This document shows, in pieces, positions 1-64,000 of a DNA stretch of 64,000 nt (position 1 is the first letter of the stretch; every line of letters starts with the position of its first letter). Origin of the DNA: Ancylostoma caninum (taxonomy: Eukaryota > Nematoda > Chromadorea > Rhabditida > Ancylostomatidae). The DNA lies in the NCBI GenBank assembly GCA_037903475.1, contig JBAJFG010000019.1, positions 310,001 through 374,000 of the forward strand, read 5' to 3'. The notes beneath the pieces were generated by a model. It worked only from the letters and a program-made list of their open reading frames with translations, ran no database searches and was not told the DNA's origin. The translations under genes and the position numbers were made by a program.

Positions 1-1612
1 GGGGGGGACGAACTCAGTACGTGAGGGGATGAACACAACACGTGAGCGGTGACGAGGGGTTCGACTTCAGGTGTCGCTGGGGTCAAACCCTCGTTTGTGC
101 TGGGGTCGAACCACACGAGTGCCTGAGCTTGCAATCAGTTCCATACTACTGACCGTGTCTTTTTGACTCCATTAGGAAATAACCGATCACATCCGCCTTA
201 GATTTGTGGCGACATCCACACAGCGACATCCATCCATTCAGTAGTGCGGTGCTAGTGGGCCTCTTGAATAGTCAACTCAACTGCCATTTCCTAGATCCTT
301 GCTGGGAGCAGAGCTACTGCTGACCTGCTTCAGCTTCGTTATTGAGTCAAGTAAAAAAAGTCTCACGCCCTAGAAGAGGAACTTCTGCCTTATACTTTTG
401 GCAACTGTTCAAGGATTTTCTATTCTGTTAGGGAGTTGGTGAGGAGCTCTCACGAGGAATACGAATTTCCTCAGGAGGTTCGCTTCCTGGAGTGAATTAT
501 TCGGGAAGTTACTTAGCTCCGCCCCCGGCTCCGCCCGAAGGCTCCGTAAGAATTGGGGCTTGGAAATGGGGCTTTTCAGCAGTCTTGCATGGAATCACGT
601 ATACCGTTGTGATCGCCAGCTCCTGGAGATTCTTTTCACTTTGAAAGCTCGAAAATGATCGCGAGGTGTGACGGTATCTTTTACACGCCGCCGCTTTCGA
701 TAAGAGAGCGATCTGTATTGAACTCGCCAGGTGGATAGACTATAAAACCGTTCATGCTGAGTGGATCAGACTTAAATGAGCGATTTTTAAAGCACACGAA
801 AACCAAGAACCGGAGGAGAAAATCCAGTCGTCGTGGGAAACAGAATAGATTACACTTTTGTAACCGGTGGCTTGAAAAAGACAAAGGTTAAGATGATGGG
901 TTGGATCAAATGCGCTTGTGTATTACCAATATAGAGACCATTGAGAAGAGTGGAGGAATCACAACAAGCATGATCATAGACTTTGTTCCAGAAATGCGTC
1001 AAAGAGGGGGTTGTAATCAGTAAATAGACCGAAGCACACTAGCTAGTGTCGCGATAGAGCTCTTTCTGTCGAAGAATAAGTCAAAATGATTACCGCACAA
1101 GATGAAGTAAAGCCTCTTTTATAAATTTTCTCAAGGTGTATGGCGAGAAAAAGCCTCGAGCGGTAAATTTCTTGCTCTGCAAACATTGCCGAGTTTATCA
1201 GCTCGTGTGCATCACATCGCTTGTCATACTACTCCCTGCTATTTCCACTTGGTGGAACACAATAACCAAAAAACAGCTGTATAACTGTTAAGGTGCCACC
1301 GAAGAGCACTGAACCAAACGTGGAACGTCACGAGACGGGTTCAGCGCCATGATAAAGGTGGTTTGGCGCTCGATAGCAGTAATTCACTATAGAACGCATT
1401 GGCATGATAAGTGTGCACCAGAGCTCGAAAGTGGAGAGCATATGAGAGGGTCTGCTGCCGCGTGAGAGGTGCGCCGGCAACAAGCGATGGGATAAAATGA
1501 AATGTTGGCAAAAAAATAGGGACTCTGGAGCATTGTTGAACATAAAATTGAAAACATAGTAACATTGAAAGGATGTATAGAATATAGAACAACAGTACAA
1601 TATAATACATAA
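1..1612. other. Unassigned sequence
   Basis: I see no recognisable gene or element here. The first 120 bases are G-rich and loosely repetitive and could be the tail of a minisatellite beginning outside the window. The open frames present are short and lack codon or domain signals. The stretch ends at the 3' terminus of the Helitron-like copy at 1613. Confidence 0.4.
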
Positions 1613-2336
1613 TCAGCCTGATCGTCCGTCTAACGCCGGACTCTCAAGCTTCTTTTCATGCTCGCTTCCCTCGCATTGCCTCGATGTGAACTCTTCCTCA
1701 CACCACAACGGTCATTCCACCTTCATCAGAACTCCCGCTTTTTTTGTACTTTTTGCTTTCTGGCTCCAATGCGCCATTTCCATATCTGTTCAACAGTCGA
1801 GTAACGTCTTTCCACCTTGTATATGAGAGCTGGACCCATCCCCAGGCATTTCCCCACTTCTGGACCCCGGCACAACCTTATCACATCGTAGGACCCGTCC
1901 CCAGGCGTTTACTTAACTATGAGCGCCGGTGCATTACTCTCACAGCTGTTCATCTGTTCAGTGGCAACAATCCCCCTACTTGGTGCCGGCGCATCTCTAA
2001 CATAGCTAAAGGCCCGTTTTTATCAAATCCTGCACCATCCGTACTGCAGCAACCCTCATCCTCGTCCTGGTTCCCCTCTCCTCGGTATCCTACTCGTCTC
2101 TTTCCTTTCATACGGTTCTGTAATCATAGGCCTACCTCATTCATTCCGAGCGTGGTAAAAACAACTTTCGGTCATTACTGAAACTTAACATGTCTGAACA
2201 TGAAGAAAGTGGCCCGAAACTCCCTTAAATCTAGCTAAACATCAAAAACATAATGGTGCGGGTATTTCCCACTTTTGATGACTGGTTCTCGTGCAGACAC
2301 ACACACACATGAACCGCCAATTAAGAAGAAGTAAGA
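1613..2336 (-). mobile_element. HelA-related Helitron, diverged subfamily (copy E1)
   Basis: On the minus strand the element ends with a hairpin (GTCCGGCG...ACGGAC), then 11 nt finishing in CTGA, with T as the next host base, the standard Helitron 3' layout. Inside are degenerate minisatellite units carrying the HelA core words (TTATCAC, GGACCC, CCACTTCTGG). The sequence is homologous in inverted orientation to 12300-13010, including the segment next to CACGAGAACCAG. The 5' end is a guess: minus-strand TC preceded by A at 2336/2337 fits the A^T insertion rule but has no second copy to confirm it. No Rep or helicase is encoded, so the element is non-autonomous. Confidence 0.55.
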
Positions 2337-3077
2337 TAATATAACATCGAAGGAACGTAGAACCTGTTAGTTTACAGGGTGCGTCATAAATATTGACGCA
2401 CTGAAGTTATAGGCAGTGTCTCACCTCATGTTGAGCATCGAGATATCCACATATTCACGTGCAGCTCGAGGCGCTGATTCCAATGATGTGCTTGATGTCA
2501 GAAAACACTCCCAAAAAACCCCTACTTTTAAGGCAAAATTAGAGACAGGAGCGGACGAGTTTCCTTGCTAGGAAGCTAGCAAAAGCGGAGCTGAGAAGCT
2601 GAGATCCCACATTAAAATGAACTTCTCAGAAGCAGCTATTATCAAACAAACAAACATTTCCGTGTTGAAAAACCATGCCGCACCCTCAGCAAGCTCTAGC
2701 TGCGGAATGAACCCTCTCGTCCACTGGTCGAGAATTTCGAAATTCTCGGCCAAAGAAACCCGTAACTTATGGGCTCTTCGACGCCTCTACGAAACTCAAA
2801 GTACATCTTTGTGCTCAGCGGCTCGCGTATGTTCGACTGAGATTGGAATCTCGAATGCGGCCCATGAGCTGAGACACTGCTTTCATGGTGTAAAAAGGAT
2901 GACATCTCGAAAACCACTATACATATATGCATATCTAAAATGAAGGGCATATCTTAGCGGATGGAAAAAATCCACTCCTGTTCGGAGAGCACTATCTCCA
3001 TGTAGAAGCAGCCACGAAAATGTCAGTAGAGAATATCGCCGATGCGCCGCAACTGAAGTTCGTCCATTATTCTTCCA

Positions 3078-4110
3078 CCAGCCTGGCCGTCCGGTTAACG
3101 CCGGACTTCCAGACTTCTACTGATGCTCGCTTCGCTCGCATACTCTGCATACGATGCAGAAAAAAAGGTGGACAGATTTAGTAGATCCTGTATCCTTTCG
3201 AGTAAGTCCATCGACTTTTGGAACGCTCTCGATCGCATGAGCGGTAGCCTTCCTCCACGTGGGAGAAGTAATTTCTTTTGATTGGCCCAAGTGGCCGTTG
3301 TTTATTGGACGTAGCCGATTCAGTGGAAAGCTCTCTTGAAATAATCTATCTTTAGCAGGTTGTTGTGGTAACTCAAATGATAAGGGTCTGCTCAAGTGTA
3401 AAAACAGAGTGGAGGGTGGGGTCGATTCAGATACAAATGGACTGGAATGAGGAGGGGAATACGGATTGGAATAACGTGCACCTAGGTCGCATAGGTAGAA
3501 GGAATTGCCGGAACTGGTGCCAGGGCACCATTCATGAAGAAATTTACCTAGGCCGTGACGAACTTCCTTTTCTGGACGCGGGTGCCCTTATCACAACGCT
3601 GGACCGTCATGCGCTTCCCCACCTTTGGGCGCCGGCGCACCCTTATCACAGTTGTGGCCTCATCTTCCCCACTTCTGGGCGCCGGCGCACCCTTATCATA
3701 GTGGTGGACCCGTCTCCCCCATTTCTGGGCGCCGGCGCACCCTTATCACAGTTGTGGACCCATCTCCCCCATTTCTGGGCGCCGGCGCACCCTTATCACA
3801 GTTGTGGACCCATCTCCCCCATTTCTGGGCGCCAGCGCACCCTTATCACAGGGTGGACCCGTCCCCCCCCCCACTTTTGGCCGCCGGCGCAGCCCTTCTG
3901 TATTGACTCCATTGACGGACCCGTTGCACATTGTCCAACCTTCTCCTCGATCTCATCCCTACCCCATTCAACCATACCACACCCATTCCTAGGCTTCTAT
4001 ATGATCTCACAATCACGATCTCTGACCAATTGTAGAATTTCGTAACGGTCTGGCACACATACATACAGACAGACATGAAAACAGACTAGGCTCGTTATTA
4101 TAAGTCATGA
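3078..4110 (-). mobile_element. HelA-1 Helitron with minisatellite cargo
   Basis: Minus-strand element: 5' end TCATGACTTATAATAACGAG at 4110, 3' end at 3078 with inner hairpin GTCCGGCGTTAACCGGAC followed by 11 nt ending CTGG. Host flanks are A before the 5' end and T after the 3' end. The uninterrupted Tc1-like copy at 40690-41581 supplies an empty site: its flanking words align directly across the insertion with no duplication, as expected for rolling-circle transposition. The centre carries about six 50-bp minisatellite units. No transposase is encoded. Confidence 0.8.
3600..3900. repeat. 50-bp minisatellite array of HelA-1
   Basis: Roughly six tandem units built around GGGCGCCGGCGCACCCTTAT and GGACCC(A/G)TCTCCCCCA. 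The unit is the same as in HelA-2, HelA-3 and HelA-4. The plus strand is free of stop codons in more than one frame, which creates the proline-rich frame across 3365-4045. Confidence 0.85.
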
Positions 4111-4436
4111 TGATATTATAAGGAGGGTAAGTATTAGGAAAACGGTACTTCTGGTACTCCTATGGGAAGTGGGGCAGGTCTTGCTCTCCAAGTACCACAT
4201 AAAAGCATGTCCTTTTTCGCAAACCTTGTCGTGTTCCAACCAAAGAAAGGCATCTATGTTTTACTATAGAAAATTTTTTCCTTTCCTTGTTCCCCATTCA
4301 AGCAATCTAATTCTAAAGGTACATCTCCTTCTTAGTCATCACAAGAAGAATTCATAGGCACTTTGGCAGGGCTTGGCTGTTGTGCAAGAGACAAAAGAGG
4401 TACGGCTCTATTTTCAAAAATCTACTTGGGGGACTT

Positions 4437-4760
4437 TATTTTGGCAGAGAATAAGCTTCGTTGTGAACCGAGTTCCAGTCTACGGGTGACTTCATATGGG
4501 TATCTTAGAGAGCGAGACTGCGCTATCATCCACAGAAGCTCCCAAAGGCTTATCTATTCAAGATCTGGGACAGAGTCGACCTGAGTTAGTTGCGGCGCAG
4601 AGTATGTGCGATCCCTCGTCGTCTCTGTAACTGCTTCTGCAAGGAAGGAGCTTGCTGTGAACAAGAGTAAATTTATTCGGATCGCCAAGACATGGGCTTT
4701 ATTCTGCATATGACTATCTGGAATGTTCTTGGATCTTGTCTTTTCCACAGACTCATTTTA
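4437..4760 (+). pseudogene. Tc1-like transposase, C-terminal remnant
   Basis: The plus strand reads, with interruptions, a segment matching the C-terminal tail of Tc1-type transposases: a VLESK-like stretch, then KIWDRVDLS, then LRRR..CAIPRRLCNC, corresponding to the conserved W.K(I/V)D.SQLR...C..(F/I)PRRLR region. A stop codon lies inside the alignment and the catalytic DDE part is absent. The matching copy at 40690-41040 on the minus strand is better preserved. The sequence therefore marks a dead, internally deleted transposon, not a host gene. Confidence 0.5.
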
Positions 4761-4788
4761 GATGCGTCAATAATTCTGACGCGCCCTG

Positions 4789-5320
4789 TAAATAATGGTG
4801 GCAAGAAGAGGCTCACAGTTGCGATCTCTTTCACGTTGTAGGAGACCACCTTTGACATGATCGGATCTATAAGATCATCTAATCTGCTCGTAATTTCTCG
4901 AGCACTCCCAAAACTGGTTTTGTCTCTCAATACAGCATTAGCCTTATCCAAAGCGCTCTCTTAAACAAACTGTTTACATCGATGAATTAGTCAGCTCCTT
5001 CTTCCTTCAAATATAGAAGGTCTCCTTACAAATGCTTACCAATTATTATCAGATCTTCTTCGATGTAATCTTTGTGAACTGCCGAAGAAATCTGGAAAGA
5101 AGTTCGTGAATCAAACGTCGTTGGCGGACATGCGTTTCCGAAGAGAAAATCTACGCAACAACAGACGGTATGACAGCGGACCCTTTCCCCCACATCTTTT
5201 GACACCTGCTCACTCCTAAGGTAGCCCTATTCCAAAAGTAGCAAAGTCATTAATGTATGTATGTATGCCATATCACAGCTTGAAGTTTGGTACCTTGAAA
5301 CAGGTTAGCCATGTTTTCCT
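4789..5320. other. Unassigned sequence
   Basis: No domain, RNA or repeat structure recognised between the Tc1-like element and the inverted-repeat element that starts at 5321. Confidence 0.35.
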
Positions 5321-6199
5321 GGGGTGGTAGTAAACCTCTTGAAACGACGACGAAAAGATGAGCAGAAGGTTGCGGTGAACTGTCAGCTCTGGTTTGCAAC
5401 CGTAAACTAGCTAGGAGCTAACTGACAACTGTGGTCTTCGAATGATGAGGCTCTTGCAAAACCTTCAAACCCTTGGAGGATTCGAACCTTCACAGATGCG
5501 TTACTCGTTGTCCTCGGAGTATGCTGACATATCACTGAACCATGGACTCGAGTTCTAACGGGACCTTATATAACCATTATACCCTAAGCGGCCAGTGAAT
5601 CTCGTCCGCGTAACTTTACTTTGATATGAAGCTCACAAATGGAATTGCGAGCCCATAAAATATGTGGGATTTAATCTGGGAAGGTGTTGGGCTCAGCAAA
5701 ATCAGCCACCAGGAAATCGCAGTCATCGATGATCTCCTGCGGAAGATCATGGTGATCGGGACAGTGGTAACATCGATCAGCTGGGTGTACCCGGAAATGC
5801 GTCTTCACCGTAACCGTAAAGGAGTCAGTGCACGCTCGACTGGCTACAACAAAGAACCCGAACCATGAGCAAAACGTCCTCTGGAGGACTTTTTTGCGAA
5901 ACGACGAGGCCGCCGTCTGCGTCTCGCGCGCCGCACATTCTTTCCTTCTCCGTTTCCTCGTCGTTTCATACTGGAAGCAATTCAGCGTGACAGTGAGCTC
6001 ACAGTTCGATTTCGAACTGTTAGTTTACCTACAAGTTTGTTCCCCGTTTCGTTATAGTTTTCAAGAACAGTAGTTGAGGAACAATGTTCGGGCCAATGAA
6101 GCCTACATTACCTCTCCCAGAGTTCTCCGTAAGCTGTGAGCTAGCTGCGAGTTAACGTTCATCGTGAACTGAGAGTCTTGGCAGGTTTACTACCACCCC
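5321..6199. mobile_element. Inverted-repeat element with GGGGTGGTAGTAAACCT ends
   Basis: The sequence starts with GGGGTGGTAGTAAACCT and ends with its exact 17-base reverse complement. Subterminal regions share the words AGCTAGC/GCTAGCT and GAACTG in inverted order. No clear target duplication is visible. The termini resemble the (G)GGCCCGTAGTAAA(C) ends seen at 34675, 42478 and 61415-61857, suggesting a related family. No transposase is recognised in the interior, so it is probably a non-autonomous element. Confidence 0.5.
5470..5550 (-). promoter_or_regulatory. tRNA-like pol III A and B boxes
   Basis: On the minus strand a perfect B box (GGTTCGAATCC, 5478-5488) lies about 54 nt downstream of an A-box-like TGGTTCAGTG (about 5524-5543). 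Flanking acceptor pairing is poor, so this is more likely a tRNA pseudogene or a tRNA-derived piece carried by the surrounding inverted-repeat element than a working tRNA. Confidence 0.3.
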
Positions 6200-6281
6200 C
6201 GGCACTATTCACTTCTGAGAGAGATGTGACTTGCACGTCTATTTATGCTGTCTGCTCAAAATTTGCAATGAAACTTCTATA

Positions 6282-7867
6282 CAGTGTCAAAACTTTACGC
6301 TCATCCTAAAAATTCGTCGTTTTGGGCAAGGATCAAGTTTTCTCGAGCAATGGCGTTCACTATCGTTTTCAGCATGCATGAAAACCCCAGAAACTTTCAC
6401 AAAGTCTTTTCTAGGTGATCCTCTAATTCTTTAGTAGTTTTTGAAAGGAAAATGCCGCGGTTCAAAACTTTACGCCCACCCTTGAAAATGTCGGTTACCG
6501 AGAGAGGATTTGCGAATAAGCAGGAAAATGATACGAACGGATGTAGTAGCGCTCAAGAAGACTTTAGGTAACCTTATGGAGCAGTCAAAATCAATGCCGA
6601 AGGCATTTTACCTGTCACTGACTGAGCAAACTCTCCACCGAACAAGTGTGAACAGAACAAAATTTTTTAAAGACTTTGGGTGGTCGCAGACACTTAGCTG
6701 ATATTTCCATGAATAATCTTAATACGCATAGATGGGAAAGGACACACTAGAACACATTTCAAGGTCGACATGACGGCTATATCATCCGTCTGGTCCTCTT
6801 CGTCCATAGTGTCTGCTGAGAAAGACGCCCCAAATCGTGATCCTGGCAGAGTTGTGGACGCTGTGTTGGAGAAAATATGAGAGCAAAGGCCTTTATAGAT
6901 CACTGCTGTGAACAGCTAAGTCCATCGGAACCCTATCTGCGCTATTCCGATGTTAGTGGTCTGTACTGACCATCGATGTTCAAACGCCAAAGTTGCGGCA
7001 AAAAGAAACCTCCCATTTCCCTCATAAATCCCTACAGCAATGCAAGATTCGGTCTGGAAAATCGTTGCCTGTCTTCTACCCCCATGAGTGAACAGCGCAT
7101 TCAAGTTATGAGTGACATCTTGCATGTTAATAAACACTATGAAAAATGCCGCCTAAGACTACATGCTATTCATGTTGTGCCTAGTAAAATCATTCGACCC
7201 CAAGGGTGGTGTGGCGTCCGCCGGAGAACGGGCATTGTGTTCTTGCTTCAAATGTCCTCAAATGCTGATATGCGAAGAGACTGGTCAATTTGAAAACAGT
7301 TACTGGGCATTTAATGCTGATTTTCTCGGTCGACACTGTGGACGAAGAGGACCAGATGGATGATATGGCCGTCGTGTCGACCTTGAAATGTGTTCTAGTG
7401 TGTCCTTTCCCATCTATGCGTATTAAGATTATTCATGGAAATATCAGCTAAGTGTCTGCGACCACCCAAAGTCTTTAAAAAATTTTGTTCTGTTCACACT
7501 TGTTCGGTGGAGAGTTTGCTCAGCCAGTGACAGGTAAAATACCTTCGGCTTTGATTTTGACTGCTCCATAAGGTTACCTAAAGTCTTCTTGAGCACTACT
7601 ACATCAGTTCGTATCATTTTCCTGCCTATTCGCAATTCCTCTCCTCCGTAACCGACATTTTCAAGGGTGGGCGTAAAGTTTTGAACCGCGGCATTTTCTT
7701 TCAAAAACTATTAAAAAATTAGAGGATCACCTAGAAGTGACTTGGTGAAAGTTTCTGGGGTTTTCAGGCACGCTGAATACGATAGCGAACGCCATCACTC
7801 CAGAAAGCTTGATCCTTGCCCGAAAGGACGAATTTTTAGGGTGGGCGTGAAGTTTTGACACGCACTG
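6282..7867. mobile_element. Long foldback DNA transposon, TA target
   Basis: Two arms of roughly 540 bp (6282-6822 and 7322-7867) are inverted copies of each other with scattered mismatches and small indels. The outer ends read CAGTG..TCAAAACTT and the element is flanked by TA on both sides (6280-6281, 7868-7869), consistent with the Tc1/mariner superfamily. Each arm contains the same small open frame in mirror orientation (6510-6701 + and 7444-7704 -, both ending ..FFKDFGWSQTLS). The unique centre (about 6823-7321) shows no transposase domain. The length of the arms makes this a foldback-type element. Confidence 0.7.
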
Positions 7868-7871
7868 TATA

Positions 7872-8050
7872 TGACGCTGCCAACTAGTTTGTTCTCGCAA
7901 AAATGCAAAATAAAAAATGAATGGCAAAATCCGAACGGTTCGAGTTATGCCACCATTTCATCTTCACTGTGCCATATCCCAAATGGTCCGGATTGTGGCC
8001 ATTCATTCCCAACTTGCATTTTTACGAGGACAAATTAGTTGGCAGCGTCA
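7872..8050. mobile_element. Small foldback MITE
   Basis: Arms 7872-7908 and 8014-8050 are inverted copies (TGACGCTGCCAACTA at the tips), and the inner part continues to fold on itself (AATGG...CCATT). It lies 4 bp from the end of the larger foldback element, so one may have targeted the TA-rich junction of the other. Confidence 0.6.
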
Positions 8051-9214
8051 TCTATATAGTAGTTAGATATTTGAGTCTGTGACGTGTGACATTTTATACT
8101 AGAAGAGCTGTGGAGCGGTTATACTGCTATAACAGACTTATCACATCAGTTAACAGCCTCATGTAAACATCCATAATTTATACCGGGAAAACCCTTATTC
8201 GGTCGTTCGAAGCAACCAGTGTGGAAGATTTGTGTGATGGATGCGGTGGCACTTATGGCATGCGAAAGAATGTGGTGAAGTTTCATCTCAACACCATGTC
8301 GTCGAATAATCTCAAGAACGCCTCACAGCAGTGTGCAAGACTTGGCGTCTTTGAGCACTGGAAAATACCACAGGTCGGTTAGACTGTGGTGTGCAGAACA
8401 GGTCAAGTTGTGAATCATTTGTGAAGCTGCTGTCATAGCGATCTTTTAGAAAAATGGAGTTGGAGGAGGCGGGGGAGGAGGAAGGAAAGCGCTCCGTAAG
8501 TAGTGGGCTTTCTCCTGGAACCTTTAGCCTAGGGCTTGGTTCAAACCTGAGCCTAACATGAGTGCCACCCTCCCGCTCCCCCTCCCAAAACCCTTTTCCT
8601 CAACCTGCATGGTCATCGATGCCCATGTCGAATGAGAAGCGCAACAATTTCAATGGACGCAACCTGATAACTGCGACCAGCCTGATAGTCCGGCTCTAGG
8701 GAGTACCTGCCTTCGATAACAGTGGTGAACTCCATTCCGTGGGTCCACTAGTCGGTGCTCTTTCAGCGCAGATACCACTGGTAAACTGATTCGTGAGATG
8801 AGCGCCAAGGTCCTGCAGTATTTAGAAATGCATGGATTCGTCAAATTTGTACGATGTGCACTCCCGCTCTGCTTGGAGATATCGCTTTGACACGGGAAAC
8901 ACTACACGAATAATGAAGTGAACGGGTACAAGAAGACATCACGAGTATTTTGGGTGTGGTATTATCGCACCGCGTCGTCAGAATGGTGTTGGCTCCCGCT
9001 TCGCTGTCTCGGGATCTACTTCCCATCCCAACCAATACACATAAATGCCAAGCCAACTCGACTAAGACCAACTCTATCTAGAAAAAATTTTGCCATTACT
9101 GCCTGTAAGGGTTTGTGTAGATGGGTCTTTTGTTTTGAAGTCTTACGCCACAGGATGGAATAGGTGGACCACGTTAGGAATGTTGCCAATTTAAAGCAGG
9201 TAAGAGGATACGGT
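8051..9214. other. Mostly unassigned; possible degraded HelA 3' end near 8677
   Basis: At 8676-8695 the plus strand reads A|CCAGCCTGATAGTCCGGC, the same order as the reversed HelA 3' terminus, and the next 100 bases contain minisatellite-like words (ATAACAGTGGTG, GTGGGTCCACTAG). The hairpin partner strand is lost and no 5' end is visible, so this is only a plausible relic. The rest holds nothing I recognise. Confidence 0.35.
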
Positions 9215-9500
9215 ATGGGCGCGTGTGGCACAGTGGTAAGAGGCTCGTAAGAGGCGCGCACGCACACGATCGATGTTTCGATCCCGCTCGAGGCCAAACA
9301 AGCCTTCCATCCCTCCGGGGTCGGTAAATTGGTATCAGAGGAGTCTGGGAGGATGAAGCACTGAATTGGTACATCGGGTGCCCCCCTCAAGTCATTGTGC
9401 AGGCCACGTGCACATTCAACGCCTCTACGATGCTCAGATGAAGTCGAATGCGTGGCGCATCCCCGTGACGAGATTGATTAACGCCGACCACTTTATCCTT
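9215..9500 (+). mobile_element. tRNA-derived SINE, copy 1
   Basis: The 5' part looks like a tRNA with pol III boxes: A box TGGCACAGTGGTAAGAGG and B box GTTTCGATCCC. A tRNA-unrelated body follows and the 3' end is CTTTATCCTTT. Flanking direct repeats TAAGAGGAT are at 9201-9209 and 9501-9509. The same 285-bp unit occurs at 39295-39576 (-) and 39981-40267 (+). It has no coding capacity and would depend on a non-LTR partner for mobility. Confidence 0.85.
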
Positions 9501-9509
9501 TAAGAGGAT

Positions 9510-10509
9510 GTGGTTCCAAGCAAAGACGGAAGGTGCAAAAAAGCCAAACTCTGGGAAACAAGAGGGTTTGTAAGTGAGATGTTCTGCGGCGTCAAATAGC
9601 GGAACTGATGCCAAGAAAAGGGTATTCTTTGACTATCCCCAGACTTCGCCAGCAATCGTGGCGATCGCCATGACCACCGGCGATCGCCACATGGATAATG
9701 CGAATGAGGAGACACCGGACGTAAGAGGGATGATAATTAATGGGGGTGACGATCGATAGGCATCGTTTCCAGTATCGCTATCACTCATATCGTCAGTTCA
9801 TTTTGGGCACATCTTCGAGAGCGATGAGCTCCATTTGGCAGCGATCCATGACGATGTAACGTGGCAATCTATACGTTTCATTTCCACGATCCTTATCTCT
9901 TATATCGCCGGTTCATTTTTATTCATTTTGAACTGGGGAGATCTGGGGATACTCTCTGATTGCGAAGCAAATCTGTACCAAGCAATGAATTGGATAGAGT
10001 GCGTCATGAAACTCACACTGAAGGTAGTTGATAATTGGAGCGGTGGCGCCGAAAGAAATTATAATAGATCGCGAGAGGAGGAAAATTTAATGGAAGCTTG
10101 GAAGCTCAACAGTGTCTACTAAATGGACAGGCTGGATAGTTATGGTGAAGCAAAGCTGATCAATTCTGTAGAAGGGTAACAGCTAGAGAATTACAAATGA
10201 CAAGGCCCGCACAGCGGACAAGTGCGAGACTCGCCGAAGGCGAGTCGGAACACTTGTTGCTACATATGTTATATTTGCGAGTTAACACTAGTGGTCAGTG
10301 GCAAACACACAAGGGATGGGAGGGGAGGAGGCATGGGAAGAAGATTCGCGGCTCCTCCCTGTCCGACACCCCCTTCCCCTTCCTCTTGCCTATGCTGTCG
10401 ACAGTGGGAGGGGAAGGGGATGGGCGCGCGCCTCAATTTTCCCGAGAGTGGGTGGTGAATTCTCACGATTACAAGTCACATCCAGGAAAATAGACTTCCT
10501 CTCAACTTT
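9510..10509. other. Unassigned sequence
   Basis: No gene or repeat recognised. The frame at 9835-10122 (+) starts with a hydrophobic stretch but has no family match I can name and no clear splice sites. A short purine/pyrimidine-biased patch occurs around 10310-10450. Confidence 0.3.
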
Positions 10510-10650
10510 CTTCCATATCTACTCAGATCGCAATCCTGCAGACGCAGGCGCAAGAACTCTTAGTGCCAAAGAGATGAAAGATCATGATTGGATAAATGGA
10601 CCAATGTGGCTTGAAAAGAATCCCCAAACATTGTCGATAAAATCAATATG
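10510..10650 (+). pseudogene. BEL/Pao pol fragment
   Basis: The plus strand encodes a run with the NPADAG.R.LSAKE signature followed by WINGPMWL. That is the conserved NPAD..(T/S)RG...W..GP.WL stretch found between the RNase H-like region and integrase of BEL/Pao polyproteins. Only about 45 residues remain. No neighbouring reverse transcriptase or integrase is visible, so this is an isolated relic unrelated in position to the BEL copy at 57-61 kb. Confidence 0.55.
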
Positions 10651-10659
10651 CTGTTGAAG

Positions 10660-11938
10660 TGTACTTCATTGGAGAGGTGACATTGCAGACAATATCAGCA
10701 GCAAATGCTGAGAACCTAAAAATAACTGCTTCGAAGGAAAGATTACTGAACTTATCCAGGTTTTCTCGCATGAATGAAGCTTTTTACAATTTCTCGTGAG
10801 ATAAACTGTACAAAAGTGGGTGTCACCAAACCAACCAGTCGAAATCATGTGATTTACTGATTTGGTTACGGGTTTCATTCACCTAACGTATGTCATGTAT
10901 TAGTTCCGCGTTTTCGATTTTTTCAGTCTTGCACTGGTTGAAGGTGTTATCTTGTGATTTCTACGGGAGGGGGGGGGGTCCTTTCACTGATTTCACCACA
11001 AAATCACACGGGGACGGTGAACAAATTACACGAAGTGTCGGACCGCGGGAATACCCTACATTTACACTCAAATCAGTATTAGGTATTCAAAAGAAAGTCT
11101 CTAAATCAATACAAGAATGAAACATATATACAATCCAAAAATCTTTACCTCACGGCGCTCACCCCCCCCCCTGCCCCTTCAGCTCATCCACGCCACATCA
11201 CCTATTATTATACGTGGTGAAGTGTGGATGAGATGACGTGCGATGCGGCGTGAGGCATAGGTTTTTGAGAAAGACAGTAAATTTGTCTGATTCCGTAGAT
11301 TTTGAGCCAAAACAGCTGGAAAGGCTATGGAACATAGGCCAACTCCATCCCACATCATCAGCGAAACCATCGCGTCCCGTCCGCGAATTTCCCGTCGCGT
11401 CGTTTTTTCAAGAAAAAAGTATAAACAGGACGCCGCGTCGCTCGTTTTCGAATGCATCAACTCGAGCCCCATCGTATCTGAATGCTTGGACGCGACGGTC
11501 TCGCCGCGCCGAAGTATAAACAGTCCTTTAGTCTTTAGCAGAAACTCTGATCAGTCGAGAAAACAACAAACAATTCCTTACTCCACTGATATGCATAGCA
11601 ACCTTCCCAGTTAGATATGTTCTCATGAACAAATGTTGCTTTCTTAGCAGAGCAGCGATTTCAAAAAGAGCATTGATGGTATGTGTTAGATCAAACCGAA
11701 CCAGATCCTGAAAATAGAGTTTTGATAGTTCTCTTTAAAACATGGTTGCATCAGTATCTCTCAGGATATTTCAATGTCTCTGCATTTTTGTGGTGTAAAA
11801 TAAAATACTGAAAGAGGTAATGGCAAACACGTATGCTTACAATTTTGACTGTATGTGAGACACTAATGAATGCAGGTGCGCTCAGATCTCAAACACGTGA
11901 AACACGTGATGACGACTGAAACAGTAGCATGGAATATC

Positions 11939-11940
<2 letters not shown>
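10660..11940. other. Unassigned, with a dispersed repeat at about 11190-11300
   Basis: The segment around 11170-11280 (GCATCACC/TATTAT/ACGTGGTG followed by GCGTGAGGCA and TTTTTGAGAAAG) recurs at 41630-41740, so it belongs to a dispersed repeat of unknown class. The remainder shows no recognisable gene. A G run occurs at 10966-10977 and a C run at 11162-11170. Confidence 0.35.
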
Positions 11941-12032
<92 letters not shown>

Positions 12033-12096
12033 ATGCATGTATGTATGTATGTATGTATGTATGTATGTATGTATGTATGTATGTATGTATGTATGT
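11941..12096. repeat. Compound GT / GTAT microsatellite
   Basis: About 43 uninterrupted GT dinucleotides pass directly into about 16 GTAT tetranucleotides. All open frames across it (VCVCVC, CMYVCMYV, HTHTHT) are products of the repeat and are not genes. Confidence 0.97.
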
Positions 12097-12299
12097 GTGC
12101 AGGGCTATTTACACTGCATGCGTCTAAATGATGAACAGATGATGAATGATGAACAGGGCTCAGTCGCATCGCAGTCGCAGTTCATACGTACGCGTCTACG
12201 GCCTCGTGGCGCCCGCGCTTCTTTTCACTGAGGATGCACATGCCGCGTTGACCGGTTTTAATGAAAAATCCATCGCAAATGGATGCGTGCGACTGGTGC

Positions 12300-13010
12300 G
12301 CGACAGCTACTAATGTGTGTGCACGAGAACCAGCCAGCAAAAACGGAAAGTACCTACACCATTGTGTTCAGCGCGTCGAGTCATGGACGAAAGTGTGGTA
12401 AATTTTGATTTTTACCTTGATTTAAAGGTGTTTCGGGCTACTCTTGTCATGTTCAGACATGTTAAGTTCTATAAGTGACCAAAAGTTTTTTTTTCACTAC
12501 GCTCGGAATGAATGAGATAGGCCTATGATTACAGGACCGTATGAAAGGAGAGGGACTGGTAGGATACCTTTATACCGAGGAGGAAGAACCAGGAGGGCGA
12601 CGAGTGAGAAGAATGAGGTTTGCTGCAGCACAGATAATGCAGAATTTGATAAGAAAACGGGCCCGCAGCTATGTCAGATGTGCGTCGGCGCTCCGTAGGG
12701 AAGAGTTGCCACTGAAGTGAGAACAGCTGTGAGAGTAATTCGTCGCACCCATAGGTGGGGTGCGCCTGCATCCCAAAGTGGGAAAACGCCTGGAATCGGG
12801 TCCAACAGTAAGGTAAGGGTAGCACTGTCCCAATGTGGGGGGGGGGGGATTTCACTGGTGGTCCCACCTGCGGTAGTGGTACGCAGGCGCTCAGTAGTGG
12901 AGAAAATGTCACTCATGGGTCCACATCTGCATGGTATGCCACCAGTAGAGGGGGTCGAAGCGAGCCCAAAAAAGCCTGAGAGTCCGGCGTCTGCCGGACG
13001 ATCAGGCTGT
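12300..13010 (+). mobile_element. HelA-related Helitron, diverged subfamily (copy E2)
   Basis: It ends with hairpin GTCCGGCGTCTGCCGGAC then 11 nt ending CTGT, with T next; the expected CTGA appears mutated. The interior is homologous to copy E1 (1613-2336) in reverse and contains loose minisatellite units (GGGAAAACGCCTGGAATCGG; GAGAAAATGTCACTCATGGG), close to the core of the 60-bp array at 62.8-64 kb. The 5' end is not defined: homology to E1 begins near 12310 at TGTGTGTGCACGAGAACC, and the GT microsatellite at 11941 might derive from the TG-rich 5' zone seen in other HelA copies. Confidence 0.5.
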
Positions 13011-13727
13011 TAGTTGCTTCATTTCGCACATTCTCAGTAGGGGAGTAGCATCCATTCCAAGAAGTATCGATCTATCGCATTTCACGTCATCGGTGGTTTA
13101 CAATTTTGTAGCAAGGTAGGGGAAGGTTATACAGACTTGTACCTGCTCGAAAAGAAATGCTTTTGCTCATGTTGTCTAGTACGTCCGAGAAAAGTCAGAC
13201 AATGATCTCGACAATGATCGCTCCCCTTATCAGCCCTGTGGAACCCTTGCTCTGCACCTTTCTCCATCACAGCTTCACCTCATTCTTTAGACCCCACTAC
13301 ACCCGTCTTCTCCTCTTTTAAATGATCTTGTAATCACCATCAGTGACCAACTCAGGCATTCGTGGGGATCGACTGCAGGTAGAAAAGGGGTCCACCCCCA
13401 GTTTTACCTGGGGATGGACCCCAAATCGCGGGGCACCTACCCCCCACATATGGCCGACGTCCCCCCACGTTCCCCCAGAAGACGTCCCCCCACGTGCTCT
13501 CGCGGCTACCACCGATCACCATCTGTCTTCTACCCCCGATGTCATCTACATCTTCAGTGAAAAAAACGCACGACCGCCGCCAGGCCGTAAACGCGTGCGT
13601 CTAAGCTGCGTCGGCGATGAAACTGATCCATCATATAGACGAACGCGCGTCAAACGCATGTATGTACTATAAATTGTATCATGGACTGATCGATGATCCC
13701 CGTTCTATTCTCATTACTTCTAATACA

Positions 13728-13912
13728 ATGCACACTTTACTCACTATTCTTCTCGCATTGCTCATCCCCTGTACAGTCAGTAATGAAGGTATCATCCACA
13801 GAACCACTACTCCACTAACTACCATTCTATATTCGGATAAGGTGAAGGCCAAGGATGTAAGGCGCAACCATCCGCCACATAAGTTGCCACAGATCGCCCT
13901 TAAAGACAATCC
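13728..13912 (+). CDS. Candidate first exon of a secreted protein
   Basis: Starting at the ATG at 13728, the frame encodes a typical signal peptide: Met-His, then a hydrophobic core (LLTILLALLIP), then a small-residue cleavage zone (CTVSN). About 45 polar residues follow, rich in Thr, Lys and Arg. The frame meets a strong donor (CCC|GTAAGTT) at 13913. I do not recognise the mature part, and no second exon is evident before the repeats at 13921 and 14040. The coding call rests on the signal peptide and donor alone; it could be a fortuitous frame. If real, the product enters the secretory pathway. Confidence 0.35.
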
Positions 13913-13920
13913 CGTAAGTT

Positions 13921-14170
13921 AGGGGATTCTTTGGCGGAGAATTACGGAGGTCCTGGCCGAAGAATCCCTAACTGGACGGGAGGTTTTACATCAAAAACTT
14001 GCTGAGGGTACGGCAAGGTTCTCCAGCACGGCAATACTTATTCCTTCGCTTATTCAATAGCTACTGCTGAAAAGTTCATTTTGATGTGCAATCTCAACTC
14101 CTCAGCTCCGCTTCTTCCAACTTCCTAGCAAGGAAACTCGTCCGCTCTAGTGTCGAATTTGGCCTCCTGA
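13921..14170. repeat. Short hairpin and dispersed repeat fragment
   Basis: At 13919-13973 the sequence folds back (TAGGGGATTCTTTGGC against GCCGAAGAATCCCTAA). From about 14055 to 14165 it matches 2530-2660 in inverted orientation, that is, the 5' half of Tc1-like copy 1. This is probably a scrap of that family. Confidence 0.5.
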
Positions 14171-14387
14171 ATATTGTTCTTTGACGGTTCTTCCCAATTT
14201 CAAGCATATCACTGGATAGACCGGATTCTATTTTGATACCTCCATATCCATCATGAACTGACACATTGCCTAGTTGCCCTATAATGAGAACTCATGAACA
14301 CTCACCACTGCTCCAATGATGTTCGGATGAAAGTGAAGGTTAGGGAAGATGAAGTTGCTGATTAATTACACATACATGTGTTATCAC

Positions 14388-15452
14388 CAGGGATGTACGT
14401 AACAAAAATTTCAATTTTCGTAGATCGTAAATTCTCAAAAACCTCCGTAAATCATAAATCGTAAATCGTAACTGAGGGTCCGAGTACCATTACAGGATTC
14501 AGGTGATTTCAACTCGTTTCACAACAAAGTCATTCTCAAAATGATCTGAGGTATGTATCTACTGCAGAATTGATCACTGCACGTCGCCATCTTATCATTA
14601 GAGTGATAACGTCGTGATGAATGGGCAACGTTTTCCCCGATATTTTAAGCGAGCTGTGTTCTCGATATTTTAAGCGAGCGAGCGAGCTCTAAAGTATTAT
14701 TTATAGCTGCACTGGAGAAAATTCTCCTCATCCTGGTTGGCGTTTCTGAAGCAAACGTAAACGTGGTTCGACGGTTCTATGTGTTTCCGTGCGAACCAAG
14801 CCATTCACACCGTGGGGTAGGTGAATTGGTACCGAAGGAGTTTGAAAGGTTAAAGCGCTGACACAGCAATTCAATACCTCTGCGATTATCAACAAAGTAG
14901 GATGCGTGCTGCATTTCTGAAAAGAACTATTCCTTGTACTTTACCAAATTATTTATGGACACTACTAATTGGTTCATGAGAGCTCGACCAGGAAGAAAAC
15001 CTTTTCGCATACGACATCACACCGCAGTTGAAGTCAGAAAAAACAAGGCAAAACGTTTTGCCGAAGGAAACAGGCTGGGCGGACAGCTTGTCCCACCTAC
15101 GGAAACAGGAATGCAGAGCTGAAAATGCTGTGTTCTTGACCTCTTCATTCAGACCTTTGAGCTGAACTGTTCCAACAGATCTTCTTTACGGACGCGATAA
15201 TGAAATTGCTATATGCCGCCTTCTTCGAATAATTGAAACTATAAGCAAAACAAGCATTTCACTCTAAGCTTTGCTGCAAAATGCAAACACAGAGAAATTA
15301 TTCACATTTACCCTCAAGCAAAAACGCTATGACGAGATTCCTTTTCTTTTTGTTATTTACGAATTTGTTACGAAATTTGGGCCATTTTTCGTGAATCGTA
15401 AATCGTAAAAAATCGCCAAAACGGCCGTAAATCGTAATTACGCACACCCCTG
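14388..15452. mobile_element. hAT-type non-autonomous transposon
   Basis: The termini are CAGGGATGTACGTAA and TTACGCACACCCCTG, imperfect 15-bp inverted repeats beginning CAGGG as in hAT elements. Perfect 8-bp direct repeats GTTATCAC lie immediately outside (14380-14387 and 15453-15460), the size hAT transposases make. Subterminal zones on both sides are full of a GTAAATCGTAA motif, likely transposase-binding repeats. The 1065-bp body encodes no recognisable BED finger or hAT dimerisation domain, so it needs a partner in trans. Confidence 0.85.
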
Positions 15453-15469
15453 GTTATCACGGTCCCGGC

Positions 15470-15692
15470 GGACAGCAGCACGGGGGGGGGGGTATGAGCA
15501 GCACGTCAGGGGCATGAGCAGCACGTTCTGCTAAACCAGAACGTCGATACATGTTCCACCAATTCAAAAAGTGGGCGGAGCAAAGGGGGTTCGCTGTTCG
15601 ACGGCACAATTGTCTGAGAACCACACAATTACGTTACATACTGACACACACACACGTGACACACAGACTAAGCGCTTTGTTATAAGTCATGA
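15470..15692 (-). mobile_element. HelA-6, 5' end fragment
   Basis: On the minus strand the sequence begins at 15692 with TCATGACTTATAACAAAGCG, preceded by A, followed by the GTCTGTGTGTCACGTGTG zone typical of the HelA 5' region. No terminal hairpin with CTRR is found at the other end; the hAT element at 14388-15452 abuts it. Length and 3' end are therefore unknown. Confidence 0.5.
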
Positions 15693-17109
15693 TTTTTTGC
15701 AGTTATATCACCTCACTTTACGTTTACATTCAATATATAGCTCACACATTCGAGAAGTGGCCTCGAATATTCGAACATCGAATTTTCGTGCCCCTAGGAA
15801 CTATTCGAACGAATGAATAATACTCGAACTGGGAATTCTGAAACTATTTGAATTCGAACAGTTATTCGCAAGGCATAGATAAAGTCATTCGATTATTCGA
15901 ATATCCAAATAGTCGAATATTCGAATAATCGAATAACTTTCTCTTGTGAAGTGTTAAGTTGGTGTGAGCGTCCTGGTCTGATCTCTCAAGACCATGATTT
16001 CCTCCACGTTTAAATTCCCTTTCTCAGTAAGAAACCTAAGACGGAAACCATGATTTTCTACTCTATGGATAGGGAATGCTCGCTGCTGTTAGGAATAATG
16101 GAAATCTAGAGATGCAGGGACAGTGCAGTACCATTTTCCTCCATTTGAGCTGAATTTCCTGTAACGTTGTGGGTAACCCATTTCGAAATACCAGCGTTGC
16201 CTACCGATCCCACTGCCTAAAGGCAGCACCAAAGGAAATTTTCGTTTCTGAGATTTTGATCCTTCTGGATGCTCAGCAGTCGTCGCAACAATTCTACGAA
16301 AGGTGCACAGTCGTGGACATCAACACTCTCGAAGTAAAAAAGGATTAAATGCATGGTAGCGTTTAGTTAGGATGAGTTGTATTACAAAATGAATAGATAC
16401 ACTTATAATCACACACTTTTCTCATGATAGCACTTGCCTTCATTCCTATATCCTTCGGCCAATAAGGAACTTCACAGCGACACTGTCGCCGTGAAGAAAA
16501 CGAATGGGAAATGACGAGAAAGGAATGTTACAAGTTCTGATATTTTATCACTCGTTTTGCGTGGAATAGCATGCTGGCGCTGGAGCAATTGAGCGCAAAT
16601 CTTTGATGTTGAACGGTCTCAGCGGTAACATCGCTGTGTAGTATGCCATAGCCCTTACACTTCAAGCAAATCAAAGAACAAAACGTAGTCTCTGGTTGCA
16701 TAAACTCCATTGATTTATCCCGGTAGAAGAATGGCGTGCAAGCATGCTTCTGATGGACGGTCGAATTTGTCACTAAGGAATCATGCAGATGTGGACATGC
16801 GCTAAGTAACGCACTGGTGCTGCGAATGTGCGATCGCTAATTTTGATCCGTGTATGTATTTGAAAAAAGCATCAACGTGTTGCAGAGAGTTTTGCTGAAC
16901 GATACGAGTAGAATAGCCGGGATAGTTCGAATATCAATCATAAATATGGTCTTGGCTGTGGAGGTTTACTGCACTACGAGAAACGGTGTTACGTTCCACA
17001 GAGGAAGCAGACGAGTAGATGGTTTGAGATATGAGAAAGTTCGAAAGAAAAAAACTCGCGGCGAAAATTGTTCCGTCTGAAAGCGAGAGACCATCCGCCA
17101 CTATGCTAC
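15693..17109. other. Unassigned sequence
   Basis: No element is recognised. There is an AT-rich patch of alternating TCGAATATTCGAA-type words at about 15750-15940 and a hairpin at about 16470-16497 (CTTCACAGCGACA against TGTCGCCGTGAAG). The minus-strand frame at 16528-16773 has several cysteines (C..C, L.C.S) but no splice support, so I do not call it. Confidence 0.35.
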
Positions 17110-17378
17110 GTAGCGTCATCGAGAACGTGTTTTTCAAAAACTGCTCTTCGATCATTCTCCTCAGTGTATCAGAGACGGTTTTGTTGTTCTGCTTCTTGAT
17201 ATTCTCCATGGCGGTCTGTCAAAAATATATTACAAAGTGTATATTGAAAAAGTGGACTAACACAAGTCCATTCTGTCTTTGTGTCACCTTAAAGTAATGC
17301 TCGTTATATTGTAAAGTCAGTTCTTCAAATAGATTGGTGACCTCTGTGTGAACTTTTGGTACGAAGGCACTAGGTACA
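17110..17378 (-). CDS. Candidate host gene fragment, two exons, unrecognised
   Basis: On the minus strand exon 1 (17288-17378) follows a strong acceptor (ATAATTTCAG) and ends AAG|GTGACA. A 72-bp intron comes next, and exon 2 starts after TTTTTGACAG at 17215. Both exons are open and the phase matches exactly: exon 1 carries one leading base plus 30 codons, and exon 2 starts in phase 0. Exon 1 contains VPKVHTEVTNLFEEL; exon 2 contains ENIKKQNNKTVSDTLRRMIE, a likely helix. The 3' limit of exon 2 (17110) is a guess; the frame stays open to 16934. I do not recognise a family. Short intron and matched phase are what make it worth listing. Confidence 0.4.
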
Positions 17379-18037
17379 CTGAAATTATAGTTGTGCGAAA
17401 CTATACATTCCATGAATATAGCTCTATGAAGAAGAGAACCTTCCGATTGCAGCTATCCAGAAGAGTAATACCAAGACATGTGTCATGTTTGGTCATCTAT
17501 TGGTTTGAAAAGCTGTGACTTCAGATGTTCTGAAATATTTGTTGTAGTGTGTTGGTTACTATTATTCGCAAAAAGGAAGAGGAACGCCACCACATATTGC
17601 TCACTAGTATGTAATAATCGACTACTAGAGTGGGAGAAATCTCCATACGTGCAAGATGATGAGTTGATCGAGCTGGGAGGAAAGTCAACTGTTGTACACT
17701 TATATATGAGGAGAAATGAATCGAGCTCGTTTTGAGAGGAAGTGATTATACTGACAAGGGAAGGATACTTCATCAGTATCGCCTCTTATATCGAGGTGTA
17801 TACAGCCTTAGGCCCATGGCTACTTTACAGCGAACAAGCACAGCAAACTGTGTGATAAGATATGAGAACTCGTAACATTTTGTTCTCATCATTTCCATTC
17901 ATTTTCTTCATCGCGACGGTGTCCCTGTGAAATGTGCCATTGGCCTCACGCAGCTCGCGACACTGATTTCAAATCTGTTTTCATCTGCTCCTAAATTTGT
18001 CTCGTGAGAACTTATACCCGTTTTCCCATTTCAGGAA

Positions 18038-18055
18038 CGCCCACGTAGGGCGCCA
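18038..18055 (-). other. LTR-retroelement primer binding site-like sequence
   Basis: Minus strand TGGCGCCCTACGTGGGCG differs at only a few positions from the Lys-tRNA primer binding sites of many LTR elements (TGGCGCCCAACGTGGG). It follows GATCCA plus two bases, which would fit an LTR ending in CA. It suggests a decayed LTR element reading leftward from here, but no gag or pol can be read downstream. Confidence 0.4.
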
Positions 18056-18585
18056 GTTGGATCGTGACGCAATGGTAAGTCTCTCATCAGGATTCAAACA
18101 CTTCAAACACTGAGAGTTCAACTCTCCTCTCATTTTCCTTCCACCTACATTTTTCTGTGGAAATCCATTCTATGTAGTTTTGTGATGTTTTCCACCTATT
18201 TTTTGGAAGTTTGGAACCATTTGGAGCAGCCAATGAAAAAGCCTTGTTACAGTCGTTTTGTCCACAAAATCTAATCAAATCTGAGGGCAAACAAAACTCA
18301 ACTGGAGTTGTGAATTCACACGGGTCATTCCCGTCATTGTCACTGTTTCCATAATCGGTGTAATAATTTGTGAAAATCCTTCTAAATGGTCCCGAACTTG
18401 CAAAAGATCAGTTCGTAGATGGATATCCTTATAAAACTGCATGGAATGGATTTTCAGAGAAAAACGCCTCGACTCAGATGGCACAGCGACCTTGTGTGCC
18501 TTACGTGAGCATTCCTGAAACGGAAAAAGGGTGTAACTCCTCACAGAGACAAAATTGTGACAAAACAACATGAGTGACAGAAAAA

Positions 18586-18898
18586 TTCAAAATTGCACAT
18601 CGAGGGAGGTAGTAGAATGAGATGATGATTTGATAGAGTTTTGTTGAAATAAGGAAGCTGACTTCTCTCCTATACTCGGAGCAAACTTGCGGAGTGTAAT
18701 TTGTGGTAAATAATGGGTAGTAGGTATGGGCTGCACAGGAAACAAGAGAGAGTATTGTAATGCCACGAGCATTTCCTCGCCCAGTAGTGTGAGCACTGAG
18801 AGACCGCTAAGGTTATGAACTACTACTTTGTGAGGATTCACTTGTTGAAGTGACTGACATGCGAATTTTTCTGCCACGCGGGATCGTTTGGTCAGTAC
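18586..18898 (-). other. BEL-like 5' leader downstream of SL1
   Basis: Directly after the SL1 copy the minus strand shares an ordered set of words with the leader of the BEL element at 60 kb: GCGTGGCA, then GCAT(G)TCAGTCAC, then AAGTG. This makes it likely to be the leader of a second, decayed BEL-type element. The minus-strand frame 18587-18877 has no recognisable gag domain. Confidence 0.4.
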
Positions 18899-18920
18899 CT
18901 CAAACTTGGGTAATTAAACC
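18899..18920 (-). other. Exact copy of the nematode SL1 spliced-leader sequence
   Basis: The 22 bases on the minus strand equal SL1: GG followed by TTTAATTACCCAAGTTTGAG. The next two bases are GT, as in an SL RNA gene where the leader exon meets its donor, but the following sequence does not look like an SL1 RNA body with an Sm site. Upstream, a TATA-like GCGCGTATAAGGG lies about 165 nt away (about 19073-19085). A second near-copy sits in the same position of the BEL element at 60930-60951, so the motif appears to be part of an LTR or leader structure. Confidence 0.9.
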
Positions 18921-19250
18921 TATTATTATTAAAACAAATATAACAGTTTTTCGTAACACGAGAAAAGTTGAACGAAACAAAAAATAACGCGAGTAATACC
19001 TACATTTAAATGATTTAGGTTGACAAATCAAATGAAGCAAAAAACCAACCACGAGCCTCCAGCGACGCGAGATCCCTTATACGCGCAAAATGTTGCTTGT
19101 GACGCGCATTTCCTCGCCGCTATCAGCAAATCTTCCATGAGATTACATTGAGTTCAATCTACCAACATTACAACATACAGCTATCGATTAACATAATGAT
19201 TAACACGATCATATTTGATTACTCAATAATTCAACTATCACAAATGTACT
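18921..19250 (-). other. Putative LTR of a BEL-like element
   Basis: The stretch upstream of SL1 has the layout of a promoter region: possible start TGTGATAG near 19245, a TATA box near 19080 and AT-rich sequence to the SL1 motif. No second LTR is present, so boundaries are unproven; the comparison is with the region 60952-61330. Confidence 0.3.
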
Positions 19251-19352
19251 TAGTCGTCCTACGGCCCTCCCCCAGAGAGTGACTCATTCCTCGGAGCGTG
19301 CGTTGTTGTCTTTATCGCCGTCGGAACTTTCCCTCTGCAATCCTGCCAGCTC

Positions 19353-20696
19353 TTGCTTCGCCGCACTGATTCTCCTCAACGCAATATGCTTCTTGTCAGG
19401 AACGTTGCAAAGCGAGCGATGGTGTCCATGGTCGTTTGGAATAAGGTCGTCGAACGCGGTGCCTTTTACTCGGCTGCAATACCAGCACTGTCGATGCTTG
19501 TACTTGCAAGTGGACGAACTCGGGCAGAATTCGAGAGTGAAATAGCCACGTATGATGGTGACCACCTATTTGGACAATTTAGCGATATGGAAAATTGCAG
19601 TATCTCAAACAACCAATGTCAACTTGCACATGGTACTGTAATTTGGATGCTCCATTCAAACAATCCACCCCAGTGCAAAGTTCGTTGGAGCTATTGACAG
19701 TATTGCCTACGTCACGCCTCAGCACATGTTCCTCGAGGCTATGCATTCAGCTTTCACATACAAAAATATCCCTTTTCTGAATCAGCATCTATCAAAATGG
19801 TGTTTACCTGAAAACGCAATGCCGATGGATAACGGCCTGTTCATCACACTTCCGGAACTAGCTGATCAGGATCCCCGTGGAATTTTTCGAAATAATTTAA
19901 CCCTGGTACAACAGATTAATGAAAACCACTACAATATATCCAAACACATGCGTTTTTACGAGTCTGGTCACAAACATGCTGATGCAATTCGTAACCCACA
20001 TGCGGGATCGGGTAGCACTTTTCATTCATCTGACAATTCCTCTCTTCTTGCAATAATCCTCCATTCCCAAGATCCTTCTGTCACAAATGCAAAACCTCTT
20101 TGGTTATCCTCCTTAATCAGAGGAAAGCGTGATGTACAGAACTAAAAACTGATAAGGTTGCCTAACCAAACAAAAAGGAAACATCAAGGGCAGAATCACT
20201 CAAGATTTCAGCTGTAGTGGCTGAACATGTTGCGCTGAATTCTGTCTCAAACTTCTCCCAACTCACTGACGACTAGTGGCTGGGTCATGAAGGTTGTCAA
20301 GACCAGCGACATTATGAACTCAACAGTAAGTTACAATATCTCAAGTACAAACTTGATGAAGTTATTCAGCGCGACCTTACCGTTCTTTTCGAACGTATTT
20401 GCGTTCTCAATAATTTTGAAGTGCAAACCCAAATTCGACCCCCCACAAGTGCCGCTAGAATGTTGCTAAACAGGAATGACATTTATGCTATTTCTGCTGA
20501 CGATGTGCTAATGCTTTCTAGGTATAAAGTCGTCCAAGTCGACGGAGATATAACTAGATCACAAGGTAAATGGCGTCTGCTACATGGACACTCCAGTTCG
20601 TGTATGAAACCCACTTCTTTTTGTTCAACCAGGTACACGTGATCTCAAAACACGTAGCACAGTGGCTAATTGTGGACAACTAACATTAGATATCTA
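19353..20696 (+). pseudogene. Env-like glycoprotein remnant, 5' part
   Basis: The plus strand encodes, across several frames, a cysteine-bearing protein resembling envelope-like products of nematode LTR retroelements. Recognisable stretches are NCSISNNQCQLAHGTVIW, then PPQCK, a long middle with ADQDPRGIFRNN, and later a CYMDTPV-type stretch followed by QPGTRDLKTR. Frameshifts and stops break it repeatedly. A mariner inserted at the TA at 20695-20696; the frame picks up again at 26974. It is described only as a relic; the family assignment comes from general resemblance and is uncertain. It could also be another secreted, cysteine-rich gene. Confidence 0.35.
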
Positions 20697-20770
20697 TCAG
20701 GTTGTTGCGAAATTAATTGCCGTAATCGACAGCCCAGTTCAAAATGCAGTAACTCTGTTCAAACTCAACC

Positions 20771-21323
20771 TTATTTATCAAAATAAAATCCTTCAGATTC
20801 TACACATCTCTGCCAACGATCCGGTAATTCATTTATACCTTCACAATAGAAACTGAGATCACAAGATTTTAAGAACTCTTGGAAGGCAATTTCAACATGC
20901 TCCAAATCAGAAAACTGCTGCTGACGCAGGTTTGCTTCGAAAGCCCGGAGAAGGTGACAGTCAGTAGGGGAGAGGTCCGGAGAGTAAGGTGGGTGAGGGA
21001 GAACCTCGATGCCTAACTGCGTCAGTTTTTGCCGGGTGAGTTTTGAAGTGTGAGGCCTAGCGTTATCGTGGAGCAGGAGTTGCCCACCTCTGTTTAGCAC
21101 TGCCGGCCACATTTGTCGCAACTATTCATACATAAGGTCTAAGTCACAACAGCAAGACTCTGATGTAACAGCCTGATTGCAGATTGCAGAAGGCTATAAT
21201 GAATAACACCCTTACAACACCACCTGTCAACATAACCTTTCTAGGGTGATGATCTGGTTTAGGGAAGCTTGGAGGGGTAGAGAACTTGTCTACCCATACA
21301 TAACCACGTTTCTTATTATCTAA
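20771..21323 (-). pseudogene. Mariner-2 transposase, C-terminal half
   Basis: Contains the second and third catalytic aspartates: HDNARPH and, 34 residues later, SPTDCHLL, the D34D spacing of mariners. The YSPDL motif and the C-terminal tail ending LPDRWQRCVESEG complete it. The part nearest the HelA-2 junction reads NKKRGYVWVDK but is followed by stops before the DNARPH frame, so the copy is dead. The other half is at 26331-26793. Confidence 0.85.
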
Positions 21324-21829
21324 CCAGTCTGGCCATCCGGCTAACGTCGGACTTCCAGACTTCTGCTGATGCTCGCTCCGCTCGCATACTACGCATACGA
21401 TGCAGAAAAGAAGGTGGACAGATTTAGTAGGTCCTGTACCCTCCCGAGTAAGTCCATCGACTTTTGGAAAGGTCTCGATTGCGTGAGCGGTAGCCTTCCT
21501 CCACGTGGGAGAAGTAATTTCTTTTGATTAGCCCTAGTGGCCGTTGTTAATTGGACGTAGCCGATTCAGTGGAAATGCTCTCTTGAAATAATCTATCTTT
21601 AGCTGGTTATTGTGGCAACTCAAGTGATAAGGGTCTGCCCATGTATAAAAACAGAGTGAAGGTGGGGTCGATTCAGATACCAATAGACTGGAATGAGGAG
21701 AGGAATACGGATTGGAATAACGTGCACCTAGGTCACATAGATAGAAGGAATGGCCGGAACGGGTGCCACGGCACCATTCATGAAGAAATTTACCTAGGCC
21801 GTGACCTCTTCCTTTTCTGGACGCGGGCG

Positions 21830-24800
21830 CCCTTATCACAACACTGGACCGTCATGCGTTTTCCCACTTCTGGGCGCCGGCGCACCCTTATCACAGCTGT
21901 CGACCCGTCTCCCCCACTTTTGGGCGCCGACGCACTCTTATCACAGCAGTGGAACCGTCTCCCCCACTTCTGGGCGCCGGCGCACCTTTATCATAGTGGT
22001 GGACCCGTTTCTCCATTTGTGGACGCCGGCGCACCCTTGTCACAGTGGAGGAACCGTCTGCTCCATTTCTGGGCGCCGGCGCACCCTTATCACAGTGGTG
22101 GAGGTCTCCCCCACTTCTGGGCGCCGGCGTACTCTTATCAAACCGCCCATCTCCCCCACTTCTGGACGCCGGCGCACCCTTGTCACAGTGGAGGAACCGT
22201 CTCACCCACATCTGGGCGCCGGCGCACCTTTATCACAGTGGTGGACCCGTCTCCCCCATTTCTGGACGCCGGCGCACCTTATCACAGCCCGTCTCCCCCA
22301 CTTCTGGGCGCCGGCGCACCCTTATCACAGTGGTGGACCCGTCTCCCCATTTCTGGGCGCCGGCGCACCCTTATCACAGTGGTGGACCCGTCACCTCCAT
22401 TTCTGGGCGCCGGCGCACCCTTGTCACAGTGGAGGAACCGTCTCACCCACATCTGGGCGCCGGCGCACCCTTATCACAGTGGTGGACCCGTCTGCTCCAT
22501 TTCTGGGCGCCGGCGCACCCTTATCACAGTGGTGGAGTCTCCCCCACTTCTGGGCGCCGGCGTACTCTTATCAAACCGTTGGACCCATCTCCCCCACTTC
22601 TGGACGCCGGCGCACCTTTACCATAGTGGTGGACCCGTCCCCCTCCACTTTGACGCCAGCGTGCTCTTATCAAACCGTTGGACCCATCTCCCGCACTTCT
22701 GGGCGCCCGCACACCCTTATCAAACCGTTGGACCCATCTCCCCCACTTCTGGACGCCGGCGCACCCTTGTCACAGTGGAGGAACCGTCTCACCCACATCT
22801 GGGCGCCGGCGCACCCTTATCACAGTGGTGGAGGTCTCCCCCACTTCTGGGCGCCGGCGTACTCTTATCAAACCGTTGGGACCCATCTCCCCCACTTCTG
22901 GACGCCGGCGCACCCCTTGTCACAGTGGAGGAACCGTCTCACCCACATCTGGGCGCCGACGCACCTTTATCATAGTGGTGGACCCGTCCCCCCCCCCCAC
23001 TTTTGGACGCCGGCGCACTCTTATCACAGCAGTGGAACCGTCTCCCCCACTTCTGGGCGCCGGCGCATATTTATCATAGTGGTGGACCCGTCTCCCCACT
23101 TCTGGACGCCGGCGCACCTTTATCATAGTGGTGGACCCGTCCCCCTCCACTTTGACGCCGGCGTGCTCTTATCAAACCGTTGGACCCATCTCCCCCACTT
23201 CTGGGCGCCCGCACACCCTTATCACAGCGATGGACCCGTCTCCCCCACTTCTGGGCGCCGGCGCACCCTTGTCACAGTGGAGGACCGTCTCACCCACATC
23301 TGGGCGCCGGCGCACCCTTATCACGGTGGTGGACCCGTCTCCTCCATTTCTGGGCGCCGGCGCACCCTTATAGCAGTGGTGGACCCGTCTCCTCCATTTC
23401 TGGGCGCCGGCGCACCTTTATCGTCCGTGGTGGACCCGTCTCCCACTTCTGGACGCCGGCGCACTCTTATCGCAGCAGTGGAACCGTCTCCCCACCTTCT
23501 GGGCGCCGGCGCACCTTATCATAGTGGTGGACCCGTCTCCCCACTTCTGGACGCCGGCGCACCCTTGTCACAGTGGAGGAACCGTCTCACCCACATCTGG
23601 GCGCCGGCGCACCCTTATCACAGTGGTGGCACCCTTATCAGAGTGGTGGACACATCTCCCCCACTTCTCGGCGCCGGCGCACCCTTATCAGAGTGATGGA
23701 CCCGTCTCCCCCACTTCTGGGCGCACCCTTGTAGCAGTGGAGGACCGTCTCACCCACATCTGGGCGCCGGCGCACCCTTACCACAGTGGTGGACCCGTCT
23801 CCTCCATTTCTGGGCGCCGGCGCACCCTTATCACAGTGGTGGACCCGTCTGCTCCATTTCTGGGCGCCGGCGCACCCTTATCACAGTGGTGGACCCGTCT
23901 GCTCCATTTCTGGGCGCCGGCGCACCCTTATCACAGTGGTGGAGGTCTCCCCCACTTCTGGGCGCCGGCGTACTCTTATCAAACCGTTGGACCCATCTCC
24001 CCACTTCTGGACGCCGGCGCACCCTTGTCACAGTGGAGGAACCGTCTCACCCACATCTGGGCGCCGACGCACCTTCATTATAGTGGTGGACCCGTCCCCC
24101 CACTTTTGGACGCCGGCGCACTCTTATCACAGCAGTGGAACCGTCTCCTCCACTTCTGGGCGCCGGCGCATATTTATCATAGTGGTTCACCCGTCTCCCC
24201 ACTTCTGGACGCCGGCGCACCTTTACCATAGTGGTGGACCCGTCCCCCTCCACTTTGACGCCAGCGTGCTCTTATCAAACCGTTGGACCCATCTCCCCCA
24301 CTTCTGGACGCCGGCGCACCCTTGTCACAGTGGAGGAACCGTCTCACCCACATCTGGGCGCCGGCGCACCCTTATCACAGTGGTGGACCCGTCTCCTCCA
24401 TTTCTGGGCGCCGGCGCACCCTTATCACAGTGGTGGACCCGTCTGCTCCATTTCTGGGCGCCGGCGCACCCTTGTCACAGTGGAGGAACCGTCTCACCCA
24501 CATCTGGGCGCCGGCGCACCCTTATCACAGTGGTGGACCCGTCTGCTCCATTTCTGGGCGCCGGCGCACCCTTATCACAGTGGTGGAGGTCTCCCCCACT
24601 TCTGGGCGCCGGCGTACTCTTATCAAACAGTGGTGGAGGTCTCCCCCACTTCTGCGCGCCGGCGTACTCTTATCAAACCGTTGGACCCATCTCCCCCACT
24701 TCTGGGCGCCGGCACACCATTATCATAGGAGTAGACCCGTCTCCCCCACTTTTGGGCGCCGGCGGGGCTTTACCACACCGTTGGACCCGTACTCCCTACT

Positions 24801-24830
24801 TTTGGCCGCCGGCGCAGCCCTTCTGTATTG
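21830..24830. repeat. 50-bp minisatellite array of HelA-2, with higher-order structure
   Basis: About 60 units of the type GGGCGCCGGCGCACCCTTAT + CACAGTGGTGGACCCGTCTC + CCCCACTTCT. Several unit variants alternate (GTGGAGGAACCGTCTCACCC; GTGGTGGAGGTCTCCCCCAC; CAAACCGTTGGACCCATCTC), and the first recurs at spacings close to 150, 300 and 350 bp, so blocks of several units were amplified together. The plus strand is nearly stop-free in all frames, giving frames of 444, 631 and 394 codons that should not be called genes. Confidence 0.95.
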
Positions 24831-25033
24831 ACTCCATTGACGGACCCGTTGCACATTGTCCAACTTTCTCCTCGATCTCATCCCTACCCCACTCAACCAT
24901 ATCACACCCATTCCTAGGCTTTTATATGATCTCACAATCACGATCACTGACCAATTGTAGAATTTCGTAACGGTCTGACACACATACATACTCACATACA
25001 GACAGACATGAAAACAGACTAAGCCCGTTATTA

Positions 25034-26318
25034 TCAGGTCGTCAAGTATGAAATGTCCGATTTCTTCAACGCACAAGTTTGACAGTTGATATCTTCACAG
25101 CTTAGATACGATATTTCTCATTCTTTGCTCCATTATGAAGGTATGTTCTCCTACTTACAAAAACACCTTTTGCATTTCTTATTAACTGTCAAATTTTTGC
25201 TCCAGCGCAATTTCCGTGGAGGTATGGATATGTCGAAAATTCGTGTGATTTTCGAATACGAGTTCCGCTGAGGAGTGAGTGCAGCGGAGGCCACTCAAAA
25301 TATTATCAAGGTATTTGAGAAGGGTGCTGCTAGCGAACGCACGGTATGTCGTTGGTTCAAGAAATTCCGCTCTGGAGATTTTAATCCTGAGAATGAGCCA
25401 CGAGGCCGAACTGAGCTGAAGGTGGATAATGAAGAGCTGAAAGCCGTAGTGGAAGCGGATTCATCCCAGACTTCGCAAGAAATAGCACTAATATTTGGGG
25501 TTTCTATGCAAACCATGCTTGACCATTTAAATCAAATTGGCAAGGTTAGGAAGCTGGACAGATGGGTTCCCTATGATTTGAGCGAAGGTCAGAGAAGAAA
25601 CCGTTTCGACGCCTGTCTTTCTTTGCTGTCACGACATAAGCTGGAGCCGTTCTCCACCGCATTATTACCTGTGACGAAAAATGGGTTCTTTTCAATAATC
25701 GTAAACGTTCGTCACGTTGGTTGGACTGGGATGAACCACCGAAACATAGTGCGAAACCGGATCTCCACCAGAAAAGCCAACGTTATATGTGTGCTGGTCC
25801 ATCTCTGGCATCATCAAATATAGGTTCATGAAGCCTGGTGAATCAATAACTGCAGACGTCTGCTGCAGTGAACTGGAGGAGATGATGAGGAAGCTTGCAA
25901 TAAAGCATCCGAGATTGGTCACGAGAGACAAACCTATCCTCTTGCAAGACAACGCTCGACCACATGTCGCACATTCGACGCTGCTTAAACTAGAGGAGAT
26001 GGAACTGGAAACTCTCTGTCAATCAGCTTACTCCGCAGATCTCGCCCCGACAGACTACCATTTCTTTCGAGCCTATGATCAGTTTTTACAAGGACAAATA
26101 TTTAATTCCCAACATGAGGTTGAAAATGCCTTCCATCGTTTCATCGCCACTCGCCCTCCAGGCTTCTATGCTGATGGCATAAACAAACTACCTTCACGAT
26201 AGAAGAGCTGTGTAGATAGTTTAGGTGCATATTTTGATTGTCTGTGTGGCATTATGTTTGAGATATATTGAAATGAAGTTTTGGTTCAAAATCAGACATT
26301 TCATACTTGACGACCTAA
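25034..26318 (+). mobile_element. Mariner-1 transposon
   Basis: Inverted repeats of about 30 bp (T(C/T)AGGTCGTCAAGTATGAAA...) bound 1285 bp, with TA duplicated at 25032-25033 and 26319-26320. It is inserted in the 5' terminal 12 bp of HelA-2. The complete length and clear ends make it the youngest insertion in the nest. The transposase frame is broken (next entry). Confidence 0.95.
25224..26202 (+). pseudogene. Mariner-1 transposase, broken
   Basis: Starts at the ATG at 25224 or 25230 (MSKIRVIFEYEFR), meets a TGA at 25269, then continues with the helix-turn-helix region (AAEATQNI; SERTVCRWFKKFRSGDF). A frameshift near 25655 precedes the first catalytic motif (CDEKWVLF, read in the next frame) and another near 25785 precedes MCWSISGIIKY. 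The last part is intact with LLQDNARPH and, 34 residues on, APTDYHFF, the D34D triad spacing. All three aspartates are thus retained in the DNA but no single frame encodes the protein. It is a mariner-type cut-and-paste enzyme relic acting at TA sites. Confidence 0.9.
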
Positions 26319-26330
26319 TATAAGTCATGA

Positions 26331-26793
26331 TAGAAGCCTTTTTTCATTTACAGTCATTATACCGTCAAGAAATGGCTCGTTTTTCTGGCGAACGAGGGGG
26401 TTAGAACAGATCTTGTAGCGGGTGGATTGCTGGTCATCGGTCAGATCATGGGGTGTCCACTTTTGCATTTTTCTCACCATGCCAATGGAGGCCAAATGTT
26501 TTGAAACTGTAGCATAGTGAACTCCCAGGCCTGCCGCCAATGTACGAATAGTAGTGGTTTCGTTTCTACCGCTGCTCTCAGTGCTTGATCGTGCAGCGAC
26601 ATCCTTCGACCACAAGTTTATCTTCGAGATCAAAATCGCCGGAAGAGAATTTTGCGAACCAGCACCTCACTGTCCTTTCGGAAGGAGAGTTCGCGCCAAA
26701 AGCAAACGCTATATTACGGGCTGCTTCCGCTGCAGAATGGCTGAGTTTGAACTCGTACAACATGATCACTCGAAAATCGCGTCGGCTCACCAT
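26331..26793 (-). pseudogene. Mariner-2 transposase, N-terminal half
   Basis: Begins at the ATG at 26793 (MVSRRDFRVIMLYEF) with the helix-turn-helix region (AAEAARNI, SERTVRCWFAKFSSGDF), shifts frame near 26600, and runs to TVNEKRLL at the HelA-2 boundary. The first catalytic aspartate of the (D/C)DEKW motif is replaced by Asn (VNEK), so the enzyme would be inactive even without the interruption. The mariner 3' end lies at 20697. Confidence 0.85.
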
Positions 26794-26973
26794 TTTTCGC
26801 GACCCTATAAAAAAGTACAGGGAAGAGCTAGCCAGATTATTGAAGAAGCATCTGAAAGAGCAGAACAAACCCTACCAGGAACTAGAACAAGTTGGCTTGA
26901 AGATGTTGAATTGGGCAAGAAAAAAGTTTTTTTTGCATACCGTGAAACGGCAATTGTTTTCGCAACAACCTAA

Positions 26974-27142
26974 TATAATGAAGGTTCAAATCATTATAAA
27001 TCGCCTAGTACAGTTACGTACACATCTCACAAATCCACATGAACATCACTCAGAGAAAACAGTTTTCGACTCACCTCCTATCTTCCACTCTGACTTGGCA
27101 GGTTTTTATGTATACGGAAATCAGGTCCAAGGATTTCTTTGA
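26974..27142 (+). pseudogene. Env-like remnant, 3' part
   Basis: After the mariner-2 TA duplication the plus strand resumes coding-like sequence and ends with FHSDLAGFYVYGNQVQGF before a stop at 27142. Removing mariner-2 puts it next to the segment ending at 20696 in a continuous frame for about 30 codons, followed by a stop and a frame change. The host of the whole nest is therefore this relic. Confidence 0.35.
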
Positions 27143-27544
27143 AATGGCGGTTTAGAGAAAAAAATCACCACAAAGCGGCTGACATCTTCAATATTTCCCA
27201 CAAAATTACACCGCTGTAATTGACGTTAGGGAAGTGTCCCTCTCCAGTCAGTTACTTGAAAAAACCTCGTTGTAAAAGAAAAATATTTGACAACAACTGT
27301 TTATTGAGGATGACCTATTTTATTCGTTATGGAAAACAAACATTCAAAATTTGTTTTTCTGATCGAAAAAAAATTACTCCAACATGTTTTTTTCCAATAC
27401 TAATACTTTCCTTGTACATATCCATTCACTACGAAGTGATGTACTCCATTTTTTTTTGCACCGCTGTAACTTTTCCCACATAATTCGTTTTTTTCATGTT
27501 TTTTAAATCACTGTTCCACCTACCACATACCGAAGTGTCAATGA
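27143..27544. other. Unassigned AT-rich sequence
   Basis: No domain or repeat recognised. The direct word CACCGCTGTAA(T/C) occurs at about 27209 and 27461. Confidence 0.3.
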
Positions 27545-28115
27545 CAAACTCAACGAAATTATTAATGTAATGAAAAGAATTTATGATAAAAGATGTATAA
27601 AATTCATAAAGGAATTTTGCCTGTTTGCCCTTTTTGTTCCCTAACCATATACGGGTAAATAGCTATAAATAATAGGTCCTCCCGGGAACTCGTCAGCACG
27701 GCGAGGAGGACCTTACCTTGTGTAATGTGAAGTTGAAAACTTACTTACCTGAAGTTATCCTTTTGTGTATGATAATACTACTGTAATATATACATATATA
27801 TTATATACATAATTACATAAATATGTTTGTGACCACACAGCACGAGACAAGTTAAACAAATGAGTAACATTAGCTGACAAGTAATGAATAACAACTTTGA
27901 ATTGATAAACACTACCCACCAGAAATGATGTTTTTCCATTCCGTTTAGAATGTCTGTGTTAACAGTGGAAGTACCTATCTTTAAAGTACGAAAGAATCGA
28001 AGACTACCGTAGGTTATGTATTTTTGTTCTTTCCTTTATGTAAGTGACTAATGTGTAGGATGGTATCACTCGTTCACGATACTACTAAGTGTATTGTAGA
28101 TCTAACTAAGCCATC
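27545..28115 (-). repeat. Penelope-like element terminal repeat (pseudo-LTR) candidate
   Basis: Two blocks recur next to Penelope-like coding sequence. Block 1 (27545-27921) is closely matched at 43011-43382; block 2 (27953-28115) is matched at 48249-48415. Here they lie just past the 3' end of the first reverse transcriptase; block 2 at 48.2 kb lies just upstream of the second copy's coding start. Occurrence at opposite ends is what the pseudo-LTRs of Penelope-like elements do. Block 1 contains the conserved hairpin at 27675-27712. Confidence 0.5.
27675..27712. other. Conserved stem-loop in the Penelope-like terminal repeat
   Basis: GGTCCTCC pairs with GGAGGACC around a 22-nt loop. In the other copy (43137-43174) one A of the stem is G, changing a U-A pair to U-G, so pairing is kept on the plus-strand RNA. 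The minus strand contains a hammerhead-like CTGACGAG but lacks the GAAA partner. Confidence 0.45.
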
Positions 28116-28204
28116 CAAAAGAAATGTGAGAGCAATTTTGGTGGAACGTAAAACGTGTTGAATGTGAAATGAGAGCTGTGTATAATAGGTGCCTACGTGA
28201 AATT

Positions 28205-29497
28205 TTAACTAATGGATAGAAAATTTTTTTGTTTTAGTTTGTTATAATCTTTATGTAAATCATATTTGTACAATATAATTCTATTGTTATTTATACATTT
28301 CAGAATGCTACCTAGTATGACAAAATCAGGGTATGCATTAATATTGAGTGTGCGTTTAAGTTCAGCTATTTGAGTAATAAAATATTCTATTTCATTACAT
28401 GTGCGAGCTATACGTAAGGTCTCGGTGTATATGGTAGCTTTTTTAATATTTAATGAAATATTGGAGAAAAAGTGAGGTAATCTTTCAACTTCGAAGTTGA
28501 AGTGCTCAGTTTTATTGAACAAGTTAGTAGAAATACGATTATCGTTAATTTCAATATTTAAGTCTAAGTAACTACATTTGTACTCACTATCACTAGTGAT
28601 TTCTAGTTTAAGAGCATTATTGTACATCTGAATAAGTTTAGTATGTATTTCATCTTTCTCTGAATAATGTATAACTAGAATATCGTCCATGTACCGGAAG
28701 GGATAGAAAGGGGCGGGTATTTTCTTGACTGTAATTGAGTATTCGTATTCAAAAAATGCAAGCGTTAGATCAGCAAGTAATGGACTAAAGTTTCCGTCCT
28801 GAGGTACACCTTTTATTTGTTTGAATATGTAGTGACTAAACTGACTGAAGCTATTATTCAGAAGATAATCCAGTAATAAAGCAAATCAGTCTTATTGTAA
28901 TATCTGTATTTAGAGAGACTATCGTTATCAGAGTAAAAGACATTATTGTACCCATTGGATGCTACAAATTTTTTATTAGCATTTCTGAAAAATATGTTGA
29001 GTATATGGTGTATATTTTTAATGATAGTATTATGAGGAAGATTAAAGGAAAGGAAGAGTAAACATGTCATTAAAATCTGCAGAATAGAATTTTTTGTCGC
29101 TAAGATTAATACTAGCTAATTTATTACTAATGTTGATATTATCTGTGGACCAGTATCCAATGAGTCCTTTATTTCTAGTTTTCATAGAATTTACATATTT
29201 TTTGAAATGATTTTCGATGAAGGTGAAAATATGTCTCATTTCTGTACCTAAAAGTTTGATAGAGCTTGATGAAGCTCCAGGAATGAATCTGAATTTGGTA
29301 GGCGATTTATGTAATTTGGGTAAACGATATATAATTGGTATTGTAGGTTTCTCTTGCTTTTCTAATTTGCTTTGTACACATAACCTTTCATGTCTATTTA
29401 TAATTTCTTCTTTGAACTCTTTGTTATGTATGATGTACGTATTCTGGATTTTTGTCGGAAGTATAGTGTGCTCTTTTGAATTTATTTTGAAACCCAT
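28205..29497 (-). pseudogene. Penelope-like reverse transcriptase (PLE-1), C-terminal two-thirds
   Basis: Reads leftward in three open pieces. 29497-29042 has the PLE finger/palm stretch YRLPKLHKSPTKFRFI, then WSTDNINISNKLA. 29070-28858 is a middle piece. 28690-28205 carries the catalytic MDDILVIHYS box and the thumb (IYTETLRIARTCNEI). The LPK(L/I)HK word is diagnostic of Penelope-like reverse transcriptases. Frame breaks near 29050 and between 28850 and 28690 make it non-coding. Its endonuclease and N-terminal part are at 31604-33678, upstream on the same strand, separated by HelA-3 and other insertions. Confidence 0.75.
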
Positions 29498-29554
29498 TTC
29501 TTTTAGAATAGTAAGAAGATAAAACTTCTTACATACTTACTTACTTAGGGATAC

Positions 29555-29800
29555 TTAGGCGACCCGTTCCTCAGCACGGCGGTTGGCCTTGCGCGGGTCC
29601 CAACTTTTCTTCCACACCGATCGGTCTTGGGCCTTAGTCGACCAGTGGACCTTAAATGAACCGGAAGCACCGCTGTTGTTTCGATAAGCCAACGAATCGT
29701 ACCACCTTATAGGAGGTCGGCCGCGCGGTCGCTTTCTGTCGCGAGGGTACCATCGCAGAACCGCAGAACTCCATCGACCATCCGAGCATCTCATGAGATG
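29555..29800 (-). pseudogene. RTE-type retrotransposon 3' coding remnant
   Basis: Encodes the conserved end of RTE reverse transcriptases: WYPRDRKRPRGRPPIRW followed by HWSTKAQDRSVWKKSW. Only about 75 residues remain. It interrupts PLE-1 between its reverse transcriptase and HelA-3. Confidence 0.65.
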
Positions 29801-29835
29801 TCCTGCGTTCCGATGTTCCGACTCATGACTGACTC

Positions 29836-29992
29836 AAAAAAACTTCATCATATGTCCCCTAAACAAGGCAAGTAATAATTACGGTTTCATATGTAAGAAG
29901 TTACGTAGAAGTTACCCAACCACGTAACTTCTTACTTATGAAACCGTAATTATTACTTGCCTTGTCTAGGGGACATATGATGAAGTTTTTTT
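29836..29992. repeat. Near-perfect 157-bp palindrome
   Basis: Arms 29836-29906 and 29922-29992 are 71 bp each with two mismatches, separated by a 15-base loop. The tips are runs of seven A and seven T. This is probably a foldback MITE; no flanking duplication is clear. The DNA should extrude or be hard to amplify. Confidence 0.85.
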
Positions 29993-30024
29993 GAATGTAA
30001 TTAAAGTAAGTATAGTTATAGTTA

Positions 30025-31603
30025 TCATGACTTATAATAACAGGCTTAGTTTGTTTTCATGTCTGTCTGTATGCATGTGTGTCAGACCGTTACGAAATTC
30101 TACAATTGGTCAGTGATCGTGACTGTGAGATCATATAAAAGCCTAGGAATGGGTGTAGTATGGTTGAGTGGGGTAGGGATGGGATCGAGGAGAGGGTTGG
30201 ACAATGTGCAACGGGTCCGTCAATGGAGTCAATACAGAAGGGCTGCGCCGGCGGCCAAAAGTGGGGAGTACGGGTCCAACGGTGTGGTAAAGCCCCGCCG
30301 GCGCCCAAAAGTGGGGGAGACGGGTCTACTCCTATGATAAGGGTGTGCCGGCGCCCAGAAGTGGGGGAGATGGGTCCAACGGTTTGATAAGAGTACGCCG
30401 GCGTCAAAGTGGAGGGGGACGGGTCCACCACTATGATAAGGGTGCGCCGGCGCCCAAAAGTGAGAGAGACGAGTCGACAGCTGTGATAAGGGCTGCGCCG
30501 GCGGCCAAAAGTGGGGAGTACGGGTCCAACGGTGTGGTAAAGCCCCGCCGGCGCCCAAAAGTGGGGGAGACGGGTCTACTCCTATGATAAGGGTGTGCCG
30601 GCGCCCAGAAGTGGGGGAGATGGGTCCAACGGTTTGATAAGAGTACGCCGGCGTCAAAGTGGAGGGGGACGGGTCCACCATTATGATAAGGGTGCGCCGG
30701 CGCCCAAAGGTGGGAGAGACGGGTCGACAGCTGTGATAAGGGTGCGCCGGCGCCCAGAAGTGGGGAAGAGGGGTCCACCACCGTGATAAGGGTGCGCTGG
30801 CGCCCAGAAGTGGGTGAGACGGGTCCACAACTGTGATGAGGGTGCGCCGGCGCCCAGAAGTGGGGGAGACGGGTCCACAACTGTGATGAGGGTGCGCCGG
30901 CGCCCAGAAGTGGGGGAGACGGGTCTACCAGTGTGATAAGGGTGCGCCGGCGTCCAAAAGTGGGGGGACGGGTCCACCATTATGATAAAGGTGCGTCGGC
31001 GCCCAAAAGTGGGGGAGACGGGTCGACAGCTGTGATAAGGGTGCGCCGGCGCCCAGAAGTGGGAAAACGCATGACGGTCCAGTGTTGTGATAAGGGCGCC
31101 CGCGTCCAGAAAAGGAAGTTCGTCACGGCCTAGGTAAATTTCTTCATGAATGGTGCAGTGGCACCCGTTCCGGCCATTCCTTCTATCTATGTGACCTAGG
31201 TGCACGTTATTCCAATCCGTATTCCTCTCCTCATTCCAGTCTATTGGTATCTGAATCGACCCCACCTTCACTCTGTTTTTATACATGGGCAGACCCTTAT
31301 CACTTGAGTTACCACAACAACATGCTAGAGATAGATTATTTCAGGAGACCATTTCCACTGAATCGGCTACGTCCAATAAACAACGGCCATTTGGGCCAAT
31401 CAAAAGAAATTACTTCTCCCACGTGGAGGAAGGCTACCGCTCACGCGATCGAGAGCTTTCCAAAAGTCCATGGACCTACTCGGGGGGATACATGATCTAC
31501 TAAATCTGTCCATCTTTTTTTCTGCATCGTATGCGGAGTATGCGAGCAAAGCGAGCATCAGCGAAAGTCTGGAAATCCGGCGTTAGCCGGACTGCCAGAC
31601 TAG
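30025..31603 (+). mobile_element. HelA-3 Helitron
   Basis: Best-preserved termini of the family: 5' TCATGACTTATAATAACAGG after host A (30024); 3' end AATCCGGCGTTAGCCGGACT hairpin, then ..GCCAGACTAG and host T (31604). The inner hairpin is followed by 11 nt to the CTAG end, the canonical Helitron spacing. It is inserted in PLE-1. The 5' side contains TCTGTCTGTATGCATGTGTG; the 3' side contains the GCGAAGCGAGC-like segment shared with HelA-1 and HelA-2. Confidence 0.9.
30236..31110. repeat. 50-bp minisatellite array of HelA-3, with 250-bp duplication
   Basis: About 17 units, G-rich on this strand. The block 30240-30489 is repeated almost exactly at 30490-30737, a 250-bp (five-unit) higher-order duplication. 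Confidence 0.95.
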
Positions 31604-33678
31604 TAACATATGTTTGTTAACCTATTGTAGTAAAGCAAAGGATTACGTTTTTCAGAAATTTCTTTATTTAATTGTTCTTTTATATGTTTTAGTGTAATAT
31701 TGTCAAGATTATCTGCTTTACTGAGGTTCGCATGTCACCTGGCCGTTCTGCTCCTGCCCGACCTGCAAGTCCAACGGGGTGAGCTAGCATACCCGTTTGC
31801 CGAAGTTCTTGCAGGTTCCGATGACTCTCCAGGGAGAACCAGGACACCTTGCTAGCTGATGTGGGTGCATGGGGCAACGTCAGGTATGACCTGCAGTCTT
31901 TCAACTTTGAAAACAACCCGAAGCTTTATGCTATGAAATTCACTCTAATCCGCAGTTATATTTGGACTTGGCAGTTTTTTTTTCTCATCTCTTCACTAAT
32001 ATCGCACTATCTCCCTGTTGCAGTAACGGAACAGATATGCTCTTTTTTGTGTATTATTTTTTAAGTACTTCCAAGTTGAGTCTCATTTTTGAGCGATTAC
32101 TCGCATTTAATCTGATGTTGCTCTGCGTTTCATCTTGTTCCAGTGATTATAGTGCACTTAGTGTGCAGTAAATAAATAAATAAATAAATTATAAACACTT
32201 TTGACTTTGTCCGTGTATTTGCCCATACAATCTATAGCCCATTGCTTAATATCCTGTTTATGTATTCCTTTAACAATTACGAACTCAGTACTTTTATTTA
32301 ATATATTTAGTAAACCTTTGTCTTCTATTATTGATAAATCTCCTGTGATATAATAACATGTTTATGATAGGGATCTACATATTTGTTAAAATCCATATCG
32401 TTGCTTGCAAAAGTGGTTTTCAAAATGTTAGTAACTGTTTCGTTCGTTATGTTTTTAAGAAAGCTGTTATAATTAAAAACTTTATTAGAAAATGGTTCAT
32501 CGTACTCATATATTTGTCTAAAAGGAATAAATTTACCTATTTGTGTTGTTTTTAATAATGCTAGTTGTTACATTTTGTTGAAGATTCTATTAATATTTGT
32601 TATCTAAAATGTTGTGTATATATCTAACTTCGATATATATGTACTTTTCTAATTCATTTTTGTCAACTTTGTTTTCGTTTTTATAATGGAATCTGCATAA
32701 CATGCAAATACGTTGTAATCTGAAGTTTTGAAGTTTCTCTTCCTTTATGTTCTTTTATGTTAGTTAAGAAGTCAGTGTTGTGACACAGTACTGTTACTCT
32801 ATTAACAAGTTTCTTTTTTAATGAGATAAGATATCTATGCAGTTCTATAGGATTTCTGCTATTATTAATAGTGGTAATAATGTCTTGGATAGAAGCCACA
32901 TGTTTATTCTTGTTTCTGTTCGTACTTCGTTTTCTATGTTTTTTGATAAACTGTAAAAAGGGTGGTTTCTGTTGAGTAAAAGTGGATTAGTAATATCGGA
33001 TATGTTGCCATATCCTTTTATGTTATCATTAAAACCAAACGGATATGCTGTATTAAGTAGTTTAATCCAGAACAACTCTTTTTCTGAAAGAATATTTTTA
33101 TCTATATTTTCTGGCATGTCATCTAAGATTGTTATCTGTATGCTCTTGTTGGAACATTTGTTTTCATTGAAATGATTGTATAGGTAGCTATTGACATCTT
33201 GGTTATTAATATGATATAGATGTTCTTTTATTCTCAATTTAATTTTTCTAGTGGTGAGACCAACGTATTGTAGACCACAATCGTTACAGGTAATACAGTA
33301 TATAACATTAGCGCTACTACAATGACAATTGGGAAGTGTTTGAGTATGAATTCTTAGTTTAGTGGAATAAGAATCTATATATGGATGTGTATTTGAAATT
33401 TTGCATATGGAGCAGTTTTCACTACATTTAGTATAACAATTAGTATTGCCAAAGTCCTGAAGTATTACAACGCCATTAACCTTACTTTTTCGGAATGAAT
33501 TAGACCCATAGTAACAACTAGTTGAAGAAAAAGAAAATGAAGGAAGAGAAACTGGAGAAGAATTGTGAAAACATGTGACATTTTTTACTGACCAAAGGAT
33601 AAGACCGATCCAAGCCGTGGGTATTGGGAGGTAGTTATTAAGCAGGACTGCTGCAGGGAAACGGTGTAACCCAAACAA
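31604..33678 (-). pseudogene. Penelope-like element PLE-1: N-terminal GIY-YIG endonuclease and start of RT
   Basis: The piece 33678-32845 has a cysteine finger (CYTKCSENCSIC) then a GIY-YIG-type endonuclease: VIYCITCNDCGLQYVGLT, RIKEHLYHI, and later ELFWIKLLNTAYPFGFND. Reading continues through a linker (32899-32681) and then, at about 32400-32190, an N-terminal RT segment (YHKHVII, LLNILNKSTEF) that aligns with the segment HHKHIITGNLN..LTEILNKGTKF of PLE-2 at 47554-48240. A further piece lies at 31730-31604. So on the coding strand the endonuclease precedes the reverse transcriptase (28205-29497), the permuted order known for Naiad-type PLEs. Frameshifts and at least three insertions make it dead. 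Confidence 0.7.
31731..32190 (+). mobile_element. 5'-truncated non-LTR-like insertion with TAAA tail
   Basis: GC-rich sequence unlike the AT-rich PLE around it, ending in GCAGTAAATAAATAAATAAA at 32167-32187. PLE-1 coding sequence is present on both sides. The tail suggests a retrotransposed piece on the plus strand. I do not recognise its coding content, and no target duplication is clear. Confidence 0.3.
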
Positions 33679-33699
33679 AATATAGGAATTCGTAAAGGA

Positions 33700-34262
33700 G
33701 TGTGTAAAGAAGTTTAAGACCCTTTTGGAGGCGTAGGAGCTAACCCCGCGCCCACTACTACTTTTATAAACCCCTCAAAAGGGACCCTATTTTTTGAAAG
33801 CGAGAGGTATGGCCCTCTTATCTAGAAATGAAAAAGGAATGCGTGAAGGAAATAATTTTTGAAGAAAATATACTAACCTACGGTAGTAGGTCCAAGTGAT
33901 TATGTATATCTCGGCAGGTAAGGTCAGACGTGTTAAGAATTCCCAATGACCGAAATTTGTTAACCAGTTGGTATAAATGATACTGGCTTGTGATTACAAA
34001 ATCGTATAAAAGGGGAAGGAATGGGTATGATGCAGTTAGTATAAAAAAGGTGAGGGCAAATAAGGATGTTCCAAAGCAAAGTAATAATATTTCGACGAAG
34101 TTGATTTAAAAAGGAACAACTGAGAAACAAACTCCTCTAGTCGACCGTCTACTCTGAAATCGATTGGCGACCTATTTCGCGAATTTTGTTTGGCAACCTT
34201 GGAAACGGGTTTGCAAACGAGCCAGGCAAACGAACTCCGCCAAATGTTTTGCCAAACATGAT
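33700..34262. other. Unassigned sequence beside PLE-1
   Basis: The 13-base word CTAACCTACGGTAG at about 33883 is the complement of a word in block 2 of the PLE terminal repeat (about 28010), a faint hint of the other pseudo-LTR. Nothing else is recognised. Confidence 0.3.
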
Positions 34263-34395
34263 GTACCGCCAAATGGGTCGCCATGCAAACCTTGCCAAAT
34301 AGGTCGTCATACAAACCTTGCCAAATAGGTCGCCATACGAACCTTGCCAAATAGGTCGCCGTACAAATCTTGCCAAATAGGTCGCCATGCGAAAA
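34263..34395. repeat. 26-bp minisatellite
   Basis: About five units of ACCTTGCCAAATAGGTCGCC + ATACAA. The minus-strand frames that read (L)ARFVWRPIWQG come from it. A single diverged unit appears near 42660-42690. Confidence 0.85.
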
Positions 34396-34674
34396 CTGCG
34401 CTTTGACATTGTACGTGAGATTTCGCCACCAACTCCTATTTCCTCCCATTGCCGGGAGATGTCTCCAAACTTACCACAGTGTTCAAGCTTTACATTTAAT
34501 GGTCTGATCCAGGAAGAAGTTTGGACAAAGTATCTCCTCAAGCAGTGCAACCGATGACTTTCGATTCCGTGCCTGGAGGCAAGAAATACGTGAACATCGC
34601 CGTGGTGTCTAGCCGGCTGCGCACTGTCTGCGCAAAACGGCGAGAACCATGGGATATCCTCGTGAAAAATCAGT

Positions 34675-34880
34675 GCCCGTAGTAAACTCATCATTACGGT
34701 CAGATAATCTGACCTAGCATCTCATTGCCTCTATGAGCTAGCTCATTTAGGCGATGAGAGGAGGATAATGGCGAGGTATAGCGAGTTGGTCGCGGCTGCC
34801 TTCCTCAGGCGATCACTGAGAGCAACTCAACTCAAAAAACCAGTTGGTCTGACTCATGATCGCTGCGATGAGGGCTAGAC
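34675..34880 (+). repeat. Fragment with GCCCGTAGTAAAC terminus
   Basis: The terminus matches the ends of the foldback element at 61415-61857 and, revers complemented, the sequence ending at 42478. Probably an isolated end of that MITE family. Confidence 0.35.
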
Positions 34881-36239
34881 AGCCTCGAAAATAGTGTTAT
34901 GGGCCGCGGAGGGCTTCGTAAGTTGCTCGGAGCAACTTACGAAAAAACGTCAGGCGACCTTAAAGGCAGAGGGCCACCTCGTTCTGCCTGTTGGATTTAC
35001 CAACATATCCCAGACCTTCTCATCATGTTGATCCCTGGGATGTACATCAACAGGCACAGAAGCGACGAAATCCCCATTTTTGAAAGGCTCGAACTGGATA
35101 AAAATTTGGAGCACGGAGGCGGATCGCTCCAAGCAGTGCTGGCTGCCTGCCACAGCTGCCGCGTCGGTCAACGAGTCTTGGCGTGTTCAATCGATAAGAT
35201 CAACGGCTTCACATGTCAACTCGGGCTGGCAAACTGTTACAGACCCCGTCCTGGAAGACGGGTAGATAGACCATTCTGAGACAATTTATGTATACCGTTG
35301 AACCACCGCGTCGAGTAGATGCAGAATCTGCTGTTAGCTGAACTACGAAGATGAGGTGGACCCCTGCCTGTAAAATATTGCATGCAACTGCGTGAAACTG
35401 CGTAGCAGCCCCTTAAGCAGCCCCTGAATGTGCCCGCAGGGCGCGAAGGTTTTGGTTTGGCCTTAATTTAAACTAATTTTTAATTTGTGAGAAAGTGTTA
35501 GATTTTGGTGGCCAGAATCTAACTCAAGCTAACGAGCAGCATCTAAAGCGGGTGTGGTCATTTTCAGGAGCTGTTCATTCTTCACCTAAAAAATCTTGTC
35601 ATTGCTTGTTTTTTTTTTCACAGTTGCGAACTGTCCGAACTATCGCTTGCTTTTTTTCAGAGTTGCAACCTGTGCGAACCAAAGTTATGCGTTTCCAGGA
35701 AAAAAAATGTCCGGGTAGTTCCATATTCGAAGGAATATTGGAGATATTACACCGTTTCCTTTCATGGCTTCCAGTTGTATACGTTTTTTTTGTGGCAAAC
35801 TTTGCGCAGTTTCTGAGCGAAAACATTTTTAAAGTAAGTTTGTGTTTATTTTTCCTCTCATATTCCTTTCGCTCTAGTATCTATCTCGGACGTCCACCAA
35901 GTGGCATTTTTACAGTGTTCCACGGAGATTTCAATGTTACAAATTGAATCAGAGGATAGTGCGTGTTAGGAGGAACTATGCACAATGTTCTGTAGTTCTG
36001 TACCACCACCAACGAGGTAGGATTTATTTTAGCAAATTGAATCCGAAGGTCCGCATGTGTCATTGAGATCAGCCGGCTGTGAAGCAGGAACACTGTGAAT
36101 GATGGTCTGCCAATTTGCTTTAGTCTGGCTATACTTTCGTGAATTCTAGCCCTGAACGATCTACGGGCGGTACTTTTAGGTTTGGTAAAATCTTCCTAGC
36201 AAGCAGGTAGAAGCCGTAAAACTGAAAGGAAAACCTTAC
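34881..36239. other. Unassigned sequence
   Basis: Contains frames of 60-150 codons on both strands (34899-35279 +, 35495-35947 +) without domains or splice support. T-rich stretches near 35610 and 35650 precede AG and could be acceptors, but no exon is convincing. Confidence 0.3.
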
Positions 36240-36369
36240 CATATCATCTGAAAAGATCTGAGTGGCAGCGCTGAGTCCTCCCTCGAACATATTTTCGACC
36301 ACAAAAATTGAATTCATGTACCCCTTTTCGAGCTCTTCAAGTGCTAGAACTGGGAAGGCTGGGATATTC
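36240..36369 (-). CDS. Candidate internal exon, unrecognised
   Basis: On the minus strand a 130-bp open segment is bounded by TTTTTCTAG| and GATATG|GTAAGG, good acceptor and donor sequences. It encodes FPVLALEELEKGYMNSIFVV and NMFEGGLSAATQIFSDDM, unlike the repeat-derived frames nearby. I do not recognise the family and see no partner exons in matching phase. It may be part of a host gene reading leftward from the BTB gene. Confidence 0.3.
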
Positions 36370-36995
36370 CTAGAAAAATCGTGTATTTGCCATTCCCTTT
36401 GCAAAACCTGCGGTAGTTTCGATATGGCTCTTATGACGCGTTTAATTAGGTGCTTAGTTTTTTTTTTCATCAGTTAATTATGGTCAGCACCACCGTAGAA
36501 CTGTGATTGTATGCGCATCCGCACATTGCATTGATGTCAGCGTCCTTATTGCCGTCCAATTCTTCTGCTTTCTGTTCTAATCTGTCCAAGCAGGTGGTTC
36601 TGTGGCCAACTCGTGTCCTGTGGCCTCATGCTTTTGGAGTCCTCTCCAGATGACACTGGAAGTAAAATCAAAGGACTCGAGCCTCGGCGAGAACGCTCTT
36701 GGGAATGTTTTTGATGAAGGTGATAAACACATGCTGACTTTAAAAGAAACAACAATGTTTGCTTGCTCCAGTCGTCTTCACTGCTCTGTTAGTAATCAGC
36801 CTATAGGCCGCATTGATACTGTCATCCACTCGGGACTCAACCCACGATTTAAACATCGATCGATGTCGTTGTAGGCAGCGTGACGCCTGGAATTTTTAGG
36901 TACTCACTCACATTGTGCTGATTTTGTGCTGCTTCTCCAATTACTGGGGTTGTTGTAGGTCCTATCCTGCGACTGTCCTGCATTTCTTCTGTACA

Positions 36996-38262
36996 ATGTC
37001 TCACATTGTTGCGCTGAACGTTGGTGGGATGAAATTCTTCACAACAGTGGACACACTGACGAGCGCAAAGCCTGGTGAACACACCTACTTCACCTTATTG
37101 GACTATTCTGTAGGTTTTTATGTTAGTTTCTAGTGTTTTTTAATGTTACTTTTGGTAACAGTCTGTGATCTGTATATATAAAAGTGAAAGTTTGTATGTA
37201 TGTGTGTGTGTATGTATGTAATGAATAGAAATCGCGGATAGTGCACCGATCCGGACCAAATTTTGCATGCGCATTCTTCGCGGGCCGACGGAGGTTATAG
37301 GCTAATTTGCACCTGGGATTATCGATTGATTTATCGATTATATTGATTTTATTGATTTTTCGCTATTTTTGTCCAGAAGTCGGTCGTGACATGTCTTCTG
37401 AGGTTTCTCAATACGCTGAGTCCGAATATGACAACCATTTTGCGCCAAATTATCGATTTATTGATTTTATTGATTTTTCTCTATTCTTGATCATGGGGTG
37501 GTAAAGACATGTCTACTGGGGTATCTCAATACGCTGAACACGAATATGACAACCATTTTGCGCCAAATTATCGATTTATTGATTTTATTGATTTTTCTCT
37601 ATTCTTGATCATGGGGTGGTAAAGACATGTCTACTGGGGTATCTCAATACGCTGAACACGAATATGACAGCCATTTTGCGCCAAATTATCGATTTATTGA
37701 TTTTATTGATTTTTCTCTATTCTTGATCATGGGGTGGTAAAGACATGTCTACTGGGGTATCTCAATACGCTGAACACGAATATGACAACCATTTTGCACG
37801 AAATGTCGATTTGTTGACTTTATTGATTTTTCGCTCTTCTGCTCAACGGAGCTGTGAAGACATGGGGTCTCGCAATACGCCGAATACGAATACGACAACC
37901 ATTTTGCACGAATGCTTCGATTCAATGTCACCAAAATAGCTTTGTTAACTTTCCGCCCACAAGTCGATGGGGAAGGGTCACTTGAGCTTCGCTAACATGC
38001 TGACCACCGAAATTATGAAGATTTTAATGTTTTAATGAATTTATCGGTGATAGTATTGGTCTCAGCAGTGTGATGTGGCCAAGGTAGTAAAAATCCCGAG
38101 CAAAGCCGGGTACGGCAGCTAGTTTTCTTATATTAGAAGGGTGAAATCTTCATTGATCGCGATCCGGCAGTCTTCAACTATACTCCAAACTTTCTTCGCG
38201 AGAGTCGCGTGATCATCCCGGCAGACATGTTCATCAGGGAGCTAATACTCGACGATGCCAGG
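36996..38262 (+). CDS. BTB/T1-domain (KCTD-type) gene, first two exons
   Basis: Exon 1 (36996-37109) begins MSHIVALNVGGMKFFTTVDT, the opening strand-helix of a T1-type BTB domain (V.LNVGG..F.T...TL). Exon 2 (38137-38262) continues in phase 0 with EIFIDRDPAVFNY.PNFLR, the hallmark FIDRDP..F...LNFLR of KCTD and voltage-gated K+ channel tetramerisation domains, and ends DDAR|GTAATT. Such domains form oligomers and usually link to Cullin-3 ligases or channel assembly; which applies here cannot be said. The intron holds Helitron HelB-1; without it the intron would be 73 bp. The acceptor TATATTAG is weak. Later exons are not visible before 39 kb, so the gene may be truncated. Confidence 0.7.
37169..38122 (+). 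mobile_element. HelB-1 Helitron in the BTB gene intron
   Basis: Starts TCTGTATATATAAAAGTGAA after host A and ends with hairpin GCCGGGTACGGC then AGCTAG, followed by T: Helitron 5' TC, 3' CTAG, A^T insertion. The interior carries the AGACCAAATTTTGCATGC-type segment shared with HelB-2 and a 118-bp tandem repeat. It encodes no Rep/helicase. It lies only 14 nt upstream of the exon 2 start. Confidence 0.85.
37372..37850. repeat. 118-bp tandem repeat inside HelB-1
   Basis: The word CATGGGGTGGTAAAGACATG recurs at 37492, 37610 and 37728, exactly 118 bp apart; flanking partial units are more diverged, giving about four units. Each contains ATCGATTTATTGATTTTATT. Confidence 0.9.
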
Positions 38263-38330
38263 GTAATTTCTACCATTTTCAATTTTGAAGCATGTTAACA
38301 TGATGCTGATTCCTACGCGCCTCGGGCTAT

Positions 38331-38607
38331 CTCTGATAACTGTGCAGCATAAACGCAGCCCTAACGGCGTAATGGTTCGAGTAGAAACCCTAGCAGTAAC
38401 GGTTCCCAGTTGCTGCCATTCACCCCTTGATTGCTGCTGTCCCTCAGCAATTGCTGCTAAAGGGCGGACAGCTTGAGCAGCAGCTAAAGGGCGGACAGCT
38501 TGAGCAGCAATCGAGGGAAGGATTGCAGCAACCGGCAACCGTTGCTGCTAGGGTTTCTAGTCGAACCATTACGCCCTTCGGGCTGCGTTTGTGCACAGTT
38601 ATCAGAG
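38331..38607. mobile_element. Foldback MITE, copy 1
   Basis: Ends CTCTGATAACTGTGC and its complement; arms of about 90 bp pair (CGCAGCCC..AACGG.GTAATGGTTCGA). The centre holds two tandem copies of a unit containing AAAGGGCGGACAGCTTGAGC. A second copy is at 38951-39204. Confidence 0.7.
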
Positions 38608-38950
38608 AGTGGATTCATTTTAACAGTGCGTTTACCGCGACAGCAGCTCTCCTGGTAATTGAGCACGCAGCGCGGTCGGTCAAACAGCTGACTCATACGG
38701 CTTCTTTGACTAGTTTTATCGCCTGTTTCCTTCTTTAGTTGTTCTAAAGCTGAGAAAGAAAAATTTGAGAGGAAGCAAGCGATAAAATTTACCGAAGACA
38801 CTGGATTGATGGTGGATCATCTGTTTGATTGATCACGCTGCCTGCCCCAATGTCAGAAGAGCCGCTGTCGGGAGAAACGCACTGTCGTAACGAATCGGTG
38901 ATATAAGTGGCGTACATTTGAGGTAAATTTTCCCAACCTTTACATAATAT

Positions 38951-39204
38951 CTCTGGGAGCTATGCAGCACGAACGCAGCCCGAACGGCGTAATGGGTCGA
39001 GTAGAAATCCTGACAGCATCTCCATCCAGTTACTGCTACCCTCCCCTCAACTGCTGCCACTCTTCAGTAATTGCTGCTGAAGGGACGAAAGCTTGAGCAG
39101 CAATTGAAGAGAACGGTGGCAGCGGCTGGAAGCAGTTGCTGCTAGGGTTTCTACTCGATGTATTACGCCGTTCGTGCTGCGTTTTTGCCGCACTGTTACC
39201 AGAG
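38951..39204. mobile_element. Foldback MITE, copy 2
   Basis: Same family as 38331-38607: ends CTCTGG...CCAGAG, shared arms with CGAACGCAGCCCGAACGGCG, central AAGGGACGAAAGCTTGAGCA in single copy. Both copies lie in what may be the BTB gene's downstream intron. Confidence 0.7.
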
Positions 39205-39294
39205 ATTCACGTACGATGAGAAAGTGTGGGATGGTACTCGGCTGGAAGAAGGAAATTATAGGGCTAGGGCTGTGATGATGCGGCACAGCAGGTA

Positions 39295-39576
39295 AGGATA
39301 ATAAGGATAAAGTCATCGGCGTTAATCAATCCCGTCACGAGGGATGCGCCATTCGACTTCATCTGAGCATCGTAGAGGCGTTGAATGCGTATGTGCCCTG
39401 TACAATGACTTGCGGGGGGCACCCGATGTACCAAGTCAGTGCTTCATCCTCCCAGACTCCTCTGGTACCAATTTACCGACCCCGGAGGGATGGAAGGCTT
39501 GTTTGGCCTCGCGCGGGATCGAACCATCGATCTTGTGCGTGCGCAGCGAGCCTCTTACCACTGCGCCACACGCGCC
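39295..39576 (-). mobile_element. tRNA-derived SINE, copy 2
   Basis: Reverse-oriented copy of the SINE at 9215. Target duplication CACAGCAGGTA is exact at 39284-39294 and 39577-39587. The 3' tail here is the irregular TTTATCCTTATTATCC. The A-box stretch GTGGCGCAGTGGTAAGAGGC is intact; the B-box region reads GGTTCGATCCC. Confidence 0.9.
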
Positions 39577-39980
39577 CACAGCAGGTAGGTGCAGATAAAT
39601 TGGAATCTCCCACTAGTGATTTTTTTCGTATCTCGAAGTAAAAATGGCCTTCATCAGCGGTTAGAATTAAAAAGGAACAGCTACGGCTATAACTGCCACT
39701 TATGGACGTTGCTTTCAGTTCTATGGCCTCAAGAAGTTTACGAGGATGCTCGAGTGGGCAATGGGACTACAGGGATATCAGGTCATAGATGTGATGGATC
39801 CCATTTGTCCCCGTCACTATTTGGCGCATGATAAATAGGACGATTCTGAATTACTACGAAAGTTGTATCTTTCATGTTCTACTTGGGTTGCTGTAATAGA
39901 ATACACAGTTAATTACTCAATCTTAGAATTTGTCAAAACTCACAAACAATCTCACAATTTGTCACATCTATGCAATATAT

Positions 39981-40267
39981 AGGGCGCGTGTGGCGCAGTG
40001 GTAAGAGGCTCGCTGCGCACGCACTCGATCGATGGTTCGATCCCGCCCGAGGCCAACCAAGCCTTCCATCCCTCCGGGGTCGGTAAATTGGTACCAGAGG
40101 AGTCTGGGAGGATGAAGCACTGGCTTGGTACATCGGGTGCCCCCCGCAAGTCATTGCACAGGGCACATACGCATTCAACGCCTCTACGATGCTCAGATGA
40201 AGTCGAATGCGTGGCGCATCCCTCGTGACGGGATTGATTAACGCCGACCACTTTATCCTTTATCCTT
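39981..40267 (+). mobile_element. tRNA-derived SINE, copy 3
   Basis: Near-identical to copy 2 but in plus orientation, with an exact 12-bp duplication TATGCAATATAT at 39969-39980 and 40268-40279. It ends CTTTATCCTTTATCCT. Pol III boxes GTGGCGCAGTGGTAAGAGGC and GGTTCGATCCC are intact. Copies 2 and 3 form an inverted pair about 400 bp apart. Confidence 0.92.
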
Positions 40268-40689
40268 TATGCAATATATGCAATAACTCAACAATAACTG
40301 GCAACTTCTCCTCTGCTAATAAACAATAACATTGTTGTTGATATCCGAAATGTGCTGCTTTACGTTTTTGACTCTGCGCTGAAGCTGCAAGGGTGGAAAA
40401 CGTTGTTAGCGTAACATAGTTGTGGAAGGGACACAAGCATGACATAGCTAGAAGTATGCTCACGTCACATCTATGAACTCAATAGCGTTATCGGTGATCA
40501 CACCTTACAACGCGCCAATTTACGCTGGCTCGGCAGTTTCGAGACAAGTGCACGGCGTCTAACATCCTCTTTATGTCGCGGGACCCACGCATGGGTTTAT
40601 TAACGATCAAATTTCTTTTGGGGCTCGTAATGGCAGAGTGTCCAACTCAAACCATTAGAATGAAACGTCAGAAGGCAGCGATGTATATA

Positions 40690-41040
40690 CAGGGTGCGTC
40701 AGAATTATTGACGCACCCAAAATGAGTCCACAGAAAAGACAAAATGCAAAAACATTCAAAATGAGCATATGCAGAATAAAGCCCATGTCTTGGCGATCTG
40801 AATAAATACGTTCTTGTTCACAGCAAGCTCCTACCTTGATGAAGCAGTCACAGAGACGACGAGGGATCGCACAGCCTTTGCGCCGCAACTGACTCAGGTC
40901 TACTTTGTCCCAGATCTTGAATAGATAAGCCTTTGGGAGCTTGGTGTTTCTGTGGATGATAGCGCAGCTCTTGCTCTCTAAGGCATCCATATGAAGTCTT
41001 CCATAGACTGGAACTCGGTTCATAACGAAGCCCATTCTAT
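40690..41040 (-). pseudogene. Tc1-like transposase C-terminus
   Basis: An open stretch of about 115 codons: VLYGRLHMDALESK-like start, then FKIWDKVDLSQLRRKGCA and IPRRLCDCFIKVGACCEQ. The W.KVDLSQLR..C..IPRRL pattern is the end of Tc1-type transposases. The DDE domain is deleted. Confidence 0.55.
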
Positions 41041-41581
41041 GCCAAATTGAAGTCCCTCAAGTAGATTTTTGAAACTGGCCCCGTACCACTTTTGTCTTTT
41101 GCACAACAGCCAAGCCCTGCCAAAGAACCAATGAATTCGTCTTGTGATGGGAACTAAGATAAGCAAGAAAATGTGCCCTTAGAAGATTGCTTGAATGAGA
41201 AACAATGAAAGGAAAAAATTTTCTATAGTAAAACATAGATGCCTTTCTTTGGCGGGATCACGACAAGAGTTGCGAACAAGGACATGCCTTTATGTGATAC
41301 TTGGAAAGCAAGACCTGCCCTACTTCCCATAGGAGTATCGTTTTCCTAAAGCTTACTCTCTTTAAAATATCGAAGAAGAATTGACGAACTTCAGTTGCGG
41401 CGCATCGGCGATATTCTCTACTGACGTCTTCGTGGCTGCTTTTACCAGGAGAGAGTGCGCTCCGAACAGGAGTGGACTTTTTGTATTCGCCTTCACTTTG
41501 GATATGCATATATAGTGGTTTTCGGGATGTTGCCCTTTTTAGAGCATTGCTTCAGTGCGTCAATATTTATGACGCACTCTG
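40690..41581 (-). mobile_element. Tc1-like DNA transposon, copy 2
   Basis: Inverted repeats CAGGGTGCGTCAGAATTATT and CAGAGTGCGTCATAAATATT, TA on both sides (40688-40689, 41582-41583). At 892 bp it is shorter than copy 1 (2375-4788) and lacks HelA-1, giving the empty site for that insertion near 41370. The transposase remnant reads on the minus strand. Confidence 0.85.
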
Positions 41582-41629
41582 TACTGTCCTTCTCAAAATT
41601 ACTTGCCTTATGCTTCACCGCCCATCTGC

Positions 41630-41830
41630 TGAGCCGCGCCGCATCACCTGTGCATTATCAGACGTGGTGTGACGTGGCTGAATTGACGGGCTGTACAGCG
41701 TGAGGCAAGAATTTTTGAGAAAGGCTGTACAGTGCCGTAGATCCGCGTCGTCCTCAAGGTGCACCGCCTGAGATCACACGTGGCGTCCTGTTGGCGATCG
41801 ATACTCCGCAGATGGGCCAACGCCATTGAA
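41630..41830. repeat. Dispersed repeat shared with about 11170-11520
   Basis: Shares GCATCACCTGTGCATTAT.., ACGTGGTG, GCGTGAGGCA.GAATTTTTGAGAAAG in the same order with the 11 kb region. Class unknown. Confidence 0.4.
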
Positions 41831-43010
41831 GTCCACTGTAATTCATTAGTGCTGAAGCCGAAAAAATAAGGAATTTTCGGAATATGACGCTAATTAGTGG
41901 GAGGGGTCAAGGCTACAAAGGAACATTTTGAAATATTCGGTGACAGCTGCAAAAGTGTGAGGCGTTCAAGAGAGGAATAGATGCAGAACATTGTTCTCCA
42001 TCATGAAGCGCTTTAAGTTCCAAAAAATTTTCACCAGAGGCAAAGGTATAGAGAATTTCCGCGAAAATTTTGACATTCTACCGACGCGGCTGTAGCTCTC
42101 GGAATTGCTGCAGGATGATGGGTACATGATGAACGCAGGATGGATGTGCGGCTGGCTGGAAACAGGTTGAAATTGTCTCATTCGGATAGCTAATCTCTTT
42201 GAGACACTTTATTTCCTACCGAGGATACACTTTCTAATAGCAAATCGAGGGATGAAACATTTTTAACGGCAAACAAGGATGAACCGGCAGCAATGAGTAC
42301 CTCTGCCTTATCCCATCATTAACGTATCTTATCTTGCAAACAACTCAGTATCTCATCAGCAGTATCATTCAATCGATGAGATCGCATCCAGATCGATTCA
42401 GTCCGCTCCTCATTCCGAATGGATCGCCTGACGTTCACTCACGTCAGATCACCTGACTGGTAGGTTTACTACGGGCCCAGGCTGTGATTTTGCCTAGCAG
42501 ACACTTCGGACTGACACCGGCACTCTTCTGGTATACGACTCTCTTTGAAATACGTAGTAATTGAAACGACTCATCGACTGCAAAGCCGATGCGTCGTATG
42601 TGCCTATCCAGGAAAATGGGTCGTCAACATATTCTCTTGCCTTTTGTCTTGCCAAACAGACCGTAGACCCATTCTCTTGCCAAATAGGTCGCCATTGAAC
42701 TTCAGAGATGCGACGGGAACGACCAGTTGGTCGGGGAAAGACCCAGTTGGGTAAAGGCTAAAACTTTGTTACTAATTTAATGAAGTTATATAAGTAGTTT
42801 GGCCGACTGTGTATGCGACGGGAACGACCAGTTGGTCGAGAATAGGCCCAGTTGGGCAAAGAGGCTAAAATCCAATTATAAAATCAAGGAACATGTTATT
42901 AAAAGTCAGGTATGTATTGAAAATTAGTCTAGTATATTGATGGAGCCCTTTTGGTACTGGTCGAATGTGGAATCGGGTTTCCCTCGAGTTGCCACATTCA
43001 ACCAGCAGTA
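41831..43010. other. Unassigned, with a MITE terminus at 42463-42478 and repeated GACCAGTTGGTCG words
   Basis: Around 42463-42478 the sequence GTTTACTACGGGCCC is the reversed end of the 61415-61857 family. Near 42706 and 42818 the phrase GCGACGGGAACGACCAGTTG occurs twice 112 bp apart, each followed by a CAGTTGGG word. No gene recognised. Confidence 0.35.
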
Positions 43011-43382
43011 TCAATGAAATTATTAAATGTAATGAAAAGAATTTATGACAAAGGATGTATAAAATTCATAAAGGAATTTTGCCTATTTGCCCATTTCGTT
43101 CCCTAACCATATACGGGTAAATAGGTATAAATAATAGGTCCTCCCGGGAACTCGTCAGTACGGCGAGGAGGGCCTTACCTTGTGTAATGTGAAGTTAAAA
43201 ACTTACCTACCTGAAGTTATCCTTTTGTGTATGATAATCCTACTGTAATATATATATCTATATTATATACATAATTACATAAATATGTTTGTGTGGAGAG
43301 CACACAGCACGAGACAAGTTAAACAAGTGAGTAACATTAGCTGACAAGTAATGAATAACAACTTTGAATTGATAAACACTAA
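43011..43382 (-). repeat. Penelope-like terminal repeat, solitary copy of block 1
   Basis: Close match to 27545-27921, including the CTCCCGGGAACTCGTCAG stem-loop at 43137-43174. No coding PLE sequence is attached on either side; HelA-4 begins 65 bp downstream. Confidence 0.55.
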
Positions 43383-43447
43383 ACAGAAACAGAAACTTAG
43401 GATCAGTTTAGTCTTCGTTTCGTGCACTATCCCTATACGAAAACTAA

Positions 43448-45042
43448 TCATTGTAATATATAATAACGGGCTTACTTTGTGTGTCACGTGTGTGTGTGTA
43501 GAACGAAATTCGAGGGCGTGGCTTAGAGTGATGCCGACCACTCCACCGTTACATGAAGGGTGCGCCGGCGCCCAAAGTGGGGGGAGACGGGTCCACTGCT
43601 GTGATAAAGGTGCGCCGGTGCCCAAAGTGGGGGGAGACGGGTCCACTGCTGTAATAAGGGTGCGTCGGCGCTCAAAGTGGGGGGGAGACGGGTCCACTGC
43701 TGTGATAAGGGTGCGTCGGCGCCCAAAGTGGGGGGAGACGGGTCCACTGCTGTGATAAGGGTGCGTCGGCGCCCAAAGTGGGGGGAGACGGGTCCACTGC
43801 TGTGATAAGGGTGCGTCGGCGCCCAAAGTGGGGGGAGACGGGTCCACTGCTGTGATAAGGGTGCGCCGGCGCCCAAAGTGGGGGGAGACGGGTCCACTGC
43901 TGTGATAAGGGTGCGCCGGCGCCCAAAGTGGGGGGAGACGGGTCCACTGCTGTGATAAGGGTGCACCGGCGCCCAAAGTGGGGGGAGACGGGTCCACTGC
44001 TGTGATAAGGGTGCGTCGGCGCCCAAAGTGGGGGGGGACGGGTCCACTGCTGTGATAAGGGTGCGCCGGCGCCCAAAGTGGGGGGAGACGGGTCCACTGC
44101 TGTGATAAGGGTGCATCGGCGCCCAAAGTGGGGGGAGACGGGTCCACTGCTGTGATAAGGGTGCGCCGGCGCCCAAAGTGGGGGGAGACGGGTCCACTGC
44201 TGTGATAAGGGTGCGTCGGCGCCCAAAGTGGGGGGAGACGGGTCCACTGCTGTGATGAGGGTGCGCCGGCGCCCAAAGTGGGGGGAGACGGGTCCACTGC
44301 TGTGATAAGGGTGCGCCGGTGCCCAAAGTGGGGGGAGACGGGTCCACTGCTGTGATAAGGGTGCACCGGTGCCCAAAGTGGGGGGAGACGGGTCCACTGC
44401 TGTGATAAGGGTGCGTCGGCGCCCAAAGTGGGGGGAGACGGGTCCACTGCTGTGATAAGGGTGCACCGGCGCCCAAAGTGGGAGGAGACGCCGGGGTGCG
44501 CCGGTGTCCACTACTCAGGGAAATGTCATGAGTTAGGTCCATATTTGTTAACTCGATTCGATGGCGTCTAACATCAATCGTAAAAAAAGACTAGATGTCA
44601 GACCACTGCGCGGATTAGTATGCAATCCGTGTGAATCCTTCCTCCTTACGTCGTCCACTGCGTTCTTCTCTTCTCATTTGTTTATGAATACACCGCACAC
44701 TCCACTTTTATATGTTCTAACTGACTCTTATCACTTGACCAGTTATAACAAACAAAGAATGATAGACCATTTTCTGCGGTCAATCCAGGTTGAACCGGTT
44801 ATATATAGTTACAAAAGGTTATTTCAGTTGAGCAAATGATAAAATTGCTTCGAGAAGGTTAATCCTCTTTGATAAGTGCATTTTTACATGAGAAAAAGCA
44901 ATGGAAAGGGTGTGGGACACATTACAGCAAAAATGTGGAATGGCTGTGACTTTATTTAAATGAAGAAGGGATGAAGCCATGCTAGCGAAGCGAGCATTAG
45001 GAAAAGTCTGGAAGTCCGGCGTCAGCCGGACGGCCAGACTGG
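43448..45042 (+). mobile_element. HelA-4 Helitron with homogeneous array
   Basis: 5' TCATTGTAATATATAATAAC.. after host A; 3' hairpin GTCCGGCGTCAGCCGGAC, 11 nt, CTGG and host T (45043). The 5' end differs from the family consensus in the first dozen bases. The segment between the array and the hairpin (44520-45000) is not that of HelA-1/2/3 but matches 51830-52045, so HelA-4 defines a second subfamily. The 3' hairpin and the 5' GGGCTTACT..GTGTGTCACG zone are shared with the others. Confidence 0.85.
43555..44500. repeat. 50-bp minisatellite array of HelA-4, nearly identical units
   Basis: Nineteen units with an exact 50-bp period (for example GGTCCACTGC at 43741 and 43791). Units differ only at a few positions (GCGTCGG / GCGCCGG / GCACCGG). 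The minus strand has no stop codon in any frame across the array, giving overlapping frames of 390, 339 and 279 codons with a 50-residue period. They are repeat products, not genes. Confidence 0.97.
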
Positions 45043-45491
45043 TCATTGTAATAAGTTTCTTCCTGCACTCATCAGTAAGGTAGAAGAAACTTCTTGAATG
45101 TGTAAATTTTTTAAATTTGATATATTTTCGTATAGAATTGGAATTATAGTCATATAAATTGTGAGAATAGAAAATACTGTAAAGAACACAGCAACCTTAT
45201 TTAGATGCTAAAGTATTAACATTTATGTTAAATAGATAGGCTTGTATAGATGTTTATGTAGATATAATTCATCACATATTTATATGTGACCAATTAATAA
45301 TGTTTGAAATAAATGAATGGGGTGTAAATAATGTGTGAATATTAATGTCATTATAAGACAGTGATTGCGATATGTGAGATAACCGGAATTATACTAAATG
45401 AAGTATAGTTCATTTTATTTGCACGCCAGCTGGATTATTGTCGGCGGTGCATATATATTCGAGAAGATGGACTTCGTCTTGGATGGGTAAG
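45043..45491. other. AT-rich unassigned sequence
   Basis: Begins TCATTGTAATA, an 11-base echo of the 5' end of HelA-4. The rest is AT-rich with no recognised gene. Confidence 0.4.
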
Positions 45492-46195
45492 TCTGTATAT
45501 ATAAAAGTGAAAGTTTGTGTGTGCATGTACGTAATGAATAGAAATCATGGAGGGTGAACCGATCCAGACCAAATTTTGCATGCACATCCCTTTTGGGTCG
45601 GTGGAGGTAATAGGCTACTTCGCGTCTGGGGTTTTGACAGACCTCTCGATTATATCGATCCTATTGACTTTTCGCCATTTTTGCCCAGGAGTCGGTGGGG
45701 TCATGTCTCCAGGGGTTCTCAACATGCTGAATACGAATATGACAACCTCTTTGCACGAAATATTGATTTATTAATTTTGTCGAATTTTAGCCACTTTCGC
45801 TCGGGGACGGGCAAGGACATGTCTACTGGGGTTCTTTAATACGCTGAACATGTATGTGACAACCATTTTGTATGAAATATCGATTCCTTAATTCTATTGA
45901 TTTTTGGTTCTTCTACCCATGGAGTGGTTAAGACGTGTCTACCGGGGTAACTCGATACGTTGAGTATGAACGTGACAACTACTTCGTATGAATACATCAG
46001 TTAAATACCACCGGAATAGTTTTACTAACTTTTCGCCCACAAGGTGAAGGAGAAGAGTCACTTTGGCTCCATTAACATGCTGATTAGAAAAATTATGGAT
46101 ATTTTAATGGATTCATCGGTGATAGTAATTGCTTTCAGTAGTGTGATTTAGCCAAGGTAGTAAAACATCTGAGCGAAGCCAGGCACGGCGGCTAG
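45492..46195 (+). mobile_element. HelB-2 Helitron
   Basis: Starts TCTGTATATATAAAAGTGAA and ends GAAGCCAGGCACGGCGGCTAG followed by T. The base before the start is G rather than A. The body shares AGACCAAATTTTGCATGC and the CATGTCTACTGGGGT words with HelB-1 but only in two to three diverged repeat units. Confidence 0.75.
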
Positions 46196-46499
46196 TAATT
46201 ATTGTTCCCTCAACAATACCCAACCAACAGTAAAATGAAACCACGGCTGACACCACTGTTACATTTTGTCATCGCCAACATCTTGCATTGAATGAGGGAG
46301 GAATGAAACCACGACCAAGTAGTATTGGTTGTCGTGAAGAAATGAGTTATGCTATGACAGAGCAACTAAGGACAATGATTACAATCAAGGATGAATGGGA
46401 CTTATCTCAATGGAGTATAAGATAAACAAGTAACAATGAATAACATATGTATATATGATGGAGGAGGAGAGTAAAATTGAAACAAATGATTATAGCTGG
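46196..46499. other. Unassigned sequence
   Basis: No element or gene recognised between HelB-2 and PLE-2. Confidence 0.3.
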
Positions 46500-48240
46500 T
46501 ATACTACATTCCATATTTCATTTTAATGAAGTTATTTTTATGCAAACATTTTAAGTATGAGCATTCGATTGTAATATTGTCATAACCCATAGTTAATAAT
46601 TTATATTTAGTTAATTGTATTCGATTTTTAAAGTCTTCCGCAATAGTACATGTACGGGCTATTCGTAATAATTCAGTATATATAGTGGCTCTTTTAATAG
46701 ATATGGAAATGTTCGAACAAAAATGTGGGAATCTATTACTATGAAAGGTAAGTTTGTAAACATATTAGTGAAGCCTGCTGAGAAAAGTTGTAGATTGTTG
46801 ACTCTATGTTTTGTGAGATTTTCACTATATTTATATTATTTATTGACCAATAACCGTGATATGTATGATTTCTCATTGTAATTGACTGTTCATAGTTTTT
46901 AAAATGATTTCTGGTGAATGTAAAAATTCTTGTGAGTTCTAAAGCTAGTGGTTTAATATTACTATTATAAGCTCCAGTTATGTATCTAAACTTTATTGGT
47001 GACTTATGTAATTTGGGGATAGCATAAATAATTAGGATTCCTGAATTTATATTCGGTAACAAATGATGATTCAGTAGGAACCTATTGTGTCTAAATGTAA
47101 TTTGTTCTAATGTTTCTTTATCATAATATTCATAAGTATTATCAGTATTAGATGGGATGAAGAATTGTTCATTATATCGTACACCCATTTCTTGCCCAAT
47201 CTGAAGTATGTAGAATTTTTCGCAGATAATGGCATAATTACAACTAACTTTATCCACTGGACAAAATATAACGGGCAAGTTTGAAATGAGTGGAAGTAAA
47301 AAAAATCACCGATTAACGGCTCTCCACAATCACACCAGCAACACGAAAAAGTTTATCATACGAACACAAAGAATAAAGAATAACCACTATTGATCACGGG
47401 TAAGTGGAGATGAAGAATGAAGGTTTCGGTTGAATTGACGTTGGTCGGAAAGAAGGAATACATTCGAGGGTTCCGCGAGTAGTACTAGATGGGGGTTGCA
47501 GGGGCGTCGAGTGATTCCTCGGTTCTGCATCCTGGATGAATCCAGAACCCGCTTTATAGTTGCGGATTCGCCCCAATCACTCGCCTCTTGGCGGGACGAT
47601 CGTTTGATCTATCCCGCAGCATCCTAGCTCGCCACAAAAATACAAACTGTTGTTGTAGTTTTTTGATTATCATCAGGTCTCTATCACTCAGTGTAATAGT
47701 AGTTGTAGAGAGATTACGATAAAATTTTGGTTGGAGTTTTATATATAGTTTATGTTTTATAAAAGAGTCAATAATTGTTAAATGTTTAGATTTCAATTTG
47801 TAACGGGATTTTATCACTTCTAAATATTTTGAAACGGTAGCGTAAATCCATTCATGTAGCTGTTGTTTACTAATTTTAGGTGTAGTACAAAATTTTGTTC
47901 CTTTATTTAATATTTCTGTAAGTCTCTTATCCATTAACACATTCAAATTTCCTGTAATAATATGTTTATGATGTTGGTCAATAAAAGGTTTATAGATTTC
48001 TTTTTCACATTCACATCTATTAGCTAATATTTGTACGGCTTTTTCGTTATGCAAATTCCTTAGAGTACGATTATAGTTAAATACTTCGTGTGACTGGACT
48101 GAAGAACGAAAGGAAATGGAAAATAGATAAGCTGCTAAACCACTTGGCCAAGGAAGTGATAAAGTATGTATAATCAAACTTTTAATGGAGATAATGATTT
48201 TTAATATATCAAAGGTATCCAGAGGACAAGCCGACTGCAT
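46500..48240 (-). pseudogene. Penelope-like element PLE-2, internally deleted
   Basis: Reading leftward: the N-terminal RT segment 48240-47640 (CECEKEIYKPFIDQHHKH, LTEILNKGTKF, ending near QQQFVFL); an insertion (about 47640-47290); the RT start 47285-46739 (FCPVDK, IIYAIPKLHKSPIKFRY, YWSINNINIVK); then, without the MDD region, the thumb (NISISIKRATIYTE, RIARTC) to about 46500. Compared with PLE-1 the catalytic segment is deleted, and no endonuclease is attached upstream. The block-2 terminal repeat sits immediately upstream at 48249. Confidence 0.7.
47290..47640 (-). mobile_element. LTR-like insertion in PLE-2
   Basis: A GC-richer 350-bp segment splits the PLE-2 frame. On the minus strand it begins TGGCGAGCTAGGATGC, has a TATAAAG box near 47557 and ends ..CTCATTTCA, so TG...CA with a promoter-like box. 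This would fit a solo LTR. Target duplication was not found and the class is a guess. Confidence 0.3.
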
Positions 48241-48248
48241 TTTGTTGG

Positions 48249-48415
48249 CCAGTCTGTGTTAACACTGGAAGTACCTATCTTTAAAGTATGAAGGAATCGA
48301 AGACTATCGTAGGTTATGTATTTTTGCTCTTTCCTTTATGTAAGTGATTAATGTGTAGGATGGCATCACTCATTCTCGATACTAGTAAGTGTATTGTAAA
48401 TCTAACTAAGTCTAA
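48249..48415 (-). repeat. Penelope-like terminal repeat, block 2
   Basis: Close match to 27953-28115 (GTGTTAACA.TGGAAGTACC ... GATCTAACTAAG-type end). Here it lies upstream of PLE-2 coding sequence, there downstream of PLE-1. Confidence 0.6.
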
Positions 48416-49290
48416 TCAAATTCTTCGTTCCAACGTGACCGTCGTGTCATGCCATCATTCGCGTCAGAAAATGGCGACTTTTCGCTCCAACTGCTCTTTC
48501 CGCTCTCCCTTCGCACCACCGAGAATGGTCCATTCCCCTTACTTCTCTATAGACAATTTCTCATTGCTCCGTTCCTCTCAGATCGAGGACGAACTCACAC
48601 TTCCACCAGATATAGGCAAAGTTGTAACCCTTGTTTCCCGAACCGCATTTGGGACTCAACGAAATGGATGATGCCAACGCTCTCAGTTCAACAAGAGCAA
48701 ACGAACCGAAAACGTCGTGCGAAGCAGTGGCGATGCAGCAGAAAGCTCGAGGACGAGCTTTGTCAAGGAATGGACATGTGGAACCGACAAGTCGATGTGG
48801 GCGGAGCCAAGTAATCAGATGAGCGGGAGATGGCTTGGCGACCGGCGGCCCTTCCCTTCCCCCTGCTCCTCACGGAGCCACACCCCCTTTTCCTGTTTTA
48901 TGTAATAATGCATCATTTATGTTATAAGGATAAAGTATTTATATTATAACTAGTTTTGTACCAAGACCCCACAATCACGGGTGGAAGGATTCAAGTTAAG
49001 GACGTGTACAATCCTTAAACTTGACAAACTAAACTACATGTGAACAATTAATAAATAAATAGAGATATGAATGAAAATGAAACGCATGGATTCAATTGGC
49101 ACAAGGAACTCCAATCGTTTAATGATCATGGACAAGCACAAAATCACGCGGAGCGGAACCCTGACTCCCACAACAAACGCAAGTCCTCTCGCTCTCTGCC
49201 ATGCTATTAAGCTGAACGAAAGGGGCTTCAACGTTTGGAGTCCCCAGTGTGTGTGCTGATAGCTGGTTAGTGGAAACGACTAGCTCCAGT
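48416..49290. other. Unassigned sequence
   Basis: No convincing gene. The frames at 48351-48671 and 48449-48814 (+) overlap and lack domains. Confidence 0.3.
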
Positions 49291-49495
49291 GATATATCCT
49301 GCAAATACTCCAGCATCCCTTTTTCTTTAGCATTTTCTCCTTTTGGCTTCACAATTGCTATTTCCTTCACTTCTCCCTGCAATCACGCATTTGAAATAGT
49401 GAAGAGCAACAATTACATCTAAGTACTTGTAGAATAGGGATGAGATCAATTCCAAAGCTTCTCATTCGACCGTCAATTTCTTTTATTAACACTGT
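49291..49495 (-). CDS. SMC4-like (condensin ATPase) exons
   Basis: Exon b (49427-49495) follows CTGTTTCAG and reads TVLIKEIDGRMRSFGIDL..ILQ, ending CTACAA|GTACTT. After a 50-bp intron, exon c starts at 49376 behind GATTGCAG with GEVKEIAIVKPKGEN, then GMLEYLQDI. This is the SMC4 hallmark at the end of the N-terminal ATPase head: GIDL..(H)NRFLILQGEVE.I..MKPKG......GLLEYLEDIIG. Phase across the intron is consistent. SMC4 pairs with SMC2 to drive chromosome condensation. Exon b lacks the usual HNRF residues and exon c runs on without IIG, so this may be a decayed paralogue. An upstream candidate (49691-49500) is too degenerate to call. The 5' end of HelA-5 lies 225 bp upstream. Confidence 0.55.
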
Positions 49496-49719
49496 CTGAA
49501 ACAGAACCACAAAAAATGTCTGTAGCAATAAGAGCTGGAGAATAGTATTTTTCTATTCCACATCTAGTAGGACTTCTGTGACTACAATCTGTTAAGGAAT
49601 CGCTGAATTCGCCTCCCACCACTTCGAGGTGTCCACCTTGAGCAACAATCATTATCACTTCTTGCTTTACATTTTGAGACTGCAGTGGCACATGTAAGAG
49701 ATACGCAATAGGAAAACGA

Positions 49720-50600
49720 TCATGACTTATAATAACGGGCTTACTCTGTATATGTGCGTGTGTTTGCGCGTTTGTCAGAACGAAACGAAAATAAGGGGGC
49801 GTGGCCTACAGTGAAGAAAATGCTGTACAACGGGTCCAGTGTTGCGGTGGGGGTGCAGTGGGGTCCACGACTCAGAGATTCCGGGACGATGAACGCAGGC
49901 CGAACACGTTTCAACAGCAGTTACACCGCGAGGTGAGAGCTTATTTTGTCGCCCCACGAGCTGCGTTCGCCCCGGGAAGGCTGTGTTTTGGGGCGATGAA
50001 CTGGTTTGCTTGTCTCGAACCTAGGATCGCAGCTCAATCTGGACGTAGGGCTGTGTTCGTACTGTAGACTTGGGTAAGTAGATGCTTACCCAAGCTCATC
50101 CAAAAATAGCACCAAACGCGTACGCGCTTTCCGCGGCAGCTCTTGAGGGACGCCACGGGCTTCCAGATCCGCGCCGCACCCGCACGCGTCTGCACCGCAG
50201 GGATCTCGCCTGACCGATTACTGCAATGAGCCACGGTTCCACCCGCGCCTCAGGCGGCCTGACGAGACTCGCTGGGCTCGCTTTGTCTCCGCCGAAGCGG
50301 AGATACTACTTAACTTCGATGCTCAACCAGCGGCTTATACACACCACCCAGGGGGCTTGCCGCCACTTGGCAAGGAGCAGGCCAAATGCAGGTTGAATGG
50401 CACCACAGTTCATCGGGCAAAAAACGCAGCCGAAACAGGGTTTTTCAGTCGCAATGTAGCAGTCCCTCCTCTTGCAGCAATGTCTGCCTTCCATCTCTTG
50501 GGGGTGTGGCTTGCCAGGTTGTGCTGCGTTTGCCTTATCCAGTTATCTGAGAAGTGGGGAAAAGCCTAGAGTCGGGTCCAACGATGTGAATCATAGGTAT
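49720..50600 (+). mobile_element. HelA-5, 5' end defined, 3' end unknown
   Basis: TCATGACTTATAATAACGGG follows host A at 49719, then GCTTACTCTGTATATGTGCG and the GGGGGCGTGGCCTACAGTGA segment also seen, diverged, in HelA-4. Scattered minisatellite words follow (AACGGGTCCAGTGTTGCGG; GGGAAAAGCCTAGAGTCGGG near 50558). No hairpin plus CTRR end is found; a separate hairpin (CTTGGGTAAG against CTTACCCAAG) lies at 50068-50093. The right limit given is arbitrary. Confidence 0.55.
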
Positions 50601-51640
50601 GATAGTGGTGAGATAGGGGTCAGAAAACTGAAGGTTGTCTGGGTCAAAAATAGTGAACGTTGTTCACCAACCACTTCGATGAAGTTGAGGAAGGTAACAA
50701 GAGTGGAGTTTACAGAGTGCGAGATAGTGAAGCCCTTTTTAAGGTGGTTCGAACAAAAACAGCTCTAATACTGCTCAAAAAAGGGAAAAACGATCACATG
50801 TTCAGAGGCGGAACGTTAAATATGCTTACAATCTCTATATTTCCACTTTACCATGTTAGACGGCTGACATGTCAGAGATTTGCACTGACTCCCTGCTTTC
50901 GTGCCGGGATCCATGCTCATCTCAACACTGATAGCGTCCGCTTGATTTCCGCTAAATATTTCGGTAGTCTCATAAAACTGTATGCTCAGTAATCTTCTTC
51001 ATGATATTCTTACAAAATGACATCATGACCGACGATTTTTACCAAGAATCCCCGAAGAAATCAATTTCTCAAAATCTAGACCGGCGATTTGCGTCCTTTA
51101 AAATTTGTCGGCAATTTTCAAAAAACGATGAGTTGCGCAGTTGTCCACAATTGATTCTGAGTCGATTCCGCCCTTTCAAAAAAATTTTTTTCCAATACCG
51201 AGAATCGAACTAGTGGTGCAGCAAAAGCCAGCCCTGCAGCTGATCTTTCGCATGTGCTGCCTGTGAGTACCGTTTTTACACATAGTGACGTAATGGTTAG
51301 TGGTTACGACTGACAAGGGGGGACAGTCAGTCGTCATAATGTCATGAAGTAACCATAACTTTCACGGCATATTCACCCCCCTACATACCCCTCTCTTCCC
51401 CTCCAACACGACCCCCATTTTCCCGCCTCCGTCACATATGACCCTATTCCCATGGCGCTCATGTGACGCCTATCCCTTATTGCAATTACAACTCACAACG
51501 ATCATCCGTGACGCACACACGTTTGAGGGCCTTGGTACGCATTTGACGTAGGGCAGACCAACACGGGATCGAATGAACTGTATTCACACTGTTGGGTGAA
51601 GATAGGGGATACTGCATATCACATAAAAGAACTTATTTAC
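50601..51640. other. Unassigned sequence
   Basis: No gene recognised. A partial palindrome lies at about 51295-51355 (TGGTTACGACTGAC against GTCAGTCGT...GTAACCA). Confidence 0.3.
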
Positions 51641-51644
51641 AATT

Positions 51645-52050
51645 GTGGTGCGCGACTGGTCAGCTGAGATAAAGAGGGGTGCGCGGGCGGTCCGTGAGAC
51701 AAGCATGGGTGCGCGGCTGGTCAATTACGATAAAGTGGGGTGCGCGGCTGGTCCGCTCAGATAAAAAGGGGTGCGCGGGCGGTCCTCTACAATAAAGAAG
51801 GGTGCGCGGGCGGTCCCCTGAAACTGCCTGAGTTCCGCGTTCTTCTCATTTGTTTACGAACCCACGACACCCTTCTCTTTCATATGTTTGAGCAATTATA
51901 ACAAACAAAGAGGGATGGACCATTTCCCGTGGTCAATTCAGGTTGAATCGGTTATACAGCTGCAAAAAGCTATTTGAAACAGGCAATAGATGAAATTGCT
52001 CGCAGAAATACCGTTAATCCTCTTTGATACAGGGCATTTACCTCGGAGTA
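51645..52050 (+). mobile_element. HelA-4-subfamily fragment with a different (31-bp) minisatellite
   Basis: From 51828 the sequence matches the HelA-4 segment between array and hairpin (GCGTTCTTCTCATTTGTTTA, TATAACAAACAAAGA, GGTTGAATCGGTTATA). In the position of the 50-bp array there are about five units of GGGGTGCGCGGGCGGTCC plus filler at a period of about 31 bp. The hairpin end is missing; RTE-A sequence begins instead. Confidence 0.55.
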
Positions 52051-52137
52051 AAGATCGAGTGGAGTGTGTTCTGTGCACGCCCGGCGAGCCGTCTACTTTC
52101 TCTCACTCGCCAAAGAAAATAATTGGTCCAGGGAACC

Positions 52138-52944
52138 ATGGAACAGCCGGACCAGCGTATGTTCCAACCTCGTTTAGATCAAATCCAAGTAGCCACTCTC
52201 AATGTAAGACGACTTTCAACTAGGGAGCGCTTAATGGAGCTACAAGAGTCATTACGAAGAACGCACGTGGACATTCTGGCACTAACGGAGCTTCGCTGGA
52301 AAGGTACCGGCTGCATGGATCTCGTCAACTCTGGCTATAGATTCTTCTACGCTGGACCCGAGAACACCACAGCACCGTCCGGAAGAGGATTTTTCGTGAG
52401 TAGCCGCTTTGCCCCTTATGTCGGTGCATCTGAACGAGAAAACGATCGTATATCACGTTTGGATCTTTGGATGGGCGAACATATCATTCGCTGTTTTTCA
52501 ATCTACGCACCGCCATCCTCATGCTTCGGTGCCGAAGATGAAGAACAATATAGCAAGTTTCTTGAAGAACTTTGTACTCTACTACAGCAGTCCAACCCTC
52601 ACAAAATATGCTTAAACAGAAGAAAGCAATGGTGCAATGGTGCTGGAGTTTCAAAAGGGCATATCCTTCTGCTGGGAGATTTCAATGCGAAACTGGGCAA
52701 AAAAGAAAACGAAGCGGAAATTTGTATAGGACAGTACGGTTACGGCGATGTCAGAAATGCTCGGGGACGACTACTCATTGAATTTTGCGAACAGCTTCAT
52801 CTACGAGCATCGGCAACATTCTTCAAGACACGCAGCGGACGAAAATGGACTTGGAAATCACCAGATGGGATCACACGCAACTGCATCGACCACATCTTCG
52901 CTTGTCCACATCTCCGATTCAGTAACGTACGAAAGGGTCACTAA
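52138..52944 (+). pseudogene. RTE-A apurinic-type endonuclease domain
   Basis: MEQPDQRMFQPRLDQIQVAT opens the frame, followed by the APE-like endonuclease motifs: TLNVR, LTELRWKG, SIYAPP, LLGDFNAKLG and WTWKSPDG..NCIDHIF. The closing S/T-DH-R motif (ETDHRLLRG) is present at 52950-52976 but in another frame, so a frameshift near 52940 breaks the protein. This enzyme nicks the target for reverse transcription. The neighbouring linker (53177-53440) has the K.LRR.IK.DIR.HH pattern of RTE elements. Confidence 0.85.
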
Positions 52945-53415
52945 ATTTCGAGACTGATCACCGCCTTCTCCGTGGAATGCTTAAGTGGCTCAAGTTTGAC
53001 ATTAAGGTTTGCAGAAAAACGCATTCGCGCCACTATTTGGACAGAGACATCTATAAAAATGTAATCTCATCCTTCTGTCCCAAATCGCTAAGCTGTACTA
53101 AGAATGGATACGAAAACCTTTGCAGACACATCAAAAACGCAGCAGAACTTGCCACACGTCCACGTAAGTCGCGTAATTGCCTGTCCAGCAAAACACTTGT
53201 GCACTTATAAAGCAGAGACAACAGATGAAGAAAACCATTTCAACTCCTCTCGACCAACTTGCATACACTGAAACATGTAAAATGCTTAGACGGCTGATAA
53301 AAGACGACATAAGGCTTCATCATTGTCGAGTTGTTGAAACGGCTGTGCAGTCCCGACAGAGCTTGAGGAGGATTAGATGCGAAACAGAAGTTGGACACCA
53401 CCAACTCTTCCAACT

Positions 53416-55426
53416 GATCACCTTGATCACCTTGACTCCCGTTGATCTTCGGGTATACCGAGCGGGCGCCAGCAATCCTTCCATTTGTCCCTCTCGCGAG
53501 CCAGAGTTGTCCAGTGGATTCTGTCCGTTCGAGGGACACGGAGAGCATCGTATCTATCCTTGAAGGACTTCGTGAAGAAGTCTGACCATCGGGTCGGTGG
53601 TCTTCCTGTCGTGCGCTTAACGTCCCGTGGAGTCCAGTCGCTGACGGCTCTTGTCCAACGGTTGTCGTTAAAACGCATCACGTGCCCGGCCCACCTAACC
53701 TTACTCAACTTGGCGTAAGCGGCAGCGTCCCTGATCTTCGATTGTTGACGGAGGGTGGAGCTCCGTATTCCAGCCCTCACTTGCGTGAGGCGGGTTATTC
53801 CTAGCATCACCCTCTCGATGGAGCGTTCGACGACGCTAACCGCATTCTCATCCTGCTTGCGCAACGCCCAGGTTTCTGAGGCGTAGGTCAAAGCAGGGAG
53901 AACGGTTGTGTTGAAGAGGTGGGCACGGAGCCTGGTGTTCTTCGTCTTCTTCACTACGTCCTCGATGCTCTTGTAAGCTCCCCAAGCCGCTCGTTTCCTC
54001 CTGCCCAGCTCTGGAGCGAGGTCGTTCATCATATTGACTTCCCGACCTAGGTATACGTAGCTGGAGCATTCGGATATGGTCGTTCCGTTGAGCGAGAATA
54101 GGGCATCCGGGACCCATCCGTTCTTCATGAACATCGTCTTCGTCAGATTCAGCTGGAGACCAACCTTTCCACACGCGTCCTCGAAGTCGGCCAGCATCTG
54201 TTCCGCTTCGCTGATGGTTGGTGTTATAAGAACGATGTCGTCAGCGAAGCGAAGATGACTAAGTCGCCGGCCATCAACTTGCACTCCCATGCTATCCCAT
54301 TCCAGTTTCCGCATGACGTCTTCAAGAGTGGTGCTGAATAGTTTTGGCGACACGGTATCGCCTTGCCGAACCCCTCTCTTGACGTCGATGATGATGTCGT
54401 CGTAGAATGGAGAAATCCTGGTCGTGAAGTTGCTGTAGAGCTCACGAAATACCTTGATGTATTGAGTAGGTATGCCCTTGTTGTCCAGGGCTTCCAACAC
54501 CGCTTCCGTCTCAACAGAGTCGAAGGCTTTCTTCAAATCGATGAAGTGAGACAGAGGGGCATCTTATACTCTCGCGATACTTCGATGAGTCTAGTGACGG
54601 TGTGTATGTGGTCGATCGTACTGAATCCTTTTCGAAACCCTGCTTGCTCGCACGGCTGTCCCTCGTCTAGCGTCCTTTCGATCCTATTGAGGATCACTCG
54701 CGTGAAAAGCTTGTAGACGACGGACAGTAGGCAGATGGGGCGATAATTGCCAATATCCTGCGGGTCTCCCTTCTTGTACAGCAACACGGTCCTGCTGGTC
54801 TTCCACTGGTTAGGTACCTTGCACTCCGACAGGTACCGCGTGAAAAGCCTAGCCAAGGTGGTAATGAGAATTGGCGGTAGGTTCTTCAGATGTTCCGGTC
54901 GAATCCTGTCGGGGCCCGGTGCTGTACGATTCTTCACCGACTTGATGGCATGTCGGATTTCGGAAGGGAGAACCGATGGGACAACATACCCGTCCTCCCT
55001 AAGGTGACATTGAGGGAGGTGGACGTGGCTATCGAAGAGATCCGAGTAGAAGTCGTAGATGACCTTCTCCATTGCCCGTCTTGATGAAGAAATTGTTCCG
55101 TCCGGGCGCCGGAGGGCGGACATCTTGGTCTTGCGATTGGCGAAGTCTCGGCGGGCGCAGCGAATGCTTTTCCCTGCCTCTGCGGCTTCAGCCAACACTG
55201 CTGCTCGTCTCTCCTTGAGGTCTTCTTTTATCGCTTCTCTGCACCGTTTTGCGAGCTCGGACGTTAGCTGGTAGTTGCCTGCGGCTCTCGCGGCTCCACG
55301 CTGGCGTATGAGCTCGAGGGTCTCGTAAGACAATCGTCTCTTGGTGACTCTCAAACCCTCAGCACTCTTCGCGCTGTCGCGGGATAGAAAAGGAGACATG
55401 TGTAGATCGAAAACTGAAATGAGCAA
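53416..55426 (-). mobile_element. RTE-B, 5'-truncated RTE retrotransposon
   Basis: Reads leftward from about 55426 (RT linker and fingers) to 53427 and ends with the short tandem tail TCAAGGTGATCAAGGTGATC at about 53416-53440, the tail type of nematode RTE elements. 5' truncation is typical of these elements. Motifs: APGPDRIRPEHL, GNYRPICLLSVVYKLF, QAGFRKGFSTIDH, then after a one-base deletion near 54545 KKAFDS, RGVRQGDTVSPKLF, LRFADDIVLI and the C-terminal GRPPTRW...HWTTLARERDKW. Apart from that single frameshift the RT is readable throughout, so the insertion is young relative to its host RTE-A. Confidence 0.88.
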
Positions 55427-56131
55427 ACTTGTAGAGCAATTCTACGAAGAATTATACACCTCTACGGTGGATGTAACACATATTCCATAACCTGCACAGG
55501 ATAATTGTCCCCCGTTTCTCGAATGTGAAATTGAGGCAGCTCTTGGAAGTATGAAGTAAGGAAGAACACCCGGCCATGACCAAATCACAACAGAAATGGT
55601 GAAATGGGGTGCCGAGATGCTAACTCCAGTGATAACGGAATTGTTCAATCAGTGCCTCTATACTATAGTGGTCAAGTTCCCGAAAAGATGGCTGATTCCA
55701 TAACGATCCTTCTTCATAAGAAAGGTGATCCGTCGGAACTGAAGAATTACCGACCAATTTCGCTGCTCTCAGTCCTGTACAAGCTTTCGACAAAAGTTAT
55801 CAATCAGCGAGTAGAAGGCATATTGGATTCAGAACAGCCACGAGAGCAAGCTGGTTTTCGAAGAAACTACTCTACTATCGACCATCTTCACGCCATCAAT
55901 GAACTGATGGAACGGTGCCGCGAATATCAAATCCCACTGTTCATGGCATTTGTCGATTATGAGAAGGCCTTCGATACAGTAGAGGTGAACCTGCTATGGA
56001 ACGTCTTGCAAGAACAAGGAGTGTACGCTCAGCTGATAGCTCTTTTGCGAGGAATATATGCGAGCTCCTGTACAATGGTCGAAATTGGCGACACAGCTAT
56101 ACCTATCAAGAATTGTCGAGGAGTCCGCGAG
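55410..56131 (+). pseudogene. RTE-A reverse transcriptase, N-terminal half
   Basis: Several frames carry RT motifs: FYEELYTST, PGHDQIT.EM, then LLHKKGDPSELKNYRPISLL, REQAGFRRNYSTIDHLHAIN and FMAFVDYEKAFDTV (palm motif A, F.DY.KAFD). Stops near 55490 and 55558 and a frameshift precede the long open part. The catalytic ADD box lies beyond the truncation at 56131. Confidence 0.8.
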
Positions 56132-57060
56132 TATGAGTTGCAGTATCCTTCTTTGTGTCCGACAGTTCTGCAGCGGGAACATTTATGATGTCGATAAGGG
56201 CGGTCATTGATGAAATGCATCTCTCCACAGAACCAGCATGCAGACGGAGGTAACCTGGGTGGTATTTCTGGGTGCGTTGCTTGAGCGTTGGTCGTGGAAT
56301 TGACCTTCTGCTGTCCTTGTCGGGAGGGAAGGAACTTTTTCACTGAATGAACAGCTGGGCTGCCGTTTTCGATCATCTTCGTGTCGTGGCGAAGGCTCAG
56401 CAGGCGTTTGCATTCTTCAGCCAGGATCTAGATGGTGCAGTTGGGATCCGATTCGATTTTATCGACGAGCTTGAGTCGGATGAAAGCGTCTTCGCTTGAC
56501 TGGAGACCGCACACGAAAAAGAGGCATTGAACTGGTTTTCGTTGCATTCTGCTAACTTGAATTTGGCGCACTCCCGATTGACTCTCCTGCGTAGGTGGCA
56601 AAGTCGTCTTTGGGATCTTTGGCGAGTTTCAAGCAAGTATAGCGTGTACTGAATAGTGACTGTTGTGGGCCAAACAGATCCTTGAGGGTACTGATGGCGT
56701 CATCGAACTTCACTTCTTGTGGGGTCTGTGGCAGGATGTAGCTCACATACTTCTCGTAGGAGGGAGCATCAAGTTTGTGCAGGAGAAGGCGGACACGGGT
56801 AGCTTCATCCAGTGATTTGGCATCCACTGTGAAGATGTCGGCATGACGGCGGTACCATGCTTCAAAGGTGAGGTCCGCTTCGGGATTGTAGCAGAACTGT
56901 ACGATTCGTCCCGCCAGCGTGTCGAACTTCTTTGCTGGATCCGTTTCAGGGGTTGAGTGAGTGAGTGCGGACAGTAGTTTTTGAAACTGTTCCTCGGAGA
57001 TATCTTCACTTCTTCGTCGCTCTTCTTGGTTGCTTCTTCTTTTTGGCTAATGATCGCCAC
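56132..57060 (-). pseudogene. Ty3/gypsy-type gag, broken
   Basis: Begins beside the LTR with AIISQKEEATKKSDE, then capsid-like stretches LDEATRVRLLLHKLDAPSYE and FDDAISTLKDLFGPQQSLF, and a zinc-finger region C.FCGEMHFINDR with CSRC.TVGHKEGYC. The fragments are in different frames at 57060-56743, 56827-56552 and 56376-56029. The sequence ends abruptly against RTE-A at 56131, so pol is missing. Gag would form the intracellular particle of the element. Assignment to gypsy rather than another LTR clade rests on the capsid and finger pattern and is moderately sure. Confidence 0.65.
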
Positions 57061-57234
57061 TGTTGTGTAGACGGTGTCGGTGGGTAGAGTTTATTGCCGG
57101 ACGCAATGAATTGAACCATACTCGGACGACCCCTTTATATATTATGTTGGGTCAAAGTACATCACACAGGCAAACATAAACATCAGGAATCGAAGTTCAA
57201 CATAAACATCGGGGTTCAAAGTTCATATCTAACA
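57061..57234 (-). repeat. Short LTR of the gypsy-type element
   Basis: The 174-bp unit starts TGTTAGATATG and ends CTACACAACA on the minus strand (TGTT...AACA). It holds a TATATAAA box and an AATAAA signal in the right order. TGGCGATC directly after it could be a primer binding site. It interrupts the BEL reading frame at 57234/57235, so the gypsy element inserted into BEL. The second LTR is not in the window. Confidence 0.65.
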
Positions 57235-58033
57235 CATAATTTCGGTGCTGTTGGACACAAAGGCTCTCAAGTTCATGTTGATGTCGTTGAATATTGCTTT
57301 CAGATTCCGATACTTTTGGATTCCCTCATATACTAAGACAGCCGAAACAAAAAGGTTATCCACATACAGGTTTGAGGCAATTTCCTGAGCTAGTGCCTTA
57401 TCCTTGACATGGTTGTTCAAATGGTAAAGAATTGTTCCACTCAGAAAGAATGGTGATGCATTGATTCCGAATGTGACTCTCGTGAATCAGTAAACTACCA
57501 GATTTTCTTCTGACAGCGGTTTGGAGATGTCCTTTATCCACATGCATCTAGTTAAGTCTCTCTCGTTTTCATGCAAATGCACTTGGAGGAACGCCTTTTC
57601 CACATCTGACAGAAGTACATATTTTCCTGTGCGGATTCGTTGTAAGATTCCGTACAGCTTCAGAAGTATGGTGGGTCCCTCGTGTACTACGTAGTTCAAT
57701 GATGGGCAGTTTTTGTAGTGCGCCGATGCATCAAATACTACTCTGAATTTAGTGGTGTCTTTTGCTGGCGTGATCACAGGTTGATCAAATAGTGCCTCAT
57801 TTTCATGAAGGTGTCCTCTGTTTCGTCAACTTCTTCCAGTATGTTTTTCGTGAGCTGTTCCTGGAACACTTCATGATACTGTCGAAGTAGCTCTGGCTCG
57901 TTTTCCTATTTACGAAGAATGCTTCTGAGTCGATGGTAAGCCAGTGCCCAGTTGTCAGGTAAGAGTTCATGTCCTTTTTTCAAAGGAGGTCGCACGAAAT
58001 ATCCATTGTTTCTTTTCTCAAAGGATCTCTTAA
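57235..58033 (-). pseudogene. BEL/Pao reverse transcriptase part
   Basis: Reads leftward: NNGYFVRPPLKKGHELLPDN at about 58000, then FRVVFDASAHYKNCPSLNYV, the BEL RT opening, LSDVEKAFLQVHL (motif A), TRCMWIKD, and after a frame break LYVDNLFVSAV (motif C, YVDN in place of YVDD). It ends where the gypsy LTR begins. RNase H and integrase are absent. The frame is interrupted near 57800 and 57480. Confidence 0.8.
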
Positions 58034-58455
58034 AGGCAGCACTCACGGAAATTTTTGAGTTGAAGATTTCGCGATATATCGGGGTTTTTAGGGACGATGA
58101 ACTCATTGACAACGATGAAGTAGTGTGAAACACGCGAAAAACACAGAAAGTGATGGCGGTATTTTATGTGTGTCCACAGCGCGGACGAGTGTTCCGTGAT
58201 CGGTCCCGCCACGGGACCCTGCAAATGGTACGAATTTCATAAACAAGCGCGCGCTGAACCACATGCGCACACCTTGTCAACGGCGTTAGTTGGCGCGTCG
58301 GAACCCTAATGTCCAGAGCGGCAGATGTGTCCACGGCAGTATCTTCGCAGGTGGGCGGCCATTCAAGGTGTCCGACTTACTGTTGCGATTGTCCAGCGGC
58401 CAGCTACATGGTGGGCGACTCATTTCAGAAGTGAAAATTTCCGTGAGTGCTGCCT
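58034..58455. mobile_element. TTAA-flanked foldback MITE in BEL
   Basis: The 422-bp element has inverted ends AGGCAGCACTCACGGAAATT and is flanked by TTAA at 58030-58033 and 58456-58459. The BEL polyprotein frame lies on both sides. TTAA duplication is the piggyBac hallmark, though these tips lack the usual CCC start, so the superfamily is inferred from the target only. Confidence 0.75.
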
Positions 58456-58459
58456 TTAA

Positions 58460-59654
58460 AGTCGTCAAGTACTTGCGCGTTGATGTTTGCTTTCTCTTCC
58501 TTTTCCGGCCCTGTATATTCCTTTTCCGGCTCCTGAGACTCCATTTTCCAATGTATTTCCCACGAATCGAAGTCCTCGCTGGTTTCGATGGTGTGGACTA
58601 TCGAACACAGCTGTGTATCCGAGATACTGTCCCTCAGAATTCGCTGTCTTGATACCATGTATCCCAAACGTGTAGGTATTAGCATCAATCCTGAGAGAAG
58701 TATAAACTGTTCTGCTTCAAAGTTGATGAAGCTCCATAGTTGATCGCATCCAATTAGGATTTGAGGTGAATTAATGGTTCCCGTGCAATGAGTACTTATT
58801 CGTATCTGGTTGCGACGAATGAACTGCAGATCCTTGTCATCAAGCTTACCTTCAGAAAAATTTTTGGTGAGGTTATCCTGAGTGTAGAGACGTAGTTGAT
58901 GTTGAACTCCATCAGCGTCCCAGACGTTCAAAGAAGTGCTGATGCATTGGACTTTCATGGGCGTTTCTGCTCCGAACGTTCTGAGATTCATGGTGATCGA
59001 GCCATGATTTGGCAGTCCTAATTCCTTTGCAAGCTTTCCATCATTGAAAGAACGGTCCGTTCCAGTATCCAACAGTATTTGAAGGGTTAAAAGCTGCTGG
59101 GTGCGTGGGTGGAGTGCTTGCAATGTTCCCGTTAAGAGGAAAATTTCGCCGTTTCGTTTTCGGTGTGAATTGTCTTCCACGGCCATTACTGTGTGGTTTT
59201 CGTCCTCGTTAGTGAGTGTTTGTACTTCTTCACAGGAAGTGAAGTTCTGTCGTGTTTGTGCAGTTTTCTGTCGGTTCTCTCTGCTTTCATGCGAAACAGG
59301 GGGTGATGGTTTGTCAGTTCTCAACCGGAAGCACGTCAAAGAGTGATGCCTTTCTCCACAGTGTGTGCGTCCTTTTGCTTTGCACTCAGCATGAAGGTGG
59401 TTTTGTGAACCACAACCAATGCACCGACGAGATTTCTTCAGATGTTCCAACCGAGCACTGGGCGTAGTGATCTTGGTACATGCTGTTGAGCAATGCTCTT
59501 TATTGTCACAGTAGAAACAAAATGGGGATCGCTTCCTGACCTGGAAACTTGTTCCCTTCGGGCCTTGATGGCTCATGGGCTTCTGCTCTATCTTCCTTGG
59601 CACCTGCTGTTCAATTTCTACTTCCTGTTTCAATACAAAATCAAGCCTGATCAT
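58460..59654 (-). pseudogene. BEL/Pao zinc-knuckle and aspartic protease region
   Basis: A 400-codon open stretch with cysteine knuckles (CFYCDNKEHCSTAC; CIGCGSQNHLHAEC) followed by the BEL-type retropepsin (LLDTGTDRSF, with LPNHGSITMNLRTFGAETP and a RISTHCTG..IL(I)GCDQLW stretch). It joins the gag upstream by a frame change near 59650 and is cut by the TTAA MITE downstream. In the active element these would process and package the polyprotein. Confidence 0.8.
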
Positions 59655-60573
59655 GAGTTTTTTGAGTGTCCAACTATTCGTCGGGGGTAAATATACCTTT
59701 CCCTAAGGATTCTTCTTTGGATTGTCTCCGTGAATTTGGAGTGAATTCTCGAGAGGAGCCAAGGGCTATCAAGAGATTCACCTTTATTTTCAAGTTGGGT
59801 GGTGATAATGGAAAGTTGATCAAACAACTTCCTTTGATCCCTGAGTGCAGGGCTTCTGGCGCTCCATTGCTTCAGTTGTTTATGCAAGCTTGTTACAATG
59901 GTCTGTACATTGCCACATTTCTCTTGCAGATGAGAGATTGCGAGAGAGTAGTTAGAAGAGGTGACTTGAAACCGGGCAACGGATTCACAGGTCTCGCCCT
60001 TTAATGCTCTTAGGAGATAGTTAAATTTCTGCAAATCTGATATTGGCAACGAATGCAGAGTCGCATTGAAGAGCTCCCAAAAATTGCCCCACTGCTATGT
60101 TTCACCGCTGAATTCGGGTATGGGTATCTTCGGAAGTTCGACTCGTGTCATGAGGTTCCCGCTGGCAACATTCTCGGGCACTGTTTCTGCTACTTGAGAG
60201 TATGCCCGGCTATGAAATGAGAGGGAATGCCTGTTAATCTCCAATTTTGTGAGGAGAGTTTCAGTTTCTGAAATAATTTCTTAGGCTTCATTGAGGTATT
60301 CACATATTTTCTTCTCTTCCTCTTCTGTGAGAGGATTTTCTCTACGGCCTCTGTAAAAGCATGAAGAGCCATCTCAAATTCGAATCAGAACAACGTTTGA
60401 GTAGTTCTGATTCGAATTTGAGCTTTCTGCATTTGACTAAGCAATTCACCGCTTGGTATTTGGTCACTGGGCCCGGCATCATTTCCCAAATGCGCATACT
60501 AGTCTACGAGTTGCGACAATGTGTTAATATGTTGCGTTAAAACTCCTTTTCTAGTTTTCAGTGATGTCGCCAT
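59651..60573 (-). pseudogene. BEL/Pao gag (DUF1759-type)
   Basis: The ATG at 60573 starts MATSLKTRKGVLTQHINTLS; two in-frame stops interrupt the next 70 codons. Then come the ..FTEAVEKIL and EINRHSL-type helices and the diagnostic DLQKFNYLLRALKGE (60050) with RFQVTSSNY, AISHLQEKCGN and LHKQLKQW. These are the hallmarks of BEL gag. Reading continues into the zinc-knuckle region after a frame shift. The element has about 3.3 kb left of a typical 6-7 kb. Confidence 0.8.
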
Positions 60574-60595
60574 GTGGAAGAGATGAGAGATGATA

Positions 60596-60681
60596 GTTCC
60601 TTTCTAGTTGCACGATGAGGAAAGGCCTCTCGAAAACTGTTCCTTTCTAGTTGCACGATGAGGAAAGGCCTCTCGGAAATT
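60596..60681. repeat. Two 43-bp direct repeats in the BEL leader
   Basis: GTTCCTTTCTAGTTGCACGA followed by TGAGGAAAGGCCTCTCG is repeated at 60596-60638 and 60639-60681 with three changes. They lie just upstream of the gag ATG. Confidence 0.9.
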
Positions 60682-60929
60682 GTAAGTGTAGGAATAGGTT
60701 AGTGAACTCGGAAGTCGTGAATTTCACTATACCGTCCCAGATGCACGCAATACAGAATGTAATATGCCCAATAAGAAGCACTCAGCATGCACTGCAAGGC
60801 TGTCAGAAGTGCCCACCTGTTTCCCTGCGATTCGATCCTTGTGCGGCTTGAATTCGTATTGCCGATGCTGATACCACTTGATCGGGTGACTGATGCTATT
60901 GCTTGCCACGCGATTGCAGATGTCGCGAC

Positions 60930-60951
60930 CTCACACTTGGGTAATTAAACT
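60930..60951 (-). other. SL1-like sequence in BEL LTR/leader (20 of 22 bases)
   Basis: Minus strand GTTTAATTACCCAAGTGTGA, preceded by A instead of G and with one internal change from SL1, followed by G then GT. AATAAA overlaps its 5' edge and a TATATAAG box lies about 130 nt upstream (about 61077-61084). Position relative to TATA box and leader matches the exact copy at 18899. Confidence 0.85.
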
Positions 60952-61330
60952 TTATTCATTCCACAAAAACGAAAGAATTAATGCACCATAAATGCCCCAT
61001 GAATGCACCAAGAATTTAAACACAGAAAAAAGATGGAAAAAAAATTACAACATAACTTCAAGTCGAATATGCGTTTCTTATATACTGCGCAATTGTTGTC
61101 TATTATGTAATCTCCGATAAATCTAACACAGTGAACTAAAACAAACTATGTTAAACATTAAACAAATTATGCTGAACATATGCGTATCACAGCAATCTAG
61201 CTACATAAACAACAAAGTAGCATAACACAAATAGAAACAATAGAAGCAATACAGTAATAGTAATACAGTAATACATGAATACAAAAATAATATAAACAAT
61301 ACAACAAAACTATTGCGCCTAATCCGTCAA
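60952..61330 (-). repeat. Putative 5' LTR of the BEL element
   Basis: AT-rich segment with TATATAAG near 61080 and AATAAA at 60951-60956 in proper order. The outer boundary is not determined and the 3' LTR is outside or lost. Confidence 0.4.
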
Positions 61331-61414
61331 TCACGTCCGTGATAAAACTGGCCTCCAAACGCGGTCGGTAGTTCTGCTAGGACTGCAGAGATTTGAGCAA
61401 GTATTCGGCAACTT

Positions 61415-61857
61415 GGGCCCGTAGTAAGGTGGTGAGATGAACTCCGAAACTCATCTCCACCCTCTAGGCTATGATTGCGCCCCAGCTCACATCCACGAGG
61501 TATAGGATAGCAGATCATTGCCATCCACGTCACTGCTACAGCACGCATGTGGCAACAGAGGAGATTATCGCCCTCTTAGGAGCCGATCGTCCTCTCTTGC
61601 TGTGGAAATAGTGTGAGAGCTGAGCAGACGCAGAATTAGCAACGCCGATCGTCTCACTCTGCGTCCACTCGCACAGCTAAAGAGGGCGATCAGCTTTCAG
61701 GAGGGCGATGATCTCTTCTGTTAACATGCATGCTCTACGTGGGCGGCAATGATCTGCTATCCTATACTCCGTGGATGTGAGCTGGCGTGCAATCATCGCC
61801 TAGAGGGTTGAGATGAGTTTCGCAGTTCCTCTCACCACTGACACTTTACTACGGGCC
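61415..61857. mobile_element. Foldback MITE with GGGCCCGTAGTAA ends
   Basis: Arms of about 110 bp (61415-61535 and 61740-61857) are inverted copies, including GAAACTCATCTC and AGCTCACATCCACG, and the centre folds again (GAGATTATCGCCCTC against GAGGGCGATGATCTC). Ends match fragments at 34675 and 42478. Confidence 0.7.
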
Positions 61858-62815
61858 ATGATTTCAATCTAATCAGGAAGATATTAGTCAGTGCTCCCTA
61901 CACGCTTGCTTTTCATGTTTCTCACATTTTCTGGAGTTATGTCTAATTTCCCAGGGAGATCCTAACCGCAGAACTGAACGGACCATGCTGGGGCCAATAT
62001 CCTTCTTAACAAATCACCGTACGGAAAAATGGATACAGTCTCCAATGATGAAAGCGAGAGGTTTAGACAGCGCTTTCAGGGTTTCGTGGCGGGAGCCTAC
62101 TCTAGCGGTCTCGAGCCCTCCGGGCGAGAGAATGTTTACAACGACTTGACACTGCGTAACAGCAGTGTACGGAGCAGAGTAGCCCCTCTGTTGGCGCTTT
62201 AGCGGTGTCCGACAGAACTATGGTGCACTGCAAATGGTTCTCCTCGAATGGATCTCGAGAGGTCGCGCAGCGGTGGCCGCACTCGGTTCTTGACTTGAGA
62301 GTGTGAGTTTGGCGCACTTATTCCCGAGGTCCCGCAGAGATTAGGGAGTCCTAGGATCAGTGGGATGCGTGACAAGAGGTACGCTGTTGGCCTGTGATTG
62401 GTCAATCCATGTGCGCGTCGCGGCTGCAGCCTTCTAGAGCACGAGCATTCTGCATGGATTTGGACAACTTTTCTAAGCTTGAATGGGACAGATGAGTGTT
62501 TTCGGAAACCGCAAACTGTGAGAAAATGGCCACCGATGTCATTTAGTGCGTCGAATTTGAAGAAACAACCTGAACTTGAAAAGCGTATGCGTGCGGCGCG
62601 GTCGGTCGCGGTACGTCTTGACCGCCACCCGGATCAGTGTTTGTTTCTAAGAAGGACAGTACAATCCAATACACAAGAAGAACGAATGAAGAAGCAGTCA
62701 TCCTAAGCTATTGTGACACTCCCTGAATACACATGCAATTGAACAAACTGAATGTTTCCTAACTTTCTTCCATTATTCTCGAGATTTACAAATAGTGCGG
62801 GTGCACTTATGACGG
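61858..62815. other. Unassigned sequence
   Basis: No gene recognised; the frame at 62398-62706 (+) has no domain or splice context. Confidence 0.3.
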
Positions 62816-64000
62816 GCAAATGTGCCGGGGCTCCATAGTGCAGGAAAAAACACCAGAACACCAGGATGGGAAACCACTGATCGAGAAAGGGTCCGCCGTG
62901 CCCCAACAATGGGGGAAACGTCAACATACGGGTCCACGGATGGAGAATGGGTATGCCGTGGCCAATAGCAGAGAAAACACCAGGAAAAGGGTCCACGGAA
63001 GCAGAATAGGTACACCGTGGTCAATAGTCGGCAAAACGCCGGGATAAAGGTCCACAGATGAGAATGGGCCTGCCGCGGCCCAGTAGTGGAGAAAACGCCA
63101 GTGTACGGGTCTTCAGATGGAGAATGGGTCTGCCGTGGCCCAGTAGTGGGGAAAACGCCAGGATATGAGTGCACGGATGGAGAACGGGTCTGTCGTGGCC
63201 AATAGTAAGGAAAACGCCAGGATAAGGGCCCACGGATGGATGGAGATGGGTCTGCCGTGGACCAGTAGTGAGAAAAACGCCAGTATACGGGTCAGTGGAT
63301 GAAGGGTGGGTCTGCCGCGGCCCTGTAGTGGGAAAAACGCCAGTATACGGATGCTCAGACGGAAAATGGGTCTGCCTGCGGCCAGTAGTCGGGAAAACTC
63401 CAGGATATAGGTGCGCGGATGGAGAACGGGTCTGTCGTGGCCCAGTAATGGGAAAACGCCAGGATAAGAGCCCATGGATGGAGGATGGATCTGTAGTGGA
63501 CCAGTAGTGGGGGAAACGCCAGGATATGAGTGCACGAATGGAGAACGGGTCTGTCGTGGACCAGCAGTGGGGGAAACGTCAGTATACGGATGCTCAGATG
63601 GAGAATGGGTCTGGCGTGACCAATAGGAAAACGCCAGGATAAGAGCACATGGATGGAGGATGGGTATGTAGTGGACCAGTAGTAAGGAAAACGCCAGGAT
63701 TAGAGCTCACAAATAGAGGATGGGTCTGCTGTGGCTCAGTAGTGAGAAAAACGCCAGTATACGGGTCAATGGATGAAGCGTGGGTCTGCCGCGGCCCTGT
63801 AGTGGGAAAAACGCCAGTATACGGATGCTCAGACGGAAAATGGGTCTGCCTGCGGCCAGTAGTTGGGAAAACTTCAGGATATGGATGCGCGGATGGAGGA
63901 CGGGTCTGCCGTGGCCCAGTAATGGGAAAACGCCAGCATAAGAGCCCATGGATGGAGCATGGGTCTGCAGTGGACCAGTAGTGGGGGAAACGCCAGGATA
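62816..64000. repeat. 60-bp minisatellite running off the window
   Basis: About 19 units of GGGTCTGCCGTGGCCCAGTA + GTGGGGAAAACGCCAGGATA + TGAGTGCACGGATGGAGAA(C/T), period about 60 bp. A block of eight units repeats at about 475 bp (63308 and 63783). The words GGGAAAACGCC and GGGTCCAC are shared with HelA copy E2 and HelA-5, so the array may be the cargo of another HelA-like element extending past 64000. Confidence 0.92.

What the first reader, a model, noticed from the sequence alone, without database searches (positions are those of the whole stretch)
18899..18920. SL1 spliced-leader sequence built into LTR-element leaders
An exact 22-base SL1 is present on the minus strand at 18899-18920, followed by GT. 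The BEL element has a 20/22 match at 60930-60951, also followed by GT, at the same place: 130-165 nt downstream of a TATA box and upstream of homologous leader words (GCGTGGCA, CAGTCAC, AAGTG). A 22-base match by chance is negligible and two in equivalent positions argue for function. In nematode SL RNA genes the leader sequence itself contributes to promoter activity, and the leader is followed by a donor GT. A retroelement carrying it could (a) use it as promoter, (b) splice it in cis onto its own mRNA so the transcript looks SL1-trans-spliced, or (c) donate it. I do not know of this as a standard feature of BEL elements.
Basis: partly seen in the sequence, partly recalled or inferred. Interest (0 to 1): 0.9.

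Follow-up and report, generated by a model that had tools for sequence, protein, structure and literature searches.

The report
Spliced leader inside BEL retroelement LTRs
Some virus-like jumping genes in a hookworm-like genome carry the worm's 22-base spliced leader inside their terminal repeats, usually right behind a poly(A) signal, which suggests, without yet proving, that they use the host's leader as the repeat they need for copying themselves.

Summary
SL1 is exact at 18899-18920(-) and 20/22 at 60930-60951(-). Both lie in LTRs of BEL/Pao elements: the first in a truncated element's 3' LTR, the second in a 5' LTR whose sister pair has exact SL1. The genome has 388 exact SL1 copies, reversed control 0. 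Among 138 listed sites, 15 same-strand and 0 opposite-strand pairs lie 6-14 kb apart; 14 of the 15 have a BEL gag hit just inside.

In 11 families with independent LTR evidence SL1 lies between U3 and U5; AATAAA begins 6-8 nt before it in 4 and a variant hexamer in 4 more. A U5 word complementary to the tRNA-Gly(GCC) anticodon arm usually follows. SL1 was seen upstream of 4 of 19 sampled gag loci.

Best reading: SL1 is the R repeat. The genomic RNA begins with SL1, probably by trans-splicing, and is polyadenylated at SL1's end, so SL1 carries first-strand transfer. This is inferred: no RNA data, and no canonical 3' splice site beside SL1. SL1 near Pao elements is published for Brugia (PMC7181701, passages); my paper searches showed no report of this architecture.

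The parts
18899..18920 (-). Exact SL1 (22 nt) in LTR A; proposed R segment
   Evidence: copies
18846..19266 (-). LTR A: 3' LTR of a truncated BEL element; 346 nt precede SL1 and U5 is 53 nt; the LTR start is approximate
   Evidence: homologous copies end at 18846; start by comparison with L014/L016
19267..19536 (-). Remnant of element A internal 3' end, with polypurine-like ctgggggag next to the LTR
   Evidence: 82% identity to L014 over 19536-18842
19076..19081 (-). TATA-like word TATAAG, 161 nt upstream of SL1
18873..18881 (-). CCGCGTGGC in U5, complementary to the tRNA-Gly(GCC) anticodon arm
60930..60951 (-). Decayed SL1 (20/22) in LTR B; exact in sister LTRs L110/L111
60952..60961 (-). Poly(A)-signal-like sequence abutting the SL1 copy (AATAAA abuts exact SL1 in sister L110)
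61077..61084 (-). TATA box TATATAAG of LTR B
60879..60929 (-). U5 of LTR B (51 nt), with TCGCGTGGC at 60913-60905
   Evidence: sister 3' LTR L111 leaves the match at the same place
60859..60876 (-). Primer-binding site of B, degenerate; TGGTGCATCGGC (tRNA-Gly) in sister L110
59651..60094 (-). BEL gag fragment (DUF1759)
   Evidence: E 1.2e-20
58425..59702 (-). BEL protease fragment (DUF1758)

Best explanation
In a subset of nematode BEL/Pao families the host spliced leader SL1 is a built-in LTR segment lying exactly between U3 and U5, and it serves as the R repeat. Transcription from a U3 promoter gives an RNA whose first 100-150 nt act as an outron; trans-splicing replaces this by SL1 joined to U5. 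The RNA 3' end forms at SL1 in the 3' LTR, directed by the abutting AATAAA-type hexamer. The RNA thus has SL1 at both ends. tRNA-Gly primes minus strong-stop DNA through U5 and SL1, and the SL1 complement anneals to SL1 at the RNA 3' end for first-strand transfer, so SL1 is rewritten from host SL RNA each round. Shown: SL1 in both LTRs, its position, the abutting hexamer in most families, the tRNA-Gly primer site and U5 complementarity, absence from some BEL families. Inferred: RNA 5' end at SL1, trans-splicing, cleavage at SL1, strand transfer on SL1. Direct initiation at SL1 would give the same R and is kept as a rival.
For: LTR membership: 15 same-strand and 0 opposite-strand exact-SL1 pairs at 6-14 kb among 138 listed sites; 14 of 15 have a PF03564 gag hit 597-1373 bp inside the 5' copy; L040/L039 LTRs are 410/410 identical with a GATGT target duplication and PBS TGGTGCATCGGCC. 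Position: in 11 families with independent LTR evidence AATAAA begins 6-8 nt before SL1 in 4 and any of 11 poly(A)-type hexamers in 8; P 4e-9 and 4e-12 against their own upstream background. With 13 unassigned SL1 flanks added: 6 and 11 of 24, P 1e-11 and 1e-13. At 24 SL1 sites taken as non-LTR: 0 AATAAA, 1 variant. A 22-nt R with the hexamer abutting puts cleavage near SL1's end, as R = SL1 requires. Genome-wide 26 exact AATAAA(N0-2)SL1 sites, reversed control 0. Leader-length contrast: in 8 of 14 families a TATA-like word lies 105-192 nt upstream of SL1, whereas in the two SL1-less families where both are seen TATA lies 40 and 47 nt before AATAAA. All-or-none: best SL1 match upstream of 19 sampled gag loci is 0-1 mismatch in 4 and at least 8 in 15. 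Conservation: LTRs 78% (window A vs L013/L014) and 83% (L098 vs L048) identical share 22/22 SL1. Leader-specific: 15 SL2-pattern sites, none in same-strand pairs at 6-14 kb (their flanks were not fetched).
Against: No RNA data. No canonical TTTCAG acceptor at SL1|U5; only SL1's own TTTGAG, a weak 3' splice site. F3 has TTTTCAG 91 nt upstream of SL1 instead. AG is not specifically depleted upstream (AG 41, GA 43 over 1600 nt). In 3 of the 11 families (F3, F7, F10) no hexamer abuts SL1, and of the 38 sites chosen by their U5 word only 5 also stand in the strict AATAAA list. T-richness before SL1 (38-54% T in 15 of 16 rows, 20% in F6) exceeds that of the more distal U3 by 0.08 or more in 10 of 16 rows only. 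Six of 14 families show no distal TATA-like word, F2 has further ones at 37-58 nt and F9 one at 217 nt; such words are near chance frequency in AT-rich DNA. GT follows SL1 in 33 of 38 sites, which trans-splicing does not predict and a donor or SL-RNA origin would. Most families were found by exact SL1, so exactness among them is partly ascertainment; one F1 copy (L037) has only the 3' part of SL1 (7 mismatches). U5 is also conserved, so slow change in SL1 need not mean re-templating. SL1 cDNA tends to self-prime (PMC9984361, passages), which would hinder transfer.
Confidence: 0.42

Rival explanations
1. Encoded leader: transcription starts at SL1's first G (SL1 acting as initiator, as in SL RNA genes), so the RNA begins with SL1 without trans-splicing; R is still SL1.
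For: Same R geometry and abutting hexamer; SL1 identity across diverged LTRs; T-rich upstream DNA in most families; no need for an acceptor. The initiator role of SL1 in SL RNA genes is recalled, not from a call.
Against: No clear SL-RNA-gene-like block upstream except a weak match in F4 (weak test); TATA-like words, where seen, lie 105-192 nt upstream, too far; an AATAAA-type hexamer, not a TATA box at about -30, abuts.
Confidence: 0.2
2. Splice donor: SL1|GT is a cis (or trans) donor making subgenomic mRNAs whose leader resembles a trans-spliced mRNA.
For: GT follows SL1 in 33 of 38 sites with the U5 motif, often GTA.
Against: Some families or copies have GA, CT, GC or TT; no TTTCAG between SL1 and the gag start in 4 of 4 sampled elements. 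Env acceptors were not examined. Does not explain the abutting hexamer.
Confidence: 0.15
3. Passive relic, as proposed for Brugia: SL1 was trans-spliced onto expressed Pao RNA and integrated with it, with no function since.
For: PMC7181701 passages; retrocopy-like SL1 sites also occur here (L004, L041/L064/L089).
Against: SL1 lies inside both LTRs at one site, mostly abutting a poly(A) hexamer, and is 22/22 between LTRs that differ by 17-22%.
Confidence: 0.12
4. Ordinary long R: the RNA starts about 100-150 nt upstream and is polyadenylated near SL1; SL1 is kept for another reason, such as protein binding or a mark of self.
For: TATA-like words at 105-192 nt in 8 of 14 families; hexamer at SL1.
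Against: Gives no reason for SL1 identity or for the hexamer abutting its first base.
Confidence: 0.11

Closest known systems
SL1 near PAO LTR retrotransposons in Brugia malayi (Foster et al. 2020, PMC7181701; passages read)
   Same: 60 of 120 non-array SL1 within 1 kb of Pao elements, occasionally flanking both ends on one strand
   Different: The passages describe them as flanking and as integrated trans-spliced leaders; LTR-internal position, abutting poly(A) hexamer, tRNA-Gly features and an R role are not in the passages read; supplements were not open to me
Belpaoviridae / BEL-Pao elements (ICTV profile PMC8742986, whole text; PMC3118150 passages)
   Same: LTR size, tRNA-Gly primer site; gag DUF1759 and protease DUF1758
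   Different: No spliced leader in the profile; 0 occurrences of spliced leader in PMC3118150
C. elegans Cer1 (Ty3/gypsy; PMC3315495 passages)
   Same: A nematode LTR element whose spliced mRNA receives SL1 in trans
   Different: Its 8-kb mRNA was not trans-spliced at that site; no SL1 in the LTR in the passages
Atlas virus and other A. ceylanicum belpaoviruses (PMC9094657 passages)
   Same: Hookworm BEL elements, one with identical LTRs
   Different: 0 occurrences of SL1 or spliced leader in the main text
Short-R retroviruses with the poly(A) signal at the U3/R border (RSV, MMTV; recalled, from no call)
   Same: R of about 15-21 nt right after AATAAA
   Different: R is not a host sequence

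Membership tests
Belpaoviridae (BEL/Pao) | LTRs of 0.2-1.2 kb with target duplication | tested here: met
   4 pairs with both LTR ends seen, 371 to 554 bp; GATGT for L040/L039, CCAAC for L016/L014; 3 other pairs partial. The window copies themselves are incomplete
Belpaoviridae (BEL/Pao) | PBS complementary to tRNA-Gly or tRNA-Arg | tested here: met
   TGGTGCATCGGC in relatives; matches the 3' end of the tRNA-Gly(gcc) of L067. The window B PBS is degenerate; A has none, being a 3' LTR
Belpaoviridae (BEL/Pao) | BEL gag and protease domains | tested here: met
   DUF1759 and DUF1758 for B; gag hits for 14 of 15 SL1 pairs; A has none in the window
Belpaoviridae (BEL/Pao) | Reverse transcriptase | tested here: inconclusive
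   RVT_1 E 0.034 in a 112-aa fragment, below the cut-off
SL1 RNA gene | SL1 RNA covariance model over cut-off | tested here: not met
   none in the window; none of 20 loci (best 27.9 bits). The array genes score 42-49 bits, also under the cut-off of 75, so the cut-off is strict here
SL1 RNA gene | snRNA-type upstream promoter element | tested here: inconclusive
   best block shared by two SL1 gene types is 13 of 20; 13 of 14 LTR families no better than shuffles, F4 better than 190 of 200
Trans-spliced retrocopy (Foster reading) | SL1 at the start of the inserted copy with unrelated 5' flanks | tested here: not met
   LTR families of more than one fetched copy share the 5' flank (U3), except F6 (L084/L085), whose U3s hold other insertions
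Short-R retroelement with R = SL1 | RNA 5' end at SL1 and 3' end at SL1 | not testable with these tools
   no RNA reads available

The most novel reading that the evidence does not exclude
A lineage of retroelements does not carry its own terminal redundancy in its primary transcript but borrows it: the host's trans-spliced leader supplies the 5' R, matching an SL1 copy kept in the 3' LTR, so each new provirus has 22 bp re-templated from host SL RNA and replication depends on host trans-splicing.
Probability: 0.33. Interest if true: 0.92.

Novelty: new variant of a known kind. Interest (0 to 1): 0.73.

Why it matters
Trans-splicing removes the transcript's 5' end, which should block an LTR element that needs a repeated R. 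An LTR with the host leader as R would solve this, tie an endogenous virus group to a nematode RNA pathway, and explain part of the SL1 copies scattered outside SL gene arrays. It also warns that SL1-trimming RNA-seq pipelines may miscall LTR reads as trans-spliced.

Tried and rejected
SL1-U5 hairpin mimicking SL RNA stem I: folding energies of 15 LTR rows within -1.9 to +1.8 SD of U5 shuffles; the two true SL RNA rows gave -1.8 and -1.1, so the test is insensitive. Not used.

SL RNA-type promoter element upstream: no clear match except a weak one in F4, weak test.

U3 swap between families with a break at SL1 (L084/L085): rejected, since a palindromic insertion and other repeats in the U3s explain the lack of alignment. 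L084/L085 (C81) stays among the 15 pairs but was not confirmed as one element.

TTTGAG duplication as a sign of splicing to the inner AG of SL1: exact at only 2 loci, whose LTRs are 413/413 identical, and in each case the other LTR lacks it; not usable.

AG exclusion upstream of SL1: not seen.

SL2 in LTRs: none seen in LTR-like pairs. Under the model SL2-tagged RNA could not pair with an SL1 R, so this does not test trans-splicing.

SL1 in IMG/VR viral contigs: 0.

Papers: searches gave no title or abstract on SL1 as an LTR segment or R. I opened 8 papers; among these only PMC7181701 links SL1 with Pao elements. The library is open-access only.

Rows and mends: my first family table (14 families, AATAAA 6, any hexamer 10, P 3e-14 and 8e-16) included F12, F13 and F14, whose LTR nature is unproven, F14 having been grouped partly for its hexamer; one search repeats it with 11 families that have independent LTR evidence (pair, gag, PBS or U5 word) and with all unassigned flanks, and those numbers are used. 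still covers all 14. F1/F2 and F5/F6 share U5 similarity, so strict independence is lower than 11. In the non-LTR control only L008 stands for its cluster. One search used 138 of 388 sites (100 listed, 17 more, 21 more) and is enriched for LTR types; of its 15 pairs 6 lie within the list alone. In other distance bins same/opposite were 8/14 (0.1-1.5 kb), 5/0 (1.5-6 kb) and 3/5 (14-60 kb). The confidence was lowered from 0.45 to 0.42 and the novel case from 0.35 to 0.33 after these mends.

Full report
OBSERVATION. SL1 is exact at 18899-18920 on the minus strand and 20/22 at 60930-60951 on the minus strand; shuffles give none. The genome (348 Mb, 638 contigs) has 388 exact copies and none of the reversed word. 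The ORF at 58425-59702 has an Ancylostoma caninum relative at 95% identity over 27% of the query, so I infer an Ancylostoma-like hookworm host.

WHAT CARRIES SL1. The loci that best match the SL1 RNA model are arrays of about 1056 bp on C299, C316, C506 and C210 and an array of about 328 bp on C638, all below Rfam's cut-off. The window copies are not among them. Other classes outside LTRs: retrocopy-like sites (L004, L041/L064/L089), a palindromic repeat with up to four SL1 copies (L008 and others), and a microsatellite-associated repeat (L043, L051 and others).

A IN THE WINDOW. Copies of the region match to 18846, where another repeat begins. L014 continues the match upstream to 19536. A is therefore a 3' LTR with a short internal remnant, not a leader. 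Of 11 fetched F1 loci that reach U5, ten carry SL1 with 0, 1, 1, 1, 0, 0, 2, 1, 0 and 1 mismatches, the window included; the eleventh, L037, keeps only the 3' part (7 mismatches).

B IN THE WINDOW. Gag DUF1759 and protease DUF1758 lie downstream. The sister pair L110/L111, 10 kb apart on C242, has exact SL1 with abutting AATAAA, and L110 a tRNA-Gly PBS. The other homologues have 1 mismatch (L112) and 4 (L114, and L113/L115, one place).

SL1 IS PART OF THE LTR. Among 138 listed exact sites, 15 same-strand and 0 opposite-strand pairs are 6-14 kb apart, and 14 of 15 have a listed gag hit 597-1373 bp inside the 5' SL1 (the exception is C198). L040/L039 shows the anatomy: a 410-bp LTR, 410/410 identical, GATGT duplication, SL1 at LTR positions 315-336, U5 of 74 nt, then the PBS.

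ARCHITECTURE. In 11 families with independent LTR evidence AATAAA begins 6-8 nt before SL1 in 4 (F1, F6, F8, F11) and another listed hexamer in 4 (F2, F4, F5, F9); F3, F7 and F10 have none; P 4e-9 and 4e-12 against their own upstream background, families taken as independent. With 13 further unassigned flanks the counts are 6 and 11 of 24. 26 exact AATAAA(N0-2)SL1 sites exist genome-wide. In 38 exact sites SL1 is followed within 6-36 nt by CGCGTGGC; only 5 of these 38 also stand in the strict AATAAA list, because F4, F5, F2 and F9 use variants and others have none. CCGCGTGGC stands within 80 nt of SL1 at 0-1 mismatch in ten of the 11 families and further downstream in F8. It is complementary to the anticodon arm of tRNA-Gly(GCC), the tRNA whose 3' end matches the PBS; a full antisense tRNA-Gly next to SL1 in L067 shows both words in one molecule. 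The word also occurs in an SL1-less U5 (L116), so it belongs to BEL elements rather than to SL1. A second primer contact in U5 is my inference.

LEADER. A TATA-like word lies 105-192 nt upstream of SL1 in 8 of 14 families; six have none there, F2 has others at 37-58 nt, F9 one at 217 nt. The 100 nt before SL1 hold 38-54% T in 15 of 16 rows and 20% in F6; this is at least 0.08 above the more distal U3 in 10 of 16 rows.

NOT ALL BEL ELEMENTS. In a systematic sample of 19 of 150 scored gag hits, 4 have SL1 at 0-1 mismatch upstream and 15 have nothing nearer than 8 mismatches. Only 7 of the 15 show a PBS within the 1.5-kb stretch; L126 and L127 end too near it, leaving 5 loci (L116, L123, L130, L131, L134; L130 and L134 alike) that clearly lack SL1. 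In the two where both are seen, TATA lies 40 and 47 nt before AATAAA, an ordinary short R.

MECHANISM. R must be present at both RNA ends. If trans-splicing removes the RNA's 5' end, the only sequence that can serve is SL1 itself, and then the 3' LTR must contain SL1 ahead of the cleavage site, with the poly(A) hexamer as close as possible to SL1's first base. That is what most families show. Because both LTRs are copied from one RNA, an ordinary R may drift freely; identity to host SL1 in LTRs that differ by 17-22% needs either rewriting from host SL RNA or selection on SL1 itself. The weak points are the lack of a canonical acceptor at SL1|U5, the frequent GT after SL1, three families without an abutting hexamer, and the absence of RNA data. 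Direct initiation at SL1 would give the same R.

PRIOR WORK. PMC7181701 (passages) reports, in Brugia, 60 of 120 non-array SL1 within 1 kb of PAO elements, occasionally flanking both ends on the same strand, and infers integration of trans-spliced leaders. Cer1 spliced mRNA is found with and without SL1 while its 8-kb mRNA is not trans-spliced there (PMC3315495, passages). SL1 cDNA self-primes (PMC9984361, abstract and passages), which may explain an inverted SL1 remnant at L113. PMC9094657, PMC3156134, PMC7652881 and PMC3118150 were seen in passages, PMC8742986 in full. Searches showed no description of SL1 as an LTR segment or R.

VERDICT. The feature is real and systematic: a host spliced leader fixed inside LTRs of several BEL families. 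The association is known in outline from Brugia; the LTR position and architecture appear undescribed in what I could search. The R mechanism is the best-supported reading but is unproven.

Noticed in passing
L067:589-694 (C42; identical stretch in L094, C113): SL1, 10 nt, then a complete antisense tRNA-Gly(GCC) including the CCA complement, then CTC and A9: looks like a reverse-transcription by-product or chimeric retrocopy. The two loci are 1201/1201 identical, perhaps one locus assembled twice.
   Followed up: partly
C4:410053 and C150:405471: SL1 followed by an extra TTTGAG in one LTR of each element only; these two LTRs are 413/413 identical.
   Followed up: partly
L008, L047, L056, L066, L068, L077, L095: GCAATGCATTGC-rich repeat, palindromic where both halves were fetched, carrying one to four SL1 copies about 215 bp apart, each followed by GTACT; not SL1 RNA genes by Rfam cut-off where tested (L008, L047).
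   Followed up: partly
L043, L051, L053, L070, L090: Repeat with SL1 between CCGCGGCTGTCAC[C/T] and a GTACCTACATACACG microsatellite-like stretch, seven copies fetched.
   Followed up: no
L041/L062/L064/L089, L042/L079, L060/L063/L073, L004: SL1 joined to shared 3' sequence with unrelated 5' flanks (L004 is single): likely retrocopies of trans-spliced RNAs; L004 reads by eye like an ATP synthase epsilon subunit.
   Followed up: partly
window 19254-20642(+): ORFs on the strand opposite to LTR A, at its edge, that by eye resemble a BEL env; no significant Pfam match.
   Followed up: no
L113 (C6:566108-566334): Inverted, partial SL1 repeat at the U3/U5 border of a B-family LTR, like a self-primed fold-back cDNA.
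   Followed up: no
window 52123-55441: Non-LTR retrotransposon pieces (endonuclease-like on +, reverse-transcriptase-like on -), by eye from translations.
   Followed up: no
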